Positions 1 through 64,000 of a stretch of DNA of 64,000 nucleotides are shown one piece after another. Position numbers and translations under genes: made by a program. Location of the stretch: contig NZ_LNUV01000003.1 in NCBI RefSeq assembly GCF_001512285.1, positions 223,540 to 287,539 on the forward strand, written 5' to 3'. The notes under the pieces were generated by a model that was given only the letters and a program-made list of their open reading frames with translations, was not told where the DNA came from and made no database searches. Each line of letters starts with the position of its first letter. Within the stretch, counting starts at the first letter, position 1. The stretch is from Arthrobacter sp. EpRS71 (lineage in GTDB: Bacteria; Actinomycetota; Actinomycetes; Actinomycetales; Micrococcaceae).

Positions 1-1743
1 TACGTGGGGGAAGTGGTCCGCGGCTGGCTCAGTACCCGCCGTATGCGCGAGCTGCGGCTCATGCTGCACGGTCCCGAAGAGCCCGAACTACAAGCGTTGG
101 CGCCGCAGGATCTCCTGAGCTACGCGGCGTGGATGCACGCTTCCGAAGACGAGCCCGCACCCTCGCCCGCACACGCCCTCGCGGCCGGGCGGGCGGCGCT
201 GGATGACTACGACCCCAACTTTGCCATCCAATGCACCCTGCCTTTGGACCCTCAACACAGTGAATGGGTTCCCGGGCAACGCCTGAAGGCTGCCGCCTAC
301 CTCATGCTGGACCTGCCGTTGCATGCGGTCCAAGCCCTGGATGAGGTGTCCGAGTCCCACTTGGCGTCCCTGGAACCGTTGGAGTTCGCGGAGGTCACGG
401 CAGCGAAGTGCCAGGCAATGACGTGGATTGACGGTCGTTCAGGAATGGTGCCAGGGGTGATCGCTGCCGGCCTGGATGCACTCGAAGCCAAAGCCCCGAA
501 TTATCCGGTAGAGGTCATGACCAAGGCGCGCAACCGCCTCCAACTCTGTAGCTACGAGTACAAAACCTACACAGGTGAGTACTCGGCAATGATTGAGGAT
601 TTGGAAGCCGAACTGGCCAAGGATCCGGCGGAGGACCGTGAACATTGGCTTAAGTCCTCCTTCTTCCTGATCGAGGCACGCTGCATGCTGGGCAGGGAGT
701 TGGAGGCACAACAACTCGCTCGCACCGTTTCACGGCACTTGGGGGACGCGGGCCGCCTTGCACAGTTGGAAGAATCGTTCGCCAAGCATGCATTCCTGGT
801 GCTCCTGTTGTCCGGGCAATGGCGCAAGTGCATCGAACTCATGCGCCGCACGCCCTCGGGGTCCTCGCGGCTTCAATACCGGGGTGCGCTCACTGAACTG
901 GGCGTCGGGCTCGCGTTCGCCTATGCAGGCAAGCCGGCCAGCGCGATTGAACCCCTGCGATCAGCCGTTGCTCAGCTGGAGCTCCGGCCCAGCATGAACA
1001 TGAACAAAGTTGCCTACGCTGCCACAGCTTTTGCCTACGCTCAATTGGGCAATTCCTTGGAGGCCGGACGGTACCTTGACCTCTACAGGACATGCAGGGG
1101 AGTGGGGACGTTCTTCTCCGAATCCGTAGCTGAGTTCTGTGCCGAGATGGCCGGGCGCTGGATGGGGGACCCGGAGGTGAAGCAGCGGCTGCTGGTCCGC
1201 GTACGGAACGACATTGACCAGCAGCGGTTCACCACGGCCGGCATCAACCTTTTCGGGGCCACCGTAGAAGGCACGGACGAGGAATACCGGCTGTTGGAAG
1301 ACATTGCCGGCCGCCGGCAAGGGCCCTTGGCCAAGATCTCCGGTGACCTTGCCCGCGGCGCACTGACGAAGAGCTCCCGCTCCCTGCTCGCGGCAGCTGA
1401 TGCCGCAGCATCGCTGGACCTGCTGGTAGTTGAAGCCCGATGCGTGGCCATGGCGCTTGATTACGCCAGGGACGCCGGTGAAACCACGGCCGCCCGGACA
1501 GCGCAGCTCAGGCTCGAACGGTTGGAGCATTCCGTCCCCGCATTACCCATCCAGCCACGCAGCGACGCGCCGGTATTGACCGAACGTGAACGTCAGATTG
1601 CTAAACTCGCGGGAAAGGGTGTCAGCAACCGTGAAATCGCGATGGATATTGGGGTGTCTGTGCGAACTGTAGAAGGCCATCTATACCAGGTGTTCACCAA
1701 GCTCGGCGTATCATCTCGGGGCGAGCTCCATGGGCTGCTGTGA
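1..1743 (+). CDS. LuxR-family large regulator, 5' end cut by window
   Basis: C-terminal part of a large LuxR-type (LAL-like) transcription regulator. The frame is open from base 1, so the true start is outside the window; the first in-window GTG is at base 4. About 580 residues are visible: a long alpha-helical, repeat-like middle (TPR-type by composition) and a C-terminal LuxR/GerE helix-turn-helix in the last 55 residues, with the family signature LTERERQIA, SNREIA and SVRTVEGHLYQVFTKLGV. No ATP-binding motif is visible, but the neighbour is 889 residues long and has its ATPase at the N-terminus, so that part is probably upstream of the window. The next gene follows after about 40 bp in the same direction. 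Role as a DNA-binding regulator is well supported; ligand and targets are unknown. Confidence 0.85.
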   Translation, partial: YVGEVVRGWLSTRRMRELRLMLHGPEEPELQALAPQDLLSYAAWMHASEDEPAPSPAHALAAGRAALDDYDPNFAIQCTLPLDPQHSEWVPGQRLKAAAYLMLDLPLHAVQALDEVSESHLASLEPLEFAEVTAAKCQAMTWIDGRSGMVPGVIAAGLDALEAKAPNYPVEVMTKARNRLQLCSYEYKTYTGEYSAMIEDLEAELAKDPAEDREHWLKSSFFLIEARCMLGRELEAQQLARTVSRHLGDAGRLAQLEESFAKHAFLVLLLSGQWRKCIELMRRTPSGSSRLQYRGALTELGVGLAFAYAGKPASAIEPLRSAVAQLELRPSMNMNKVAYAATAFAYAQLGNSLEAGRYLDLYRTCRGVGTFFSESVAEFCAEMAGRWMGDPEVKQRLLVRVRNDIDQQRFTTAGINLFGATVEGTDEEYRLLEDIAGRRQGPLAKISGDLARGALTKSSRSLLAAADAAASLDLLVVEARCVAMALDYARDAGETTAARTAQLRLERLEHSVPALPIQPRSDAPVLTERERQIAKLAGKGVSNREIAMDIGVSVRTVEGHLYQVFTKLGVSSRGELHGLL

Positions 1744-1784
1744 ATCAAAGCGTGGCACTTCCGTAAGCCTGGCATGGGTTGCCC

Positions 1785-4454
1785 ATGCAGGCTGAGCACC
1801 TTGTAGGCCGGGACGCGGAACTGGACCTGGCTATGGAGATTTTGAGGCAGGAAGGCGCCGGTGCCGTGCTTCTGGTTGCCGATCCCGGCATTGGCAAGAC
1901 CGCCCTGGCAGCCGAAATCGCAGCCCGCCTGGCCGGAGAAATGGTGGTGATGAGGATTCATGGGAGCCCTGCGTTATCCGCCGTTCCGTACGGCGTCCTG
2001 GCCCCTTATCTACTGGACCTCCCCGTGGAGCAAGCAACCTCGCCGGTGGCGATCCTTCGCGAGTTCTGGTCCCAGTTCGAGAGACGCCGTGGCGGCGACG
2101 GAGCGCGCCTGCTGCTGATCGTGGACGACGCCCACGACCTTGACGAAGGCAGCACCCAGATCCTGGCTGAGCTGGTCACTGCCGGATGGGCCCGCCTGGT
2201 AGCCACCAGCAGGCCTCGGCCCGGTTTGCCTGCAGCGTTGCTGCAGCTCTGGTATGACGGACTGGCGGAGCGGTTGGAGCTCCACCCCCTGGACAAGGAA
2301 AACGTTACCGAGCTGGCGGAAAAAACCCTCGGGGGAGCGGTCATGACCAGCGCCGCAGGGATCCTGCACACCATGTCCGAAGGTAACCCTTTGCTGCTTC
2401 ACTGCCTCCTTGAGGACTCGAAGACTGACGGGAACCTGGTCCGCCGGAACGGCGTGTGGCTCCTGACGCGGGCGCTCTCCGGGAGCGGAGAAAGCCTTGC
2501 CGAGGTAGTCCGCAACAGGGTCCTCCGGACCAGCGAAGCCGAACGGGAGGCAATGTACGTCATTGCCCTGTCCGAGCCCGTTCCCGCTCCCGTGGTGGAC
2601 ATGCAGGTAGGCAGGGACACCGTGCGGGCACTGATGGACAACCGGCTGGTGATCTCCTCCAACGGGCCCGGAGGGCCCCTGAAGATGTGGCACCCCCTCT
2701 ACAGCGAGGCGCTGCGGCAGATCGTTTCGCCCGCCCGCAGCCTCCAGATCCGCCAGCGCATGGTGCAGCAATTGCCGGCGGAACCGTTCACGGCGGAGGG
2801 CCTGCTGCGCACGGTGAGCTGGGCCCTGGACTGTGGTGACGCCGTCGACGACGAACAGCTGCTGGAAGCAGCTTTCCTTGCCGCGAAGACACACCAGCAC
2901 CCGCTGGCCATCGCGGCGGCGGACAAGGTCCGCTCGGACGCACTGCTGCCCCGGGCACGCGCCGTCATGGCGCTGGTCAACTACGTCGACGGCGACTACC
3001 GCGGTGCCGTCCAGCTGCTGGAAGCAGGCTCCGGGTTCCTGGACGCTGATGCTTCGGTACCCTTGGGCGCGAGCCTCTTGTGGGCAGCTGCGCGGGCCGC
3101 CGCGGGCGACTCGCCAGCTGACATTGTGGCCGATGCGTGGACTGCTGCAAAAGCCTTGATGGGCGAGCGGGAGTTGGCTGACCCTGCGCCCCTGACTATC
3201 GAAGGGAACGTACGGGCCCTGGAAGTGGCGGCACTCGCCAAGGACGGCCACTACGAGGAACTCCGCGAGAGCTTGGACCGCTTCACCGATGAGTTCGCAA
3301 AGGACGGCTGCGATCTTGCGGCACACCGGATGTTCCTGCGTGCCATGCAGTGTGAACTGCTGACGGTGGAAGGTCAGGCCGTCGAGGCAATGGACGCCGG
3401 CCGCGAGGCTTTGCTGTTGTTGGACGAGCACCACCAAGAGCATTTGTACCTCAGCGACTTCGTCCTGCTGCGCTACACACTAGCCGCCCTGGAATCCGGA
3501 GACTGGGAGGCTGCCGGGACTGGCCTTGACCGCTACGCCGCCGCTTCGGCCAGTGGACTCATCTACTTCGGGGGCGATATTGAGGCGCTCAAAGGCTTGT
3601 CATTGCTGCGTCAGGGCCGCTTGGAAAAGGCCGTAGAACTGCTGACGCCGGCCGTCGAAGCCTTGCAGCTTAGCGACCCCCTGCAGCTACGAAGCCTCGG
3701 AACCGCGCTGGCGTTTTACGCAGCGGCCAAGTCCGGCAATACCCAGCTGGCCCGGCGGTTGGAAAGTGAGCAGGGCGCCACTGCCGCCGGTGGTGCGTAC
3801 GTGGAGGCGCTCGCGGAGTTGTTCAGGCTCGCCGGGGAGGAACTTCTCACTACGGGTCAAGGGCTGCAGAAATTGCGCGACCTACCGGAAATACCGGAAT
3901 CCGGCCATCTGCACCGGCAACCAGGCATTCTGCTGCAGAACCTGGTACTCAGGGCCGAGCTCGGAGACGTGCAAGCCATGGAGTCCCTCCGGGAAACGGC
4001 ATCGTCCATGGCCGGAAGCTGGGCAACGGGCTGGGCATCCCTGGCGGCGGCACAGCTGAGCGGTGAAGGCCAAGGATTGGTGAACGCAGGTAACCTCCTG
4101 GCTGCGACCGGGATGCCCGGACCGGCCGCGGTGGCGTTCGACAAAGCGGCCCTGACTTTTGACGCCGAGGGCAAGCGGCCCGAAGCCCGGCAGGCAGCCG
4201 TACTGCGGGATGTCAGCGAGGCCGGCCTGGGCGATGCCCTGGCCCATGACCCACACGCCGAGGCTGATCGGTCCGTGCCGCTGACCCGACGCGAGCAGGA
4301 CATCGTGGCATTGGCTGTCTCGGGCCTTACCGACCGTCAGATTGCCGAGAAACTCATGGTGTCAGTCCGGACCGTGGAAGGCCACTTGTACCGGAGCTAC
4401 GCCAAACTGGGTATCCGCAGGCGGGAAGATCTGGGCGCTGCCGTCCGTCCGTGA
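1785..4454 (+). CDS. LAL-type LuxR regulator with AAA/NACHT-like ATPase
   Basis: Full-length large ATP-binding regulator of the LuxR family, 889 residues from ATG 1785 (a TTG two codons earlier is possible). Domains: P-loop ATPase with Walker A ADPGIGKTA at residues 32-40 and Walker B LLLIVDD near residue 108; a long helical repeat region; LuxR helix-turn-helix in the last 58 residues (LTRREQDIVALA, TDRQIAEKL, SVRTVEGHLYRSYAKLGI). In this family ATP binding and a ligand or partner signal usually gate DNA binding. Its HTH closely resembles that of the preceding gene, so the two look like tandem duplicates. It is likely co-transcribed with that gene. Inducer and targets cannot be read from the sequence. 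Confidence 0.9.
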   Translation: MQAEHLVGRDAELDLAMEILRQEGAGAVLLVADPGIGKTALAAEIAARLAGEMVVMRIHGSPALSAVPYGVLAPYLLDLPVEQATSPVAILREFWSQFERRRGGDGARLLLIVDDAHDLDEGSTQILAELVTAGWARLVATSRPRPGLPAALLQLWYDGLAERLELHPLDKENVTELAEKTLGGAVMTSAAGILHTMSEGNPLLLHCLLEDSKTDGNLVRRNGVWLLTRALSGSGESLAEVVRNRVLRTSEAEREAMYVIALSEPVPAPVVDMQVGRDTVRALMDNRLVISSNGPGGPLKMWHPLYSEALRQIVSPARSLQIRQRMVQQLPAEPFTAEGLLRTVSWALDCGDAVDDEQLLEAAFLAAKTHQHPLAIAAADKVRSDALLPRARAVMALVNYVDGDYRGAVQLLEAGSGFLDADASVPLGASLLWAAARAAAGDSPADIVADAWTAAKALMGERELADPAPLTIEGNVRALEVAALAKDGHYEELRESLDRFTDEFAKDGCDLAAHRMFLRAMQCELLTVEGQAVEAMDAGREALLLLDEHHQEHLYLSDFVLLRYTLAALESGDWEAAGTGLDRYAAASASGLIYFGGDIEALKGLSLLRQGRLEKAVELLTPAVEALQLSDPLQLRSLGTALAFYAAAKSGNTQLARRLESEQGATAAGGAYVEALAELFRLAGEELLTTGQGLQKLRDLPEIPESGHLHRQPGILLQNLVLRAELGDVQAMESLRETASSMAGSWATGWASLAAAQLSGEGQGLVNAGNLLAATGMPGPAAVAFDKAALTFDAEGKRPEARQAAVLRDVSEAGLGDALAHDPHAEADRSVPLTRREQDIVALAVSGLTDRQIAEKLMVSVRTVEGHLYRSYAKLGIRRREDLGAAVRP

Positions 4455-4489
4455 CGCCGGCACCTGAGTACCCGCATAACTGACGCCAA

Positions 4490-4550
4490 AAACACCCATC
4501 CTTGGAACCACGCGGATTTAACCAATCAATGGAGTAATGCGTGGGTGTTT
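4490..4550 (+). terminator. Possible terminator or operator dyad after second LAL gene
   Basis: Perfect 9-bp inverted repeat AAACACCCA (4490-4498) and TGGGTGTTT (4542-4550), with a second overlapping pair CCACGC/GCGTGG inside. It starts 35 bp after the stop codon. The loop is long (43 nt), so termination is uncertain and a protein-binding role is possible. Confidence 0.35.
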
Positions 4551-4790
4551 CGTGTCGGGACCAAGTAGTGCCCTGTCAGGGGACTGAGTACAACAGAGTA
4601 CCGGGGGCGCAAAAGCAGTCGGTTTTTCGAGTACCAACTACTGATGTACGGCAAGTTGCTCCCCGGCAGTATTGATCTTGGAAGAACGGTTCAGCCCCAA
4701 GCATCACCGGGATTCCGAAAATCGCATCACCCGCATCGGAGGTCTCTTGAGCCGATGCTCCGGCCACCGACTGGTGGTCCGGCCCTGTAC

Positions 4791-4851
4791 GAAGCCGGCG
4801 GCGACAGAGTCTTCTGAGACCGAGACTCTCCCCCCAGCCGCCGCCGGCTTC
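4791..4851 (+). repeat. Nested hairpin upstream of third LAL gene
   Basis: Outer arms GAAGCCGGCGGCG (4791-4803) and CGCCGCCGGCTTC (4839-4851) pair perfectly over 13 bp. Inner arms AGAGTCT (4806-4812) and AGACTCT (4823-4829) pair over 7 bp with a 10-nt loop. A separate dyad, CCGGCCACC against GGTGG-T-CCGG, sits just upstream at 4760-4782. The structure ends 75 bp before the next start codon. There is no T-run, so it may be a leader or processing structure rather than a simple terminator. Confidence 0.55.
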
Positions 4852-4925
4852 TAGGCCAGGTACCCCGCCCACCGCGGACCCCGTAAACCCCTCCCGGATC
4901 CTGGGACATTGCTAATGGAGTGTGC

Positions 4926-7481
4926 ATGTTGCCGGACCCTTGGCTGGACGAAGACACCGTCGCAGCTGGTCTGAGGCCATCAACATTTCCGGATAGAGCG
5001 CAACTCCTGGACCTCATCCTGTCAGCCGTACCGTCCACGACCACCAACGGCATCGTGGTGGTGGGGGAGCGGGGTTCCGGGAAGAGCCACCTTCTGCTCG
5101 CTGTCAAAGAAGGACTCCCCAAAACCATGGACGTCCGCACCTTCACCGGAAAACCGGAACGGAGGGCCCTGAATTTCGGGGCTTTGGGTGCCATTTCCGC
5201 AGCGGAAGCGGACGAGGCCGTAGCGCCGGGCCTCCACGTCCTCAGGGCCCTGACCAATACTCTGGGGCCGGCCGACTACTTGTACAAGCCACCACGTGGA
5301 CGACGCCGGAGCAAGCGGCAAGTTCAACCGGCACGGCCGCAGCTGGTCCTGTTGGTGGACGATATCCATTACGTCGATCCGGCCTCCCTGGCGGTCCTGC
5401 TGCAACTCATTCCCGGCTTCGGTGCCACCTTGGTTGCCACGGCAGAAAGTCGCCACCCCCTGCCACCAGATCTTTACCAGCTCTGGGAAGACGGTTTTCT
5501 GGAGCAGTATTTCCTGCCACCCTTTACGTTCAGTGAGGCACATGCTCTGTGCGAGTCCGTCCTTGGCGGGCAGGTGCAACGACGTGCGAGCAGCCTCCTT
5601 GCCGCCCTGAGCGGCTTCAACGTTGGGGTGTTATGCCTCGCCGTCAACGACGCACGCCGCTCCGGTTTCCTGGTCCGTAGTGATGGTTACTGGACCATCG
5701 ATGTCCGCGCGCACTGTGACTGGCCCGGCGTGGTTGAGCACGTGCGGGCTGAGAACATCTCACGCCCGCCGGAAGAGCGCCAGGCCCTGGAACTCATCGC
5801 GCTCTCGGAACCCGTGGCCCTGGAGGTGGTGGAGCACCACTTCGGCCGGAAAGCCGTGGACCATCTCCTCGCGAATCACGACATCAGGGTGCTGCCCGGC
5901 CAGCCCCCGCTCCTCCGCACGAGCTCGTGGCTGCGAGGCGAAGGAACCCGGCTGTCCGTACCGCATTCCAGGAGCCTGGCCCTCCGGTTGGGTGTGGAGG
6001 AACCCGGGCTGACCACCGAGACGGCGCCCACCATGCTGCGATGGATCACGTGGACCCTGGACTGCGGGCTGACGCTCTCTGATGAACTTCTCCTCGCTGC
6101 AGCCCCCGCCGCTGACAGGCCGTCGACCGCCGAACTTGCACTCAGGGCCGCCTCGGCAGTGACCGGTGCCGATCATCGTGACGAAGCCAGGCTGGTCAGA
6201 GCACGGGCGTTGATCGCCGAAGGCCACGTCCGTGAAGCAGGCCCGGAACTCCGGCAGTTGGCAAGCACGGGCGGCCCCACCGAAGTGAAGATCGGCGCCG
6301 CCCACCGTCTGGTGGCACTGGGTCTGTTGGGCGCCGCACCTGGGGCGACAGAGGGCGCCCCTGGGGAAACGGATCCGGCTGTGGTGGATCCCGCTGTCGC
6401 GGATGCTGCCGGGTTGGAGCCTGCCGGGCTGGATCCCGCTGCGCTGATTGTGGAGAACCTGCACGCTGCGGAGCGTCTGCTCCTGTCCGGGGCGGCGTCG
6501 GAAGCGTTGCAACGGTCCTCGGCTGCCATGGAAGCCATCAAGGCCAACCCAAGCTTGGACATGTTCCTGCCGGGCGCGCTGCTACGCCACGTGATGGGCC
6601 TGCGGTACAACGTGGCTTGGGAACTGGTGGATCCGCTCCTGGGCACTCCCGCCGACTACACCATGCCAGCGCACCTCTCGGTGTGCCTGGACGTGGCACG
6701 CGGTTACGTCCAGCTTAGCCAAGGACTCCCACGCGCAGCCCGTGCCACCTTGGAGCCGGTCTTGGCAGAACTGCACGACGCCGGACTGCCGCACGTGCTC
6801 GCTCTGGCTGCGGCGCTGCTGGCCTACTCTGAGGCGCTGTGCGGAAACACTCCGCAGGCCATGGCAAGAGTCCGGCAAAGCATAGCTGTGCAAGAAGCTG
6901 CGCAGGGATCCGCGCCAGAATTCGCTGACCATTCTGCGGGCAAGGATCCAGCCGATCTGGTGCCCCAGGCTGGTTTGTTGACCCGGCCCGGCTTGTTGAC
7001 CCAGCTCAGCGCCGTGTACGCCGCGGCCGCCCAGGACCAAGCGGCCGGCACGTCACGTCATCTGGTGGCGCTTGCGGACCACTTACACTCCCAGGGCAGC
7101 ACCTTGCTGGAAGCAGAGGCGTTCTCCCTCCTGACCTTGAATGTTGCCAGTACCGCCGTCGACGACCCCGCGATCCAGCGCCGCCTCGGCGCGCTGGCAG
7201 CAGCTCTGCACGGTCCGGGCGGGGCAGCGCTGGGGACGTTTGCTGCCGCCCTGGTGGACAACGATCCCAAAGCGTTTGAGGCGGCGGGCCGGAGCCTGTC
7301 CGCGGACCGGCAGTTTGCCCATGCGGCCCTGTGCTATTCGCGGGCCGCTGCGGGTTACGAGGCCAGGACCCGGGCTGCTGCCAGCCGCCGGGCCTCGGTG
7401 CTCCTTGAGAGGCTCCGGAGCGCCTTCGACAGCGGGATCGTTCCACCGCTGGGCTGGGTACCCGGGAGGGCCGGCGGCTGA
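4926..7481 (+). CDS. LAL-like P-loop ATPase without a LuxR HTH
   Basis: 851 residues from ATG 4926; the GGAG at 4917-4920 sits 5 bp upstream and decides this start. The N-terminus has Walker A GERGSGKSH (about residues 47-56) and Walker B LVLLVDD (about 140-147), followed by helical repeats as in the LAL regulators next door. The C-terminus stops at a Gly/Ala/Pro-rich tail with no LuxR helix-turn-helix, unlike its two neighbours. Two low-complexity inserts are visible: DPAVVDPAV and AGLEPAGLDPAAL (about residues 483-507), and GLLTRPGLLTQ near residue 685. It could be a signalling ATPase that works with the adjacent regulators, or a regulator that has lost its DNA-binding domain. Function not established. 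Confidence 0.8.
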   Translation: MLPDPWLDEDTVAAGLRPSTFPDRAQLLDLILSAVPSTTTNGIVVVGERGSGKSHLLLAVKEGLPKTMDVRTFTGKPERRALNFGALGAISAAEADEAVAPGLHVLRALTNTLGPADYLYKPPRGRRRSKRQVQPARPQLVLLVDDIHYVDPASLAVLLQLIPGFGATLVATAESRHPLPPDLYQLWEDGFLEQYFLPPFTFSEAHALCESVLGGQVQRRASSLLAALSGFNVGVLCLAVNDARRSGFLVRSDGYWTIDVRAHCDWPGVVEHVRAENISRPPEERQALELIALSEPVALEVVEHHFGRKAVDHLLANHDIRVLPGQPPLLRTSSWLRGEGTRLSVPHSRSLALRLGVEEPGLTTETAPTMLRWITWTLDCGLTLSDELLLAAAPAADRPSTAELALRAASAVTGADHRDEARLVRARALIAEGHVREAGPELRQLASTGGPTEVKIGAAHRLVALGLLGAAPGATEGAPGETDPAVVDPAVADAAGLEPAGLDPAALIVENLHAAERLLLSGAASEALQRSSAAMEAIKANPSLDMFLPGALLRHVMGLRYNVAWELVDPLLGTPADYTMPAHLSVCLDVARGYVQLSQGLPRAARATLEPVLAELHDAGLPHVLALAAALLAYSEALCGNTPQAMARVRQSIAVQEAAQGSAPEFADHSAGKDPADLVPQAGLLTRPGLLTQLSAVYAAAAQDQAAGTSRHLVALADHLHSQGSTLLEAEAFSLLTLNVASTAVDDPAIQRRLGALAAALHGPGGAALGTFAAALVDNDPKAFEAAGRSLSADRQFAHAALCYSRAAAGYEARTRAAASRRASVLLERLRSAFDSGIVPPLGWVPGRAGG

Positions 7482-7579
7482 ACGTGCTGAACGTGCTGTA
7501 CGGCACACCTGCGGCACCGCACGGCAGGGGTCACCGTGGGATAATGAGGAGTCCCTGAAGGATTTCCAAGGAGCGTCCC

Positions 7580-8905
7580 TTGACTGCCGTATCAACTCCC
7601 GCCTCACTGCAACGATCCATGCATGCCATGGACAACGCGGAGGTGTTGCGGATCCGGAATGATTTCCCGGTGCTGGACCAGCTGGTCAACGGTAAACCTC
7701 TGATCTACCTTGACTCCGGCGCTACGTCGCAAAACCCGCTCAGCGTCATTGAAGCCGAGCAGGAGTACTACGAGCAACGCAACGCTGCCGTTCACCGTGG
7801 CGCCCACCACCTTGCCGTGGAAGCCACGGAGGTCTTTGAGGACGCGCGCCAGACCGTGGCGGACTTCATCGGAGCGCAGTATGAGGAAACCGTGTGGACC
7901 TCCAACGCCACGGAGGGCCTCAACCTCATCAGCTACGCCCTGTCCAACGCCGCGTTGTGGGCAGCCCAGGGACGTGGCGGTTCGGCGCTAAAGGAACTCG
8001 CGATTGGTCCTGGCGACGAGATCGTGGTCACGGAAATGGAACACCACGCCAACCTCATTCCCTGGCAGGAACTTGCCTTCCGGACCGGTGCCACGCTGAG
8101 GTACATCCCCATTGCGGACGATGGCTCCCTGAGGCTGGAGGCAGCGGCGGAGATCGTGGGGGATCGGACTAAACTCCTCGCTTTCAGCCACGCCTCCAAC
8201 GTCCTGGGCACCATCAACCCCGTAGCTCAGCTCGTTTCCATGGCCCGCCGGGTCGGAGCCTTGGTTGTCTTGGACGCCTGCCAGTCCGTGCCGCACATGG
8301 CCGTTGACGTGAAGGGACTGGACGTCGATTTCGCCGTGTTCTCCGGCCACAAGATGTTGGCCCCCACCGGCGTCGGTGTCCTGTACGGGAAGCAGGACCT
8401 GCTGGATGTCCTGCCGCCGTTCCTGACGGGCGGGTCCATGATCACCACGGTCACTATGGAACGGGCAGAATACCTGCCCGCACCACAGCGGTTCGAGGCC
8501 GGAACCCAGCGCATCTCCCAAGCGGTGGCCCTGGCAACTGCAGTTAATTACCTTACTGAGACCGGCATGGACCGCATCCACGCGTGGGAGTCCACCCTGG
8601 GTCAGCGTCTGGTCAAAGGGCTGGAGGGCATTGATGGCATTCGCGTGGTTGGTCCTGCGTCCGGTACCGAACGGATCGGGCTGGCAGCCTTCGACGTCGC
8701 CGGTGTCCACGCGCACGACGTCGGCCAGTTCCTGGATGACCGAGGCATCGCCGTTCGCGTGGGCCACCACTGTGCCCAGCCGCTGCACCGCCGCCTGGGC
8801 CTGACGGCAACCACCCGTGCCAGCACCTACCTTTACAACACCACGGACGATGTCGACGCTTTCCTCGACGCCGTCTCGGGTGTCCGGGCCTACTTCCAGG
8901 CCTGA
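7580..8905 (+). CDS. sufS: SufS-type cysteine desulfurase
   Basis: PLP-dependent cysteine desulfurase of the group II (SufS/Csd) family, which takes sulfur from L-cysteine as a persulfide for Fe-S cluster assembly. 441 residues from TTG 7580, chosen because AAGGAG lies at 7568-7573 with 6-bp spacing; ATG 7619 is the alternative. PLP lysine is in SGHKM (K258) and the persulfide-forming cysteine is in RVGHHCAQP (C398). The motif TSNATEGLN is also typical. sufU follows after 66 bp on the same strand, as in many Gram-positive bacteria. sufBCD are not in the window, so this may be a separate or second desulfurase locus. Confidence 0.95.
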   Translation: MTAVSTPASLQRSMHAMDNAEVLRIRNDFPVLDQLVNGKPLIYLDSGATSQNPLSVIEAEQEYYEQRNAAVHRGAHHLAVEATEVFEDARQTVADFIGAQYEETVWTSNATEGLNLISYALSNAALWAAQGRGGSALKELAIGPGDEIVVTEMEHHANLIPWQELAFRTGATLRYIPIADDGSLRLEAAAEIVGDRTKLLAFSHASNVLGTINPVAQLVSMARRVGALVVLDACQSVPHMAVDVKGLDVDFAVFSGHKMLAPTGVGVLYGKQDLLDVLPPFLTGGSMITTVTMERAEYLPAPQRFEAGTQRISQAVALATAVNYLTETGMDRIHAWESTLGQRLVKGLEGIDGIRVVGPASGTERIGLAAFDVAGVHAHDVGQFLDDRGIAVRVGHHCAQPLHRRLGLTATTRASTYLYNTTDDVDAFLDAVSGVRAYFQA

Positions 8906-8971
8906 CATGCGGCACCGGCCTTGGCCACGTAGCCGTCAACCACGATTTCCCCAGAAGAGGCACCACGCATC

Positions 8972-9424
8972 ATGAGTCTTGACCAGCTGTACCAGCAGAT
9001 CATCCTGGACCACTCCAAGCAGCGGCACGGCAGCGGCCTGGCCGAAACGGATGCGCCCGACGGTACGTCCACCGGTCAATCGCACCAGTTGAACCCCGTG
9101 TGCGGAGATGAGGTGACCCTGCGGCTTGCCGTCTCCGAGGGAACCGTACGGCAAATCAGTTGGGACGGTGCGGGCTGCTCCATCTCCATGGCCTCGGCCT
9201 CCGTGCTCAGCGAACTTGGCGAGGGCATGTCCGTGGAGGAGCTCCACTCGGTCATCGATAATTTCCGGGAGGTGCTCCGGTCCCGCGGAAAAGTGCAGGC
9301 AGACCCGGAAATCCTGGGCGATGCCGCAGCCTTTGAAGGTGTTGCCCGTTACGCAGCCCGGGTTAAGTGCGCCATGATTTCCTGGGTGGCGGCCGAGGAC
9401 GCGCTCAACCAGGCCACCGCGTAG
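8972..9424 (+). CDS. sufU: SufU-type Fe-S assembly protein
   Basis: IscU/NifU-like small protein of 150 residues, the usual size. The family's conserved zinc/cluster ligands are visible: NPVCGD (C44), GAGCSIS and VKCAMISW. In Gram-positive bacteria SufU is a zinc-dependent sulfurtransferase that accepts the persulfide from SufS in the cytoplasm. Its position directly after sufS supports this. It ends 22 bp from the convergent nhaA stop. Confidence 0.93.
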   Translation: MSLDQLYQQIILDHSKQRHGSGLAETDAPDGTSTGQSHQLNPVCGDEVTLRLAVSEGTVRQISWDGAGCSISMASASVLSELGEGMSVEELHSVIDNFREVLRSRGKVQADPEILGDAAAFEGVARYAARVKCAMISWVAAEDALNQATA

Positions 9425-9446
9425 CCGCAACCGGAGCAGCTCCGCC

Positions 9447-10766
9447 TCAGGCGCGGGCGAAGACGTCAGGTACGCCGTCGCCGTCGTCGTCCCGTTCTTC
9501 ATCCGCCTGCACCTGACGGTACCGCCGGTTGCGGGCTTTAAGCACGACGGCGGCGAGCAGCGCCGAGATCAGGGAGCCTGCCAGGATGGCCACCTTGGCG
9601 TGGCCGTTGTGGGTGGAGCCGGCCCCGAAGCTCAACTCGCCGATCAGCAATGAGACGGTGAAGCCGATCCCGGCCAGCAGCGCCAAGCCGAAGAGGTCGA
9701 TCCAGGCAATGCTGGAATCCAGGCTCGCGCGGGTGGTTTTGGTGACCAGGAACGTGGTGCCGAAGACGCCCACTGCCTTGCCCACCACCAAGGCCGCAAC
9801 GATGCCCACGGCCACAGGGTCCGTGAGCGCGGCGCCCATGCCGTCGAGTCCGCCCAAGGCCACGCCGGCTGAGAAGAACGCAAAGACCGGCACTGCAAAG
9901 CCTGCCGAGAACGGGCGAAGCTTGTGCTCGAGGTACTCGGCCAGGCCCTCTGCAGGTTCCCCTTTTTTCCCGCTGGCCAGGACCGGAACGGCGAAGCCCA
10001 AGAGCACCCCGGCCACGGTGGCGTGAATCCCGGAAGCATGGACAAAGCCCCACGTCGCCAAGGCGAGCGGAACCAGCAGGTACCAGCTGCGGACGCGTTT
10101 TTGGACAAGGAAGAAGAAGAGGCCAAGAGGCACCAGGGCCGCGAGCAGCATCAACGGTTGGATGCCGCTGGAGTAGAAGAACGCGATGATGCCAATGGCG
10201 ATCAGGTCGTCCACCACGGCGAGTGTCAGCAGGAACGTCCGGAGCGCGGCGGGCAGGTGCGTGTTGATGACAGCCAGCACCGCAAGGGCGAAGGCGATGT
10301 CCGTGGCAGTGGGGATGGCCCAGCCTCTGAGCGTTTCGCCGGCGGTTCCCAGATTGAAGAGAACGTAGATCAGGGCCGGAACCACCACGCCACCAACAGC
10401 AGCGGCCACGGGGACAACGGCTTTGGCGGGTTTACGGAGTTCTCCTGCGACGAATTCGCGTTTGAGTTCAAGCCCTGCCAGGAAGAAGAACACCGCCAGC
10501 AGACCGTCCGAGGCCCAGTGGCCCAGGCTCAGCTCAAGATGCCAGGGTTCATAACCGATCTTGACGTCGCGGAGCGCAAAGTAACTGTTCGCTGCAGGGG
10601 AGTTCGCCCAGACGAGGGCGACAACTGTGGCTGCCAGGAGGAGGGCTCCGCCAACCGTTTCCGTGCGGAGGATCGCGAGGATCCTGCGGTACTCGGGGTA
10701 GCTGGAGCGGGAGAAGACTTTGCTTGCGTGGGAAGAGGTGTTTGGCAGTCTGGGACGGTCAGCCAC
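9447..10766 (-). CDS. nhaA: NhaA Na+/H+ antiporter
   Basis: Polytopic inner-membrane sodium/proton antiporter of the NhaA family, exchanging cytoplasmic Na+ for protons for pH and salt homeostasis. The sequence has about 11-12 hydrophobic segments and family stretches such as [25 protein letters not shown] and [10 protein letters not shown]; the aspartate pair in VDDL is the ion-binding site known for the family. GTG 10766 is preferred (439 residues) because GAAGGAG lies 5 bp upstream on the minus strand. A longer frame to 10859 would begin inside the large palindrome and has no ribosome binding site. The C-terminal tail is acidic ([13 protein letters not shown]). Confidence 0.93.
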
Positions 10767-10853
10767 GAAGGCTCCTTCAAAGGGTGTGCGGGCATTTGCG
10801 GGTACTGCAAAAGAACCGCCGACCAGACTTCCCGGCACACCACTGTCCATCTT

Positions 10854-10921
10854 ACCCAACTGGGTAGCAGTTCAGGTCGTTCTGAACGCTCAGAACGACC
10901 TGAACTGCTACCCAGTTGGGT
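10854..10921. repeat. Perfect 32-bp inverted repeat with 4-nt loop
   Basis: Bases 10854-10885 are the exact reverse complement of 10890-10921, separated only by ACGC. Each arm begins or ends with ACCCAACTGGGT and holds TTCAGGTCGTTCTGA, so shorter palindromes (CCCAACTGGG-like) are nested inside. It lies 5 bp after the stop of the minus-strand gene at 10927 and about 90 bp before the nhaA start. There is no T-run on the exit side, so a plain intrinsic terminator is not the obvious reading. Confidence 0.9.
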
Positions 10922-10926
10922 GAAAC

Positions 10927-11148
10927 TTAGGCGACCAGGCCCGCGATCCCTATGCCCGCCGTCGCGAGTCCGAGCACCATGGAGATGGTGACCAGCACAA
11001 CGTGGACCGTGAGGAACTTGGTGGCCTTGCCTGCGGCGTCGCGGGCGCGCGGGTCCTTCATGACCCGTTTGAGGAACTGCGGCCACACCACCAAAGACCA
11101 GACGCCGGCAACGATCAGGACAACCGCAAAGATCGCGGGGATCTCCAC
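10927..11148 (-). CDS. Small membrane protein, SCO4848-like
   Basis: 73-residue protein with two predicted membrane segments (IPAIFAVVLIVAGVWSLVVW and a C-terminal VVLVTISMVLGLATAGIGIA) separated by a basic loop. Start GTG 11148 is chosen because it lies one base after the TAG stop of the upstream gene (TAGCGTG), a typical coupled arrangement; the longer frame to 11334 is antisense-like sequence overlapping that gene. Length and layout match the SCO4848 family of uncharacterised actinobacterial membrane proteins. No function is known. Confidence 0.7.
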   Translation of the reverse strand: MEIPAIFAVVLIVAGVWSLVVWPQFLKRVMKDPRARDAAGKATKFLTVHVVLVTISMVLGLATAGIGIAGLVA

Positions 11149-11149
11149 G

Positions 11150-11647
11150 CTAGTGGCTTTCGAGCCAGGCCTGAGCCTGCTGGGACTGGATGCCCAAAGC
11201 CTTACCCACCATGGGCTCGGCAGCATCGGCGATCTTGCCACCGAGGAACGGGACCGAGGAAGTGACGTTGCCCTCGAGTTCGATCCGGGTGCTGGCACCT
11301 TCGGCCACGAGGCGCTGGGCCGCCGTGACGTCAAGCGGAGCGCCGGAGATCTTCAAGGCAATCGTGCTGGACCGTGAACCGTCGGCAGCCGGGGCTTCCC
11401 ACTTCTCGGTCTGCGTAACCTTCAACGTTTCGCCAACGAACTTGCGGGCGATGTCCGGCAGGCGCGTGGTGGGCAGCGTGCGGACCGTGGTGGTGGTGAA
11501 AGCACCGGCGGTGTCGCCGTCAACGGTGAACGATTCCAAGGAGCCGCCCACGTATTCGCTGGTGTGACGCAGGAAATCTTCGTTGACGAAGACTGCGGCT
11601 ACGCGGTCAACGCTGTGGGGCAGGGTGGTGGATGCACTCAGGGCCAT
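11150..11647 (-). CDS. DUF2505 family protein
   Basis: 165-residue soluble protein of the actinobacterial DUF2505 family, whose fold resembles START/SRPBCC ligand-binding domains; no reaction is known. Visible features are the N-terminal ASTTLPHSVDRVAAVF, a Thr-rich central strand region and a C-terminal helix (GKALGIQSQQAQAWLESH). GGAGG precedes the ATG. It heads a two-gene unit with the small membrane protein, whose start lies one base past this stop codon. A role at the envelope is only a guess from the neighbour. Confidence 0.75.
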   Translation of the reverse strand: MALSASTTLPHSVDRVAAVFVNEDFLRHTSEYVGGSLESFTVDGDTAGAFTTTTVRTLPTTRLPDIARKFVGETLKVTQTEKWEAPAADGSRSSTIALKISGAPLDVTAAQRLVAEGASTRIELEGNVTSSVPFLGGKIADAAEPMVGKALGIQSQQAQAWLESH

Positions 11648-11694
11648 GGGTCCTCCGTGGATGGTTGTGGTGAAGCTTTTTAGCTCCCAACATC

Positions 11695-13233
11695 CTACGG
11701 GGTCTCGGTGGACACCCCTGAACCCTGCTTCCGCTCCGCCTCCTGTAGGTCTATGGCAGCCGCCGAAATGTTCCTGGCCATGGACGGGAAAATGAAGCCG
11801 TGGAACGGGTACACGCCCAGCCAGTAGAGCCTCCCTGCAAGACCGCGGGGGAAGAAGATGGCCCGTTGCTTGTAGAGGCTCCCGCTGTCGTCGGGCTCTA
11901 CCGACAACTCAAGCCAGGCGCCGCCGGGGGCCCGCATCTCCGCCCTGAGGCGCAGGAGGTGCCCGCGGTCGATCGCCTCCACCCGCCACCAATCCACTAC
12001 CTCGCCCGTATTCAGGGTCTTGGGGTGCCGGCGACCACGCAGAAGCCCCGCCCCGCCCTGCAACTTGTCCAACCAGCCGCGGACCCGCCACGCAAGCGGC
12101 AGCGAGTACCAGCCGTTCTTGCCGCCGATGCCCTCAATGATGGTCCACACATATTCGGGCTTGGCTTCGCTGTGGAAGGTCCGCTCGTCCAGGAACACCT
12201 TGTAGCCGGCCCAATCGGGGTCGCTCGGAAGAGGGTCTGCGTCAATGCCGGCATTCGCCCACGTGGTCTCCACCTGCACGTCCCTTTCCTTGCCGAGCGC
12301 CAAAGCGACGGCACGGCGGTAGGGGGTCAGGCCGCCGTCGGGCTGCGGGAAGTAGGTGTCGACGTCGTGCTCCCGCGACACTGCGTCGTGCTGCAGCGAC
12401 TGCACCAAGGGCAGGGACATGGACAACGGAATGGGAGTCACCAAGGCCACCCACAGCCCGGCCAGTTTGGGCGCCGGGACGGGAAGGGCGATCACCAGCC
12501 GCCGGGGGAGTCCACGCTCCACGGCGTACTGGTTCATCATGTCCTTGTATTTCAGGACGTCCCGTGACCCAATGTCGAAGGAGCGGTTCAGTTTCTCCGG
12601 GAGCGCAGCGGCAGCCACGAGGTAGTGGAGCACGTCACGGACTGCGATGGCTTCAACCCGGTTGTTGACCCAACTGGGCGCGGGCATGACGGGCAGGGTT
12701 TCGGCCAAGTGCCGGATCATCTCGAACGACGCCGATCCTGAACCGATCACGACGCCGGCCTGGAACACCACGGCATTCACTGGCGATTCCAGGAACACCC
12801 GGCCCACTGTCTCGCGGGACCGCATGTGCGTGGAAAGCTCGGTATTCTCCGGGTGCAGCCCGCCCAAGTAGACGATCCTGTCCACACCGGCATCTGCCGC
12901 GGCATCGGCCACGAGCCTGGCCATCGCCTCTTCCTTGGCCTCGAAACCGCTCCCTGAGGCCATCGAGTGGACCAGGTAATACAGGACATCGACGCCTTCC
13001 AACGCCTCGGTGAGTCCTTCGGCGTCGGACAGGCTGTTTTCAATGATCTCAACGTCGTCATGCCACGGAACATCGGCAATCTTCTGCGGTGTGCGGACCA
13101 AGACCTTGACCCGGTGACCGGCTTCAAGGAGCCGGGGGATCAGGCGCCCGCCGATGTAGCCGGTGGCGCCGGTGACCAGCACCGTCTTGGTCTCCTGCGG
13201 GGTATTGGAATGCGTAGCTTCCGAAGGCTGCAA
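11695..13233 (-). CDS. SDR-type NAD(P)-binding protein with DUF2867 domain
   Basis: About 512 residues. The N-terminal Rossmann domain of the atypical short-chain dehydrogenase type starts with KTVLVTGATGYIGGRL, a nucleotide-binding glycine motif, and resembles NAD(P)H-binding/NmrA-like epimerases. The C-terminal third (KVFLDERTFHSEAKPEYVWTI onward) matches DUF2867, a START-like domain often fused to this Rossmann domain. TTG 13233 is preferred because AGGAG sits 5 bp upstream; ATG 13281 adds 16 residues but has a weak site. It is divergent from mfd. Substrate unknown. Confidence 0.8.
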   Translation of the reverse strand: MQPSEATHSNTPQETKTVLVTGATGYIGGRLIPRLLEAGHRVKVLVRTPQKIADVPWHDDVEIIENSLSDAEGLTEALEGVDVLYYLVHSMASGSGFEAKEEAMARLVADAAADAGVDRIVYLGGLHPENTELSTHMRSRETVGRVFLESPVNAVVFQAGVVIGSGSASFEMIRHLAETLPVMPAPSWVNNRVEAIAVRDVLHYLVAAAALPEKLNRSFDIGSRDVLKYKDMMNQYAVERGLPRRLVIALPVPAPKLAGLWVALVTPIPLSMSLPLVQSLQHDAVSREHDVDTYFPQPDGGLTPYRRAVALALGKERDVQVETTWANAGIDADPLPSDPDWAGYKVFLDERTFHSEAKPEYVWTIIEGIGGKNGWYSLPLAWRVRGWLDKLQGGAGLLRGRRHPKTLNTGEVVDWWRVEAIDRGHLLRLRAEMRAPGGAWLELSVEPDDSGSLYKQRAIFFPRGLAGRLYWLGVYPFHGFIFPSMARNISAAAIDLQEAERKQGSGVSTETP

Positions 13234-13342
13234 AGGAACTCCTGTGGCTGGGGGTAGAGGTAGGCTGGAATGACCCGGCATTCATCTGAATTTCCGGGCA
13301 TTTGTGTTGCCTGCCCTTGGACCCACCCTAGGAGTTTCTGCC

Positions 13343-16300
13343 ATGAGCCTCAACGGTCTGCGCCGCGCACTGGCGGAGGACAAGACTTTTGCGCGCGTCC
13401 GCACGGAGGCGCAGCGGTCCTTCAGTGACCGGAACGCCGACTACCAGATCAGCGCCCCCCAAGGGATGCGCGCGGTGTTGCTCGCCGAAATGGCCGACGC
13501 CTTGGCTTCTGGCAGTGTTGAAGATCACAGCGCCCCCGTGGTCCTCGCAGTCACCGCGACCGGCCGTGAAGCCGAGGACCTCACCGCCGCGCTCGCTTCC
13601 TACCTCCCCGCAGAATCGGTGGCCACCTTCCCCAGTTGGGAGACGCTCCCGCACGAGCGGCTTTCGCCGCGCTCTGACACTGTGGGGCGACGACTCTCCG
13701 TGCTGCGCCGCCTGACGCACCCGGAAAGCTCGACGGCGGCCCCCTTGCGTGTGGTGGTAGCCCCGGTTCGCGCAGTGGTCCAGCCGATTGTGGCGGGCTT
13801 GGGTGACTTGGTCCCCGTCACTTTGAGGGTTGGGCAGGAGCGATCCTTCACGGAAGTTGTCAGGGCGCTGTCCGACGCCGCGTATGCCCGCGTTGACATG
13901 GTGACGCACCGTGGCGAATTCGCAGTCCGAGGCGGCATCCTTGACGTCTTCCCGCCCACCGAGGACCACCCCATCCGGGTGGAGTTCTTCGGTGACGAAG
14001 TAGACCAGATGCGCTGGTTCGCCGTGGCAGACCAACGCTCGCTGTCCGCACCCGGCATCCACCACCCCACTGAACTGCACGCCCCGCCCTGCCGGGAAAT
14101 TCTCATCACGGCCTCGGTGATGTCCCGTGCGGCCAAGCTCAAAGCAGACATGCCTGCTGCGGCGGACATGCTGGAGAAGATCGCCGGTGGGATCGCCGTT
14201 GAAGGCATGGAATCCCTGGCCCCCGTGTTGGTGGACGCCATGGTCCCGTTCGTGGACCAGCTCCCTGCCGGCTCGCTGTCAGTGGTCATCGAACCGGAGA
14301 AGGTGCGCACACGCGCGCACGATCTCGCAGCCACTAACGAAGAGTTCCTGGAAGCTGCCTGGTCAACTGCGTCCGACGGCGGCGCGGCGCCCCTTGACCT
14401 GTCCTCCCAAGCATCCACCGACCTGCATGCTGCCAGTTTCCGTTCGCTCACCGACACCCGCTCGGCCGCCCTGGAACACGGCGTGTCCTGGTGGTCCATC
14501 ACATCCCTGGCCTCCGATGAGGACCTGGTCCTGGACATCGATGTGCTCAACATGCGTGCCCGCGAACCTCGTGGCTACCAAGGTGACGTGGCCGAAATGC
14601 TGGAGTTCATCGGCTCCCGTGTCCGTGAGCAGTGGCGTGTGGTGGTGGTGACCGATGGTCCCGGGCCCGCGCAGCGTTTGGCTGAGCTGTTCCACGACGC
14701 GGAGATTCCCTGTTCCCGTGTTGACTCGCTGGATAAAGAACCCCAGCCGGGCATCATTGAGGTGACCACCGCCGCCGTCGGACGCGGTTTTGTCCTGGAC
14801 GGCCTCAAACTGGGCCTGCTGACCGAAGCCGACCTGTTGGGCCGTGCCACGGCCAGCTCCACCAAGGACATGCGCCGCATGCCGTCCAAACGGCGCAATG
14901 CCGTGGACCCGTTGCAGCTGCATGCCGGCGACTTCGTGGTTCACGAACAGCACGGAATTGGCCGGTTCGTGGAGCTCATCCAGCGCAAAGTGGCCGGTAC
15001 TTCCTCCTCCGATGCCGGGCTGCGCGAGTACCTGGTGCTGGAGTACGCGCCGTCCAAGCGCGGTGCGCCGGGGGACCGGCTCTTCGTCCCCACCGATCAG
15101 CTGGACCAGGTGACACGCTACGTTGGCGGGGACGCTCCTGCTTTGAGCAAGATGGGCGGCGCGGACTGGGCCAGCACCAAGTCCAAGGCGCGTAAAGCTG
15201 TCAAGGAAATCGCGGGCGAGCTGATCCGGCTGTACTCCGCCCGTATGGCCTCCCGTGGCCACGCCTTTGCCGCGGACACCCCTTGGCAGCGCGAACTTGA
15301 AGAAGCCTTCCCGTACGTTGAGACGCCTGACCAGCTGACCACCATCAACGAGGTCAAAGCGGACATGGAGCGGGAGATCCCCATGGACCGTCTGGTTTCC
15401 GGCGACGTTGGCTACGGCAAGACCGAGATCGCCGTCAGGGCAGCCTTCAAAGCGGTCCAAGATGGCAAACAGGTGGCGGTCCTGGTGCCCACCACCCTGC
15501 TGGCCCAGCAGCACTACGAAACGTTTACCGAGCGCTTTTCCGGTTTCCCCCTGAGGGTCAAGCCGCTGTCCCGTTTCCAAAGCAGCAAGGAAGCCAAGGA
15601 AACAGCTGAGGGCGTCAAGAGCGGAGCCGTGGACGTAGTGATCGGCACCCACCGGCTCCTGTCCAAGGACTTCCAGTTCAAGGACTTGGGCCTGGTGATC
15701 GTTGACGAGGAGCAGCGCTTCGGTGTGGAGCACAAGGAAGCGCTCAAGAAAATGCGCACCAACGTGGACGTGCTCGCCATGAGTGCAACGCCGATTCCAC
15801 GAACCTTGGAAATGTCGTTGACGGGTATCCGCGAAACGTCCACCCTGGCCACACCCCCGGAAGAACGCCATCCCGTACTGACCTACGTGGGTCCGTACAC
15901 CAACAAGCAGACCTCCGCCGCGATCCGCCGTGAACTCATGCGCGAAGGACAAGTGTTCTTCGTCCACAACCGCGTCTCGTCCATTGAACGCATCGCTGCG
16001 CAGATCCGCGAGCTGGTCCCTGAAGCCCGCGTGGAAGTTGCCCACGGGCAGATGTCCGAGAGTCGCCTTGAGAAGATCATCGTGGACTTTTGGGAGAAAC
16101 GATTCGACGTCCTCGTTTGCACCACCATCATCGAAACCGGCCTGGATATTTCCAATGCCAACACCTTGATTGTGGACGGGGCTGACAAATACGGCCTCTC
16201 GCAGCTCCACCAGCTCCGCGGCCGTGTTGGCCGGGGCCGGGAACGAGCCTACGCCTACTTCCTCTACCCCTCGGAGAAACCCTTGGGCGAGGTGGCATTG

Positions 16301-16975
16301 GAACGCCTCAAAGCTGTGGCAGCCCACAACGAACTTGGTGCCGGCATGCAGTTGGCCATGAAGGACCTGGAGATCCGCGGTGCGGGCAACCTGCTGGGTG
16401 GCGAACAATCCGGGCACATCCAGGGCGTGGGCTTCGACCTCTACATCCGTCTGGTGGGCGAGGCTGTTGCCGAATACCGTGGCGAGGCCGAGGAGAAGGC
16501 CGCCGAGATGAAAATCGAGCTGCCCGTCAACGCCCACCTGCCGCACGACTACGTACCCGGCGAAAGGTTGCGCCTGGAGGCGTACCGCAAACTGGCGTCC
16601 GCCATCACGTACGAGGCCATCGACGAAGTCCTGGCCGAACTCGTGGACCGCTACGGAGAGCCGCCGCTGCCTGCCCAAAACCTCATTGCCGTGGCCCGCT
16701 TCCGGGTGGGTGCGCGCGAAGCCGGCCTGTCCGACGTCGCACTCCAAGGCAACTTCATCCGCTTCTCCCCGGCGCAACTGCCCGAGTCCAAAACCATGCG
16801 CCTGAACCGCATGTATCCGGGCTCGCAGGTGAAGCCTGCCTTGGACGCGGTGCTGATTCCCAAGCCCAAGACCGCGAGGATCGGCGGACGGGACCTCCAG
16901 GACGCGGAGATCCTTCAATGGGCCAACAACGTCATTGAAGCGATTTTCGCTGATGTACCCGTGAAGGCTGGCTAA
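13343..16975 (+). CDS. mfd: Transcription-repair coupling factor Mfd
   Basis: ATP-dependent translocase that removes RNA polymerase stalled at DNA damage and recruits nucleotide excision repair. 1210 residues from ATG 13343, with AGGAG 8 bp upstream; an upstream in-frame ATG at 13304 is less likely. Domains in order: UvrB-like damage-interaction region, RNA polymerase interaction domain (GDFVVHEQHGIGRFVEL near residue 530), RecG-like helicase core with Walker A GDVGYGKT (687-694) and DEEQ box (788-791), then the C-terminal TRCF domain. Length is normal. The next gene starts 5 bp after the stop. Confidence 0.97.
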   Translation: MSLNGLRRALAEDKTFARVRTEAQRSFSDRNADYQISAPQGMRAVLLAEMADALASGSVEDHSAPVVLAVTATGREAEDLTAALASYLPAESVATFPSWETLPHERLSPRSDTVGRRLSVLRRLTHPESSTAAPLRVVVAPVRAVVQPIVAGLGDLVPVTLRVGQERSFTEVVRALSDAAYARVDMVTHRGEFAVRGGILDVFPPTEDHPIRVEFFGDEVDQMRWFAVADQRSLSAPGIHHPTELHAPPCREILITASVMSRAAKLKADMPAAADMLEKIAGGIAVEGMESLAPVLVDAMVPFVDQLPAGSLSVVIEPEKVRTRAHDLAATNEEFLEAAWSTASDGGAAPLDLSSQASTDLHAASFRSLTDTRSAALEHGVSWWSITSLASDEDLVLDIDVLNMRAREPRGYQGDVAEMLEFIGSRVREQWRVVVVTDGPGPAQRLAELFHDAEIPCSRVDSLDKEPQPGIIEVTTAAVGRGFVLDGLKLGLLTEADLLGRATASSTKDMRRMPSKRRNAVDPLQLHAGDFVVHEQHGIGRFVELIQRKVAGTSSSDAGLREYLVLEYAPSKRGAPGDRLFVPTDQLDQVTRYVGGDAPALSKMGGADWASTKSKARKAVKEIAGELIRLYSARMASRGHAFAADTPWQRELEEAFPYVETPDQLTTINEVKADMEREIPMDRLVSGDVGYGKTEIAVRAAFKAVQDGKQVAVLVPTTLLAQQHYETFTERFSGFPLRVKPLSRFQSSKEAKETAEGVKSGAVDVVIGTHRLLSKDFQFKDLGLVIVDEEQRFGVEHKEALKKMRTNVDVLAMSATPIPRTLEMSLTGIRETSTLATPPEERHPVLTYVGPYTNKQTSAAIRRELMREGQVFFVHNRVSSIERIAAQIRELVPEARVEVAHGQMSESRLEKIIVDFWEKRFDVLVCTTIIETGLDISNANTLIVDGADKYGLSQLHQLRGRVGRGRERAYAYFLYPSEKPLGEVALERLKAVAAHNELGAGMQLAMKDLEIRGAGNLLGGEQSGHIQGVGFDLYIRLVGEAVAEYRGEAEEKAAEMKIELPVNAHLPHDYVPGERLRLEAYRKLASAITYEAIDEVLAELVDRYGEPPLPAQNLIAVARFRVGAREAGLSDVALQGNFIRFSPAQLPESKTMRLNRMYPGSQVKPALDAVLIPKPKTARIGGRDLQDAEILQWANNVIEAIFADVPVKAG

Positions 16976-16979
16976 CTGC

Positions 16980-17789
16980 ATGATGGGAGGACATCACGCC
17001 GCGTCGGGAGCCGCGGCGTGGATAGCTATTGCCTCAACAGGCCCGTACGCCTTGGGCTGGTACCCCTTGGATTCCACTGGAATTTTGATTGGCGCCATGG
17101 CGACGGCGGGAACTGCTTTGGTGGTGGACTGGGACCACCGGCACAGCACCATAGCGAATTCGCTGCCGCCGCTCTCCAATGTGATTGCGGTGGGAATAGA
17201 AAAAGCCAGCGGCGGGCACCGGCAGGGGACGCACTCCTTGTTGGGAGCTTCCGCGTTTGTGGTGCTCGCAGCCATGGCGGCCCAGTTCCAGATGGTGACG
17301 CCGGTAGGCAAGCTCTCTATCGGCGCCGGGCTGCTGTGCATGTTCATGATCAACCTGGCGGCCAAGGCATTGAACCTCTTCCCGAAGTCAGGCTGGATTA
17401 CCAACTGGCTGTTCGCGGTGGTGATGGCCGGCTTGGTGACCTGGTTCGCGCCGGACCAGTGGGGCTGGTTGCCGCTGTCCATGCTCACCGGTGTGGTGGT
17501 GCATATTGTGGGGGACATGATCACGGTTGGCGGGGTGCCACTCCTATGGCCCATTGTCATCAAGCCACCGAAGTTCCTGCGCAAATCCGTGATCCGGGGA
17601 ATTTGGCGTCCGAATGGCGCCTTCTCCATCCCCTTGCTGGGACGTGCTGGTTCCCGACGTGAGTGGTTGGTCCTGATACCCGTCAGCGGCTACGCCATGG
17701 TGGGCATGGGAGCCGCTGCGTGGACGCTGGCGCAGCAGCACTGGCCTGGTGTTCTGGCCGCTCTGGGCGGGGTAGTACAACTGCCTTAG
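16980..17789 (+). CDS. YdjM-like membrane protein (metal-dependent hydrolase family)
   Basis: 269-residue integral membrane protein of the YdjM/DUF457 family, annotated elsewhere as membrane-bound metal-dependent hydrolase because of conserved His/Asp residues. Here these are MGGHHAASG at the N-terminus, DWDHRHST and GHRQGTHS. Several hydrophobic segments follow. It sits 5 bp after mfd and is probably co-transcribed, but there is no known functional link. Activity has not been shown for most members of the family. Confidence 0.8.
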   Translation: MMGGHHAASGAAAWIAIASTGPYALGWYPLDSTGILIGAMATAGTALVVDWDHRHSTIANSLPPLSNVIAVGIEKASGGHRQGTHSLLGASAFVVLAAMAAQFQMVTPVGKLSIGAGLLCMFMINLAAKALNLFPKSGWITNWLFAVVMAGLVTWFAPDQWGWLPLSMLTGVVVHIVGDMITVGGVPLLWPIVIKPPKFLRKSVIRGIWRPNGAFSIPLLGRAGSRREWLVLIPVSGYAMVGMGAAAWTLAQQHWPGVLAALGGVVQLP

Positions 17790-17802
17790 CGGGACTCTTT
17801 TG

Positions 17803-18929
17803 TCAGCAGCTGGTCGCGTTGTTGGCCACTACATTTCCCGGTGCATCCTCGAGCATCAGGGTGCCGGCCTGGCGGGTGGCGTTGTCCGTCACCACAATGT
17901 CCTCCAAATTGCCGTGGAAATTGAGCCAGGGGCCTTGAAGGTTGAAAAATTCGTTGTTTTTGACCGTTACATCGTGAACCGCTGCGGTGCCGCCGTCGTA
18001 GTACCCGGTTTTGATGCCGTCGGGCGAATCCCAAAAACGGTTACCGTCCACGGTGATGTTGAAGATTTCATGCGTGCCAACGGCCAATTGCAGGCCGTAG
18101 CCGTGAGATCCACCGCGGACGTCATTGTTGCGATACGTCACATCATGAACGGAGGCGCCCAGGGCCTGGGCAACGAGGCCGTCGTCACCATCAGCTCCCT
18201 GCCGCTGGTCAACCGTGTTGCCTTCCACCAAGCCGTCATGGGAATCGGTGATGTGAATGCCGTCCAACTGGTCGTAGCGGCCGCTGCTGGTCACCATCGT
18301 CCGGCTCTCACGCACGCAGAAATTACTGCTGGCCACCACCGCGATGGAATAAGTGTAGGGATTCCGGGTGGTGACGCCCTCTACCAAGGCGTTGGTGGAG
18401 TGACGGACATCCACCAAGTACTCGTGCAGGCGTCCCGGAAGGTTCCCGTCCAGCTGGTCACCACTTTGGTCCGCGGTGAGCTGCGAGATGGTCACGTTCT
18501 GTGCGCCGTTGGTGGTGATCAACAGGTGGCCTCCGAGGGGCCCTCAAACTCAAGAAAATCCGGGCCTGCTTTCAGGACGGTCGCGGGCCCGGCTCCCCTG
18601 AGGGATACCTTGCTCTTGACCACCAGAGGACGCTCCAAGGTGAAGACACCTTCGGGAAGTTGAACGATCGCTCCGCCGCTCCTGGACGCTGAATCTTTGG
18701 CCTGTTGCAAGGATTTGGACGTTTCCCGGGGGTCGAGGCCGCCATCCACCGCCCACTCCCTCACGCTGGTGGCCTTGCTTCCATAGGCATCGCAGGAACC
18801 GGGTTCCGCACGCTGCAGCGCATCCGGTTGATCCACGGCGCTCAGCGAACCGCACCCTGCCAGAAGCAGCGTCGCGGCGAGGGAAAGCGGCAACAAAAAG
18901 AAATGGCCCAGGCGGGGAGCCCGGGCCAT
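17803..18929 (-). pseudogene. Frameshifted beta-helix (pectate-lyase-fold) lipoprotein
   Basis: Two overlapping minus-strand frames together make one protein. The 5' part (18519-18929, 136 residues) has a lipoprotein signal peptide with lipobox LLLAGC and the start of a right-handed beta-helix (GGAIVQLPEGVFTL, VSLRGAG). The 3' part (17803-18522) continues the helix with Asn/Asp-rich repeats such as VTYRNNDV, ITVDGNRF and VTVKNNEF. They join at about 18520-18540, where one extra C in a CCCC run would restore a single frame reading GPLGGHLLITTNGAQ. The intact product would be a cell-surface polysaccharide-binding or -cleaving protein of about 375 residues. It may be a true pseudogene or a base-calling error. 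Confidence 0.75.
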
Positions 18930-18948
18930 TCAGAGTCATCAGCGGAGC

Positions 18949-19176
18949 TTAGCTTTCACCGGCGGAGTCAGAGCGACCAAAAATGGTCTGCGGGATCCAG
19001 AACGCCAGAGCGAAGAGGCCCAGGCAGACGGCCATCGGCCACGGGTTGTCCAGCGTGAGGAACGACAGCGAGTAAATAGCACCCAGGAAAAGCACCATCA
19101 TGACCACGAACAGCACAATGCTCTGGACGAGACTGTTCTCTTTTTCAATGGGGGCGCTTGTGGCGTTCTTGGACAT
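18949..19176 (-). CDS. Small two-segment membrane protein
   Basis: 75 residues with two hydrophobic segments (SIVLFVVMMVLFLGAIYSL and WPMAVCLGLFALAFWIPQTI) and charged ends. GAGGAGG directly before the ATG makes it a convincing gene. It lies 20 bp upstream of the broken lipoprotein gene, on the same strand. I do not recognise a family; short proteins of this layout are common near cell-envelope genes of Arthrobacter relatives. Confidence 0.65.
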   Translation of the reverse strand: MSKNATSAPIEKENSLVQSIVLFVVMMVLFLGAIYSLSFLTLDNPWPMAVCLGLFALAFWIPQTIFGRSDSAGES

Positions 19177-19229
19177 TCATTCCTCCTCGGCCCCGTAGGG
19201 CTCAAAAATCTCTGACGGCAGCGGAAGCC

Positions 19230-19922
19230 TTAGTAGGCAGATGAACCCTGTTCACCTTTGACAATGGCAATTCCGGAGCTCGCTCCGATACGTGTTGCAC
19301 CAGCAGCAATCATAGCCTGTGCATCGGCCAGGGATCGCACGCCGCCGGAGGCCTTGACCCCCAGAACAGGTCCAACGGTCTTGCGCATCAGGGCTACATC
19401 TTCTACGGTGGCGCCGCCGCCATTGAATCCGGTGGAGGTCTTGACGAAGTCAGCCCCCGCTTCAACGGCCGCTTCGCAGGCGACGACCTTCTGCTCATCG
19501 CTCAGCATGGATGTTTCGATGATCACCTTCAGGATGGCTTCACCGGCGTGGACAACCTCGGACACGGCCCTGATGTCATCCACCAGCGCGCCCTTGTCAC
19601 TGGCGCGCGCGGAAGCCATGTTGACCACCATGTCGATTTCATCGGCACCGTCCAACACGGCACCGCGGGCCTCAAAGGCCTTGACGTCGCTGGGGGTGGC
19701 GCCCAGTGGGAACCCGATCACCGAGCACGTGAGCACACCCGAACCCTTGAGGGCCTTGGTGACAGTCTTGACCCACACCGGGTTCACGCAGACTGACTTG
19801 AACTTGTACTCAACGGCCTCCGCGCACACCTTGAGCACGTCAGCCTCGCTGGCCTCCGGCTTCAACAAGGTGTGGTCAATGTAGGAGGCGATATTTGCAG
19901 GGGCGACGGCTTCGTTGCTCAT
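19230..19922 (-). CDS. deoC: Deoxyribose-phosphate aldolase
   Basis: Class I aldolase that splits 2-deoxy-D-ribose 5-phosphate into glyceraldehyde 3-phosphate and acetaldehyde in deoxynucleoside catabolism. 230 residues from ATG 19922, chosen because AAGGA precedes it; the longer frame to 19973 is weakly supported. Active-site stretches are present: [10 protein letters not shown] at the N-terminus, DEIDMVVN, the Schiff-base lysine in DFVKTSTGF, and the GVKASGGVR lysine. Purine nucleoside phosphorylase, a partner in nucleoside salvage, lies 20 kb away. Confidence 0.95.
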
Positions 19923-20004
19923 GGAATCCTTCCGTGCAGGGCGTGGCCGGCCCGGTGGCCGCAGGGTTGTCACTGCCCGTCAAAGGACCATCTTGCCACA
20001 TGCG

Positions 20005-20027
20005 CCGGGGGCCTCTCCGGCCCCCGG
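20005..20027 (-). terminator. Terminator-like hairpin after the FAD oxidoreductase
   Basis: CCGGGGGCC (20005-20013) pairs perfectly with GGCCCCCGG (20019-20027) around a 5-nt loop. It lies 11 bp past the stop of the minus-strand gene ending at 20039. Confidence 0.5.
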
Positions 20028-20038
20028 GCAGCAGCAGC

Positions 20039-20926
20039 TCAGGCGGCCAGCAGCGCCTGCTGATCCTCTTTCCCTGCACTGAGGAGCAAGCCCGAGGCGC
20101 ACAACATTGCAGAGGACTCGGCGGAGAGAAGCAGGCCCAGGCGAAGACCGTCGCAGGATGCGGCATCGCCCACCGCCCAGATTCCCGGGACGGACGTGGC
20201 GAGGTCGCGCCCCACTGAAATACCGCCGTCGGGAGCTGTTGTGAGTCCCGCGCTTTCGGCGAGCTCGTTGCGGGCAGTGCGTTCCTCGGCCAGGACCACC
20301 AGGTCGCCCTTCATGCTGCTGCCATCTTCGAAGAGGATGCCGGTTGCCGCCAGCGTGGAACCTTGAGTATCGGTGCCGGTCCCAATGAAAGGCACGACGG
20401 CGGTGGGGCGGAGGGTTGTGCGGACGGGGCGGACTCCGCGGGCCCGCAACACGGCCTCAGCCTGGCCCGCTGCAGGACCGTTTCCCACCAGGATTCCCAG
20501 GGGACGGCGGCCCACCAACCGGGTGAGGTCCTTGACCGCTTCGCCAATGTTTGCTGCGTCGTCGATGGTGGAGTAGCTCAGGCCCGATTCGGCGCCCGCC
20601 ACCGGAGGAAGGGCCGGGGCCGAGCCGGTGGCAATGACCAGCTGGTCATAGGAGAACTCCATGCCGTCCACGGTGGTGACAATCTTTGCGTCGGCGTCGA
20701 TGAAGCTGGCCGCCTGCCCGAACCGGACCGAGACCTGGGGGAGTTCAGCGAGTTCCAACAGGGCGTCCGGGCATTCGTCGCGGTTGCTGAGAACTGTGAT
20801 GCTTCCGTGGAAAGCGCGCTGCCGGGAGTCGGACCCTCCGGCAAGTCGCCGCACCAAAGCCTGGGCCGCTGGACCAGCGCCTGCAATAACGATGTGGAGG
20901 GAAGGTGCGGACGGGATGGCGGACAT
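20039..20926 (-). CDS. FAD/NAD(P)-dependent oxidoreductase, short form
   Basis: 295-residue flavoprotein of the pyridine nucleotide-disulfide oxidoreductase fold. FAD motif IVIAGAGPAAQAL is at the N-terminus, LVIATGSAP in the middle, and GIWAVGDAA near the C-terminus; the last is the second FAD contact. The NAD(P)-binding glycine motif is present but unusual (GILVGNGPAAGQ). It is shorter than typical ferredoxin/rubredoxin reductases (about 400 residues) and resembles the flavin part of NirB. RBS AAAGGG precedes the ATG. Substrate is unknown. Confidence 0.75.
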   Translation of the reverse strand: MSAIPSAPSLHIVIAGAGPAAQALVRRLAGGSDSRQRAFHGSITVLSNRDECPDALLELAELPQVSVRFGQAASFIDADAKIVTTVDGMEFSYDQLVIATGSAPALPPVAGAESGLSYSTIDDAANIGEAVKDLTRLVGRRPLGILVGNGPAAGQAEAVLRARGVRPVRTTLRPTAVVPFIGTGTDTQGSTLAATGILFEDGSSMKGDLVVLAEERTARNELAESAGLTTAPDGGISVGRDLATSVPGIWAVGDAASCDGLRLGLLLSAESSAMLCASGLLLSAGKEDQQALLAA

Positions 20927-21036
20927 GTTTGGCCCTTTCGCTCATATGACCTGCTGTTGATCATCAGCGTAGGGGGCTGGTTTTTCGCGGGTGTTTCGCC
21001 GCTGTTGCCATCTATGGCCGATCCGTAGCCTGGTGT

Positions 21037-21050
21037 TTACCGGCCGGTAA
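21037..21050. promoter_or_regulatory. Perfect 14-bp palindrome, possible operator
   Basis: TTACCGGCCGGTAA is a perfect palindrome in the gap between the divergent FAD oxidoreductase and the reductase gene at 21161. Its position fits an operator for one or both. The binding protein is not known. Confidence 0.4.
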
Positions 21051-21160
21051 TAACGTGGATCACACTCATGCTCGCGGCGTGGGCAGCATCGTTCTGCCTG
21101 GCTGTGGCCTTTTTCCAGAGTCTCAGCGTGCCGCCGGGGCCGTGGTGGCATGATGAGCGC

Positions 21161-21763
21161 ATGAGCCACGTCACATGTGATCTGACCGTTTCCCTGGACG
21201 GATTTGTTGCCGGTCCTCATCAAAGCCTGCAGCAGCCCCTGGGGGAGCGGGGCGAAACCCTGCACCGCTGGCAGTTCGAGGAGCGGGAAGCCAACGCCGC
21301 CCAAGTGGAGGGGATCCTCGCGGCAGGGGCCTTCATCATGGGCCGCAATATGTTCGCCGGACCGGGCCCCGGGCCTTGGGATGCTGACTGGCGTGGCTGG
21401 TGGGACGAGGAGCCGCCCTACCGCGCGCCGGTGTACGTGCTCACCCACCACGTACGTGAGCCTCTGAAAATGCAGGGCGGAACCACGTTCCACTTCGTCA
21501 ATGACGGCATCGAAGCTGCCCTATCCCAGGCGCAAGCGGCCGCGGGGGCCAAAGATGTCGCAATCGCCGGCGGGGCTGCGACTGCCCGCCAGTTCCTGTC
21601 GGCCGGGTTGATCGACGAACTACGCCTTCACATAGCCCCCATCATCCTGGGCGGTGGCGAGCGGCTGCTCGACGGCGTGGGGAACCTGCACCTTGAACCC
21701 ACCGTCGTCGGTGGCACCGGACTGGTCACGCACGTGACGTACAGGGTGGGCGCTGGCGCGTAA
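21161..21763 (+). CDS. Dihydrofolate reductase-fold family protein (RibD C-terminal-like)
   Basis: 201-residue reductase-like protein of the RibD C-terminal/dihydrofolate reductase family. Hallmarks are the N-terminal CDLTVSLDGFVAGP, GAFIMGRNMF, PVYVLTHH, KDVAIAGGAATARQFL and DELRLHIAPIILGGGERL. These small stand-alone members bind NADPH by fold, but the substrate is usually unknown. The start at ATG 21161 is chosen because family similarity begins here; no strong ribosome binding site is visible. Confidence 0.82.
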   Translation: MSHVTCDLTVSLDGFVAGPHQSLQQPLGERGETLHRWQFEEREANAAQVEGILAAGAFIMGRNMFAGPGPGPWDADWRGWWDEEPPYRAPVYVLTHHVREPLKMQGGTTFHFVNDGIEAALSQAQAAAGAKDVAIAGGAATARQFLSAGLIDELRLHIAPIILGGGERLLDGVGNLHLEPTVVGGTGLVTHVTYRVGAGA

Positions 21764-21796
21764 CGAATGTCTGTCGTCCGCTGTACACTGAATCAA

Positions 21797-21812
21797 TCGA
21801 ACATATATTCGA
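21797..21812. promoter_or_regulatory. SOS box (LexA site) upstream of umuD
   Basis: TCGAACATATATTCGA is one base from a perfect palindrome of the Gram-positive LexA type (CGAAC-N4-GTTCG). It ends 14 bp before the umuD GTG. Its exact reverse complement occurs in front of umuC at 26678-26693. Confidence 0.85.
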
Positions 21813-21826
21813 ATAAAAGGTGTGTT

Positions 21827-22258
21827 GTGGGCGTGATAGTTGGCCCCCGCGTGATAGATGCGGGCTTTTCCCTGATGTCAGTGCTGCTGGCACCTCTTCC
21901 GGTGGCGGCAGGATATCCCTCGCCGGCGCAGGACTACTTTGATGGCCGGATCGACCTCAATGAGCATCTGATCAAGGACGTCACCAGCACTTTCGTGGTG
22001 AGGGTGACGGGTCAATCCATGGAGGGTGCCGGGATCAGTGACGGGGACGAGCTGATCGTCAACCGGGCGCTGGAGCCGAAGGATGGGTCCGTCGTCGTTG
22101 CCGTCCTTGACGGTGAGTTGACCATCAAAAGGCTCCGCATCACCCCGTCGGGAGTGGTGCTGCAGGCGGACAATCCCAAGTATCCGGACATACAGGTGCC
22201 TGCATTGTCCGAACTGACCATCTGGGGTGTGGCCACAACGTGCCTGCATCACATCTGA
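21827..22258 (+). CDS. umuD: UmuD-like SOS mutagenesis protein (S24 peptidase)
   Basis: 143-residue LexA-fold serine peptidase that self-cleaves when RecA is active and then helps the Y-family polymerase UmuC copy damaged DNA. GTG 21827 is chosen because AAAGG lies 6 bp upstream. Cleavage site is AA|GYPSPAQDY (Ala28-Gly29), catalytic Ser64 in GQSMEGAG and catalytic Lys101 in ELTIKRL; all key residues are present. The C-terminal WGVATTCLHH is typical of UmuD. An SOS box lies directly upstream. Its partner umuC is not adjacent: it lies 4.5 kb downstream behind four other genes. Confidence 0.92.
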   Translation: MGVIVGPRVIDAGFSLMSVLLAPLPVAAGYPSPAQDYFDGRIDLNEHLIKDVTSTFVVRVTGQSMEGAGISDGDELIVNRALEPKDGSVVVAVLDGELTIKRLRITPSGVVLQADNPKYPDIQVPALSELTIWGVATTCLHHI

Positions 22259-22335
22259 CCCGCGGTACTGCTGGGGATATGCAATGCCTGGGATCCCGTT
22301 GATCACGAACCCGGCCCCTACTATCTTTTAAGTGC

Positions 22336-22353
22336 GCATATATGCACATATGC
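22336..22353. promoter_or_regulatory. Candidate ArsR-family operator
   Basis: GCATATATGCACATATGC consists of a perfect 10-bp palindrome (GCATATATGC) overlapping a near-copy, in an otherwise GC-rich region, just upstream of the MFS-ArsR pair. AT-rich dyads of this kind are common ArsR/SmtB binding sites. Autoregulation by the ArsR protein at 23628 is inference. Confidence 0.5.
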
Positions 22354-22381
22354 ACTGACTGGATGGGTGGACGAGGTTTTA

Positions 22382-23659
22382 ATGCTGGTGGTCTTGCGGA
22401 ACCAGACGTACAGAATGCTCTTCCTGGCGCAAGTGGTGGCCCTGATCGGGACGGGTCTTTTGACTGTCGCGCTGGGCCTCTTGGCGTTTAATCTGGCGGG
22501 GAGTGACGCTGGCGCTGTCATGGGAACTGCTCTGACGATCAAGATGCTGGCCTACGTCGGCTTCGCCCCGTTAATCAACGCAGTGGTGGCGCGGTTGCCG
22601 ACGAAGCCGGTGCTGATCGCCGCGGACGTTGTCAGGGCGGCGATGGCTCTATGCCTGCCTTTCATTACGGAGGGGTGGCAGGTCTATGTAGTGATTTTCG
22701 TGCTGCAGTCCGCCTCCGCGACCTTCACCCCGGCATTCCAGTCCCTGATCCCCGCGGTTCTGAAGACGGAGCGTGACTACACCCACGCCCTGTCCTTATC
22801 CCGGTTGGCTTACGACATGGAGGCGCTGGTCAGCCCTGCGGTCGCTGCGGTGCTGCTGACGGTGGTCAGCTACAACAACCTCTTTCTGGGCACCGTGTTC
22901 GGATTCTTGTTCTCAGCTGGCATGGTCGCAACCACCGTCCTGCCCAAGGTGGCGGGGGACAAGGGGACGGCTGGATCGCTTCTGCAGCGGACCACCCTCG
23001 GTGCCCGGATTTTCTGGACGAACCGCAGGCTGCGGTCCTTGCTGTCCTTGAACCTGGTGGCCGCCGCCCCCACCGCGCTGGTGCTGGTCAATTCAGTGGT
23101 TTACGTCCGCGAAGTTCTCCACCGGCCAGAGACCGGGCTGGCCCTTGCCCTGGCGTGTTTCGGAGTAGGTTCCATGATGGTGGCCATCACCGCCCCGCGG
23201 GTGTTGGAGCGTCTCGGGGACCGCGCCGTGATGCTCACTGGTGCGGCAACGATCCCAGTGGTCTTGGCCGCGGTGACGGCGGTGACCGCATTGGCGGGGA
23301 CGGAGGCGGGCTGGTGGTGGTTGCTGGGGCTGTGGTTCCTGCTGGGCGCGGGTGACTCAATGATCCTCACCCCGTCGTCACGATTGCTACGGGATGCGTC
23401 CACCGAGGCGACCAGGCCGTATGTGTTCACGGCACAGTTCTCACTGTCACACGCCTGCTATCTCCTTGCCTACCCTTTGGCCGGGTGGCTGGGAGCCGCG
23501 GCAGGTTTGGGCTGGGCGGCGGCAGCGCTGACAATTCTTGCGATACTAGGCAGTGCAGGAGCTTTCCTGTCCTGGCCCCGGCAAGTCGTCACTGGGGCCG
23601 GGGAGGCCGTCGAAAAGGAGCCAAGCGTTGAGCAGCCAACCGGGCAGCCCATTCCCTGA
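22382..23659 (+). CDS. MFS transporter paired with ArsR regulator
   Basis: 425-residue major facilitator with about 12 membrane segments, resembling the MFS_3/EntS-like drug exporters. ATG 22382 is preferred because GAGG lies 5 bp upstream; GTG 22367 is the alternative. The N-terminus NQTYRMLFLAQVVALIGTGLLTVALGLLAF is typical of that group. It overlaps the following arsR by 32 bp, so the two are translated as a unit and the exporter is probably repressed by that regulator. Substrate is unknown; metal, arsenic-like or drug efflux are all possible. Confidence 0.85.
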   Translation: MLVVLRNQTYRMLFLAQVVALIGTGLLTVALGLLAFNLAGSDAGAVMGTALTIKMLAYVGFAPLINAVVARLPTKPVLIAADVVRAAMALCLPFITEGWQVYVVIFVLQSASATFTPAFQSLIPAVLKTERDYTHALSLSRLAYDMEALVSPAVAAVLLTVVSYNNLFLGTVFGFLFSAGMVATTVLPKVAGDKGTAGSLLQRTTLGARIFWTNRRLRSLLSLNLVAAAPTALVLVNSVVYVREVLHRPETGLALALACFGVGSMMVAITAPRVLERLGDRAVMLTGAATIPVVLAAVTAVTALAGTEAGWWWLLGLWFLLGAGDSMILTPSSRLLRDASTEATRPYVFTAQFSLSHACYLLAYPLAGWLGAAAGLGWAAAALTILAILGSAGAFLSWPRQVVTGAGEAVEKEPSVEQPTGQPIP

Positions 23660-24005
23660 CGCTCCTGAAGAGCCATCGTTATTCCATTCGGTCAATCCCG
23701 GGCCGGAGCTGCTTGAGAGCGCCGCCGGGACGCTGAGGATGCTGGCCGAGCCGACCCGCCTGCACCTTCTCTGGCAGCTCGCCCAAGGCCCGAAGTCTGT
23801 CACTGAACTCGTAGGCGAAGCGCTTGTTCCCCGGACGGTGGTCAGCCAGCACTTGGCTAAACTCCGGCTCAGTGGGCTCGTGGACACTCGCAAGGACGGC
23901 CGGCATGTCATCTACTCGCTGCATGACGGCCATCTGCTCCGGCTCATTCAGGAGACCATCAACCACGCCGACCACCAGGTCACCGGCGAGCCCACCCACC
24001 ATTAA
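23628..24005 (+). CDS. ArsR-family transcriptional regulator
   Basis: 125-residue winged-helix repressor. TTG 23628 is chosen because AAGGAG lies 7 bp upstream; the gene then begins inside the end of the MFS gene. The HTH core is LRMLAEPTRLHLLWQLAQGPKSVTEL followed by VPRTVVSQHLAKLRLSGLV and the wing KDGRHVIYSL. The ELCVGD metal motif of classic ArsR is replaced by ELVGEA, so no cysteine metal site is visible there. The C-terminus ends HADHQVTGEPTHH, a His-rich tail that could bind metal. Probable repressor of its own operon. Confidence 0.88.
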   Translation: MSSQPGSPFPDAPEEPSLFHSVNPGPELLESAAGTLRMLAEPTRLHLLWQLAQGPKSVTELVGEALVPRTVVSQHLAKLRLSGLVDTRKDGRHVIYSLHDGHLLRLIQETINHADHQVTGEPTHH

Positions 24006-24193
24006 CGAGCCTCGAGGCATCCGGCGCTGATCGTTGCCCTGCGCCCCGCTCTTTCGCCCACAGCGCACATACCGCAGGGCACTTCCTGCGCCCCGTAGAA
24101 TTAAGTGCACTATGGATGACCCTCCTTCACATATGCCCAGGCCCCTCAACCTTCTGACCGGATCACCGGCCACCACGGGAGAGGGGCGCCCGA

Positions 24194-25555
24194 ATGTATG
24201 AATGGATCATGCTCGGCATCGGCCTTGTCCTCACGGTCGGCACCGGCTTCTTCGTCGCTTCCGAGTTCGCGCTGGTCAATCTCGACCGCAATGACCTCGA
24301 AGCCCGCCAGGCGCGCGGTGAGAAGCGCCTGGGGCCCACCATCAAGGCCCTCAAGATCACCTCGACGCACCTCTCCGGCGCGCAACTGGGCATCACGCTG
24401 ACCACCCTGCTCACCGGTTACACCTTCGAACCGGCCATCAGCTCGATGCTCCGCGGCCCGCTGCTGTCGGTTGGCCTGCCCGAAGCCATAGTGCCCGGTA
24501 TCGGGGCGGTGGCTGGTATCTTCCTGGCCACCATCTTTTCCATGGTCATTGGTGAGCTGGTCCCCAAAAACTTCGCCCTCGCCCTTCCGCTGGCCACTGC
24601 CAAAGTCGTCGTACCCTTCCAAGCCCTGTTCACCACAGTGTTCAAGCCGGTGATCCTGCTGTTCAACAACACGGCAAACGGCATCATCCGCTCCTTTGGC
24701 ATCGAACCCAAAGAAGAGCTCTCCGGTGCCCGCAGCGCTGAAGAACTCAGTTCCCTGGTCCGCCGCTCCGCTTTGGAGGGTTCCCTGGACCTTGACCACG
24801 CCGTCCTGCTGCACCGCACCCTGCGTTTCTCGGAGCACACCGCAGCTGACGTCATGACGCCCCGGGTCCGGATGGCCGCAGTCAACGCCGATCACTCTGC
24901 CGAAGAGATCCTGGCCCTGGCCACGGCCACCGGCTACTCCCGGTTCCCGGTGATCGGCGAAGACCGCGATGACGTCCTGGGTGTACTGCACGTCAAGCAA
25001 GCCTTCGCCGTTCCGCTCGATGATCGCGGGGACATCACCGCTCAGGCTCTCATGATCGATCCGTTGCGGGTCCCCGAATCCATGGGCGTCGATACTTTGC
25101 TGGGACTCCTCCGCAAACAGGGCCTGCAGGTTGCCATCGTCTCGGACGAACACGGAGGAACGGCCGGAATCGTCACCCTCGAGGACCTGGTGGAAGAGAT
25201 CGTGGGCGAACTGGAAGACGAACACGACCGGGCGCGCGTGGGCGTGGTCAGGACAGGCCGCTCCATCACCTTTGATGCATCCCTGCGCCCCGATGAACTT
25301 CTCGACCGGACAGGAATCGTGGTCCCTGACGGTGAGGAATACGACACCATGGCCGGCTTCATCACCGACCAGTTGGACCGCCTGCCCGAACTTGGCGACG
25401 AGGTCATCATCAACGGCGGAAGTTTGCGTGTGGAACGCGTGGTGGGCACGCACGTGGAACGGCTTCGCTTTACCCCTGACGACAGCGGGGAAGCGCCCAT
25501 GAGTCCCCACGACAGGATTGTTGAGAACCTCACGCAGGAGCTGACCCATGAGTGA
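24194..25555 (+). CDS. CNNM/CBS-domain membrane protein (CorC/HlyC family), first copy
   Basis: 453-residue hemolysin-C/CorC-like protein. Domains: N-terminal CNNM (DUF21) membrane domain with several hydrophobic segments, containing SEFALVNLDRNDLEARQA and GELVPKNFALALP; a CBS pair (DVMTPRVRM, and VSDEHGGTAGIVTLEDLVEEIVGELEDE); then a C-terminal CorC/HlyC domain (about residues 355-440). Related proteins affect Mg2+/Co2+ or Na+ handling at the membrane. The stop codon overlaps the second copy by 8 bp, so they form an operon. The adjacent umuC is in the same direction but separated by a terminator. Confidence 0.9.
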   Translation: MYEWIMLGIGLVLTVGTGFFVASEFALVNLDRNDLEARQARGEKRLGPTIKALKITSTHLSGAQLGITLTTLLTGYTFEPAISSMLRGPLLSVGLPEAIVPGIGAVAGIFLATIFSMVIGELVPKNFALALPLATAKVVVPFQALFTTVFKPVILLFNNTANGIIRSFGIEPKEELSGARSAEELSSLVRRSALEGSLDLDHAVLLHRTLRFSEHTAADVMTPRVRMAAVNADHSAEEILALATATGYSRFPVIGEDRDDVLGVLHVKQAFAVPLDDRGDITAQALMIDPLRVPESMGVDTLLGLLRKQGLQVAIVSDEHGGTAGIVTLEDLVEEIVGELEDEHDRARVGVVRTGRSITFDASLRPDELLDRTGIVVPDGEEYDTMAGFITDQLDRLPELGDEVIINGGSLRVERVVGTHVERLRFTPDDSGEAPMSPHDRIVENLTQELTHE

Positions 25556-26588
25556 ATACCTTCCCGGCATCATCTGGCTCGTCGTACTGCTGGTTGTCAA
25601 TGCGTTCTTCGTCGGTGCCGAATTTGCCGTCATCTCAGCCAGACGGTCCCAGATTGAACCCAAAGCCGAGGCCGGAAGCAAAGCCGCGAAAACCACGCTC
25701 TGGGCGATGGAGCACGCCACCCTCATGCTCGCCACAAGCCAGTTGGGCATCACCGTCTGCTCGCTGGTGATCCTGAACGTCTCCGAACCGGCCATCCATC
25801 ACCTGCTTGAAATCCCTCTGGGACTGACCTCGCTCTCCGGGGAAGCCATCGGCATCATCGCCTTTGTCGCGGCGCTGCTCCTGGTGACTTTCCTGCATGT
25901 GGTCATTGGTGAAATGGTCCCGAAGAACATCTCCTTCTCCGTTCCCACCCGCGCCGCGCTGATCCTGGCACCGCCCCTGGTCCTGGTCTCCAAGATCGTC
26001 AAGCCTGTCATCGGGACCCTGAACGGGATCGCGAACTCCATCCTGCGCCTCTTCAAAGTCCAGCCGAAGGACGAGGCAACCAGCGCCTACACCCTGGATG
26101 AAGTGGCCAACATCGTGGAGCAGTCCACCAGGGACGGGATGCTCAGCGACACCACCGGCGCCCTCACGGCGGCCTTTGAGTTCACTGCCAAAAAAGTGGC
26201 GGACGTCGAAGTTCCTATCGGCGATATGGTGCTGCTGCCCGCATCGGCCACTCCGGCAGACATCCAGTCAGCCGTCGCCGAACACGGCTACTCCCGTTAC
26301 ATTCTCACGAATGACGACGGCGACCCATCCGGTTACCTGCACCTCAAAGACGTCATGGACCTGACTTCGGCGGAGAAGTTCACCACGCAGGTGCCTGCAA
26401 AGCGCATCCGACGGCTCGCATCCGCTTTCAGCGGCAGCGACCTCGAAGATGCACTGGCGACCATGCGCCGTACAGGTTCCCACGTAGCACGGGTCTTCGA
26501 CGCCGAAGGTAACACCACCGGCGTGCTTTTCCTCGAGGACATCATTGAAGAACTCGTCGGCGAAGTCCAGGACGCCACCAGCGCCTGA
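25548..26588 (+). CDS. CNNM/CBS-domain membrane protein, second copy without CorC domain
   Basis: 346-residue paralogue of the preceding gene, sharing AEFAVISARRSQIEPKAEAG, GEMVPKNISFSVP and a CBS pair ending FLEDIIEELVGEVQD. It stops after the CBS domains and lacks the C-terminal CorC/HlyC domain. The 8-bp overlap with the first copy and the same order in many actinobacteria suggest that the two act together, perhaps as a heterodimer, in divalent-cation handling. That interaction is inferred. Confidence 0.9.
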   Translation: MSEYLPGIIWLVVLLVVNAFFVGAEFAVISARRSQIEPKAEAGSKAAKTTLWAMEHATLMLATSQLGITVCSLVILNVSEPAIHHLLEIPLGLTSLSGEAIGIIAFVAALLLVTFLHVVIGEMVPKNISFSVPTRAALILAPPLVLVSKIVKPVIGTLNGIANSILRLFKVQPKDEATSAYTLDEVANIVEQSTRDGMLSDTTGALTAAFEFTAKKVADVEVPIGDMVLLPASATPADIQSAVAEHGYSRYILTNDDGDPSGYLHLKDVMDLTSAEKFTTQVPAKRIRRLASAFSGSDLEDALATMRRTGSHVARVFDAEGNTTGVLFLEDIIEELVGEVQDATSA

Positions 26589-26599
26589 CCGCGTGGCCG

Positions 26600-26641
26600 C
26601 ATCCCGTCCGCCGTGCTTTTCCACATACGGCGGGCGGGATG
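26600..26641 (+). terminator. Intrinsic terminator after the CNNM operon
   Basis: CATCCCGTCCGCCGT (26600-26614) pairs with ACGGCGGGCGGGATG (26627-26641) with a single G-T wobble and a 12-nt loop, followed by TTTTCTTG. Twelve bases after the stop codon. Confidence 0.85.
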
Positions 26642-26677
26642 TTTTCTTGTCGGACCTCCGCAGTACAGTAGAGGTAT

Positions 26678-26693
26678 TCGAATATATGTTCGA
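26678..26693. promoter_or_regulatory. SOS box (LexA site) upstream of umuC
   Basis: TCGAATATATGTTCGA, the exact reverse complement of the box in front of umuD. It lies 63 bp before the umuC start and after the CNNM terminator, so umuC has its own SOS promoter. Confidence 0.85.
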
Positions 26694-26756
26694 ATGTACG
26701 GCGTGTCCCGCACCGGAGTTTGGGGTATGCGTGCTATTGCCGAGCCAAGGAGTGGA

Positions 26757-28055
26757 ATGTCCAAGCCAGCGCTCATGCATCGGATGCAGGAAATCGCCCA
26801 CGTGGACATCAACTGCTTCTACGCCTCGGCAGAGAGGGCCTTCAACCCTTCGCTGGAGGGCAAGCCTCTGATAGTGCTGTCCAACAATGACGGCTGTGCC
26901 GTGACCCGATCGCCCGAGGCAAAAAAGCTCGGAATCGGGCTGGGGGAGCCATGGTTCAAACTCGCTCCACGGGCCAAGGAATGGGGATTGATAGCCCTAT
27001 CGAGCAACTACGAACTGTATGGAGACATCAGCTCGCGTGTCATGGAGCTCCTGGCCCGGTACTCCGCCTGGCAGGAGGTGTACTCCATTGATGAGGCGTT
27101 CTTGGGCGTGAAGGGGCAACCCGGGGAGCTGCTGGAATTGGGCCGCACCATCAAGGTTGCCTGCCAACGGCATGTGGGGGTTCCTGTATGCGTAGGGATT
27201 GCGCGCACCAAGACTCTCGCCAAGCTGGCCAATAAGTGGGCCAAGCATAATCCGGCCTTCGACGGTGTGTGCCGTTGGGACTCCATTCCCGAGGCCCAGC
27301 GCGAAGCACTCATGGCGCGGCTTTCCGTGATCGAGATATGGGGCGTAGCCAGCAGGCTGACACAACGCCTGAATGCGATGGGGATCTTCTCGATCCTGGA
27401 CCTCATCCAAGCCGACCCTGTGGCATTGCGGGACAAATTCTCCATTGTTATGATGCGCACTGTCTTGGAACTGCAAGGCACGCCCTGCATCCCCATGGAG
27501 GAGGAACGAGTCGGGCGGGACCAATTGATCTTCTCCCGCTCTTTCTCCACGCCGATCACCACGGCCGCGGAGCTGCGTCAGGTGCTGAGCGTTTATGGCC
27601 AAATGGCCAGTGCCAGGCTCGCCAAGCATGATCTTCAGGCCAAACTGCTGACTGCCTTTGCCGCAACTTCGGTCTACAACCCCAACGACAAATCGTTCCC
27701 TACTGTCAACGTCACGTTGCCCATGCCCACTTCGGACCCGGTGCTGCTGACCAAGGCCGCGCACGCGCTGGTCCCCAAAATCCAGGAAGGCGTGAAATAC
27801 GCCAAGGCAGGGATCATGGTCACTGACCTTCGCCCCAGCGGCAACCAGAAACCCTTGGAAATCTTCGAGAACCGGCACGAGGAACGCGGGATCGGCCCCC
27901 TGCTGGAGCAAGTCAGCAAGCGATACGGCCGCGGCTCCATCGGCCTGGGCCACGCTGGCATTAAGGGCGGCCCGGACTGGTCCATGAAACGGGACATGCT
28001 CAGCCCCCGCTACACCACCAACTGGGACGAACTTCCCCTAGTGAAGGCGGCCTAG
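26757..28055 (+). CDS. umuC: UmuC, Y-family translesion DNA polymerase V subunit
   Basis: 432-residue error-prone polymerase. ATG 26757 is chosen because AAGGAG lies just upstream and family similarity starts here; the frame extends to 26613 but would run through the SOS box. Catalytic carboxylates are D17 in HVDINCFYASAER and D112/E113 in YSIDEAF. KTLAKLANKWAKH and the little-finger and C-terminal UmuC regions follow. Acts with cleaved UmuD and RecA at lesions. It is separated from umuD by an exporter operon and two membrane genes. Confidence 0.95.
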   Translation: MSKPALMHRMQEIAHVDINCFYASAERAFNPSLEGKPLIVLSNNDGCAVTRSPEAKKLGIGLGEPWFKLAPRAKEWGLIALSSNYELYGDISSRVMELLARYSAWQEVYSIDEAFLGVKGQPGELLELGRTIKVACQRHVGVPVCVGIARTKTLAKLANKWAKHNPAFDGVCRWDSIPEAQREALMARLSVIEIWGVASRLTQRLNAMGIFSILDLIQADPVALRDKFSIVMMRTVLELQGTPCIPMEEERVGRDQLIFSRSFSTPITTAAELRQVLSVYGQMASARLAKHDLQAKLLTAFAATSVYNPNDKSFPTVNVTLPMPTSDPVLLTKAAHALVPKIQEGVKYAKAGIMVTDLRPSGNQKPLEIFENRHEERGIGPLLEQVSKRYGRGSIGLGHAGIKGGPDWSMKRDMLSPRYTTNWDELPLVKAA

Positions 28056-28083
28056 CGTGGCAGGAAACTACTTACGGGAGAAC

Positions 28084-29241
28084 TTAGGCCCGCAGCCGGT
28101 AACCCCGCTTCACCACGGTTTCCACAAGCTTGCCGTCTGGAAGCGCAGACCGCAGCCGGCTCACCGTCATGTCCAGCGCGTGCACAGAACCACGCAAGTC
28201 CAACAGGTCAGACAGAGCTTCCCTGGACAGGACGGCCCCACCCGCTCCCAGCAGCGCTCGCAGCAGAAGCAGCGGCGCCGGTGCAAGGTCAACCACCTCA
28301 CCGTTGATCCGCAGGCAGCGTCCTCGGAGCTCAATGGTGGCGCTCCTGGTCTCCAAGCGGCGCACATGGTTCAACGAGAGATGTTCGGTGACCAGCCTGA
28401 TCAGCGCACCCATGCGGTAGCGGTCCGGGATCAGCGGGCTCAGCCCGGCATCAACCAAAGGCTGCGCAGTGACCGGCCCAACAGCGGCAACCGTCACCGG
28501 ACCCTTGAGCGCCTCGATGAGTTGACGGTACAAGCCCATTTCGTGGGCGGTGCTCCACATTGCGTCCACAGCGGGTGCACTGGTGAACGTCAGGACGTCC
28601 AGATTCCCGCCCACCACTGCCTCGATCAGCCGCGGCAGCTTGTCTTCGCCGTCGGGCTTAACCCAGCGGTACGGCGTGACGGTCAAAACCGTGGCGCCGG
28701 ACATACGGAGCCGTTCGAGTTGGCGGACATCCGTGTACCCGTGCAGCTGCACGGCCACGGTCTTGCCGCGCACGCCTTCGGCCAGCAGCATGTCCACCAA
28801 CGTGGCGGTGGTTTCGTCACTGCTGATTCCGACGTCGGCAAGTCCGGCCGCCCGCACGGCACCACGGGCTTTGGGTCCACGAACGAACATGCGGCATGCG
28901 GACAGCGTGTCCAGGAGTTGCTCGCCGATGCCGAAGGAGTCCGCAGCCTCACACCAGCGGCGCATTCCGTACGCCGTGGTGGCGATGCAGATATCCGGTT
29001 TGGCCGCGATGATAGTGCGTGTGTCCTCGATGAGGACCATGTCCTCCTGCACCGGGGCAATCTTCAAAGCAGGGGCGTGCAACACGCTCGCACCGCGGCG
29101 CTCCAGCGCCTCGATGAGGTCGCGGGAACGGCGGTGCGAGGTGACGCCAATGCGGAAACCATCCAGTGGCGCTTCCACAGCTTCGGAAATGTCCGGCGCG
29201 GCAGCAGCGTCAGGGATTTCGATGGCACGAGTAACAGTCAT
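28084..29241 (-). CDS. hemD: Uroporphyrinogen-III synthase fused to winged-helix DNA-binding domain
   Basis: 385 residues. Residues about 28-265 form a HemD-type uroporphyrinogen-III synthase (GFRIGVTSHRRSRDLIEALERRG, LTFTSAPAV, VAAVGPVTAQPL). The last 100 residues are an OmpR/PhoB-type winged helix (LRGRCLRINGEVVDLAPAPLLLLRALL, then TVSRLRSAL and VVKRGYRLRA). This fusion is known in actinobacteria next to nitrite reductase genes, where such proteins are often annotated as regulators. It is last of nirB-cobA-hemD, 12 bp after cobA. It may make siroheme precursor, regulate the locus, or both. Confidence 0.82.
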   Translation of the reverse strand: MTVTRAIEIPDAAAAPDISEAVEAPLDGFRIGVTSHRRSRDLIEALERRGASVLHAPALKIAPVQEDMVLIEDTRTIIAAKPDICIATTAYGMRRWCEAADSFGIGEQLLDTLSACRMFVRGPKARGAVRAAGLADVGISSDETTATLVDMLLAEGVRGKTVAVQLHGYTDVRQLERLRMSGATVLTVTPYRWVKPDGEDKLPRLIEAVVGGNLDVLTFTSAPAVDAMWSTAHEMGLYRQLIEALKGPVTVAAVGPVTAQPLVDAGLSPLIPDRYRMGALIRLVTEHLSLNHVRRLETRSATIELRGRCLRINGEVVDLAPAPLLLLRALLGAGGAVLSREALSDLLDLRGSVHALDMTVSRLRSALPDGKLVETVVKRGYRLRA

Positions 29242-29253
29242 GTGTTCTTACCT

Positions 29254-30288
29254 TCAGGCTTCAAGGAGCGAAGCCGCGAGTCGGCTCAGTTCAGCGGATG
29301 CTTCGGCATGGTTCCGGTTGGCTTCAGCAACCCTCACCACCTCGCCGATGACCAGTACGGCCGGGTTGCTGCAGCCAGAGGCTGCCGTTTCGATGGTACC
29401 GAGGTCAGCGATGGTGGTGCGCTGTCCCGGGCGGTATCCGCGTTCCACCACGGCCATAGGCATATCCGCCGTCATTCCAGCGCGGCGCAGGCCTGCCGCC
29501 AGCTGGGGCAGGGTGCCGATGCCCATGAGCACCACGATCGTCCCGCCCAGGCCTGCGAGGTGGGTGTGTTCCTTCTCCGTCAAAGGGGCGTGGCCGGAAA
29601 CAACGGTGAACATGTGGCTTACCTCGCGGTGCGTCACAGGGATTCCGGCCGCCGCGGGTACGGAGATGGCACTGGTGACACCGGAGATGACCCTCACCGG
29701 GATACCGGCAGCAACACAGGCAGCCACTTCTTCGCCGCCGCGCCCGAACACATAAGGATCGCCACCCTTGAGCCGGACCACGTTCTTGCCCAGCAGTGCA
29801 GCCTCCACCATGAGCTTCTCGATGTCCCGCTGAGTCACCTTGTGGAGACCGGGCTGCTTTCCAACATCCACCAGCTCTGCAGACGTCAGCCCGGCCAGCT
29901 CCTGGTAGGGAGCGAGGCGGTCATAAAACACCACGTCTGCATCCCTCAGGGCGTCCACGGCACCCACAGTGAGCAGGTCCAGGGCTCCCGGACCTCCACC
30001 CACCAAGGTCACATGGCCCTCTGCTCCGGGCGCAGGCTCAAAGGCAACGGGAATCCCGGCCTCACGGCAGCGTTCCACCAGCGGCAACCAGCCGGTCTCG
30101 CCGTCGTCCACCACCGCCACCAGAAAGGGACGCTCGGGCAGCTGGCCGTCGCCCGGCACGCCTTCCGGCGTGCTGAGCCTGTACACCTTGGCGCCGGCTC
30201 CCTGATAGCGGCGGACTGCTTGGCGGGCAGACTTTTCGGATCCCGTGACAAGGACGTCGCGGCCGGTGAGATCAATGGTGAGCTGCAT
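29254..30288 (-). CDS. cobA: Uroporphyrinogen-III C-methyltransferase (siroheme synthesis)
   Basis: S-adenosylmethionine-dependent methyltransferase that makes precorrin-2, the first step from uroporphyrinogen III to siroheme, the NirB cofactor. 344 residues. The SUMT domain covers about residues 93-335 with VTLVGGGPGALDLLTVGA, YDRLAP, RLKGGDPYVFGRGGEE, GVTSAISVPAAAGIPVTHR and VVLMGIGTL. The first 85 residues resemble a shortened CysG/Met8-like N-terminal domain (DVLVTGSEKSARQAVRRYQ) that looks too short to act as precorrin-2 dehydrogenase. Gap to nirB is 9 bp. Confidence 0.93.
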   Translation of the reverse strand: MQLTIDLTGRDVLVTGSEKSARQAVRRYQGAGAKVYRLSTPEGVPGDGQLPERPFLVAVVDDGETGWLPLVERCREAGIPVAFEPAPGAEGHVTLVGGGPGALDLLTVGAVDALRDADVVFYDRLAPYQELAGLTSAELVDVGKQPGLHKVTQRDIEKLMVEAALLGKNVVRLKGGDPYVFGRGGEEVAACVAAGIPVRVISGVTSAISVPAAAGIPVTHREVSHMFTVVSGHAPLTEKEHTHLAGLGGTIVVLMGIGTLPQLAAGLRRAGMTADMPMAVVERGYRPGQRTTIADLGTIETAASGCSNPAVLVIGEVVRVAEANRNHAEASAELSRLAASLLEA

Positions 30289-30297
30289 GGTGAACCC

Positions 30298-32928
30298 CTA
30301 GTTTTCTACGCCGACGGTTTCGCTGCGGACCGGGATGGTGGACGCGATGAGCACGCCACCCTTTTCCTCGTTGGTGGCCGGACGGATCTGGCCGCGCTCC
30401 GGTACGAAGGAGATGGACTCGTCCTTCTGGTTGGGGGCGTTGACGAAGGAACGGAAACGGCGGAGGCGCTCCGGGTCCTTCAGGGTCTCGGCCCACTCGT
30501 CCTCGTAGGTGTCGATGTGCTTGGCCATGGCCGCCTCAAGCTCTTCGGCGATGCCCAAGGAGTCGTTGACCACTACTTCCTCGACGTGCTTGATGTCGCC
30601 ATCGAGCTCTTCCTGCCAGCGTGCGGTGCGCTGGAGACGGTCAGCGGTGCGGATGTAGTACATGAGGTAACGGTCGATGTACTTCAGCAGGGTTTCGTCG
30701 TCCAGGTCCTTGGCGAGCAGCTTTGCGTGGGCCGGGGTGGCGCCACCATTACCGCCGACGTACAGGTTCCAACCATCAGCGGTGGCAATCACGCCCACGT
30801 CCTTACCGCGTGCCTCGGCACATTCGCGGGCGCACCCGGAAACACCCATCTTCAGCTTGTGCGGGCTGCGAAGGCCGCGGTACCTAAGCTCCAGGGCGAT
30901 GGCCATGGCCACCGAATCCTGAACGCCGAACCGGCACCACGTGGAGCCTACACAGGACTTCACCGTGCGGAGGCTCTTTCCGTAGGCCTGGCCCGATTCG
31001 AAGCCAGCGTCCACCAGTTCCTTCCAGATGTCCGGGAGCTGCTCCAGGCGGGCACCGAACATATCAATGCGCTGGCCACCGGTGATCTTTGTGTAGAGGT
31101 TGTACTTCTCAGCCACGGCCGCGATGACTCCGAGGCCCTTGGGTGTGATCTCACCGCCGGCAATGCGGGGGACCACCGAGTAGGTGCCATCCTTTTGCAT
31201 GTTCGCCAAAGCGCGGTCGTTGGTGTCCTGCAGCGAGCCACGTCCGGCGTCCAGTACATAGGCGGAGTGCTGGCTGGCCAGGATGGAGGCGATGGTCGGC
31301 TTGCAGATATCGCAGCCCGCCCCCGTGCCGTACTTAGCCATGATCTCTTCAAAGGAGGTCAGTTCAAGGACGCGGATAGCGTCGAAGAGTTCCTGGCGGG
31401 ACAGGCTGATGTGCTCGCAGAGTGCCTTGGAGACCTCAATGCCGGACTTCTTCAGCTCGCCTTCCATCAGCTTCTTGAGCATGGGTACACACGAACCACA
31501 TTGAGTGCCGGCGCGGGTGCAGCCCTTCAGCTCGCCAAGCTCCTGCACAGGAGCGTTTCCTTCGCAGGCGCCGCAACCGTTGATGGCGTCGCGGATGGTG
31601 CCGGCAGCTACGTTGTTGCAGGAACACAGGATGGCATCGTCAGGAAGCTCGGTCTCAGGAGCCTCCCCACCACCGGCAGCGCTCAGGTAGGCGCCCGGTT
31701 CGGCAGACAGTTCGCGGCCCAGAAGCGGGCGCAGGCTCATGTAAGGGGAAGCATCGCCCACGAAGATGCCACCCAGAAGGGTCTTCGCATCATCGGTGGT
31801 GACAATCTTCTGGTACACGCCACGGGCGGGGTCGGCGTAGACGATCTCCAGAGAATGCTCCGTCCGGGCAAAGGCGTCACCGAAGCTGGCAACATCAACA
31901 CCGGACAACTTGAGCTTGGTGGCAGTGTCAAAGCCCGGGAAAGTTGCTTCTCCACCGTGCAGGCGATCGGCAACGATCTCGGCCATGGTGTTGGCCGGAG
32001 CCACGAGGCCCAAGCACATGCCTTCAAAGTTAGCCACCTCGCCGATGGCCCAGATGCCATCCACTTCCGTGGCACAGAAATCATTGATGACCACGCCGCC
32101 GCGCTGGCCCAGGCTGAAGAGCTGCTCTTCGCCTTCACCTGCCCGGAACAGATCGTCGCGGGGCTTGACGCCGATGGCAACGATTACAAGGTCGGCGTCG
32201 ATGGTGCGGCCGTCAGCCATGAGGACCCCGGTGACATTGCCGTCGTCGTCAGTAACAACCTCGGAGGGGAAGACGCCGCCGTGGACTTCGAAGCCCTTGG
32301 CCTCGATCAGTCGACCCAAGGCTTGCCCCGCGCCTTCGTCCAACTGGGTGTTCATGAGCCAGGGCGAGCCGTTGATCACGATCGGGGTAGCACCCAGCTG
32401 CTCGGTGCCCGCCGCGGACTCGAGCCCCAGAAGGCCACCACCGATGGTGACGGCGTTGACCTTGCGGCCCAGCTTTTCCGTCAGCGCGGCAATGGCCTTG
32501 TTGATGGCCCATACGTCTTCGAGTGTCCGGTAAACGTGGGTGTGTTCCGCGCCGGGGATCGGCAGTCGGGCTGCATCCGAACCCGATGCGACCACCAGGT
32601 GGTCGTATTCGTACTTGTTGCCGGCAGCCGTGAGGACGCTCTTGGCAGCGGAGTCGATTTTGACGGCGCGCTCGCCGGTCTTGAGGGTGAGGGCTTCGTG
32701 CTCCCACATGGACGCGTCGCCCAGGGTGAGGTCCACCCCGGTTTCCGTCAGTGCCTTGCTCAGGGCCACACGGTCATAGGGGAGGTGCGCTTCTTCGGTC
32801 AGCACCGTAACCTGCCAACCTTCAAGTCCGCGGTTGACCATGGCATCGGCGAAGCGGTGGGCAGCGGGGCCGCCGCCGACGACGACGACGCGGCGCAGGT
32901 TCTCTGTACTTGAAGTGTGTCCGGTCAC
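30298..32928 (-). CDS. nirB: Assimilatory nitrite reductase large subunit
   Basis: NAD(P)H-dependent nitrite reductase, six-electron reduction of nitrite to ammonium in the cytoplasm. 876 residues from GTG 32928, chosen for AAAGG 8 bp upstream and because the FAD motif RRVVVVGGGPAAHRF follows 13 residues later. Domains: FAD/NAD-binding reductase; two BFD-like [2Fe-2S] segments (CSCNNVAAGTI, GCTRAGTQCGSC, then GCDICKPTI); ferredoxin-like half-domain; and the siroheme/[4Fe-4S] site with CVGSTWCRFG and SGCARECAEARG. Followed by cobA and hemD on the same strand; nirD lies divergent on the other side of the promoter. Confidence 0.97.
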   Translation of the reverse strand: MTGHTSSTENLRRVVVVGGGPAAHRFADAMVNRGLEGWQVTVLTEEAHLPYDRVALSKALTETGVDLTLGDASMWEHEALTLKTGERAVKIDSAAKSVLTAAGNKYEYDHLVVASGSDAARLPIPGAEHTHVYRTLEDVWAINKAIAALTEKLGRKVNAVTIGGGLLGLESAAGTEQLGATPIVINGSPWLMNTQLDEGAGQALGRLIEAKGFEVHGGVFPSEVVTDDDGNVTGVLMADGRTIDADLVIVAIGVKPRDDLFRAGEGEEQLFSLGQRGGVVINDFCATEVDGIWAIGEVANFEGMCLGLVAPANTMAEIVADRLHGGEATFPGFDTATKLKLSGVDVASFGDAFARTEHSLEIVYADPARGVYQKIVTTDDAKTLLGGIFVGDASPYMSLRPLLGRELSAEPGAYLSAAGGGEAPETELPDDAILCSCNNVAAGTIRDAINGCGACEGNAPVQELGELKGCTRAGTQCGSCVPMLKKLMEGELKKSGIEVSKALCEHISLSRQELFDAIRVLELTSFEEIMAKYGTGAGCDICKPTIASILASQHSAYVLDAGRGSLQDTNDRALANMQKDGTYSVVPRIAGGEITPKGLGVIAAVAEKYNLYTKITGGQRIDMFGARLEQLPDIWKELVDAGFESGQAYGKSLRTVKSCVGSTWCRFGVQDSVAMAIALELRYRGLRSPHKLKMGVSGCARECAEARGKDVGVIATADGWNLYVGGNGGATPAHAKLLAKDLDDETLLKYIDRYLMYYIRTADRLQRTARWQEELDGDIKHVEEVVVNDSLGIAEELEAAMAKHIDTYEDEWAETLKDPERLRRFRSFVNAPNQKDESISFVPERGQIRPATNEEKGGVLIASTIPVRSETVGVEN

Positions 32929-32980
32929 TGGTGGGCCTTTCGCAGATGTTGCAGACGGGTCTGTCGCAACTTGTGGTTCC

Positions 32981-33048
32981 AGCCTAGGGACGGGCAGTTT
33001 CGCTTCAGTTTCCCTTATGTTTCGTGATCTTAACTTCTGCATCACGAA
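32981..33048 (-). promoter_or_regulatory. nirB control region with GlnR-like half-site array
   Basis: Read towards nirB, the half-sites GTTAA, GAAAC, GAAAC and GAAAC lie exactly 11 bp apart (plus-strand positions 33030, 33019, 33008, 32997), matching the gTnAC-N6-GaAAc layout of actinobacterial GlnR. TAGGCT at 32981-32986 could be the -10. An overlapping dyad TTCGTGAT-N12-ATCACGAA (33021-33048) may bind a second regulator. The array begins 69 bp from the nirB start. Confidence 0.6.
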
Positions 33049-33211
33049 CGCATTTCCGGGGGCGTGAGGTCTCTTTTACGCATTGGACACAAACGCGCAC
33101 CCCTGTTGAAACACCCCCGTCCTAGCGTGGAGGAGTGGCCGCAAGCGTGGCCCGGTCCGGGGGAGTGACGGTGGAAATTGCCAGCACCCGGACACAGCGA
33201 GAGGGGCTGAA

Positions 33212-33574
33212 ATGACCGTAATTCTGGACCGTGCCGAAAATCTGACCGCCACCGCCACGTGGCAGCGTGTTTGCCCGGTGGACGAACTCGAAGTTGCCTG
33301 GGGCGAAGCTGCGCTCATCGCCGGTCGCCAGGTTGCGCTGTTCCGCACGGCGCCCACCGAAGTTTTCGCTGTGGCTCAGCAGGATCCGGCGACGCTCGCC
33401 AACGTGATGGCCCGCGGAATCATCGGCTCCCGCGGAAGCCGGCCCACCATCGCTTCGCCGCTGCACAAAGAGGTCTACGACCTCGAAACCGGGGAATGCT
33501 TCACCAACCCCGAACTCAGGCTCGAAGCCTTTGCCACCCGTTTGGTGGATGGCTTCATCGAAGTTGAGCTCTAA
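33212..33574 (+). CDS. nirD: Nitrite reductase small subunit
   Basis: 120-residue NirD with a Rieske-like fold that lacks the cysteine/histidine cluster ligands, as is normal for NirD (CPVDELEVAWGEAALIAGRQVALFRT, SPLHKEVYDLETGECF). It associates with NirB. GAGGGG precedes the ATG. It is transcribed divergently from nirB across a 283-bp gap, whereas nirBD is usually one operon. It converges on the phosphohexomutase gene with a 7-bp gap. Confidence 0.93.
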   Translation: MTVILDRAENLTATATWQRVCPVDELEVAWGEAALIAGRQVALFRTAPTEVFAVAQQDPATLANVMARGIIGSRGSRPTIASPLHKEVYDLETGECFTNPELRLEAFATRLVDGFIEVEL

Positions 33575-33581
33575 GCCTTTT

Positions 33582-35327
33582 TTACAATCCCAACGCTTCG
33601 CGGACGTCCCTGAGAACATCATCCAGGGACGTTCGCGCTGTTTGGCGCGCAGCGTCAAGTTCCGCCGCGGATTCCACGGCCTGGATGACTTCCAGATAGC
33701 ACTTGAGCTTGGGCTCCGTGCCGCTGGGACGAATGATGACCCGGCTCTGGTCCCGCGTCAGGTACAGCAGACCGTCCGTGGGAGGCAGGGCGTCGCTTCC
33801 CTCGGCAAGATCAGTGAAAACTTCGACGGCGGAACCTCCGAACGCTTCCGGCGGGTTGACCCGGAGGCGGTTCATCATGGCGTCCAACAAGCCCAGATCG
33901 GCTACGCGGATGCTCAGCTGGTCGCTTGCATGCAGTCCGTGCACCAAATACAGGTCATCAAGGGTGTCAAAGATGGTCTTGCCGTCTGCCTTGGCTGTTG
34001 CTGCAAGTTCCGCGATCAGCACTGCCGCTGAAATTCCGTCCTTGTCCCGCACCAGATCCGGTGCCACGCAGTATCCCAAGGCTTCCTCATACCCGTAGGT
34101 GAGGCCGGGGACCCGTGAAATCCACTTGAACCCGGTGAGGGTCTCCTCGTGGGCGTATCCTGCTGCAGCGGCAATCCGGGACAGCAGGCGTGAGGAAACG
34201 ATCGAGTTGGCGAAGACGCCCGTTTGCGGCTCATCTCCGGCGGCGGCCGCCATGCGTGCCACGACGTGCGCACCCAGGAGCGCTCCTACTTCGTCGCCAC
34301 GCAGCATCCGCCAGGCTCCCGTGGCGGGGTCCAAGGCAGCAACCGCAGCGCGATCGGCGTCGGGATCATTGGCCACAACGATGTCCGCGTCCGAGTCGGC
34401 GGCAGCCGCGAGGGCCAGGTCCAGCGCGCCGGGTTCTTCCGGATTGGGGAACGCGACGGTGGGGAAGTCCGGGTCCGGCTCGGCCTGTTCAGCCACCAGG
34501 GTGACATCCGTGAAACCTGCGGCGTTCAGGACAGAGACGGCCGTTTCGCCGCCGACACCGTGCATGGGTGTCAGGACGATCTTGAGGTCCCGGGCGGGGA
34601 AATGTTCCCGATCCACCAAGCCCGCCATGGCGCCTTCATAATCGGCCGCGATGGAGGTGGGCAGTACGGTCCACCCTTCCTCTGCCAGCACGATCGAATC
34701 CAGTGCACCTACAGCCTCGATTTTGGCCGCGATTTCCGCGTCGTACGGGGCCACGATCTGCGAACCACGTCCACTTTCGGAAACTGCATGCCGTCCGAGG
34801 TAAACCTTGTAACCGTTGTCTTGCGGGGGGTTGTGGCTCGCGGTGACCATCACCCCGCCGTCGCAGTCCAGTGACCGGACCGCATAGGCGAGCAACGGCG
34901 TCGGAAGTGCTGCCGGCATCAAAAAGGTTTCGATGCCCGCTGCCGTAAAGATCGCCGCGGTTTCCTGCGCGAAGATGTCCGAGTTGTAGCGGGCGTCGAA
35001 GCCGACGACGGCGCGCGGCCGGGTTCCGGGGGCGGCTGCGGCTACCGTCTCGGTGAGGAATGCGGCGAGGCCTGCCGCCGCCCGGCGGACGACGACGCGG
35101 TTCATCCGGTTGGGGCCCGGACCGAGTGCTGCCCGAAGGCCGGCTGTGCCGAATTGCAGGGTGCCGTTGAAGCTGTCGCCCAATTCCTGCGTTGCTCCCG
35201 CATCACCGTTTTCGGCGAGCTCGGTCAGCTCGACGAGAGCAGCCGCCGTCGCCGGGTCCGGGTCTTGGGAAGCCCATTGGCGGGCGTCGGTGATGAGCTG
35301 TTCAAATGCGGCATCGCTGGATGTCAT
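33582..35327 (-). CDS. Phospho-sugar mutase (phosphoglucomutase/phosphomannomutase family)
   Basis: 581-residue alpha-D-phosphohexomutase, interconverting hexose 1- and 6-phosphates. The catalytic phosphoserine is in VMVTASHNPPQDNGYKVY. Also visible are the N-terminal GTAGLRAALGPGPNRMN, metal loop DPDADRAA, sugar loop GDEVGALLG and the C-terminal phosphate-binding RPSGTEPKLKCYLE. Length fits the PMM/PGM class of actinobacteria next to purine nucleoside genes, where phosphopentomutase-like activity is also possible. Exact sugar specificity cannot be read from sequence. Confidence 0.92.
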   Translation of the reverse strand: MTSSDAAFEQLITDARQWASQDPDPATAAALVELTELAENGDAGATQELGDSFNGTLQFGTAGLRAALGPGPNRMNRVVVRRAAAGLAAFLTETVAAAAPGTRPRAVVGFDARYNSDIFAQETAAIFTAAGIETFLMPAALPTPLLAYAVRSLDCDGGVMVTASHNPPQDNGYKVYLGRHAVSESGRGSQIVAPYDAEIAAKIEAVGALDSIVLAEEGWTVLPTSIAADYEGAMAGLVDREHFPARDLKIVLTPMHGVGGETAVSVLNAAGFTDVTLVAEQAEPDPDFPTVAFPNPEEPGALDLALAAAADSDADIVVANDPDADRAAVAALDPATGAWRMLRGDEVGALLGAHVVARMAAAAGDEPQTGVFANSIVSSRLLSRIAAAAGYAHEETLTGFKWISRVPGLTYGYEEALGYCVAPDLVRDKDGISAAVLIAELAATAKADGKTIFDTLDDLYLVHGLHASDQLSIRVADLGLLDAMMNRLRVNPPEAFGGSAVEVFTDLAEGSDALPPTDGLLYLTRDQSRVIIRPSGTEPKLKCYLEVIQAVESAAELDAARQTARTSLDDVLRDVREALGL

Positions 35328-35365
35328 AGGGACAAAACTATCCTCAATGAGACCTCCGCGGGCAA

Positions 35366-35422
35366 CGAGGGGTGGGATCCCGCCCCTATGAGTGGTCGTA
35401 AAGGGTGAGATCCCGCCCCTCG
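35366..35422 (-). terminator. Terminator-like hairpin after the GH32 gene
   Basis: CGAGGGGTGGGATC (35366-35379) pairs with GATCCCGCCCCTCG (35409-35422) with one wobble. Each arm also carries a local GGGATCCC palindrome or a repeat of GATCCCGCCCCT. It begins 8 bp past the stop of the minus-strand hydrolase gene. Confidence 0.55.
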
Positions 35423-35429
35423 GCAGGCC

Positions 35430-37049
35430 TTAAAGAGTGCGGGAAGTAACACTGAAATCCGTGTCGCCGTCAATGCTGAACGCAGAGGCCCCCACATGGT
35501 CCCAGCCCGGGAAGAACGTCTCCGAAAGAACCGCAGCTCCATCCCCGGCGAAGACTTCCACCGAGGACGAATCCAAGAGAACAGTCAGATGGACCTTGCT
35601 CCCGGGAGAGGGCAGGGCCACCTCATGAAAGGGGCTGAACTTCGCGGAGAAATTACGGGTTCCGGCTTGTGAACGGTCCACCCTGACGATGCCTGATTCC
35701 TTGGCATAGGAGATGCGCAGTCCGGGGTCGGAGCCGGATGATTGACGGAGGAGAACGCCTGCTTCGCGCGCGGACGTGAGGTCCAGGTCCAGCTCGATCA
35801 ACTGGGTGCGTCCCTGGAAGTCCTGGCCCAAGTCTGTGGGTGAGGAACCGACGGTGAGGTTTTTGCTCCTCAGCTCACCGGAGCGTTCCATCGTTTCCCG
35901 TGCCACGCCGGCTATCGCGGACCGCAACGCATACCGCTTCCCACCCTTGACCAAGGTGAGTTCACGGGGAATTGCCATGGAGCCGCGCCACGGCGTGGTG
36001 GGCACATCCTGGGCGTAGTCCCAGTTGCCCATCCACCCCAGGAGGACGGGTTTGCCGCCGGGCGCGCCGGAGATGGAGTTCGCGGCGTAATAGTCGGCGC
36101 CGTGGTCCAGCCACTGGGATTCGGTGAGGGGCGCGTCGGGAGCTGCAGCGTTTTCGGCAGTGAAGTGCGTTCCGTCGAATTCGCCCACGAAGTACTGCAT
36201 GCCCGAGCCGCCCGCAATGCCCCCGGGGTTAATGCTCAGGAGCATCACCCACTTCTTGGCCGTGGAGTCCGCCACGTCCATGTGGATGAGCTCCGGCACT
36301 TCCCAGAGGCCTCCCTGGGCGCCAACGCCGGAGAAGTCGCTCAGGAATTCCCAGCGGAGGAGGTCCGTGGACCTGAACAACTTGACCACTTGGGCGTCGG
36401 CCACCACGGTGGTCATCACCCAGTAGCGGCCTGGCTCGTACCAGGTGATTTTGGGGTCGCGGAAGTTGTTGTTGGTGGGCGCGAGGTTGAGGACCGGGTT
36501 GGCATGGTACTTCTGCCATGAGGTCCCGTTATCAAGACTGAAAGCCACAGATTGGGCTTGCGAGCCTCCGGGCAGCACACCGTTCTTTCCGTAGGCGCTG
36601 GTGTAGAGGGCCACCATGGGAGGATTTTCCGCCGAACCGAGTCCCGAGGCGTTGTTCTTGTCCACCACGATGCAGCCGGAGAAAATTTCTTCCTCGGGGC
36701 TTGCCTCCATGGCTACGGGCTGCTGCTCCCAGTGGATCAAATCCTGGCTGGTGGAGTGGCCCCAGGACATGTTGCCCCACGAGTTCCCACGGGGGTTGTA
36801 CTGGTAGAAGGCGTGATAGGTGCCGTCGTGATAAACGAGGCCGTTGGGATCATTGAGCCAGTTCTTCTCCGCCGTCAGGTGAGCTGCGGGCCGCCAGGGA
36901 TCCGACGGGGACGGGCGGTGGCCGCCCGGGGCGGGGACCGGCGTCGGGCTTTCAGCCTGTGTGCAGGACGTTGCGGTGAAGGTGACCACGACGGCGGCAC
37001 TTGCGGCCAGCATCTGGCGGCGCGAAAGGTGGGGGTTGGGAAAAGTCAT
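35430..37049 (-). CDS. GH32 fructan hydrolase, Tat-type lipoprotein (levanase-like)
   Basis: 539-residue glycoside hydrolase family 32 enzyme that cleaves beta-fructofuranosidic bonds in levan, inulin or sucrose. A twin-arginine signal (SRRQMLAASAAVVVTF) ends in the lipobox TATSC with Cys29, so the enzyme is probably exported folded and lipid-anchored. The nucleophile is D67 in WLNDPNG; NFRDPKI is the stabilising aspartate motif and WEVPEL holds the likely acid/base Glu. A C-terminal beta-sandwich (SSVEVFAGDG) is present. Lies 90 bp after the levansucrase gene on the same strand, so the pair can make and remobilise levan. Confidence 0.92.
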   Translation of the reverse strand: MTFPNPHLSRRQMLAASAAVVVTFTATSCTQAESPTPVPAPGGHRPSPSDPWRPAAHLTAEKNWLNDPNGLVYHDGTYHAFYQYNPRGNSWGNMSWGHSTSQDLIHWEQQPVAMEASPEEEIFSGCIVVDKNNASGLGSAENPPMVALYTSAYGKNGVLPGGSQAQSVAFSLDNGTSWQKYHANPVLNLAPTNNNFRDPKITWYEPGRYWVMTTVVADAQVVKLFRSTDLLRWEFLSDFSGVGAQGGLWEVPELIHMDVADSTAKKWVMLLSINPGGIAGGSGMQYFVGEFDGTHFTAENAAAPDAPLTESQWLDHGADYYAANSISGAPGGKPVLLGWMGNWDYAQDVPTTPWRGSMAIPRELTLVKGGKRYALRSAIAGVARETMERSGELRSKNLTVGSSPTDLGQDFQGRTQLIELDLDLTSAREAGVLLRQSSGSDPGLRISYAKESGIVRVDRSQAGTRNFSAKFSPFHEVALPSPGSKVHLTVLLDSSSVEVFAGDGAAVLSETFFPGWDHVGASAFSIDGDTDFSVTSRTL

Positions 37050-37139
37050 GGGGAAGATCCTGGGGTTGGGGTGGCAGGGGTGCCGGTCCTCGCGGGATCG
37101 GTCACCCCTGCCATGGCCTCATGGCCGGGGTGTTCCTGC

Positions 37140-38738
37140 TTACTTGTAGAGGCCTTCGCCGCCAACACGGACGTTGGTGGGAAGGTAGCCGAACGGCCCA
37201 AGGCCGTTATGGCCGAAGCTGCGGTCCACCTGAGTCACTCCGCCCTGAAAGTTCATTTTCACGGTGGGTGACAGGGAGCCGCCGCGGACGCCGTCCACGT
37301 TGTCGATGAATGACTGGACGAGCCCACCTGGTTGGACGTAGTGCGAGTACGCCTGGAACTGCCGGCCGTTCTGGCGCGGGTCCGGACCTTCCGGTGCGTT
37401 CGCCGGCATGTTCAGGTCCGTGGGGGAGCCCAGGGCCAGGCCGCTGTTGTTGACCGGCTGGTAGTCGGAGCGGACACCGTTGCCGACGAAGCCGTAGACG
37501 CCGTCCGGGCCGCGCATTCCATCTGCATACGTGAACTGGTGGCTGATGGTGAACAGGTAGTACTTGTTCTTGCCGTTCTCGTTCTGGATGAAGATCTGCG
37601 GACGCTCAGTCTGATCGTTCACGCAATTGGCGGAGAGGATCGGAGGCAGGAAGCTCCACTTGGTGAGGTCCTTGTTGTCCGCGACGGCGAGCCCCACGTT
37701 GGCAGTCTGGTACCAGGCGCCGGTGCTGTTGACCTGGGCCAGGGTCTCGGCATTGGGGTCGCCCGGGGCATAGCCGAGGTCTTCCTGCTTGCACTTGTAG
37801 GAGCCGCGGGTGCCGCCGGTGTTGCCTTCGAAGACCATGAAAGTCTTGCCCGGATGGGCGGGGTCCGCGAAGGTGTACGGGTCACGGAAAGCGAAGCCGG
37901 GGTTCTGCGCTTTGTTCTGGTACAGCTTTCCGTCCGGTTCCAGCAGTTTGGTGTGCTGGAAGCCGTCGAAGGTCACGCCGTCCTTGGTGGCATGGATGGT
38001 GCCCAGCGCCTTGGCTATTGCGGCGTCCGGGGCGATACCTCCGCCGCCCGCATTCCGCTCGGCGACGTCGTAAAACGTGGTGGCCGTGTAGAACACGTTG
38101 ATCTTGTTGCCCTGCATGAGGCGCGTGGAACCTGACCATTCCGTGTTCCCGATGGACGTGTTGTCCAGGAACAGGTGTCCGCCGTAGTTCCATTTGTCCT
38201 TGGCGGGATCGGCGTTGGTCTTGCGGAAGAAGTAGCCGATCCTGGCGTTCCAGTGGCGCTGGTCGAAGCCATAGCCGGCGTTCCGGTCGGCAACCAGGGA
38301 GAAGATGACGTCCCAGCCCTTGTAGCTGATCTGGTTGGCGTTCTCATCCGTCAGGGACCACGTGTCCCAAACCCAGACGTCGTCGTTCATGGCAGGGAAG
38401 TCCTTGGGGATCTCCGGCATGGTGACGTTGGGGCTCATGGAGTTCTGTCCCGGGGCAACGTTGGGGTTGCTCTGGGCCATGATCTGCTTGGCGTCGGCTC
38501 GCGTCCACTTGGACGTGAAGTCTGCCGCGGGATCATAGGCCTGCTGCGTGTGGGTGGTCGGCAGCGGGAAGCCGGGCGTGGGTGCCGGCATGGTGCTCGA
38601 CGGCGGGTCGGCCGGCAGGTTGGCCTGCGCGGCAGGCGTCACCAGCAGGATGCTGCCGGCCACGCCGGCCGCTGCTGCGAGGGCTACTGCCTGTCGCAGC
38701 CGGCGGCGCGGCGGTTGAGGGGTTAAGTGCGTGTTCAT
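37140..38738 (-). CDS. sacB: Levansucrase (GH68)
   Basis: 532-residue secreted fructosyltransferase that builds levan from sucrose. A Sec-type signal peptide (basic RRRLRQ, hydrophobic stretch, AQA cleavage site near residue 39) is visible. Catalytic triad: nucleophile D125 in VWVWDTWSL, transition-state stabiliser in FRDPYTF, and acid/base Glu in DQTERPQIF. Other GH68 stretches include YFFRKTNADPAKDKWNYGGH and GSTRLM. The hydrolase gene follows at once. A LacI-type operator and good -35 lie 260 bp upstream, giving a long untranslated leader. Confidence 0.95.
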   Translation of the reverse strand: MNTHLTPQPPRRRLRQAVALAAAAGVAGSILLVTPAAQANLPADPPSSTMPAPTPGFPLPTTHTQQAYDPAADFTSKWTRADAKQIMAQSNPNVAPGQNSMSPNVTMPEIPKDFPAMNDDVWVWDTWSLTDENANQISYKGWDVIFSLVADRNAGYGFDQRHWNARIGYFFRKTNADPAKDKWNYGGHLFLDNTSIGNTEWSGSTRLMQGNKINVFYTATTFYDVAERNAGGGGIAPDAAIAKALGTIHATKDGVTFDGFQHTKLLEPDGKLYQNKAQNPGFAFRDPYTFADPAHPGKTFMVFEGNTGGTRGSYKCKQEDLGYAPGDPNAETLAQVNSTGAWYQTANVGLAVADNKDLTKWSFLPPILSANCVNDQTERPQIFIQNENGKNKYYLFTISHQFTYADGMRGPDGVYGFVGNGVRSDYQPVNNSGLALGSPTDLNMPANAPEGPDPRQNGRQFQAYSHYVQPGGLVQSFIDNVDGVRGGSLSPTVKMNFQGGVTQVDRSFGHNGLGPFGYLPTNVRVGGEGLYK

Positions 38739-38994
38739 GCTTGCTCTTCTCGCGGAGTTGGACTTCGTGGAGTGGGGCGCATGCCCTGAACCCTTGGTGG
38801 GGTTCTCTACTCAGGCGTCCATCGAGCCGCTCAAGGCGTCACCGAGGGACGCCATTGTTTTCGAGGTGCGGGGGAGCTTTACAGCTGTCCGCCGCGGTGG
38901 CTCCGGCACGTCGACTTACCGGGGCACTCTCCACGCTGACACGTGTTAGGTCTCAGATCAAAGGGAGTTTCGTGGGCCTCCAGGGCTACTCCCG

Positions 38995-39023
38995 AGTACG
39001 TGCGCAAGCGCTTACATTGTCAA
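38995..39023 (-). promoter_or_regulatory. Levansucrase promoter with LacI-type operator
   Basis: On the minus strand a perfect TTGACA -35 (39018-39023) is followed after 17 bp by CGTACT (38995-39000). The spacer holds TGTAAGCGCTTGCGCA, a near-palindrome centred on AAGCGCTT, as in operators of LacI-family sugar repressors. The -10 is weak (3 of 6), so activator help or a different start is possible. Confidence 0.55.
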
Positions 39024-39155
39024 CGTGCGCGCGTGGCATTTTTGGGCAGGACGGGTCAAATGTTTCGACGCACATCAGATTTATCCTGTGCGTTTAATTC
39101 CACGACACGGTTGTTAGCGCGCACCTTTAAACTGTGCTGCGGGGTCACTTAAATG

Positions 39156-39193
39156 ACACTGCGGGGCCACCGGTGAGGGTGGCCCCGCAGTGT
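39156..39193 (-). terminator. Terminator after purine nucleoside phosphorylase
   Basis: ACACTGCGGGGCCACC (39156-39171) and GGTGGCCCCGCAGTGT (39178-39193) form a perfect 16-bp stem with a 6-nt loop, followed on the minus strand by CATTTAAG. It starts about 60 bp beyond the stop codon at 39256. Confidence 0.75.
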
Positions 39194-39255
39194 TGATGGG
39201 AAGCAATGCTGATGGGAAGCACTTAGCTGGGAAAGTGCCGCGCTGGTGAAGTCGA

Positions 39256-40074
39256 CTAGAGTTTGGCGATGATTTCGGCCAGAAGCTTGGAGATCCGCTT
39301 GCCTGCTGCATGTCCGGCTTCCAGGACTTCCGCGTGGCTCAAAGGGACCGGGCTGATACCGGCTGCCAAGTTGGTTACCAGGGAGATGCCAAAAACTTCC
39401 ATCCCTGCATGGCGGCCGGCGATTGCCTCCAGCGCCGTGGACATGCCCACCAGGTCGGCCCCGATCCGCTTGGCGTACTGAACCTCTGCCGGTGTCTCGT
39501 AGTGAGGGCCTGTGAACTGCGCGTACACGCCTTCCTGCAGCGACGGATCCACGTCGCGGGCGAGGTCTCGGATCCGTGAGGAGTAGAGGTCGGTGAGGTC
39601 AACGAACGTTGCGCCTTCAAGAGGCGAGGTAGCAGTGAGGTTGATGTGGTCGCTGATGAGCACGGGGGTGCCCGGGGTCCAGTCCTCATTGAGTCCGCCA
39701 CAGCCGTTGGTAAGGACCAGTGTCTTGCATCCGGCGGCCGCAGCGGTGCGCACGCCGTGGACTACCGACCGGACACCGCGGCCCTCGTAGTAGTGCGTCC
39801 GGGCACCGAGGACCAGGGCCCGCTTGCCCTCCTTGGTGAGGACGGAGCGGATGGTGCCCACGTGGCCCACCACCGCCGGCTTATGGAAACCGGGAACCTC
39901 GGATGCGTTCAGGGTGGCGGTGGTTTCCCCGATCAGATCGGCGGCTTCCGCCCACCCGGATCCGAGCACCAGTGCTACGTCATGGGACTCGACGCCGGTC
40001 TCCGCGGCGATGAAGTCTGCGGCGGCTTTCGCGGCCTCGAAAGGGTCAGTGTTCATCAGCTCAGTGTTACTCAC
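39256..40074 (-). CDS. Purine nucleoside phosphorylase
   Basis: 272-residue trimeric-type (PNP/MTAP family) phosphorylase that splits inosine or guanosine with phosphate in purine salvage. Motifs: VALVLGSGWAEAAD at the N-terminus, VVGHVGTIRSV, RTHYYEGR, TLVLTNGCGGLN, and the substrate-binding QFTGPHYETPAE and GMSTALEAIAGRHAGMEV. Start GTG 40074 has AAGG upstream; ATG 40056 is a possible later start. Divergent from lpdA with about 100 bp between them. Confidence 0.93.
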   Translation of the reverse strand: MSNTELMNTDPFEAAKAAADFIAAETGVESHDVALVLGSGWAEAADLIGETTATLNASEVPGFHKPAVVGHVGTIRSVLTKEGKRALVLGARTHYYEGRGVRSVVHGVRTAAAAGCKTLVLTNGCGGLNEDWTPGTPVLISDHINLTATSPLEGATFVDLTDLYSSRIRDLARDVDPSLQEGVYAQFTGPHYETPAEVQYAKRIGADLVGMSTALEAIAGRHAGMEVFGISLVTNLAAGISPVPLSHAEVLEAGHAAGKRISKLLAEIIAKL

Positions 40075-40177
40075 TGGTACAAGCTACCTTGCAGCTGCTG
40101 GACTTTGGTAGGGATGGAGCCTGGGTGAGGTTCGGCTGGGTGGCAACCGGCGGGGCAATGAGTGAGAATTGAGGATT

Positions 40178-41587
40178 GTGACCACCCAAGTTGACTTCAG
40201 TGCCCCCCGTATCGCGATCCTGGGAGGTGGTCCCGGCGGATATGAAGCTGCCATGGTGGCCGCCTCACTCGGCGCGCACGTCACGATCATCGAGCGGGCA
40301 GGCCTCGGCGGCTCCGCGGTGCTGACCGACGTCGTGCCTTCCAAAACCCTTATTGCCACCGCCGACCTCATGACGCGCGTTGGTGAGGCGGACGAGCTCG
40401 GCGTGAAGTTCGACGGCGACGGTACGGCTTCCAAGCCCCGCGCGGACCTCAAGCACATCAACGATCGCGTGCTGAACCTTGCCCACGGACAGTCCGAGGA
40501 CATCCGGGCCGGTCTTGAGCGATTGGGCGTGGAGATCGTCATCGGTTCGGGCAAACTTCTGGACAACAACACCATCGAAGTTCTCACCATTGATGGCACC
40601 CGCACCATCGATGCCGACGCCATCCTTCTGGCCGTCGGTGCCCACCCGCGTGAACTCCCCACGGCCAAGCCCGACGGCGAACGCATCCTCAACTGGGCCC
40701 AGATCTACAACCTGGACGAACTTCCCGAGGAACTTATTGTTGTCGGTTCGGGCGTGACCGGTGCCGAGTTCGCATCCGCGTACAACGGCCTGGGCTCCAA
40801 GGTCACCCTGATCTCCAGCCGTGACCAGGTCCTCCCTGGCGAGGACACCGACGCCGCCAAGTTACTTGAAGGCGTTTTCGAGCGTCGCGGCGTCAACGTT
40901 CTGTCCAAGTCCCGCGCCAACGCAGTGGAGCGAACGGACGACGGCGTGAAGGTCACCTTGGGTGACGGTTCGGTCGTGACAGGTTCGCACTGCCTCGTGT
41001 GTGTGGGTTCCATCCCCAACACTGCCGGCATCGGCCTTGAAGAAGCCGGCGTGACCCTCACGGAGTCCGGGCACATCAAGGTGGACGGTGTTTCCCGCAC
41101 CACCGCCCCCAACATTTACGCTGCCGGCGACTGCACGGGCGTCTTCGCCCTGGCATCCGTTGCAGCCATGCAGGGCCGCATCGCGATCGCACACTTCATG
41201 GGCGATGGGGTGAAGCCGCTGAAGCTCAACCAAGTGGCCTCCAACATCTTTACGTCCCCCGAGATCGCCTCAGTGGGCGTCTCCGAAGCTGACCTCGCGT
41301 CCGGCAAGTACCAGGGTGACGTGGTGATGCTGTCCCTGCTCAGCAATGCCCGCGCCAAGATGCGCAACACCAAGGATGGCTTCGTGAAGATCATCGCCCG
41401 CAAGGGATCCGGCACCGTGATCGGTGGCGTGGTGGTTGGGCCGAACGCCTCCGAGCTCATCTTCCCGATCTCCGTGGCCGTGACCCAGAAGCTCCACGTG
41501 GACGATGTAGCCAGCGCCTTCACGGTGTATCCGTCGCTCACTGGCTCCATCTCGGAGGCTGCGCGGCGCCTGCACGTGCACATGTAG
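40178..41587 (+). CDS. lpdA: LpdA-type NAD(P)H quinone reductase-like flavoprotein
   Basis: 469-residue flavoprotein with the dihydrolipoamide dehydrogenase fold: FAD motif RIAILGGGPGGYEAA, NAD motif LIVVGSGVTGAEFA, and AAGDCTGVFAL. Where true lipoamide dehydrogenases have the redox-active CxxxxC, this protein reads GLGGSAVLTDVVPSKTL, with neither cysteine. Mycobacterial LpdA, an NAD(P)H quinone reductase involved in redox defence, shows a similar loss, so that role is favoured over lipoamide dehydrogenase. GTG 40178 is chosen with GAGG just upstream; TTG 40169 is an alternative. Confidence 0.87.
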   Translation: MTTQVDFSAPRIAILGGGPGGYEAAMVAASLGAHVTIIERAGLGGSAVLTDVVPSKTLIATADLMTRVGEADELGVKFDGDGTASKPRADLKHINDRVLNLAHGQSEDIRAGLERLGVEIVIGSGKLLDNNTIEVLTIDGTRTIDADAILLAVGAHPRELPTAKPDGERILNWAQIYNLDELPEELIVVGSGVTGAEFASAYNGLGSKVTLISSRDQVLPGEDTDAAKLLEGVFERRGVNVLSKSRANAVERTDDGVKVTLGDGSVVTGSHCLVCVGSIPNTAGIGLEEAGVTLTESGHIKVDGVSRTTAPNIYAAGDCTGVFALASVAAMQGRIAIAHFMGDGVKPLKLNQVASNIFTSPEIASVGVSEADLASGKYQGDVVMLSLLSNARAKMRNTKDGFVKIIARKGSGTVIGGVVVGPNASELIFPISVAVTQKLHVDDVASAFTVYPSLTGSISEAARRLHVHM

Positions 41588-41605
41588 CTTCCCCACCCAG
41601 CACAG

Positions 41606-41681
41606 ACGCCCGTTTCGGGGGTTGGCTGCTGATGATGCCGTGCGCACGGCACGTTCAGCAGGGAACCCCCGAAGCGGGCGT
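41606..41681. terminator. Bidirectional terminator between lpdA and MFS gene
   Basis: Outer arms ACGCCCGTTTCGGGGGTT (41606-41623) and AACCCCCGAAGCGGGCGT (41664-41681) match with one wobble. Inside are CTGCTGA/TCAGCAG and the palindrome CCGTGCGCACGG. The genes on both sides converge on it. Confidence 0.75.
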
Positions 41682-41696
41682 TTCTGCTGCCAGGAC

Positions 41697-43025
41697 TTAG
41701 CGGATGCCCCTGAATCTGAGCCCCGCTCCCAGCGCCACCAGGCTCAGACAGGCCAGGATGGCCAGGTAGTAGGCAGGAGCTACGTCCTGTCCTGTGATCT
41801 CGATCAGGTAGGCCGCGATCATGGGAGTGAAACCACCGAAGGCGGCCACGGAAGCGTTGTAGCTGAAGGACAATCCCGTTGCCCGGGACCGGGCATCGAA
41901 GGCATCCGACATGACCGAGGGCAGCGCCCCAAAGTAGGCCGCCTTCAGGCACCCGAGGATGGTCATGGTGGTAGCCAGCACCAGGAATGACCTCCCGGCG
42001 GTGAGCCACAGGAACAGCGGAATCACCATCAGCGCGGTCAGTATCGCCGTGGGGATCATGATTCGCAGGCGTCCAAACTTGTCCGAGAGATGTCCCACCA
42101 CCGGTGTGCCGAAGGTGAGGATGACGCCTGTGATGACCAGGCAGCTAAAGGAAGCCGACGGGTCGAGCCCCAGCTGTTTGATGCCGTAGGTGGGCATGTA
42201 TTGCAGGATGAAGTTTACGGCCGTGGAGATGGCAAGGGCCCCGGCGGCAATGAAGATCCCCAGTTTTTGAGTCTTGAAAACATCCAGGATGGGGGATGTT
42301 GTGGCCCCGGTATCGCCGCTCCGCACGATCGGTGCTTCATCCACATGCTTCCGGATGAAGTAGCCCGCCGGGCCGACCAACAGCCCGAAAATGAACGGGA
42401 TGCGCCAGCCCCAGTCACTCATGTCTGATGCGGACAGCAAAGAGGTGAGGACGGCGACGAAGATGGCCGCCATGAGCGATCCCAAGCCCTGGCTGGCGAA
42501 TTGGAAACTCCCCAGAAAGCCCTTGCGCTTGGAGTCCTGGGCGATGAGGAACGATGTCGCGGCCCCAAACTCCCCACCGGCTGAGAATCCCTGGACCAGG
42601 CGGGCAAGGATGATGCCGATTGGAGCGAGCATCCCAATCTGGTCGTAGCCGGGCATGAAGGCGATCATCGCGGTGCCGATCACCATCAGGCGGATGGTCA
42701 GCATGAGTCCCTTCTTGAGCCCCTTCCGATCGGCGTAGGAGCCGAGGATCAGGCCGCCGAGGGGGCGTATCAGGTAGGAGGCTCCAAAGACGGCAAAGGC
42801 TTGGATCAGTTCCACTGCCGGGTTGTCAGCCGGAAAGAAGTTGCGGCCGATGTAGATGGCAAGCAGGGCATAGATACCCATGTCGAACCACTCCAGGGCG
42901 TTGCCTACCGTCGCGGCAGCGATCCCTCGCGTAGTGGATTTCCTGGACTGAGGGCGTTCAACGTCGTCGTTGACGCCAACCGGTGCCGGCTGCTGGGCAG
43001 GATCGGCGTTGGGTGTTGTTTTCAT
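41697..43025 (-). CDS. MHS-family MFS transporter next to peptidase
   Basis: 442-residue major facilitator of the metabolite:H+ symporter type. ATG 43025 is chosen because GAGGGA precedes it; the longer open frame is a shadow. Motifs: GNALEWFDMGIYALLAIYIG, GSYADRKGLKKGL (the MFS loop 2-3 signature), FSAGGEFGAATSFLIAQ, and GHLSDKFGRLRIM. Relatives carry proline/betaine, alpha-ketoglutarate or citrate. It is 29 bp after the M20 peptidase gene, so it probably imports that enzyme's substrate or a related compound. Confidence 0.88.
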   Translation of the reverse strand: MKTTPNADPAQQPAPVGVNDDVERPQSRKSTTRGIAAATVGNALEWFDMGIYALLAIYIGRNFFPADNPAVELIQAFAVFGASYLIRPLGGLILGSYADRKGLKKGLMLTIRLMVIGTAMIAFMPGYDQIGMLAPIGIILARLVQGFSAGGEFGAATSFLIAQDSKRKGFLGSFQFASQGLGSLMAAIFVAVLTSLLSASDMSDWGWRIPFIFGLLVGPAGYFIRKHVDEAPIVRSGDTGATTSPILDVFKTQKLGIFIAAGALAISTAVNFILQYMPTYGIKQLGLDPSASFSCLVITGVILTFGTPVVGHLSDKFGRLRIMIPTAILTALMVIPLFLWLTAGRSFLVLATTMTILGCLKAAYFGALPSVMSDAFDARSRATGLSFSYNASVAAFGGFTPMIAAYLIEITGQDVAPAYYLAILACLSLVALGAGLRFRGIR

Positions 43026-43054
43026 GGTGTTCCCTCGATGGTAGCTAGTGCCAT

Positions 43055-44470
43055 TCAGGCGTGGGCGGCTGTGAGGTTGTGTGCGGGGACCGGAACCTGG
43101 GTTCGGCCTAGATCGTGGAAGAGTCCGCACGCGATCTTCAAGCCTTCGCGTGCGATGGATTCGAGCATGTGTTCGTTGGGAGCGTGCTGGAGGCAGCCGG
43201 GGTAGGAGTGCGGGATCCAGAGTGTAGGCAGCCCCAGAATGTCCTCGAACACGTGGTTGGGCAGGGAGCCGCCGATGTTGGGCAGGATCGCCGGTGCCGT
43301 GCCCGTGGTCTCCGCGATGGACTGGCTGGCCCACGCAACCCAGGGATTGTCCGGATCCAACCTGCTGGCAGGAAAGACCGTGGTGAGGCGTGCTTTGACC
43401 ATGCCAAAGCCCATGGCATCCAAATGATCCTGAAGCCGGCTCTCCAAGCTGTTGGTCTCTGTCCCGGTGACGAATCGAAGTTGCAGGATTGCCCGCGCGG
43501 TTCCGGGAATGGCATTGACGGGGTTGTCCACGTCTGCGGCTCCGAGGGCCAGGACTTCCAGGGTGTTCCAGCCGTAGACGCGCTCAGCGGCGCTAAGGCT
43601 GGCATCGCCCCATCCCTCATCAACGGGCGGGTCTTCGCGGCCGGGCACAACCCGGACATTGGCCAAGGCGCGCCGTACAGAGTCCGGCAGGGACTGCGGG
43701 AGCAGCCCGGGGAGCTGAACCCGCCCATGACCGTCCACCAATGTGCCAATGGCCGCGGCCAGGGTGGTTGCGGGGTTCCTGATGAGTCCGCCCCAATTTC
43801 CCGAGTGATAGGAACTCGGCCGAAGGGCGGCAGTCAACTCGAAGCTTGCGCCGCCGCGGGCGCCCAGGAAGATCGTTGGAGTATGGGCGTTGAGGCGGGG
43901 GCCGTCGGAGGCGATGAAGACGTCAGCGGAGAGCCGGTCCTGATGTGCTGCCGCGAACCCGGCCAGTTTGGGTGAGCCAATCTCTTCGCCGCATTCGAAC
44001 AGAAATTTGAGGTTGAAGCCAAGCTTGCCCTGGTGGGCGAGCAGTAGCCGGAGGGCGGCCAGATTCAGCAGGTGCTGGCCTTTGTTGTCAGCTGTGCCCC
44101 GTCCATACCAGTGACCGTCGTCAACGGAAACTTCCCACGGATTGCGGCCAGCTGCCCACTGTCCCTCATGACCGTCCACAACATCTGCGTGTCCGTAGCA
44201 AAGGACCGTGGGGAGCCTGGGGTCTTCCAGCCGGGTGCCCAGCAGGAACGAGTTTTCGCTCCCGTCCCATCTGTCCCAACGCTCCACACTGCACCCCATA
44301 TCCTGCAACGACCGGGTCAGAATGTCCTCCAGATATGCATTCAATGCATCTCTTCCTTCAGGCCTGCCACTCTCGCTCGGGTAAGCGACCGCTGTGCTCA
44401 GCTCCTTGAGAAAGGCTCCAGAGGTGATGTGCTCATCAGCAGCAGCAAGGATTTCAGTGCGAAGGTTCAT
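43055..44470 (-). CDS. M20-family metallopeptidase
   Basis: 471-residue zinc-dependent amidohydrolase/dipeptidase. ATG 44470 is supported by GAGGAAG 7 bp upstream. Metal and catalytic motifs are intact: VLCYGHADVVDGHE, GRGTADNKGQHL, ECGEEIGS, IASDGPR and the late His in EHMLESI. M20 members hydrolyse dipeptides, N-acyl amino acids or carbamoyl compounds. No signal peptide, so cytoplasmic. Operon with the MFS transporter and divergent LysR gene suggests an inducible uptake-and-hydrolysis pathway. Confidence 0.88.
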   Translation of the reverse strand: MNLRTEILAAADEHITSGAFLKELSTAVAYPSESGRPEGRDALNAYLEDILTRSLQDMGCSVERWDRWDGSENSFLLGTRLEDPRLPTVLCYGHADVVDGHEGQWAAGRNPWEVSVDDGHWYGRGTADNKGQHLLNLAALRLLLAHQGKLGFNLKFLFECGEEIGSPKLAGFAAAHQDRLSADVFIASDGPRLNAHTPTIFLGARGGASFELTAALRPSSYHSGNWGGLIRNPATTLAAAIGTLVDGHGRVQLPGLLPQSLPDSVRRALANVRVVPGREDPPVDEGWGDASLSAAERVYGWNTLEVLALGAADVDNPVNAIPGTARAILQLRFVTGTETNSLESRLQDHLDAMGFGMVKARLTTVFPASRLDPDNPWVAWASQSIAETTGTAPAILPNIGGSLPNHVFEDILGLPTLWIPHSYPGCLQHAPNEHMLESIAREGLKIACGLFHDLGRTQVPVPAHNLTAAHA

Positions 44471-44589
44471 ATTTTGCTTCCTCGAATCGTGGTGGCTAAC
44501 TCCGACTCTAGATGTGGCCTGACTCACTAACCAGTATTCTTTTCTCAACAAGCTTTGACTTGAATGCAAACCGAAAGGAAGTGTGCGAC

Positions 44590-45486
44590 GTGCAGCTATT
44601 GCCAACATCGCTGATCTATTTCCGCGAAGTCGCCGGCACCGGATCCATCACTGAGGCCGCAGAAATCCTCCACGTCTCGCCATCAGCCATCAGTCGTCAA
44701 ATGAGCAAACTGGAATCCTCGGCCGGAGCTCCGCTGTTCCTCAGGCACCCGCGGGGCATGATGCTTACCGAGGCCGGGCGATTGCTCTTGGCCCACGCCC
44801 GCAGAAGCGAACTCGAAGGGGAATCGTTGCTTCAGGAACTGCGGGATACAGAGTCCCGGCGTACCAGCGTCATCAAGGTCGCCAGTGCGGAGGGGCTGGC
44901 TCATTGCAGGGTGCCTGCGGCCATTGCCGCGATGGTTGCCAGCTATAGCGACGTTGTGTTCAACCTTGTAGTTGTCCCTTCGGCAGAGGCCACACGTCAG
45001 GTGATCGAGGGCAAAGCTGATATTGCCGCAGTGTTTGCCCTCGGGCCCCAGCGCGATGTCACTGTGGAGTTCTCTTTGCCTGCTCCAGCCTTGGCGGCAG
45101 TCACTCGCGATCATCGGCTGGCAGTCCGGGAGTCAGTGTCTCTCCAAGAGTTGTGCGAGGAGAGGCTCGCGCTTCCGGGACGAGGGATTACCCAGCGTGA
45201 ACTCTTCGACATCGCTGTCCAGCGGGAAGGACTAAGCCCGGAGATCGTCTTGGAAACGGATCAGGTGGGACCAATCCTGGCTTTTGCCCGCAGCGGAGCG
45301 GGCGTGGCGCTGATGAGCAGGTTCACCGTGCCGGCACGGGAAGACGCGGGCCTTGTGTTCATCCCTGTGGACAATACGGTCTTCCTTCAGCGGGAAGGAC
45401 AAATCCAGACCATGGCCGGGCGCCGTAAGTCAGCCCTGGTCACTGCGTTCGCTTCGGCATTGGCGGACGAACTCCTGGCTGAGTAG
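44590..45486 (+). CDS. LysR-family regulator of the peptidase-transporter operon
   Basis: 298-residue LysR-type regulator. The N-terminal winged helix reads LIYFREVAGTGSITEAAEILHVSPSAISRQMSKLE; the C-terminal two-lobed effector domain follows (VIKVASAEGLAHCRVPAAI and AFARSGAGVALMSRF). GTG 44590 is preferred, with AAGGAA 9 bp upstream; the in-frame GTG 44581 would overlap that site. Divergent from the M20 gene across 119 bp, the classic arrangement for a LysR activator and its target. Effector unknown. Confidence 0.9.
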   Translation: MQLLPTSLIYFREVAGTGSITEAAEILHVSPSAISRQMSKLESSAGAPLFLRHPRGMMLTEAGRLLLAHARRSELEGESLLQELRDTESRRTSVIKVASAEGLAHCRVPAAIAAMVASYSDVVFNLVVVPSAEATRQVIEGKADIAAVFALGPQRDVTVEFSLPAPALAAVTRDHRLAVRESVSLQELCEERLALPGRGITQRELFDIAVQREGLSPEIVLETDQVGPILAFARSGAGVALMSRFTVPAREDAGLVFIPVDNTVFLQREGQIQTMAGRRKSALVTAFASALADELLAE

Positions 45487-45516
45487 AGCTGCTCAGCAAG
45501 GGGATCCCCGGCAACG

Positions 45517-45581
45517 AGTTCGCGGGAAGCCCGCGAGCACACAGGGAAACTTTCCACGATCCCGCAGCTTTCCCGCGAACT
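45517..45581. terminator. Terminator-like dyad between LysR gene and nitrate flavoprotein
   Basis: AGTTCGCGGGAA (45517-45528) and TTCCCGCGAACT (45570-45581) are perfect 12-bp arms with a 41-nt loop that holds GGGAAACTTTCC. The flanking genes converge here. Confidence 0.5.
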
Positions 45582-45593
45582 GAGCGAGCTACG

Positions 45594-47156
45594 CTAGGCA
45601 GCAGCCGCTTGGAAGTGCTTCTCGATGATCCCCCTGATGTCCTCATGGCACCCTCCGCAGCCCGTCCCGGCGCGGGTGGCCTTGGATACTTCACCCACGG
45701 TGCTGCAGCCCTCAACCACGGAATCCTCAATACTGGCCGCACTCACGCCGGCGCACCGGCACACGGTCCGCTGGGGATCGTTGCTGGTGGCCCCGGCGTC
45801 GAGTTGGTCCGGACCATCCAACCGCAGGAGCAGTGACCGGTCCGCGGGCAGCTCCGAGGTCCGCTCAAAGAGCACCACCAGCTCAGCAGCAGTCCGTGGC
45901 ATGCCCACGGCTACCAGGCCTTCCAGGACTCCGCCACGGGTGGTCATCTTCACATAGCGTCCGTGTTCGGGGTCGGCCCACTGGGAGATTTGCCGGCGGG
46001 GTCGCCCGGGGACGGCGCCGGCTTCCAACATCTCCTCGTCCCAGGGGTCGGCTTGGTTGTCGCCTGCCACGGCCAGGTTGATGCCGCGGGCCTTCAGAAC
46101 CACGACGCCCGGCTTCTCCTGGGGCAGGGGGTCACGTGCGTCCGCGGCGTCCTGGCCATCCCGCGCCAGGACCACGAGGTACTCGGCCAGCCACTCGGCC
46201 TGTCGCCAGCCCGGACCGACCAGCCCCGAAGGACCGGAGGCATTCCGGCAGTCAACGCATGCAGCGTCAGGGCAGCGCACTTCAGCGCAGTCGCCGATCG
46301 CGAACATGTGGGGCTCGTGATACGTGCGGAGATGATGATCCACCAGAATGCCGGAAGCAACAGGAAGTCCACACCCCTCTGCCAATTCGAGCCGCGGCCG
46401 GACACCACAGGACAACACCAGAAGGTCGCCGTCGATCGCGGAGCCGTCATCCAGCAGCAAGGCTGAGAAGCTGCCGCCAGGTCCGGCAGTTTCAACGCCG
46501 GTGGAACGTGCGTTGCCGGCCATCCGGACCCCGCCCGCCCTCAAACTGTTGGTGAGAACAGCGCCGCTTCCGCGGTCGATGCTGCGTCCCAGAGGGAACG
46601 GCCCGTTGTGGACCACGGTGGCCTGTGCGCCTTCTTCGGCCGCGGCGAGGGCGGTCTCCAGGCCCAGCACGCCGCCACCCAACACCACCACGCGCTTTCC
46701 ATCAGCTACGGCGGAACGGAGTACTGCGGCATCTTTGAGATCACGCAGAGTGGTGACGCCAGCAGGGAGCACAGGCCCGGCGGGGTCGGGGTTAAGGCCC
46801 GTCAGGTTGGGGATCACGGGACGGGATCCGGTGGCGAACACCAGCCGGTCATAGTGTTCAGTGGTGCCGTCGGAGAGGACTACATGCTGGCGGGCGCGGT
46901 CGATCCTCTTGACCTTGACGCCCAAGCGCACACTCACCCCGTCGGCTTCCAATGCGGCGGCGTCAGCCATGGCCAGAGCCCCGGCCGTGGTGCGCCCGAC
47001 GCCAAGCTCGGCAACCATCACACGGTTATACGCGGCCTCGGTTTCCTGGCCCACCACCAGCAGCTGCACCAGTCCGGTGCGGACGGCGGGCAGGAGTTCG
47101 TCCACCAGACGGGCAGCCACGGGGCCGAATCCAACAACAACAATGCGCTCGCTCAT
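45594..47156 (-). CDS. Nitrate reductase electron-transfer flavoprotein (NasB-like)
   Basis: 520 residues from ATG 47156, with GGAGG upstream; it overlaps the nitrate reductase stop by 4 bp. N-terminal FAD/NAD reductase domain (RIVVVGFGPVAARLVDEL, LVFATGSRPVIP, KRVVVLGGGVLGLETA, HMFAIGDCAEV) as in the first half of NirB. The C-terminal BFD-like [2Fe-2S] domain carries CRCAGVSAASIED and GTGCGGCHEDI. Such proteins pass electrons from NAD(P)H to assimilatory nitrate reductase. Extra cysteines (CPDAACVDC) sit beside the FAD motif. Confidence 0.88.
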   Translation of the reverse strand: MSERIVVVGFGPVAARLVDELLPAVRTGLVQLLVVGQETEAAYNRVMVAELGVGRTTAGALAMADAAALEADGVSVRLGVKVKRIDRARQHVVLSDGTTEHYDRLVFATGSRPVIPNLTGLNPDPAGPVLPAGVTTLRDLKDAAVLRSAVADGKRVVVLGGGVLGLETALAAAEEGAQATVVHNGPFPLGRSIDRGSGAVLTNSLRAGGVRMAGNARSTGVETAGPGGSFSALLLDDGSAIDGDLLVLSCGVRPRLELAEGCGLPVASGILVDHHLRTYHEPHMFAIGDCAEVRCPDAACVDCRNASGPSGLVGPGWRQAEWLAEYLVVLARDGQDAADARDPLPQEKPGVVVLKARGINLAVAGDNQADPWDEEMLEAGAVPGRPRRQISQWADPEHGRYVKMTTRGGVLEGLVAVGMPRTAAELVVLFERTSELPADRSLLLRLDGPDQLDAGATSNDPQRTVCRCAGVSAASIEDSVVEGCSTVGEVSKATRAGTGCGGCHEDIRGIIEKHFQAAAA

Positions 47157-49366
47157 GATGCCTCCTTGACGTGCACTGGCAGCCCGGCCATGGCCGGATT
47201 TCTCGAAGAAGCCGAGGGAGCGTCCTGCGCAGCAACTGCCTTCCGGACCCACACCCGGCTGGTCTTGAACTCCGGCATGCCGGAAATGGGATCTGTGGCC
47301 GCTTCCGTGAGTCGGTTCGCGTTTTCCTGGCCGGGGAAGTGGAACGGCAGGAAGACGGTGTCCGGACGGACCGACGTGCTGAGCTCGGCACGGCAGAGCA
47401 CTTCGCCGCGCTCGTTGGTGACCGTGGCGTAGTCGCCATCGGTAATGCCGCGGGTAGCCGCCGTGCCGGGGTGAATGAGGAGCCGGGCCTGTGGCTGAGA
47501 TGCGAGGAGTTCGCTCACGCGCCGGGTCTGTGCGCCGGATTGGTAGTGCTCCAGAAGCCTGCCGGTTGCCAGGGCCAACGAATCGTCAGCAAAGGAACGC
47601 ACGGCACGCTTGGACGGAGTCACCGGAACCATCACGGCGCGGCCATCAGCATGGGCGAAGCCGTCAGCGAAGAGCCGAGGGGTGCCGCTGCTGCCCACAG
47701 GGTACGGCCAATAAGCAGCCTCACCGCGGTCCAGCATGGCGTAGTCGATGCCTGAGTAATCGGCCAGACCACCGGCAGAGGCCAGGCGCAGCTCTTCGAA
47801 AACCGTCTCGGGATCATCGCTGAACGTGGAGGGCGCTTCAAGGAGCTCAGCCAGCCGGGCCATGAGCCACAGCTCGCTGCGCACGCCCGGGGGAGGAGTG
47901 AGTGCACGTCGGCGACGGATCACGCGGCCCTCAAGATTGGTGAGCGTACCTTCCTCTTCGGCCCATTGCGTCACCGGCAACACCAGGTCCGCTTCAGCCG
48001 CTGTCTCGGACATGAAGAAGTCGCACACCACCAGGAAGTCAAGGCTGCGGAGTCCTTGGATCACTGCGTTGGTATCTGGCGCCGACACCACCACATTGGC
48101 GCCGTGGACGAAAAGGCAGCGGACGCCGTCGGGCTGTCCGAGGGACTTGAGAAGTTCGACGGCGGGGAGGCCGGGTCCGGGGATCAGCGACTCGTCGATG
48201 CCCCATACTCCGGCGACGTGGGCACGGGCAGCGGGGTCGGTGATCTTGCGGTAGCCCGGGAGCTGATCGGCCTTTTGTCCGTGTTCGCGGCCGCCTTGGC
48301 CGTTGCCCTGTCCTGTGAGCGTGCCATAGCCGCTGCGGGCCGAGCCGGGCAGGCCCAGGAGGAGGCTGAGATTGATGGCGGCGGTGGCCGTGTCCGTGCC
48401 GTCAACGTGTTGTTCCACGCCGCGGCCGCTGAGGATATAGCTGCCACCGTTGCGGGCGCCTTGGGCCAAGCGGCGGGCGGTTTCGCGAATCAGCGGTGCG
48501 GGCACGCCAGTGATCGACTGGACGCGTTCCGGCCAAAAGGAGGACAGGCTGCGGACCACGGCGGCATAGCCGCTGGTGTGAGCGGCGATGTAGGAGGCGT
48601 CGGCCAAGCCTTCATGCACCACCACATGGCTGATCCCCAAAAGAAGCGCCAAATCGGTGCCGGGCGTCGGCTGCAGGTGGAGGCCGCCGCCGTCGGACGT
48701 GAACGCAGCAGTAGCCGAGCGGCGGGGGTCCACCACGATCAGTCCGCCGGCATCCCGTGCGCCTTGCAGGTGCTGGACGAACGGAGGCATGGTCTCGGCA
48801 ACGTTGGATCCAAGCATGAGGATCACGGACGCGGTGTCCAGGTCCGTGACAGGGAAAGGGAGCCCCCTGTCGACGCCGAAAGCACGGTTGCCGGCAGCTG
48901 CGGCCGACGACATGCAGAAGCGGCCGTTGTAGTCGATCCGCGAGGTGCGCAGTGCGAGGCGGGCGAACTTCCCCAGCAAGTATGCCTTTTCGTTGGTGAG
49001 GCCGCCGCCGCCGAACACTCCCACGGCGTCCTTCCCGTACTGCTGTTGGGTGTCCTTCACCGCTGAGGTGATCAGCATGAGGGCCTGGTCCCAGGAGATC
49101 GGCTGGTGGACGCCGTCGGACCCTTTGAGCATCGGCTCGGTGACCCGGCCGCTGTGACGCAACAACGACGCCGATGTCCAGCCTTTGCGGCACAGCCCGC
49201 CCCGGTTGGTGGGGAAGTCGCGTCCGGAAACCTCCAGGGGCGCGGCCGGTGCTGCGTCAGTTGCTGGCACTGCCGATGTCCTTTCCACGGCAGGTGCAGC
49301 CGGGGTCAGCGTCATGGCGCACTGGAGTGCGCAGTAGGGGCAGTGGGTATCGGCGCCGTTGGGCAT
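47153..49366 (-). CDS. Assimilatory nitrate reductase, molybdopterin subunit
   Basis: 737-residue molybdopterin oxidoreductase reducing nitrate to nitrite in the cytoplasm. N-terminal [4Fe-4S] ligands are C9, C12, C16 and C59 (THCPYCALQC and GLCRKGW). Bis-MGD-binding stretches include YNGRFCMSSAAAAGNRAFGV, with the likely Mo-ligand Cys, and GSNVAETMPPFVQHL. The C-terminal dinucleotide-binding domain begins near LALATGRLLEHY. No Tat signal, fitting the assimilatory Nas/NarB type. Its ATG directly follows the TAG of the transporter gene. Confidence 0.92.
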   Translation of the reverse strand: MPNGADTHCPYCALQCAMTLTPAAPAVERTSAVPATDAAPAAPLEVSGRDFPTNRGGLCRKGWTSASLLRHSGRVTEPMLKGSDGVHQPISWDQALMLITSAVKDTQQQYGKDAVGVFGGGGLTNEKAYLLGKFARLALRTSRIDYNGRFCMSSAAAAGNRAFGVDRGLPFPVTDLDTASVILMLGSNVAETMPPFVQHLQGARDAGGLIVVDPRRSATAAFTSDGGGLHLQPTPGTDLALLLGISHVVVHEGLADASYIAAHTSGYAAVVRSLSSFWPERVQSITGVPAPLIRETARRLAQGARNGGSYILSGRGVEQHVDGTDTATAAINLSLLLGLPGSARSGYGTLTGQGNGQGGREHGQKADQLPGYRKITDPAARAHVAGVWGIDESLIPGPGLPAVELLKSLGQPDGVRCLFVHGANVVVSAPDTNAVIQGLRSLDFLVVCDFFMSETAAEADLVLPVTQWAEEEGTLTNLEGRVIRRRRALTPPPGVRSELWLMARLAELLEAPSTFSDDPETVFEELRLASAGGLADYSGIDYAMLDRGEAAYWPYPVGSSGTPRLFADGFAHADGRAVMVPVTPSKRAVRSFADDSLALATGRLLEHYQSGAQTRRVSELLASQPQARLLIHPGTAATRGITDGDYATVTNERGEVLCRAELSTSVRPDTVFLPFHFPGQENANRLTEAATDPISGMPEFKTSRVWVRKAVAAQDAPSASSRNPAMAGLPVHVKEAS

Positions 49367-50773
49367 CTAGATGTGTCCGATCGTGTTGCGCTTCTGTGCG
49401 GGGCGAATGTAGATCACCCAGCAGACGGTGAGCATGAGGACGTAGGCTCCGACGAATCCGTAGAACGCCGGGGTGTAGGAGCCGCTGGCCGAGTTTGAAG
49501 CGTTGAGTACCTGAGGGATGACGAAGCCGCCGTAGGCGCCGATCGCGGAGATCAGGCCCAGCGAGGAAGAAGCGAGCCGTGCAGTGGTGGCACTCGGGGC
49601 ACCTGAACGGGCTGCCCGGCTGGAGGTTGCGAAGATGACCGGGATCATGCGGTACGTTGCGCCGTTTCCGAAGCCGCTGGCCAGGAAGAGCAGCAGGAAC
49701 AGGGTGAGGAAGAGCCAGAAGTTCTTCAGGGGCAGCGTCCAGATCATGGTCAAGGTGATGACGGCCATGGAGGCGAAGGAGGCGATGGTCATGCGGGCGC
49801 CGCCCATGCGGTCGGCCATGCGTCCGCCGTAGGGACGGGCCAGGGAGCCGATCAGCGGGCCGAGGAAGGCGAGCGAGAGTGCCACAGCGCCGACGTGGAT
49901 GGAGGAGAAGTCCGGGAAGTAATCCTTGATCAGCTTGGGGAAGACACCTGCGAAGCCGATGAACGAACCGAACGTTCCAATGTAGAGGAACGCCATGATC
50001 CACAGGTGCGGTTCCTTGAGGGCGGCCAGGGAACCGGCCACATCGCCCTTGGCGCTGGTGAGGTTGTTCATGTATTTGTACGCGCCGAAGGCGGCGATGA
50101 TGATCAACGGGATCCAGATGATGCCGGCCATGGGCAAGTTGACGGTCCCGGCTGCCAGGAGCGTGATGGCGATGGGCACAACAAGCTGCGCGACGGCGGC
50201 ACCGAGGTTTCCGCCGGCTGCGTTCAGGCCCAGCGCCCAACCCTTTTCCCGGGCGGGGTAGAAGAAGGTGATGTTGGCCATGGAGCTGGCGAAGTTGCCG
50301 CCACCGAAGCCTGCGAGTGCGGCCATGAGGAGCATGACACCGAAGGGCGTCTCCGGGTTGGAGACGCATAGCGCCAACCCGGTGGTGGGGATCAGCAGCA
50401 GCAGCGCGGAGACGATGGTCCAGTTCCGGCCGCCGAACTTGGGAACCATGAAGGTGTAGGGGATGCGGAGCGTGGCGCCCACGAGGCTGGGGATGGAGAT
50501 GAGCCAGAAGATCTGGTTGGTGTCGAACGTGAAGCCTGCTGCGGGAAGCTGGACCACCACGATGGACCACAGCTGCCAGACGACGAAGCCGAGGAATTCG
50601 GCGAAGATGGACCAATTGAGATTGCGCTTGGCGATGGACCGGCCTTCGGACTCCCATTGGCCCTTGTCTTCGGCATCCCAGTTGGCGATCCAGCGGCCGG
50701 GGCGGTGTTCAAGGGTGGAAGTGGCAGTGGACTGGACGGGAGCCAGTGCATCTGCGGTGCGGTCAACAGTCAC
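49367..50773 (-). CDS. narK: NarK-type nitrate/nitrite transporter
   Basis: 468-residue major facilitator of the nitrate/nitrite porter family with about 12 membrane segments. GTG 50773 is chosen for AAGGAGG 7 bp upstream; the longer frame is not supported. The two nitrate-signature glycine-rich helices are visible (AALAGFGGGNFASSMANITFF and the second around FLLLFLASGFGNGATYRMIPVIF). First gene of a three-gene operon with nitrate reductase and its reductase partner. A GlnR-like array lies 73 bp upstream. Confidence 0.94.
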   Translation of the reverse strand: MTVDRTADALAPVQSTATSTLEHRPGRWIANWDAEDKGQWESEGRSIAKRNLNWSIFAEFLGFVVWQLWSIVVVQLPAAGFTFDTNQIFWLISIPSLVGATLRIPYTFMVPKFGGRNWTIVSALLLLIPTTGLALCVSNPETPFGVMLLMAALAGFGGGNFASSMANITFFYPAREKGWALGLNAAGGNLGAAVAQLVVPIAITLLAAGTVNLPMAGIIWIPLIIIAAFGAYKYMNNLTSAKGDVAGSLAALKEPHLWIMAFLYIGTFGSFIGFAGVFPKLIKDYFPDFSSIHVGAVALSLAFLGPLIGSLARPYGGRMADRMGGARMTIASFASMAVITLTMIWTLPLKNFWLFLTLFLLLFLASGFGNGATYRMIPVIFATSSRAARSGAPSATTARLASSSLGLISAIGAYGGFVIPQVLNASNSASGSYTPAFYGFVGAYVLMLTVCWVIYIRPAQKRNTIGHI

Positions 50774-51067
50774 GGAAGTGCCTCCTTGGTGGGGACGTTG
50801 TTCTTCCAAGGTAGGTTTGGCGCATTTCGTGGACGGTCGCCGTTTGTAAACGCCCTGTGACATTTCCCTATCGGCGGGGTCACCGGCGCGTGAGGCCGTG
50901 GTGAGGTAATGTGGCGCGGACCACAAGGTGAGATTTTCTTGTGCGTCCGCATGTTGGACTTGGTTGTCCAGTCAATGGACACCGGGAACTATTATTGAAC
51001 TCTCGAATAATCCTTCGCCGGGTAGGCTCTCGGGGCTTCGGCCGGCGTGAAAGAAAGCTGCAAACAC
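50774..51067. promoter_or_regulatory. Divergent control region of narK and MHS transporter
   Basis: Read towards narK, GTGAC, GATAG, GTCAC and TTTAC are spaced 11 bp (plus-strand 50879, 50868, 50857, 50846), the layout of a GlnR operator; TACCTT at 50808-50813 may be the -10. Nearer the MHS gene, ATTATT (50991-50996) and AATAAT (51006-51011) form a separate dyad. No gene is seen in the 294 bp. Confidence 0.55.
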
Positions 51068-52477
51068 ATGTCTTCCACCGCACCATCCAAGGAAGGCGAG
51101 TCCACTAAGCCAGTGAACTCGCGGGGCAAGGTGATCTTCGCGAGCCTGATCGGCACGACGATCGAGTTCTACGACTTCTACGCCTATGCCACCGCGTCGG
51201 TACTCGTCTTCCCGAAGCTTTTCTTCCCGGACGCCACAGACATCAATGCGCTGCTCAGTGCGTTCGCCATCTTCGGTGTTGCCTTCTTCGCGCGGCCCAT
51301 TGGCGCTGTGGTCTTCGGCCACTTCGGTGACAAGATCGGCCGCAAGGGCACCCTGGTGGCATCGCTGCTGACCATGGGTATTGCAACGTTCCTCATCGGC
51401 CTCCTGCCCACGGCCTCCATGCCGGGGTGGGCCATCCTCGCCCCGATCATGCTGGTGATCCTGCGCTTCTTCCAAGGCCTGGCCCTGGGTGGAGAATGGT
51501 CCGGCGCGGCATTGCTCGCCACGGAGAACGCCCCCGAAGGCAAGCGCGCCATCTACGGAACGTTCCCGCAGCTGGGTGCTCCCATCGGCTTCATCATCGC
51601 CAACGTCATCTTCATCTGGATGAACGTCTCCCTGAGTGCCGAAGAATTCCTGGCCTGGGGCTGGAGGGTTCCCTTCATCCTCAGCGCCGTGCTGGTCATC
51701 GTGGGACTTTACGTACGCCTGAAGCTGGTGGAGAGCGCCTCCTTCACCAAGGTCATCGAGCAGGAAAAGGTCCAGAAGGTTCCCCTCGCGGCAACCCTCA
51801 AGAGCCACTGGCGCCCCGTGGTAGCAGGCACCTTCATCATGTTCGCCACCTACGTGCTCTTCTACATCATGACCACGTTCACCCTGTCCTACGGCACCAA
51901 GCCCACGCTGGCCGGCGCTCAGGCCGCCGCTGAGAAGGCCGGAAAGCCCATGACGGCAGACCAGATCGCCGCGTTTGTCCCCGGCTTGGGAATTACGCGC
52001 TCCGACTTCCTTTGGATGCTGATCATCGGCGTCGTCTTCTTCGGCATCTTCACCGTGGTCTCCGGACCGCTCGCCGAGAAGTGGGGCCGACGCAAGTTCC
52101 TGCTGGGCGTCACCGCTGGCATCTTCGTGTTCGGTGCGCTCTGGTTCACCATGTTCGGACCCGGCCAGGCAGCAGCCATGGTTGGACTCATTGTGGGTTT
52201 CACGCTCATGGGCCTCACCTTCGGACCCATGGCTGCCATCCTTCCCGAGCTGTTCCCGGCCAACGTCCGCTACACCGGGTCGGCGGTTGCTTACAACCTG
52301 TCCTCGATGATCGGCGCGGCACCCGCATCGTTCGTGGCCATTGCGCTCTGGTCTGCAGCCAACGGCAGCACCTGGCTGGTGGGCGCCTACATGGCCGCCG
52401 CCGCTGTGGTGACGTTCATCGCCCTCTGGCTGACACGCGAAACCAAGGACATGGACTACGAAAACAACGTCGCCTAA
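51068..52477 (+). CDS. MHS-family MFS transporter
   Basis: 469-residue metabolite:H+ symporter with about 12 membrane segments. Signatures: GTTIEFYDFYAYATASVLVFPKLFFP, GHFGDKIGRKGTLV, GLALGGEWSGAALLATENAP and the C-terminal ELFPANVRYTGSAVAYNLSSMIG. ATG 51068 is favoured over GTG 51047; neither has a strong ribosome binding site. Relatives move shikimate, alpha-ketoglutarate, proline/betaine or aromatic acids. Divergent from narK but with no evident link to nitrogen assimilation. Ends in a bidirectional terminator. Confidence 0.88.
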   Translation: MSSTAPSKEGESTKPVNSRGKVIFASLIGTTIEFYDFYAYATASVLVFPKLFFPDATDINALLSAFAIFGVAFFARPIGAVVFGHFGDKIGRKGTLVASLLTMGIATFLIGLLPTASMPGWAILAPIMLVILRFFQGLALGGEWSGAALLATENAPEGKRAIYGTFPQLGAPIGFIIANVIFIWMNVSLSAEEFLAWGWRVPFILSAVLVIVGLYVRLKLVESASFTKVIEQEKVQKVPLAATLKSHWRPVVAGTFIMFATYVLFYIMTTFTLSYGTKPTLAGAQAAAEKAGKPMTADQIAAFVPGLGITRSDFLWMLIIGVVFFGIFTVVSGPLAEKWGRRKFLLGVTAGIFVFGALWFTMFGPGQAAAMVGLIVGFTLMGLTFGPMAAILPELFPANVRYTGSAVAYNLSSMIGAAPASFVAIALWSAANGSTWLVGAYMAAAAVVTFIALWLTRETKDMDYENNVA

Positions 52478-52488
52478 GTAGCTCACGT

Positions 52489-52530
52489 ACGACGTCGGCC
52501 CCGCACCAAACGGTGCGGGGCCGACGTCGT
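52489..52530. terminator. Bidirectional terminator
   Basis: ACGACGTCGGCCCCGCACC (52489-52507) pairs perfectly with GGTGCGGGGCCGACGTCGT (52512-52530) around AAAC, a 19-bp stem. It lies 12 bp after the MHS gene and 17 bp after the convergent carboxylase gene. Confidence 0.85.
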
Positions 52531-52546
52531 TATATGGTTCTTTGCG

Positions 52547-54358
52547 TTAGTCCTCGATGGTGGCGATGACCGCGCCGGCGGTTACGGTCTCACCAGCGGT
52601 GGCGGAGAGACCGCGTACGGTACCGGCCTTGTGGGCTGTGAGCGGCTGCTCCATTTTCATGGCTTCGAGGACCACGATCAGGTCACCCTCAGCCACAACG
52701 TCACCATCAGAGGCTGCCACCTTCACGATGGTGCCCTGCATGGGGGAAGTGAGCGCGTTGCCACCGGCAGCTGCAGCCGTGGCGCCAGCCGAACGGGAGC
52801 GCTTCTTGGACTTGCCGGACTTGGCGCCCGAACCGCTGGAAACCGCGGCGATGCTGCCACCCAGGCCGGACGGCAACACCACCTCAAGGCGCTTGCCGCC
52901 AACCTCGACCACGACGCGTTGGCGCTCACCGGCGTCGGGCGCTTCGGTGGAGCCTGCCGCCGACCATGCCGGGATGCTGTTGACGAACTCCGTCTCGATC
53001 CAGCGTGTGTGGACGGTGAACGGGCCTTCCGTCGGGGCGAAAGCGGGGTGGGTCACCACGGCGAGGTCGAAGGGGATGACGGTGGGGATGCCCTCCACCA
53101 CCATCTCTTCCAAGGCGCGGCGTGAACGCTGAAGCGCTTGCTCACGGGTTGCCCCGGTGATGATCAGCTTGGAAAGCATGGAGTCGAAGTTGCCGCTGAT
53201 GATGTCGCCCTGCTCCACGCCGGAGTCGATGCGGACGCCGGGTCCCGTCGGGTTTTTCAGCGTGGTGATGGTACCGGGGGCAGGCATGAAGTTGCGGCCC
53301 GGGTCCTCGCCGGTGATGCGGAACTCGAAGGAGTGGCCGCGGACCTCGGGGTCGTCATAGCCCAGTGCTTCGCCGCGTGCAATGCGGAACTGCTCGCGGA
53401 CGAGGTCGATGCCCGTGACTTCCTCGGACACACAGTGCTCCACCTGGAGGCGGGTGTTGACCTCGAGGAAGGAAATGGTGCCGTCCTGGCCCACCAGGAA
53501 CTCACAGGTGCCGGCGCCGAGGTAGTTGGCTTCCTTCAGGATGGCCTTGGAGGATTCGTAGAGACGCTTGTTCTGCTCTTCGCTAAGGTACGGAGCGGGG
53601 GCTTCTTCAACAAGCTTCTGGTTGCGGCGCTGCAGCGAGCAGTCGCGGGTCGAAACAACCACCACGTTGCCGAAAGCATCGGCCAGGCACTGTGTTTCCA
53701 CGTGGCGCGGGGCGTCAAGGAACCGCTCGATGAAGCACTCGCCGCGGCCGAAAGCTGCGACGGCTTCGCGGACCGCCGATTCGTACAGCTCGGGGATTTC
53801 GTCCATGGTGCGGGCCACTTTAATGCCGCGTCCGCCGCCGCCGAAGGCAGCCTTGATAGCGACGGGAAGCCCGAATTCCTCCGCAAACTTGAGGATCTCG
53901 TCCGCGTTCTGGACCGGGTCAGCCGTGCCCGGAACCAGGGGAGCGCCTACCTTTTCGGCAATGTGGCGGGCCTGCACCTTGTCACCCAGGGCGGAGATGG
54001 CCTCGGGTGAGGGGCCGATCCAGGTGATGCCGGCGTCGATGACCTTGGCAGCGAACTCGGCGTTCTCCGCGAGGAAGCCGTAACCGGGGTGGATGGCATC
54101 CGCGCCGGACTGCTTGGCGACGTCGATGATCTTATCCATCACCAAGTACGACTCAGCAGCCGTGTTGCCGCCCAGGGCGTAGGCTTCGTCGGCAAGGCGG
54201 ACGTGGAGGGCCTCACGGTCAGGGTCGGCGTAAACGGCTACGGAGGCGATGCCTTCGTCCCGGGCGGCTCGGATGATGCGGACCGCGATTTCGCCGCGGT
54301 TGGCAATCAAGACCTTGGTAAGAGGGCTGGAAATGGGCTGCGCCGGGTTAGCTGACAA
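52547..54358 (-). CDS. Acyl-CoA carboxylase alpha chain (biotin carboxylase + biotin carrier)
   Basis: 603-residue AccA3/AccA1-type subunit that carboxylates its own biotin with bicarbonate and ATP, feeding malonyl-CoA or methylmalonyl-CoA synthesis. TTG 54358 is supported by AAGGAG 9 bp upstream. Domains: biotin carboxylase ([31 protein letters not shown]-grasp loop, [12 protein letters not shown]), linker with a Lys/Ser-rich stretch ([10 protein letters not shown]), and C-terminal biotin carrier with [10 protein letters not shown] near residue 567. Partner beta and epsilon subunits lie at 62981 onward. Confidence 0.95.
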
Positions 54359-54451
54359 GTTGTTGACTCCTTCTGTCCTTCAGGGAGCCTAGCGTGATTG
54401 TGAGGGTTCCGCCCATATTGATGGGGGATTCCGTGTGTGAGGCGATGTTCC

Positions 54452-54470
54452 TTTGTAGGGTTGCTACAAA
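54452..54470. promoter_or_regulatory. Candidate operator upstream of carboxylase alpha chain
   Basis: TTTGTAG (54452-54458) and CTACAAA (54464-54470) form a perfect 7-bp inverted repeat with a 5-bp spacer, about 95 bp upstream of the start. The size suits a TetR-type lipid regulator, but the binding protein is unknown. Confidence 0.4.
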
Positions 54471-54476
54471 ACGCTT

Positions 54477-55157
54477 CTACTGCGTGTCCGCGGCCCACAG
54501 CTCCGTGATTCCCACGTTTGCGTGGACCAGCAGGTCCCGCAGAGTGGAGATGGAAAGCCCGACGACGGCGTGCGGGTCGCCGTCCACCTTGCGGATGAAG
54601 GCCCCACCCAAGCCGTCGATAGTGAAGGAGCCGGCGCAGTGAAGGGGTTCTCCGGTGGCAATGTAGGCGTCGATGTCGCTGGTGCTCATCCGGGCGAAGT
54701 GGACCTCGGCACTGGATACTGCTCCAACGGTGGCGCCCGTGCCCTCGGGGGTCACTGCGTCCGTACTCTCTGCTGCTTCGTCGTCCGCGTCAGCGGCGGT
54801 GTCCCGGCAGTCAACCAACCAGTGCCCGGTGTGAAGAACACCCTGTGAGCCGCTCATGCGAAGCATCCGCTCCCGCGCCACCTCGGCGGTGTAGGGCTTG
54901 CCATGGGACTCGCCGTCGAACTCGAAGACGGAGTCGCAACCGATCACCAGCGCGCCCTCAGCTTCAGGGAGGGACGCAACAGCCTCCGCCTTGGCCCGGG
55001 CGAGGAGCAGGGCGGTGTCATGGGCATCGGTCACGCCGTATTTCGCCTGAACCGCGTCCTCGTCCACGTCCGAGACCAGGACGTCGTGCCGGATCCCGGC
55101 CTCGGTGAGCAGCTTGGTGCGGGCGGGGGACTGGGAGGCGAGAATCAATCGGGTCAC
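54477..55157 (-). CDS. maf: Maf-family nucleoside triphosphate pyrophosphatase
   Basis: 226-residue house-cleaning pyrophosphatase that hydrolyses non-canonical or modified nucleotides. N-terminal signature LILASQSPARTKLLTEAGI; then VIGCDSVFEFDGESHGKP, the metal-binding segment; SDIDAYIATGEP; and GSFTIDGLGGAFI. An acidic insert (DTAADADDEAAESTDAVTPE) near the middle is unusual and probably a surface loop. It lies upstream of the carboxylase alpha chain on the same strand, an order common in actinobacteria. Confidence 0.93.
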   Translation of the reverse strand: MTRLILASQSPARTKLLTEAGIRHDVLVSDVDEDAVQAKYGVTDAHDTALLLARAKAEAVASLPEAEGALVIGCDSVFEFDGESHGKPYTAEVARERMLRMSGSQGVLHTGHWLVDCRDTAADADDEAAESTDAVTPEGTGATVGAVSSAEVHFARMSTSDIDAYIATGEPLHCAGSFTIDGLGGAFIRKVDGDPHAVVGLSISTLRDLLVHANVGITELWAADTQ

Positions 55158-55203
55158 GTCCCCAGCCTAATACGGACGCACTCTCACATCCCGCGTGCTT
55201 AAA

Positions 55204-55248
55204 CCGAACGCTCGCTCACTTGCCTGAAGCACGTGAGCGAGCGTTCGG
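55204..55248 (-). terminator. Terminator after MMPL transporter
   Basis: CCGAACGCTCGCTCAC (55204-55219) and GTGAGCGAGCGTTCGG (55233-55248) form a perfect 16-bp stem; the 13-nt loop can pair for three more bases. Followed on the minus strand by TTTAAG. It lies 28 bp past the stop codon. Confidence 0.75.
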
Positions 55249-55275
55249 AAATATCAGCTGGTATGTGAGTGAGGG

Positions 55276-57801
55276 TTAGTGGACGAGTTCCTCGGATCCG
55301 GCCTTTGAACGGTCGCTCCGCTCCAGCTTGGCGCCTTCCACATCCACGTCAGGAAGGATGCGTTCCAGCCACTTGGGGAGCCACCACGCCTTCTCGCCCA
55401 AGAGGTACATGACTGCGGGAACAATGGTCATGCGCACTACGAAGGCGTCAATCAGCACACCGAACGCCATGGCAAAGCCGAGCGGGCGGACCATGGTGAG
55501 ATGGCTGAAGATGAAGCCGGAGAACACGCTCACCATGATGATCGCGGCCGCGGTGACCACGGCTGCGGCGTGGCTGAACCCGGAGCGGACGGCATGCTTG
55601 GCAGATTCGCCGTGCATGAACGATTCCCGCATGCCGGAGGTGATGAACACCTGGTAGTCCATGGCGAGTCCGAACAGCACGCCGATGAGGATGATGGGCA
55701 GGAAGCTCAGGACAGCGCCGGGGTTGGCGACGTCGAAGATGCCTCCCAGCCAGCCCCACTGGTAGACGGCAACCACGGCACCGAAGGCAGCGGCCAGCGA
55801 GAGCAGGAAGCCGCCGGTAGCCAGCAGGGGCACCACAATGGAGCGGAAGACCAGCAGCAACAGCAGCAGGGAGAGTCCCACCACGATCGCCAGGTATGGC
55901 GGCAAGGCGGCGCCGAGCTTGTTGGAGACATCGATGTTGCCGGCGGTTTGTCCGGTGAGGCCGATTTGTACGTCCAAGTCGTCCTGAATAGCTGTGCCCT
56001 TGGCCCGGAGATCGGATACCACCTGCACGGTGCCGGCGCTGGCCGGCCCTTCCTTCGGGATGACCTGGAAGACTGCGGTGCGGCGGTCTTCACTCAGGGC
56101 AATCGGAACCGCAGCGATGACGTTCTCCACGCTACGGAGTTGGTCCGCGACGTCGAACTGCTTGTTCTTGGCATCGTTCTCGCTGAGGCCCTCGGGGAAC
56201 TCGCCCACGACGACGATCGGTCCCGTCACGCCTTCACCGAAGCTGCTGCGCGTGAGGTCGTAGGCCTTGAAGGCTTGCGAATCCACCGGCTCGGAGCCGC
56301 CGTCGGGAAGTGCCAGCCGCAACTGTGAAGCCGGGAGTGCCAAGGCGCCCAACAGCACCACGCTTGCCACCAGGGCAGCCCACGGATGACGCGTGACCAT
56401 GCCGCCCCAGCCGCCGCTGCTGCGCTTCTCTTCGCGTTCGCGATCGGCAGCTTCGTGGCCGGGCTCGGCGTTGTGCTTCGCGGCCTTGGCCCAGGCGCGC
56501 TTGGAGATGAGCCTGCGGCCGATCAGCGCCAGGACTGCGGGCGTCAGGGTCAAGGCGACGACGACGGCGACCCCCACTGTCGCTGCAGCAGCAACACCCA
56601 TGACGGCGAGGAAGGGGAGCCCAGGAACGACCAAGGCCGCGAGGGCGATGATGACGGTCAGGCCGGCGAACAGCACGGCGTTGCCGGAGGTGCCGGTGGC
56701 CAGTGCTGCAGATTCTTCGGCATCCATACCGGCCAGGAGCTGAGTCCGGTGGCGGTTGACGATGAAGAGAGAGTAGTCAATGCCCACGGCCAGCCCAAGC
56801 ATCAAGGCGAGCATGGGGGAGATGGAGCTCATGTCGATCACACTGGTGAGCGCGAACGTTCCGCCCACACCCACGGCAACACCGATCAGGGCCATGACCA
56901 GCGGCAGGCCGGCAGCAATCAACGTTCCGAGCATCAGAATCAGGACCAGAGCTGCAACAGCGATGCCGATGATTTCAGCGATGCCGAAGATCTCTGAAAC
57001 GTCCTCGGTGATTTCCTTGCTGGCGTACGCGGTGACCCCGGCAGAAGATACGGCGTGGACAATGTCCTGGACTTCCTGGCGAACGGCGGGGTCCACGGCA
57101 TTGATGGAAGTCTTGAACTGCACCTGGGCCACTGCGGCCTTGTTGTCGGTGGAAACGAACCGGATGCCCTGCGAGGCTTCAATCTGCCTCTTGCTCAGGG
57201 CCAGCGTGGCGGCGCCAGCGGCCGCTTCCTTGGTGCCGGCGTCGAACTTCTCCTTGCCTGCGGCGAGTTCTGTCCGCTGCTGGCCCAGTTGCGCGTCGAT
57301 CTGTGCGGGCGTGAGGCCGGAAGCGGCAAGCTGCTGCGCTACTGCGTTGAGCTGCTGCTCGCTCGCAGCCAGTTGCGCGCCGGTAGCATCCAGGAGGGCC
57401 TTGCCCTCGGCGGCTTTGGCCTCGCCAGCTGCTATGCCGGCCGCACCGTTGTCCACTTGCTCCTGGGTGGTGAAGGGGTTCACCACCGCCTGGACCTCGG
57501 GCAAGTCCTGCAGCTTGGTCAGTGCGGCCGCGACGGCGTCCTTCTTGGCTTGGTCGAAGCCGGACTCGCCCGCTTCGAAGACCACTGAGGCTGAACCACC
57601 CGAAGACTCCGGGAGTGCTTCCTTGAGTTTGTCCGCCATCTGCTGGGTTTCGGTGCCCGGGATGGTGAAGTTGTTGCTCATGGTGCCGTGGAATGCTGCG
57701 GCAGAGCCGCCTACTGCCACCATGACGGCCAGCCATATGGAGATGACGAGCCAGCGGCGGCGATACGAAAACTTGCCGAGACGGTAGAGGAACGAGGCCA
57801 T
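55276..57801 (-). CDS. MMPL-family (RND superfamily) transporter
   Basis: 841-residue membrane exporter with about 12 membrane segments and two large extracytoplasmic loops, one Ala/Gln-rich and probably helical (about residues 110-200). ATG 57801 is one base after the TGA of tetR (TGACATG); N-terminus MASFLYRLGKFSYRRRW. Signatures: GLAVGIDYSLFIVNRHR in the first half and LFGLAMDYQVFITSGMRE in the second, typical of MMPL proteins that export lipids, siderophores or drugs. Likely repressed by the TetR regulator encoded just upstream. Confidence 0.92.
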   Translation of the reverse strand: MASFLYRLGKFSYRRRWLVISIWLAVMVAVGGSAAAFHGTMSNNFTIPGTETQQMADKLKEALPESSGGSASVVFEAGESGFDQAKKDAVAAALTKLQDLPEVQAVVNPFTTQEQVDNGAAGIAAGEAKAAEGKALLDATGAQLAASEQQLNAVAQQLAASGLTPAQIDAQLGQQRTELAAGKEKFDAGTKEAAAGAATLALSKRQIEASQGIRFVSTDNKAAVAQVQFKTSINAVDPAVRQEVQDIVHAVSSAGVTAYASKEITEDVSEIFGIAEIIGIAVAALVLILMLGTLIAAGLPLVMALIGVAVGVGGTFALTSVIDMSSISPMLALMLGLAVGIDYSLFIVNRHRTQLLAGMDAEESAALATGTSGNAVLFAGLTVIIALAALVVPGLPFLAVMGVAAAATVGVAVVVALTLTPAVLALIGRRLISKRAWAKAAKHNAEPGHEAADREREEKRSSGGWGGMVTRHPWAALVASVVLLGALALPASQLRLALPDGGSEPVDSQAFKAYDLTRSSFGEGVTGPIVVVGEFPEGLSENDAKNKQFDVADQLRSVENVIAAVPIALSEDRRTAVFQVIPKEGPASAGTVQVVSDLRAKGTAIQDDLDVQIGLTGQTAGNIDVSNKLGAALPPYLAIVVGLSLLLLLLVFRSIVVPLLATGGFLLSLAAAFGAVVAVYQWGWLGGIFDVANPGAVLSFLPIILIGVLFGLAMDYQVFITSGMRESFMHGESAKHAVRSGFSHAAAVVTAAAIIMVSVFSGFIFSHLTMVRPLGFAMAFGVLIDAFVVRMTIVPAVMYLLGEKAWWLPKWLERILPDVDVEGAKLERSDRSKAGSEELVH

Positions 57802-57802
57802 G

Positions 57803-58528
57803 TCAGAACCGATCTTTGGTGGTTGGAACGGAGGGGGAGACTGTTGCCGCTGAGGGGAAAGCGTTCGACGGCGGCGCGAAGCCGGCGCCGAGGAGGCCCA
57901 TCGCATCGATGAGGTGCTGGCGAAGGACCGCGAGGGATTCGGCGGAGAGGTCGGGGCCGCGTTCGATGAACCAGACGGTCATTGCCGCTTTGCCGCAGGA
58001 GATCACGGATCCAGCAAGGGCGTGGAGATAGAGCTCGCTGACACCGGCGCCGAGCCTGCTGCGGGCGGCGTCAATGATCTGCGCTGTGCAGTGCTCCCAG
58101 GCTTCAAGCTCGGAGCGCGCAAGCTGTCTGTTGTCCTGGGTCAGGCTGAACAGCTCGGCCATGGGTGCCACGGACATTGGATCGGCCAGCGCCATGAGGG
58201 CTGCCTGGGCGGATTCGAGGATCGACTCCTCTGCAGGGCGCAGCCGGAACTGCTCCAGTGCGTGGTCCATGAAGCCATCGGCTACGGAGGCCAGCGCTGC
58301 TTCGAGGCTGGGGAAGTAATTGAAGAAAGTTCGCCGCGAGACACCCGCGGTGGCTGCGATGTCTTCCACGGTGAAGTTGCCGGGCCCGTTGCTGCGCAGG
58401 AGGTCCAAGGCTGCGGACGCGATGGAGCTGCGGGTGGCCGCCTTGTTGAGCTCGCGGCGTGAGGGCGTTGAGTGCTCAGCTGTGTGGGACGACTCCGCAG
58501 CGGCTTCTTGGCTACTGGTATGGGTCAC
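57803..58528 (-). CDS. TetR-family repressor of the MMPL transporter
   Basis: 241-residue TetR-type regulator. HTH in NFTVEDIAATAGVSRRTFFNYFPSLEAAL, with a variable C-terminal ligand domain. First gene of a two-gene unit with the transporter, translationally coupled by a one-base gap. A perfect palindrome AGTGCAAGTTTGCACT lies 12 bp before the start, fitting autoregulation. Ligand unknown, probably the exported compound. The C-terminus is Ser/Pro/Thr-rich and likely disordered. Confidence 0.92.
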   Translation of the reverse strand: MTHTSSQEAAAESSHTAEHSTPSRRELNKAATRSSIASAALDLLRSNGPGNFTVEDIAATAGVSRRTFFNYFPSLEAALASVADGFMDHALEQFRLRPAEESILESAQAALMALADPMSVAPMAELFSLTQDNRQLARSELEAWEHCTAQIIDAARSRLGAGVSELYLHALAGSVISCGKAAMTVWFIERGPDLSAESLAVLRQHLIDAMGLLGAGFAPPSNAFPSAATVSPSVPTTKDRF

Positions 58529-58532
58529 ATAC

Positions 58533-58556
58533 TTACACTAAGTGCAAGTTTGCACT
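58533..58556. promoter_or_regulatory. TetR operator
   Basis: AGTGCAAGTTTGCACT (58541-58556) is a perfect 7-2-7 palindrome. A third, imperfect half-site TTACACT (58533-58539) extends the array towards the gene, giving TTACACT/AGTGCAA/TTGCACT. Minus-strand TTGCGC at the far edge could be a -35. Confidence 0.7.
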
Positions 58557-58585
58557 CTGCGCAATTTGGCTAGGTTGTGCGCACG

Positions 58586-58651
58586 AAAAAAGTCCCGCCT
58601 GGTTGGCCACTCCCGCCGATGAACGGCGAGGGTGACCAAACAGGGCGGGAC
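58586..58651 (-). terminator. Intrinsic terminator after the YbjQ gene
   Basis: GTCCCGCC (58592-58599) pairs with GGCGGGAC (58644-58651), with further imperfect pairing and an inner CGCCG/CGGCG stem. On the minus strand the hairpin is followed by TTTTTT (58591-58586). It lies 13 bp after the stop. Confidence 0.85.
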
Positions 58652-58664
58652 GTGAGAACTCAGA

Positions 58665-59156
58665 TTAGAACTGGTGGGGCTGGGCCGGGGGAGTGGGTGG
58701 GGTGAACTGCTGTGGCTGCTCGGGCTGGTGCGGAGTGGGTTGCTGTGGTTGTGTGGGCTGCTGCGGTTGTGCCGGCTGCTGCGTGGCAGTCTTGGTCAGG
58801 TAGACCGACTGGCCTGTGGCACCCGGCTCACCCTCACCCAGCGGCAGCACGTACACGGCGGTGCCGTAGGCGCACACTTCGGTCCAGTTGGTGCCCATTT
58901 CCGAGGTGTCGAAGCGCATGGCCACAATGGCGTTCGCGCCACGCTGCTGCGCTTCGTTGACCATGCGTGCCATGACTTCCTGACGGCTTTCGTAGAGTGC
59001 CTTGGTCATTTCAGGCAGCTCGCCGCCACCGAGGGAGCGGAAACCGGCCAGCATTTGCGAGCCAATATCACGGGAGCGGACAGTGAGGCCCATGACTTCG
59101 CCGAAGACGGCGTCAATGCGGTGGCCTGGGATTTCATTGGAGGTGACGATCAGCAT
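58665..59156 (-). CDS. YbjQ-family protein with Pro/Gln-rich tail
   Basis: 163 residues. Residues 1-105 form the YbjQ/UPF0145 domain (VTSNEIPGHRIDAVFGEVMGLTVRSRDIG, ANAIVAMRFDTSEMG, CAYGTAVYV), a small beta-rich oligomer whose function is uncertain; it has been called heavy-metal-binding in some databases. The last 45 residues are an unusual low-complexity tail of repeated PQQPTQP-like units rich in Pro, Gln and Thr, absent from the basic domain. Monocistronic by its own terminator. Confidence 0.85.
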   Translation of the reverse strand: MLIVTSNEIPGHRIDAVFGEVMGLTVRSRDIGSQMLAGFRSLGGGELPEMTKALYESRQEVMARMVNEAQQRGANAIVAMRFDTSEMGTNWTEVCAYGTAVYVLPLGEGEPGATGQSVYLTKTATQQPAQPQQPTQPQQPTPHQPEQPQQFTPPTPPAQPHQF

Positions 59157-59193
59157 GGTCTGAGCCTATCCAGACATGGCCCCTTAATCGGGG

Positions 59194-59225
59194 AAATCCC
59201 CCGGGGAGAACTCCCCGGGGGATTT
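59194..59225 (-). terminator. Terminator after dicarboxylate symporter
   Basis: AAATCCCCCGGGGAG (59194-59208) and CTCCCCGGGGGATTT (59211-59225) form a perfect 15-bp stem with a 2-base loop, so a longer loop is likely in RNA. It lies 25 bp past the symporter stop codon. Confidence 0.7.
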
Positions 59226-59250
59226 GCGCCTGTTCACAAGGGGGCGGTCG

Positions 59251-60684
59251 CTAGGCCTTCGAATCAGTCAGTTCGCGCTCGTTGCTTTCTGCTGCTGCCT
59301 TGTCGGCTGCGTACTCGTCAGCGAACGCGGCACCGTTGCGGGGCGCGTTGTAGAGCGACTCGTCCAGGATGCCCTGGCGCTTGGCCACAATGGCGGGGAC
59401 CAGTGCCTGGCCTGCCACGTTGACGGCCGTGCGGCCCATGTCCAGGATGGGGTCGATCGCCAGCAGGAGGCCGACGCCGGCAAGCGGAAGTCCCAGCGTG
59501 GACAGCGTCAGGGTGAGCATGACCACGGCGCCGGTGGTGCCCGCCGTGGCTGCGGAACCGAGGACGGAGACCAGCACGATCAGCAGGTACTGGCTGAAGT
59601 CCAGGTTGATGCCGAAGAACTGTGCCACGAAGATCGCTGCGATGGCCGGGTAGATGGCTGCGCAGCCGTCCATCTTGGTGGTGGCGCCCAGCGGCACGGC
59701 GAAGGACGCGTAGCCGGAGGGGACGCCCAGGTTCCGTTCAGTGACGCGCTGCGTGAGCGGCAGCGTGCCAATGGAGGAGCGGGAAACGAACGCCAGCTGC
59801 ACAGCCGGCCAAACACCGGAGAAGTACTGCTTGACGGACAGGCCGTGGACGCGGACCAGGATGGGGTAGAGGACGAAGAGCACCAAGGCCAGGCCGATGT
59901 AGATGGCAGCCGTGAACTTGCCCAGGGATCCGATGGTGTCCCAGCCGTAGATGGCCACGGCGTTGCCAATGAGGCCGATGGTGCCCAGCGGTGCGATGCG
60001 GATGATCCACCACAGGACCTTCTGAATCACTGCAAGTGCGGAAGCGTTGAACGTCAGGAAGGCTTCGGCCTGCTTGCCCACCTTGAGGGCGGCAACGCCG
60101 ATGGCAATGGCCACCACCAGGATCTGGAGGACGTTGAAGCTGACCGAGGTGCTGACGGTGGTGGCAGCATTGGCGCTCTCAGTAACGGTGGAGCTGGCGC
60201 CAAGACCCAGGAAGTTCTTGGGGAACAGGCCGATCAGGAAGGCCCACCAGTCGCCGGTCTTGCCGGCGTACTCTGCCTTCTGGGTGATGCCCGTGGCCGC
60301 ACCGGGCTGCAGGAGTACGCCCAGGCCGATGCCGATCAGCACGGATACCAGCGAGGTGATGGCAAACCAGAGCAGCGTGTTCCATGCCAGGCGCGCGGCG
60401 TTGGAAACCTGGCGCAGGTTCGCGATGGAGCTCACCACAGCGGTGAAAATCAAAGGAACGACGGCGGTCTGCAGCAACGATACGTAGCTGGAACCAATGG
60501 TCTGGAGAGTAGCGCCGAGGCCGTTGGGCGCTGCCTTGGTGCTGCCCGTGTACTTGGCGATGAGGCCGAGGACCAGGCCGATGATGAGGGCTGCGATGAT
60601 CTGGACGCCGAAGGAACCAGCCCACTTGGGGAGCCGGAAGCCGGTCTTGCCAGCTGCTGGGGAAGTGTTGGTTGAGGTGCTCAC
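59251..60684 (-). CDS. Dicarboxylate/amino acid:cation symporter (DAACS)
   Basis: 477-residue sodium- or proton-coupled uptake carrier of the DctA/GltP/GltT fold. Hallmarks: the first half VPLIFTAVVSSIANL, the serine-rich reentrant loop SRSSIGTLPLTQRV, the NMDGT-like segment here reading TTKMDGCAAIYPAIAAIFVAQFF, and GTTGAVVMLTLTLSTLGLPLAGVGLLLAIDPILDMGRTAVNV. Substrate could be glutamate, aspartate, succinate, fumarate or malate. GTG start with only a weak ribosome binding site. C-terminus hydrophilic and acidic. Confidence 0.92.
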   Translation of the reverse strand: MSTSTNTSPAAGKTGFRLPKWAGSFGVQIIAALIIGLVLGLIAKYTGSTKAAPNGLGATLQTIGSSYVSLLQTAVVPLIFTAVVSSIANLRQVSNAARLAWNTLLWFAITSLVSVLIGIGLGVLLQPGAATGITQKAEYAGKTGDWWAFLIGLFPKNFLGLGASSTVTESANAATTVSTSVSFNVLQILVVAIAIGVAALKVGKQAEAFLTFNASALAVIQKVLWWIIRIAPLGTIGLIGNAVAIYGWDTIGSLGKFTAAIYIGLALVLFVLYPILVRVHGLSVKQYFSGVWPAVQLAFVSRSSIGTLPLTQRVTERNLGVPSGYASFAVPLGATTKMDGCAAIYPAIAAIFVAQFFGINLDFSQYLLIVLVSVLGSAATAGTTGAVVMLTLTLSTLGLPLAGVGLLLAIDPILDMGRTAVNVAGQALVPAIVAKRQGILDESLYNAPRNGAAFADEYAADKAAAESNERELTDSKA

Positions 60685-60989
60685 CGGAACACGTTAGGTG
60701 CATCGCAAATAACATAGCGAACGAACGTTGAGAAATGTTACGTCGCCCCCAGTGCTGCCCTCGATCGTGAGCCGCTAATTTGCGGGCCCGGCGCGGGTTT
60801 TTGTGAAGTTATTCCCGGAAACAGTGTGGCGATGATCTCCGAGTGCGCTGCAATCCCTTCACCCGCTGGCGCACCCCATCCCGCGGATCGCACCCGTAAC
60901 CTCTGGTGCGATCCGCGGGAACGGGTGCGACCCTAGCGCCGAAGGGGTGCGCGAGGAGGGAACTGGAGCCCGCCGCGCGCAGCAACTTT
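60685..60989. other. Intergenic region with large dyad
   Basis: 305 bp without a gene. It contains the symporter promoter region and a strong dyad at 60871-60955: CCCGCGGATCGCACC (60880-60894) and GGTGCGATCCGCGGG (60905-60919) are perfect 15-bp arms, flanked by GCACCCC and two GGGTGCG copies that can pair as an outer stem. It may terminate the DUF885 gene. Confidence 0.6.
60880..60919 (-). terminator. Perfect 15-bp hairpin downstream of DUF885 gene
   Basis: CCCGCGGATCGCACC and GGTGCGATCCGCGGG surround a 10-nt loop. Seventy bases past the stop, with no T-run, so a terminator role is plausible but not certain. Confidence 0.5.
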
Positions 60990-62672
60990 CTAGCCCAGCA
61001 GCGCCCGCCGCAAAACGTCCAGGCCCACGGAGCCGACGTTCAAGGCCTTGCTGTGGAAGGACTTGAGATCGAAACCTTCACGGGATTCGAGCTCGGTGCG
61101 GATCTGTTCCCACAATCGCTGGCCCACCTTGTACGACGGCGCTTGTCCGGGCCAGCCGAGGTAGCGGGTGAATTCGAACTGGAGCTGGCCTTCGCTGATG
61201 TCGAGGTTGGCTTTAAGGAAGTCGAAGCCCTTCTCCGGTGTCCAGGTGCCGGTGCCCCAGCGTTCGGGGACGGGCAGTTCCAGGTGCACGCCGATGTCGA
61301 AGACCACCCGGGCGGCGCGCATGCGCTGGCCATCCAACATGCCCATGTGATCGCCCGGGTCCTTGAGGTAGCCCAGTTCCAGCATGAGTTGTTCGGCGTA
61401 GAGTGCCCAGCCTTCACCGTGGCCGGAGACCCAGCAGACGTTGCGTCGCCAGTTGTTGAGCAGTTCGCGGCGGTAGGTTGCCGTGGCGACCTGGAGGTGG
61501 TGGCCGGGGACGCCTTCGTGGAACACGGTGGTGGTTTCGGACCAGGTGGTGAAGGTGTCTTCGCCTGCCGGTACGGACCACCACATGCGGCCGGGACGGG
61601 AGAAGTCGTCAGAGGGGCCGGTGTAGTAGATGCCGCCCTCGTCGGTGGGGGCAATCATGCATTCGAGGGTTTTCATGACGTCCGGGATATCGAAGTGGAC
61701 GTCGGCCAGCTCGGCGACGGCGCGATCGGAGAGTTCCTGCATCCAAGTCTGGAGGGCGGCCGTGCCGTTGATCTGGCGTGCGGGATCGTTGTTGAGGATG
61801 CTCTTGGCTTCCTCGATCGATGCTCCGGGCTTAATCTGGTTGGCAACCTTCTCCTGCTCGCTGATGAGACGCTCGAGCTCCTGCACTCCCCAGGCATAGG
61901 TCTCTTCCAGATCGATTTCCGCGCCTACAAATGAACGGGAGGCCAGCGCATAGCGTTCGCGGCCCACGGCGTCCTTTTCCGGGGCTACGGGGAGAAGCTC
62001 GTCCCTGAGGAAGTCGCCCAAGGCGCTGTAGGCCGAACGCGCGGCCGCAGTCCCGGCGTCGAGCTTGGCTTGAAGATCTGCGGGCAGCGGCTTACCACCG
62101 ACGGCGGCCGTCGAAGCCATCTTGGCGAAGAATCCGTCGTCTGCGGCGTAGCGGCCGGTCTGCTCGATCACAATCCGGACCTGCCGGGCGGCGGCCACTT
62201 TCCCGTCGGCAGCAGCCGAGCGAAGGGAAACGATGTACCCCTCAATTGCCCCGGGAACGTTGGCGGCGCGGCCGGCGATGTGCTCCCACTGTTCCACCGT
62301 TTCCGTGGGCATGAGGTCGAAAATGGCCCGGATGTCCTGCGCCGGGGAGGCGATGTTGTTGAGGTCGGCTGCATCCCAGCCTGACTCGTGAATCTCACGT
62401 TCCAGGCCGAGGCGCTCGCGCATGGCGTCCAGGGTGACGGCGTCCACGTCATCGGAAGGCTCAAGTCCCGCCAAAGCATCCAAGGCCAGTTTGGTTGCCT
62501 CCGCATGCGAATCAAGGCCGGCGGGGGAGTAGTCCTGGTATTCGGTTTCGTGTCCCGGCAGGCCCAGCGTGGTGGCGAAGCTGGGATTGAGTTCGATCAG
62601 CTTTTCTGTGTACGCGTCAGCGACGGCATCGATGGCGGACTTCGGGCGTACGGGGGTGTTTGCAGTAGTCAC
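60990..62672 (-). CDS. DUF885 family protein (peptidase-like)
   Basis: 560-residue cytoplasmic protein of the DUF885 family, related to M32-type zinc carboxypeptidases. The putative metal motif HEGVPGHHLQ lies near residue 385, with a following GHGEGWALYAEQLMLELGY that holds a likely third ligand glutamate. N-terminus begins DAVADAYTEKLIELNPSFATTLGLPGHETEYQDYSP, typical of the family. No signal peptide. Peptidase activity is inferred from the motif. Confidence 0.88.
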   Translation of the reverse strand: MTTANTPVRPKSAIDAVADAYTEKLIELNPSFATTLGLPGHETEYQDYSPAGLDSHAEATKLALDALAGLEPSDDVDAVTLDAMRERLGLEREIHESGWDAADLNNIASPAQDIRAIFDLMPTETVEQWEHIAGRAANVPGAIEGYIVSLRSAAADGKVAAARQVRIVIEQTGRYAADDGFFAKMASTAAVGGKPLPADLQAKLDAGTAAARSAYSALGDFLRDELLPVAPEKDAVGRERYALASRSFVGAEIDLEETYAWGVQELERLISEQEKVANQIKPGASIEEAKSILNNDPARQINGTAALQTWMQELSDRAVAELADVHFDIPDVMKTLECMIAPTDEGGIYYTGPSDDFSRPGRMWWSVPAGEDTFTTWSETTTVFHEGVPGHHLQVATATYRRELLNNWRRNVCWVSGHGEGWALYAEQLMLELGYLKDPGDHMGMLDGQRMRAARVVFDIGVHLELPVPERWGTGTWTPEKGFDFLKANLDISEGQLQFEFTRYLGWPGQAPSYKVGQRLWEQIRTELESREGFDLKSFHSKALNVGSVGLDVLRRALLG

Positions 62673-62738
62673 CCACAGAGCCTAGCCGCGCTTCAGCGTG
62701 CGTGAAAGGGTTGTTGAACTTTTCTACGAGTGTGGGAA

Positions 62739-62984
62739 TTAGCCCCGGCTGCGCTTCCATGCACCAGGGCCCGGAGTGGGGTCCAGGCGCAGTTGCTGGC
62801 GACGCACCCAGTGCCGGACGTTCGGTGTGGACGAGGCCGCCTCCGGCTGGCCACCCAGAGAAACCACGACGGCGGCAAGCGCCGCGAGCTCTTCGGCCGT
62901 CGGCTCGCCCTTAACCACCGAGAACAGGGGAGTGGCCGGCTCTTGGTCAGGCACAGAGTCGGCGCGATGCTTAGGCGCGCTCAC
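62739..62984 (-). CDS. Acyl-CoA carboxylase epsilon subunit
   Basis: 81-residue small subunit specific to actinobacterial acyl-CoA carboxylases, which strengthens contact between alpha and beta chains. The central motif [21 protein letters not shown] is diagnostic; the C-terminus has [21 protein letters not shown] 62984 overlaps the beta-subunit stop by 4 bp (GTGA), so they are translated together. Confidence 0.93.
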
Positions 62985-64000
62985 AGCGGGATGTTTCCGT
63001 GCTTCTTGGTGGGCAGGCTCGCACGCTTGTCCCGGAGGGCGCGGAGTCCGCGGATGATGTGCAGGCGGGTCTCCGAGGGAGCAATGACTGCGTCAACATA
63101 GCCCAGTTCGGCTGCCTGGTACGGGTTGAGGAGTTCTTCTTCGTAGCCCTTGATGATCTCGGCGCGCTTGGCTTCCACGTCACCTCCGGCTTCGGCGACG
63201 GCAGCGAGATCGCGGCGGTACAGGATATTGACGGCACCCTGGGCGCCCATGACGCCGATCTGGGCGGTGGGCCATGCGAGGTTCAGGTCTGCGCCCAACT
63301 TCTTGGAACCCATCACGATGTACGCGCCACCATAGGCCTTGCGGGTAATGACGGTGAGCTTGGGAACGGTTGCTTCGGCGTAGGCGTAGAGGAGCTTGGC
63401 GCCGCGGCGGATGATGCCCTGGAACTCTTGGTCTTTGCCGGGCAGGAAGCCTGGGACGTCCACCAAGGTGATGATGGGGATGTTGAAGGCGTCGCAATGG
63501 CGGACGAACCGGGCGGCTTTCTCGGATGCCGAGATGTCCAATGTTCCCGCGAACTGCATGGGCTGGTTGGCCACGATGCCCACGGTGTGTCCCTCAACGC
63601 GGCCGTAGCCGATCATGACGTTGGGTGCGTACAAGGACTGCATTTCGAGGAAGTGTGCGTCGTCCACAATCTGCTCGATGACCTTGCGCATGTCGTACGG
63701 CTGGTTGGCTGAATCGGGAATCAACGCATCCAGTGCGTGGTCGTCCTCGTTGAGTTCCAGCTCCTGGTCGTGCTCCACCACAGGGGCTTCGGACAGGTTG
63801 TTGGAGGGGAGGAAATCCAGGAGTTCGCGGACGAATTCGATGGCATCGGCTTCATCGGAAGCAAGGTAGGTGGAGGTACCCGTGGTGGCATTGTGCTGCC
63901 GCGCCCCACCGAGGGTTTCCATGTCCACGTCTTCGCCGGTGACGGTCTTGATGACGTCCGGGCCGGTGATGAACATGTGGGACGTCTTGTCCACCATGAC
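62981..64000 (-). CDS. Acyl-CoA carboxylase beta subunit, 5' end cut by window
   Basis: Carboxyltransferase subunit (AccD5/PccB type) that transfers the carboxyl group from biotin to acetyl- or propionyl-CoA. 340 codons are visible and the frame is open to the window edge. Motifs: [34 protein letters not shown], the C-terminal carboxyltransferase domain with [36 protein letters not shown]-like segment ([23 protein letters not shown]), and [12 protein letters not shown]. Partner alpha chain is 8.6 kb downstream; epsilon is directly downstream. Confidence 0.95.

Follow-up and report, generated by a model that had tools for sequence, protein, structure and literature searches.

This locus raises the question of what a LAL-type protein without a DNA-binding domain may do beside two regulators that possess one. 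The analysed stretch, referred to here as the window (G000:C3:223540-287539; 64,000 nt), opens with three genes of the same strand, P1, P2 and P3, at the positions given in a preliminary description. They are followed by a gene for a sufS-like cysteine desulfurase (7580..8905, + strand), named by recognition and used as a syntenic landmark.

Gene content of the locus and absence of an HTH in P3

The gene order is pth - P1 - P2 - P3 - sufS - sufU - nhaA, where the marker genes pth, sufS, sufU and nhaA are presumed identifications, made by recognition. The intergenic gaps measure 35 nt (P1-P2), 465 nt (P2-P3) and 98 nt (P3-sufS). P1 (1..1743, + strand) is a LAL regulator with a LuxR helix-turn-helix domain (HTH), represented in the window by the C-terminal 580 of its 912 residues (Pfam, upstream sequence). 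The preliminary description had treated it as a gene of this stretch; it is present, but cut by the window edge, and its start codon lies 996 nt further upstream, at L001:7545. Both Walker motifs of P1 fall 5′ of the window, Walker A being intact and Walker B reading D-N. P2 (1779..4454, + strand) encodes a LAL regulator of 891 aa, in which both Walker motifs are complete and a LuxR HTH forms the C-terminus, and P3 (4920..7481, + strand) an 853-aa LAL paralogue of the P2 type, a candidate STAND protein, without an HTH.

Two features were used to recognize LAL regulators: (i) an N-terminal P-loop ATPase domain, detected in P2 and P3 as AAA_16 (2e-12 and 1.5e-10, respectively; Pfam) and in P1, whose window part was covered by the Pfam search, as the Walker A lysine of the full protein, and (ii) a C-terminal LuxR/GerE HTH (PF00196), found in P1 (1.2e-13, 580 window residues) and P2 (7.2e-11) and lacking in P3. 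The latter is therefore a LAL paralogue and not a LAL regulator. The earlier account of three LAL-type genes was partly confirmed: two of them end in a LuxR HTH, and the third combines the ATPase and helical repeats with no HTH family at E values up to 0.1 (Pfam). The two HTHs, described as near-identical, share 53% identity over the 51 residues compared, and the ATPase halves of P1, P2 and P3 are only 27-32% identical to one another.

The lack of an HTH is common to the P3 proteins examined. No HTH family was detected up to E 1 in 15 P3 orthologues (that of the window and 14 others; Pfam), and the HTH core motif occurs in 0 of 32 intact P3 proteins, including the copy analysed here, vs 59/59 P1 proteins, 57/59 P2 proteins, and 17/17 and 16/16 proteins of an extra LAL pair. 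These motif counts take in 32 of the 33 P3; L081 (broken ORFs), the split P3 of genome G174 and ORFs shorter than 780 aa were left out of the counts and of the tree. In G174 (L073), P3 is divided into two overlapping ORFs of 225 and 668 aa, by a frameshift either in the assembly or in the gene.

Orthologues of P3 (58-100% identity; 32 intact) were found in 33 of 198 genomes of the genus. Among the matches listed, the other matches to P3 within the genus are 29-35% identical, and those that were placed are P2 genes. Within the sampled family, which we take to be the Micrococcaceae, 4 of 197 genomes, our own included, matched P3 with an E value of at most 1e-45, and these 4 belong to the one genus; the 14 named loci with a P3 relative are Arthrobacter and Paenarthrobacter records. 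We examined the loci of all 33 carriers (our own and 32 others), together with 28 non-carrier loci. The compact order pth-P1-P2-P3-sufS was observed in 31 of the 33 carriers, including our own genome. The two exceptions are a short contig with P2-P3 only and L052, in which 9 kb are inserted between P2 and P3 (inspection of this insert yielded nothing of use). In the 28 non-carrier loci, pth is followed by P1-P2 or by four LAL genes, whose products have an HTH wherever the ORFs are intact; P3 is absent.

These data bear on the suggestion, made in the preliminary description, that P3 is a conserved HTH-less partner, possibly a sensor, a dominant-negative subunit or an ATPase that loads onto P1 and P2, to be abandoned if related genomes carried a full-length version or if synteny was not conserved. 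No HTH-bearing full-length orthologue was found at the 33 carrier loci, which led us to reject a local truncation, and the gene order is held. Loss of the HTH by a frameshift just 3′ of P3 was also rejected, given the short P3-sufS gap and the absence of an HTH in the P3 loci of the 32 other carriers. The suggestion is partly supported: P3 is conserved without an HTH in the 33 carriers, but within the genomes sampled it is confined to one clade of one genus.

Selection, origin and predicted fold of P3

As judged from its sequence, P3 is a protein of P2 type that has lost the HTH and is under selection. Its dN/dS is 0.15-0.19 in all 10 pairs compared (0.08-0.21 for the last 110 codons), vs 0.04-0.07 for P1 and 0.06-0.15 for P2, and it is the fastest evolving of the three genes in 9 of the 10 pairs. 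The N-terminus (MLPDPWLDED) is conserved, M(C/R)MLPDPW being among the most conserved stretches, and GW(V/L)PG is found near the C-terminus in 31 of 32 proteins. The last 13 residues show 88% conservation vs an average of 78%, yet they rank only 151st of 841 windows. The Walker A lysine is retained in 32/32 P3 proteins and the Walker B DD in 31/32. The lost HTH, the fast evolution and the one split copy might suggest a decaying relic of a LAL gene; the dN/dS values, on which we rejected this explanation, the intact Walker motifs (31/32) and the conserved ends make it highly improbable.

In a quick tree (68 of 183 proteins), P3 forms one clade, sister to all P2 (SH-aLRT 100 and 96). P1, P2, P3 and two extra classes each form one group, with a support of only 73 for P2′. 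Long branches were flagged in this tree, and the branching order of P3 is unsure because of its long stem (1.59). Comparison of profiles aligned columns 19-789 (of 820) of P3 with 4-808 (of 891) of P2, so that the match ends just short of the P2 HTH at 834. STAND NTPases combine a nucleotide-binding domain (NBD), a winged helix and superhelical sensor repeats, and their oligomerisation is driven by ligand and ATP. In the AlphaFold2 model of P3 (mean pLDDT 74.7), helical repeats, predicted with confidence, extend to residue 838 and are followed by a 15-residue tail and no HTH; the NBD has low pLDDT. The closest solved fold is the STAND-TPR protein 6mfv (E 1.8e-5, but TM-scores of 0.15-0.18 and 12% identity), which has an NBD and helical repeats as P3 does and is not known to carry an HTH. 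A PDB search with the P2 profile returned, among the 60 matches listed and apart from one differently named chain, HTH and Clp/AAA proteins only.

It is conceivable that P3, having arisen by duplication beside P2, is an independent STAND-TPR sensor with a partner other than P1 or P2, and that its conserved ends dock another protein. The fold of 6mfv, low TM-scores notwithstanding, both conserved terminal motifs, and the distance of P3 from the closely spaced P1-P2 unit are consistent with such independence, which is opposed by the position of P3 next to P1-P2 in 31 of the 33 carriers and by its intact, P2-type NBD. We consider that P3 working alone is a possibility to be taken seriously, nearly as likely as the proposal developed below, in which P3 is a feedback subunit of P1/P2 oligomers.

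The two HTH-bearing proteins differ in their ATPase motifs. A normal Walker B acid pair is missing from 57 of 59 P1 proteins, and all 59 P2 proteins carry DD at Walker B. Since P1 keeps the Walker A lysine, nearly always without the acid pair, it probably binds ATP, which P2 probably hydrolyses, in a mixed oligomer. On the basis of these motifs, P1 and P2 may be a working pair with divided ATP roles. The two genes overlap by 4 nt in several other genera (e.g. L203, L205, L207). In genomes with four LAL genes (among L080-L105), the Walker A lysine is missing from 14 of 16 P2 proteins, and 12 of 16 P1 proteins have GKA, often with an altered Walker B; motif loss is complementary within one LAL pair.

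A structured RNA between P2 and P3 and its genomic context

The 465-nt gap between P2 and P3 contains a conserved RNA, a more widespread element that was absent from the preliminary description. The gap also holds a terminator-like inverted repeat 3′ of P2 (window about 4490-4551; AAACACCCA...GTGGGTGTTT); it is not kept in the aligned P3 carriers and was therefore dropped as a functional element, and nothing was built on it. A conserved block 5′ of the RNA (4560..4602, + strand; CCAAGTAGT..., GAGTACAACAGAGTACC), identified in an alignment of 32 carriers with L052 left out, is a candidate control region. Three hairpins, H1-H3 (4674..4782, + strand), as kept in the P3 carriers, precede H4 (4791..4851, + strand), which is the core of the RNA family. 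H4 consists of a 13-bp outer stem, an 8-bp inner stem, the loop GAGACC (4816-4821) and a C-rich internal loop on the 3′ side. The loop of H2 holds GGTCTC (4741-4746), and H3 shows two-sided changes at 4 pairs. Mean column identity of the block 4656-4858 is 91% (25 carriers).

The RNA has folding z-scores of -2.8 and -3.4, and base pairing is supported by two alignments. In alignment A1 (18 distinct sequences of the genus, aligned with MAFFT and free of model fitting), 99.7% of the cells pair and 5 pairs show a two-sided change. Alignment A6 comprises 75 rows from 76 loci, chosen among those at hand (E<=1e-5) and fitted to the model; it contains one locus twice (L096 and L137), and the neighbour counts below refer to 74 distinct copies. 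In 68 distinct copies, 98.2% of the cells pair and 19 of the 21 base pairs change on both sides, with 187 two-sided cells observed, compared with 43.7 after shuffling and no more than 24 in slid controls. Of the five measures taken, only the count of further pair types showed no excess over shuffles in A1 (11 vs 12.2); in A6 this count was 52 vs 31.9. The wobble pairs agree with the plus strand. Without a strict cut-off, the model also matches the opposite strand of the palindromic hairpin, with E values down to 3e-4. No family of Rfam 15 reached its gathering score anywhere in the window, and in permissive scans of three RNA stretches all matches were far below the gathering scores, the lowest E value being 0.0075 (CcsR1, directly 3′ of the hairpin in L106). 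The P2-P3 gap holds a structured RNA with base-pairing support that matches no Rfam family.

Used as the query of a DNA search, 321 nt of the P2-P3 gap matched 186 of 198 genomes of the genus. The 33 P3 carriers match over about 300 nt, and the non-carriers among the matches listed over 53-90 nt of the hairpin (83-95% identity for matches of 55-90 nt). The 12 genomes missed in this search are those with four LAL genes, and the covariance model detected a diverged copy in each of them (E 5e-6 to 0.012), with an identical loop, CUGAGACC, in the two shown. In the family sample, a cut-off of E<=0.01 gave the RNA in 102 of 197 genomes and 19 of 32 genera with this model, and one of E<=1e-5 in 88 genomes and 17 genera; in an order-wide sample it was present in 12 of 248 genomes, all within the same family. 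A single copy is present in our own genome. In L211, L214, L218 and L242, an additional and more diverged copy was noticed before P1, about 6-7 kb upstream of the main one (between pth and P1 in the last three), and the LAL pair itself may therefore carry the element in its own leader.

The neighbours of the RNA were identified by tblastn with our own proteins and three sugar transferases, at most 1.5 kb upstream and 1.8 kb downstream and often less; the copies are related by descent, so that the counts do not represent independent events. For 51 of the 74 distinct copies (27 of 40 within the genus and 24 of 34 outside it), a same-strand LAL match ends upstream at a distance of under 700 nt; no LAL match within 700 nt was found for the remaining 23. 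The best match within 1.8 kb downstream was a sugar transferase in 24 cases, sufS in 24, a LAL gene in 5, P3 in 3 (only 3 of the 33 P3 carriers entered this count) and another gene in 18. Two of the sugar transferases, when tested, matched Bac_transf (PF02397; 1e-48 and 4e-51); other neighbours tested with Pfam include an ANTAR protein, a polysaccharide deacetylase and an MBL-fold protein. ORFs similar to sugar-nucleotide dehydrogenases or epimerases follow (by eye) in 2 of the 3 longer loci with four LAL genes. Across the family, the arrangement LAL pair - RNA/leader - polysaccharide gene is found repeatedly; the RNA locus of this genus often lacks the polysaccharide gene. A role of sufS as the target of the RNA was weakened, because different genes follow the RNA in other genera.

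ANTAR proteins bind RNA hairpins, their targets being two tandem hairpins with six-base loops of a fixed pattern. Two extra copies of the RNA (L223:8280-8346 and L224:4118-4184; Pfam on L224) lie where a gene encoding an ANTAR-type protein begins, and RNA and protein may therefore form a pair there.

A candidate operator, GAGTAC-N3-CTAC-N2-GTG, is located upstream of the RNA (4629..4646, + strand; 1 mismatch here), 157 nt before the hairpin, vs 84-325 nt in relatives. With up to 2 mismatches, it precedes 38 of the 74 distinct copies, vs a mean of 0.25 in a crude block shuffle, and it is found in 37 of 52 rows with a LAL match and 2 of 23 rows without one.

In some relatives the RNA lies inside a small, putative leader ORF. 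The arrangement GGTCTC-N1-4-ATG is present in 23 of the 74 distinct upstream regions (the next unrelated 6-mer: 6), and GGUCUC is complementary to the hairpin loop GAGACC. The ORF crosses the hairpin in the GAG-ACC frame in 20 of the 23 cases, the other 3 small ORFs being out of frame, and in 15 of the 20 it ends in a stop codon that overlaps the beginning of a second ORF, of at least 315 aa. When L209 (two hairpins, one ORF) is counted once, 19 are in frame and 14 overlap, in 5 genera. This count used 69 of the 75 rows, the six without an exact GAGACC being left out. At these 14 loci the long ORF that follows is mostly a sugar transferase, and the same stop/start overlap occurs at four further hairpins without GGTCTC-ATG. 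In plain counts near the RNA, GGTCTC ranks 41st among 6-mers, because G+C-rich words are common; it lies near 38 of the 75 rows and its reverse complement near 8. It is absent within 450 nt upstream or 250 nt downstream in 14 of 24 distinct sufS-type copies. In the P3 carriers GGTCTC occurs in the H2 loop instead (24/24 distinct sequences); GGUCUC and GAGACC are invariant there, so that covariation lends no support to their pairing. In each of the 25 aligned carriers, a stop codon directly follows the hairpin in its reading frame, and consequently no leader ORF is coupled to P3.

The constant frame in which the ORF crosses the hairpin at polysaccharide-type loci could mean that the hairpin is conserved as the code of a small peptide rather than as RNA. 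This appears very unlikely, considering (i) the covariation of 19 of 21 pairs, (ii) the varying length of the C-tract, which shifts the 3′ frame, and (iii) the lack of the GGTCTC-ATG start in all 3 tested rows of P3 type and in 20 of the 24 distinct sufS-type copies, in which the hairpin is nearly invariant.

Alternatively, the RNA could be transcribed from a promoter of its own and act in trans as a free small RNA, the neighbouring genes being incidental. The sufS-type genomes retain the hairpin with no polysaccharide gene adjoining it, which a purely cis-acting leader role leaves unexplained; up to 5 matches occur per genome, and the internal loop is C-rich. Genome G071 has a second copy (G071:C7:1516838-1517016, minus strand; within L155, G071:C7:1514500-1519500) that includes the upstream conserved block, is situated away from LAL genes and adjoins PAP2-like and flavoprotein-like ORFs (by eye). 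We regard a free small RNA as a real, although not the favoured, possibility: the leader-ORF frame and the start/stop overlaps (15/20) point to a cis role in relatives, and over two-thirds of the copies (51/74) lie behind a LAL match.

Proposed circuit and comparison with known systems

The reading that we put forward, tentatively and as somewhat less than probable, is that of a LAL-pair/leader-RNA regulatory locus in which P3 is a partner unable to bind DNA. We infer each of its regulatory steps, including the role of P3. The locus would represent the form that regulation by a LAL pair takes in Arthrobacter/Paenarthrobacter. Through their HTHs, P1 and P2 would probably act at the conserved candidate site before the hairpin and drive a transcript starting with the structured RNA. 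In some relatives, the GAGACC loop may pair with GGUCUC just before the start codon of the leader ORF, in which case folding of the RNA would limit expression of the leader and, through coupling, of the following gene. The place of the polysaccharide gene behind the RNA is taken, in this clade, by P3, which for this reason seems well placed to serve as the output of the pair and to feed back on it; it would most likely join P1/P2 oligomers as a non-DNA-binding subunit and damp or retune them.

A more far-reaching version is that of a so far undescribed, family-wide circuit, in which a binding-only and a hydrolysing LAL protein, as an obligate pair, control a leader RNA whose loop pairs with the ribosome-binding site of the leader ORF; this ORF would be coupled to polysaccharide synthesis, and the Paenarthrobacter-like output slot would be taken by an HTH-less LAL protein feeding back. 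We consider this unlikely in its entirety. If the tentative reading is right, the locus offers a testable case of LAL/STAND regulators that are paired and tuned by a copy without a DNA-binding domain. The covarying RNA, which remains below Rfam thresholds and occurs in 19 of the 32 sampled genera of the family, links LAL regulators to surface-polysaccharide genes and makes this link directly testable in soil bacteria that are harmless. We found no description of the RNA or of an HTH-less LAL partner in the open-licence PMC literature, which is no proof of absence.

MalT of E. coli, a STAND regulator with a LuxR HTH, has ATPase, winged-helix and helical sensor regions, a layout that P1, P2 and P3 probably share; P1 and P2 also have the C-terminal HTH. 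Unlike in MalT, there are two to four HTH-bearing copies here, plus an HTH-less one in one clade; to our knowledge, MalT works without such copies beside its gene. The NCBIfam MalT model matches P1 and P2 in the HTH only. MalT is reported to be controlled through blocked oligomerisation (PMC10427625). The best two NCBIfam matches of P2 are the LAL regulators AbsR2 (NF050132; 111.2 bits) and IniR (NF038181; 41 bits), whose curated cut-offs are much higher (850 and 750 bits, respectively); P3 scores 43.6 bits with the AbsR2 equivalog, so that both proteins stay below its threshold. LuxR-like proteins of an Arthrobacter have been surveyed, and two of those reported are without a conserved C-terminal domain (PMC9659744).

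Two systems resemble the RNA part of the locus. In LoaP/dfn, a leader hairpin ahead of long operons is involved in antitermination (PMC12691694); the dfn hairpin is of the UNCG type and is bound by a NusG paralogue, unlike the hairpin described here. LoaP-like antitermination was weakened by the single NusG match that our own genome holds. The control of iraD by CsrA acts via a short upstream ORF that is translationally coupled to the next gene (PMC5574718), an arrangement similar to that of the candidate leader ORFs described here, with the difference that the repressor is a protein in that system and a candidate RNA loop in ours.
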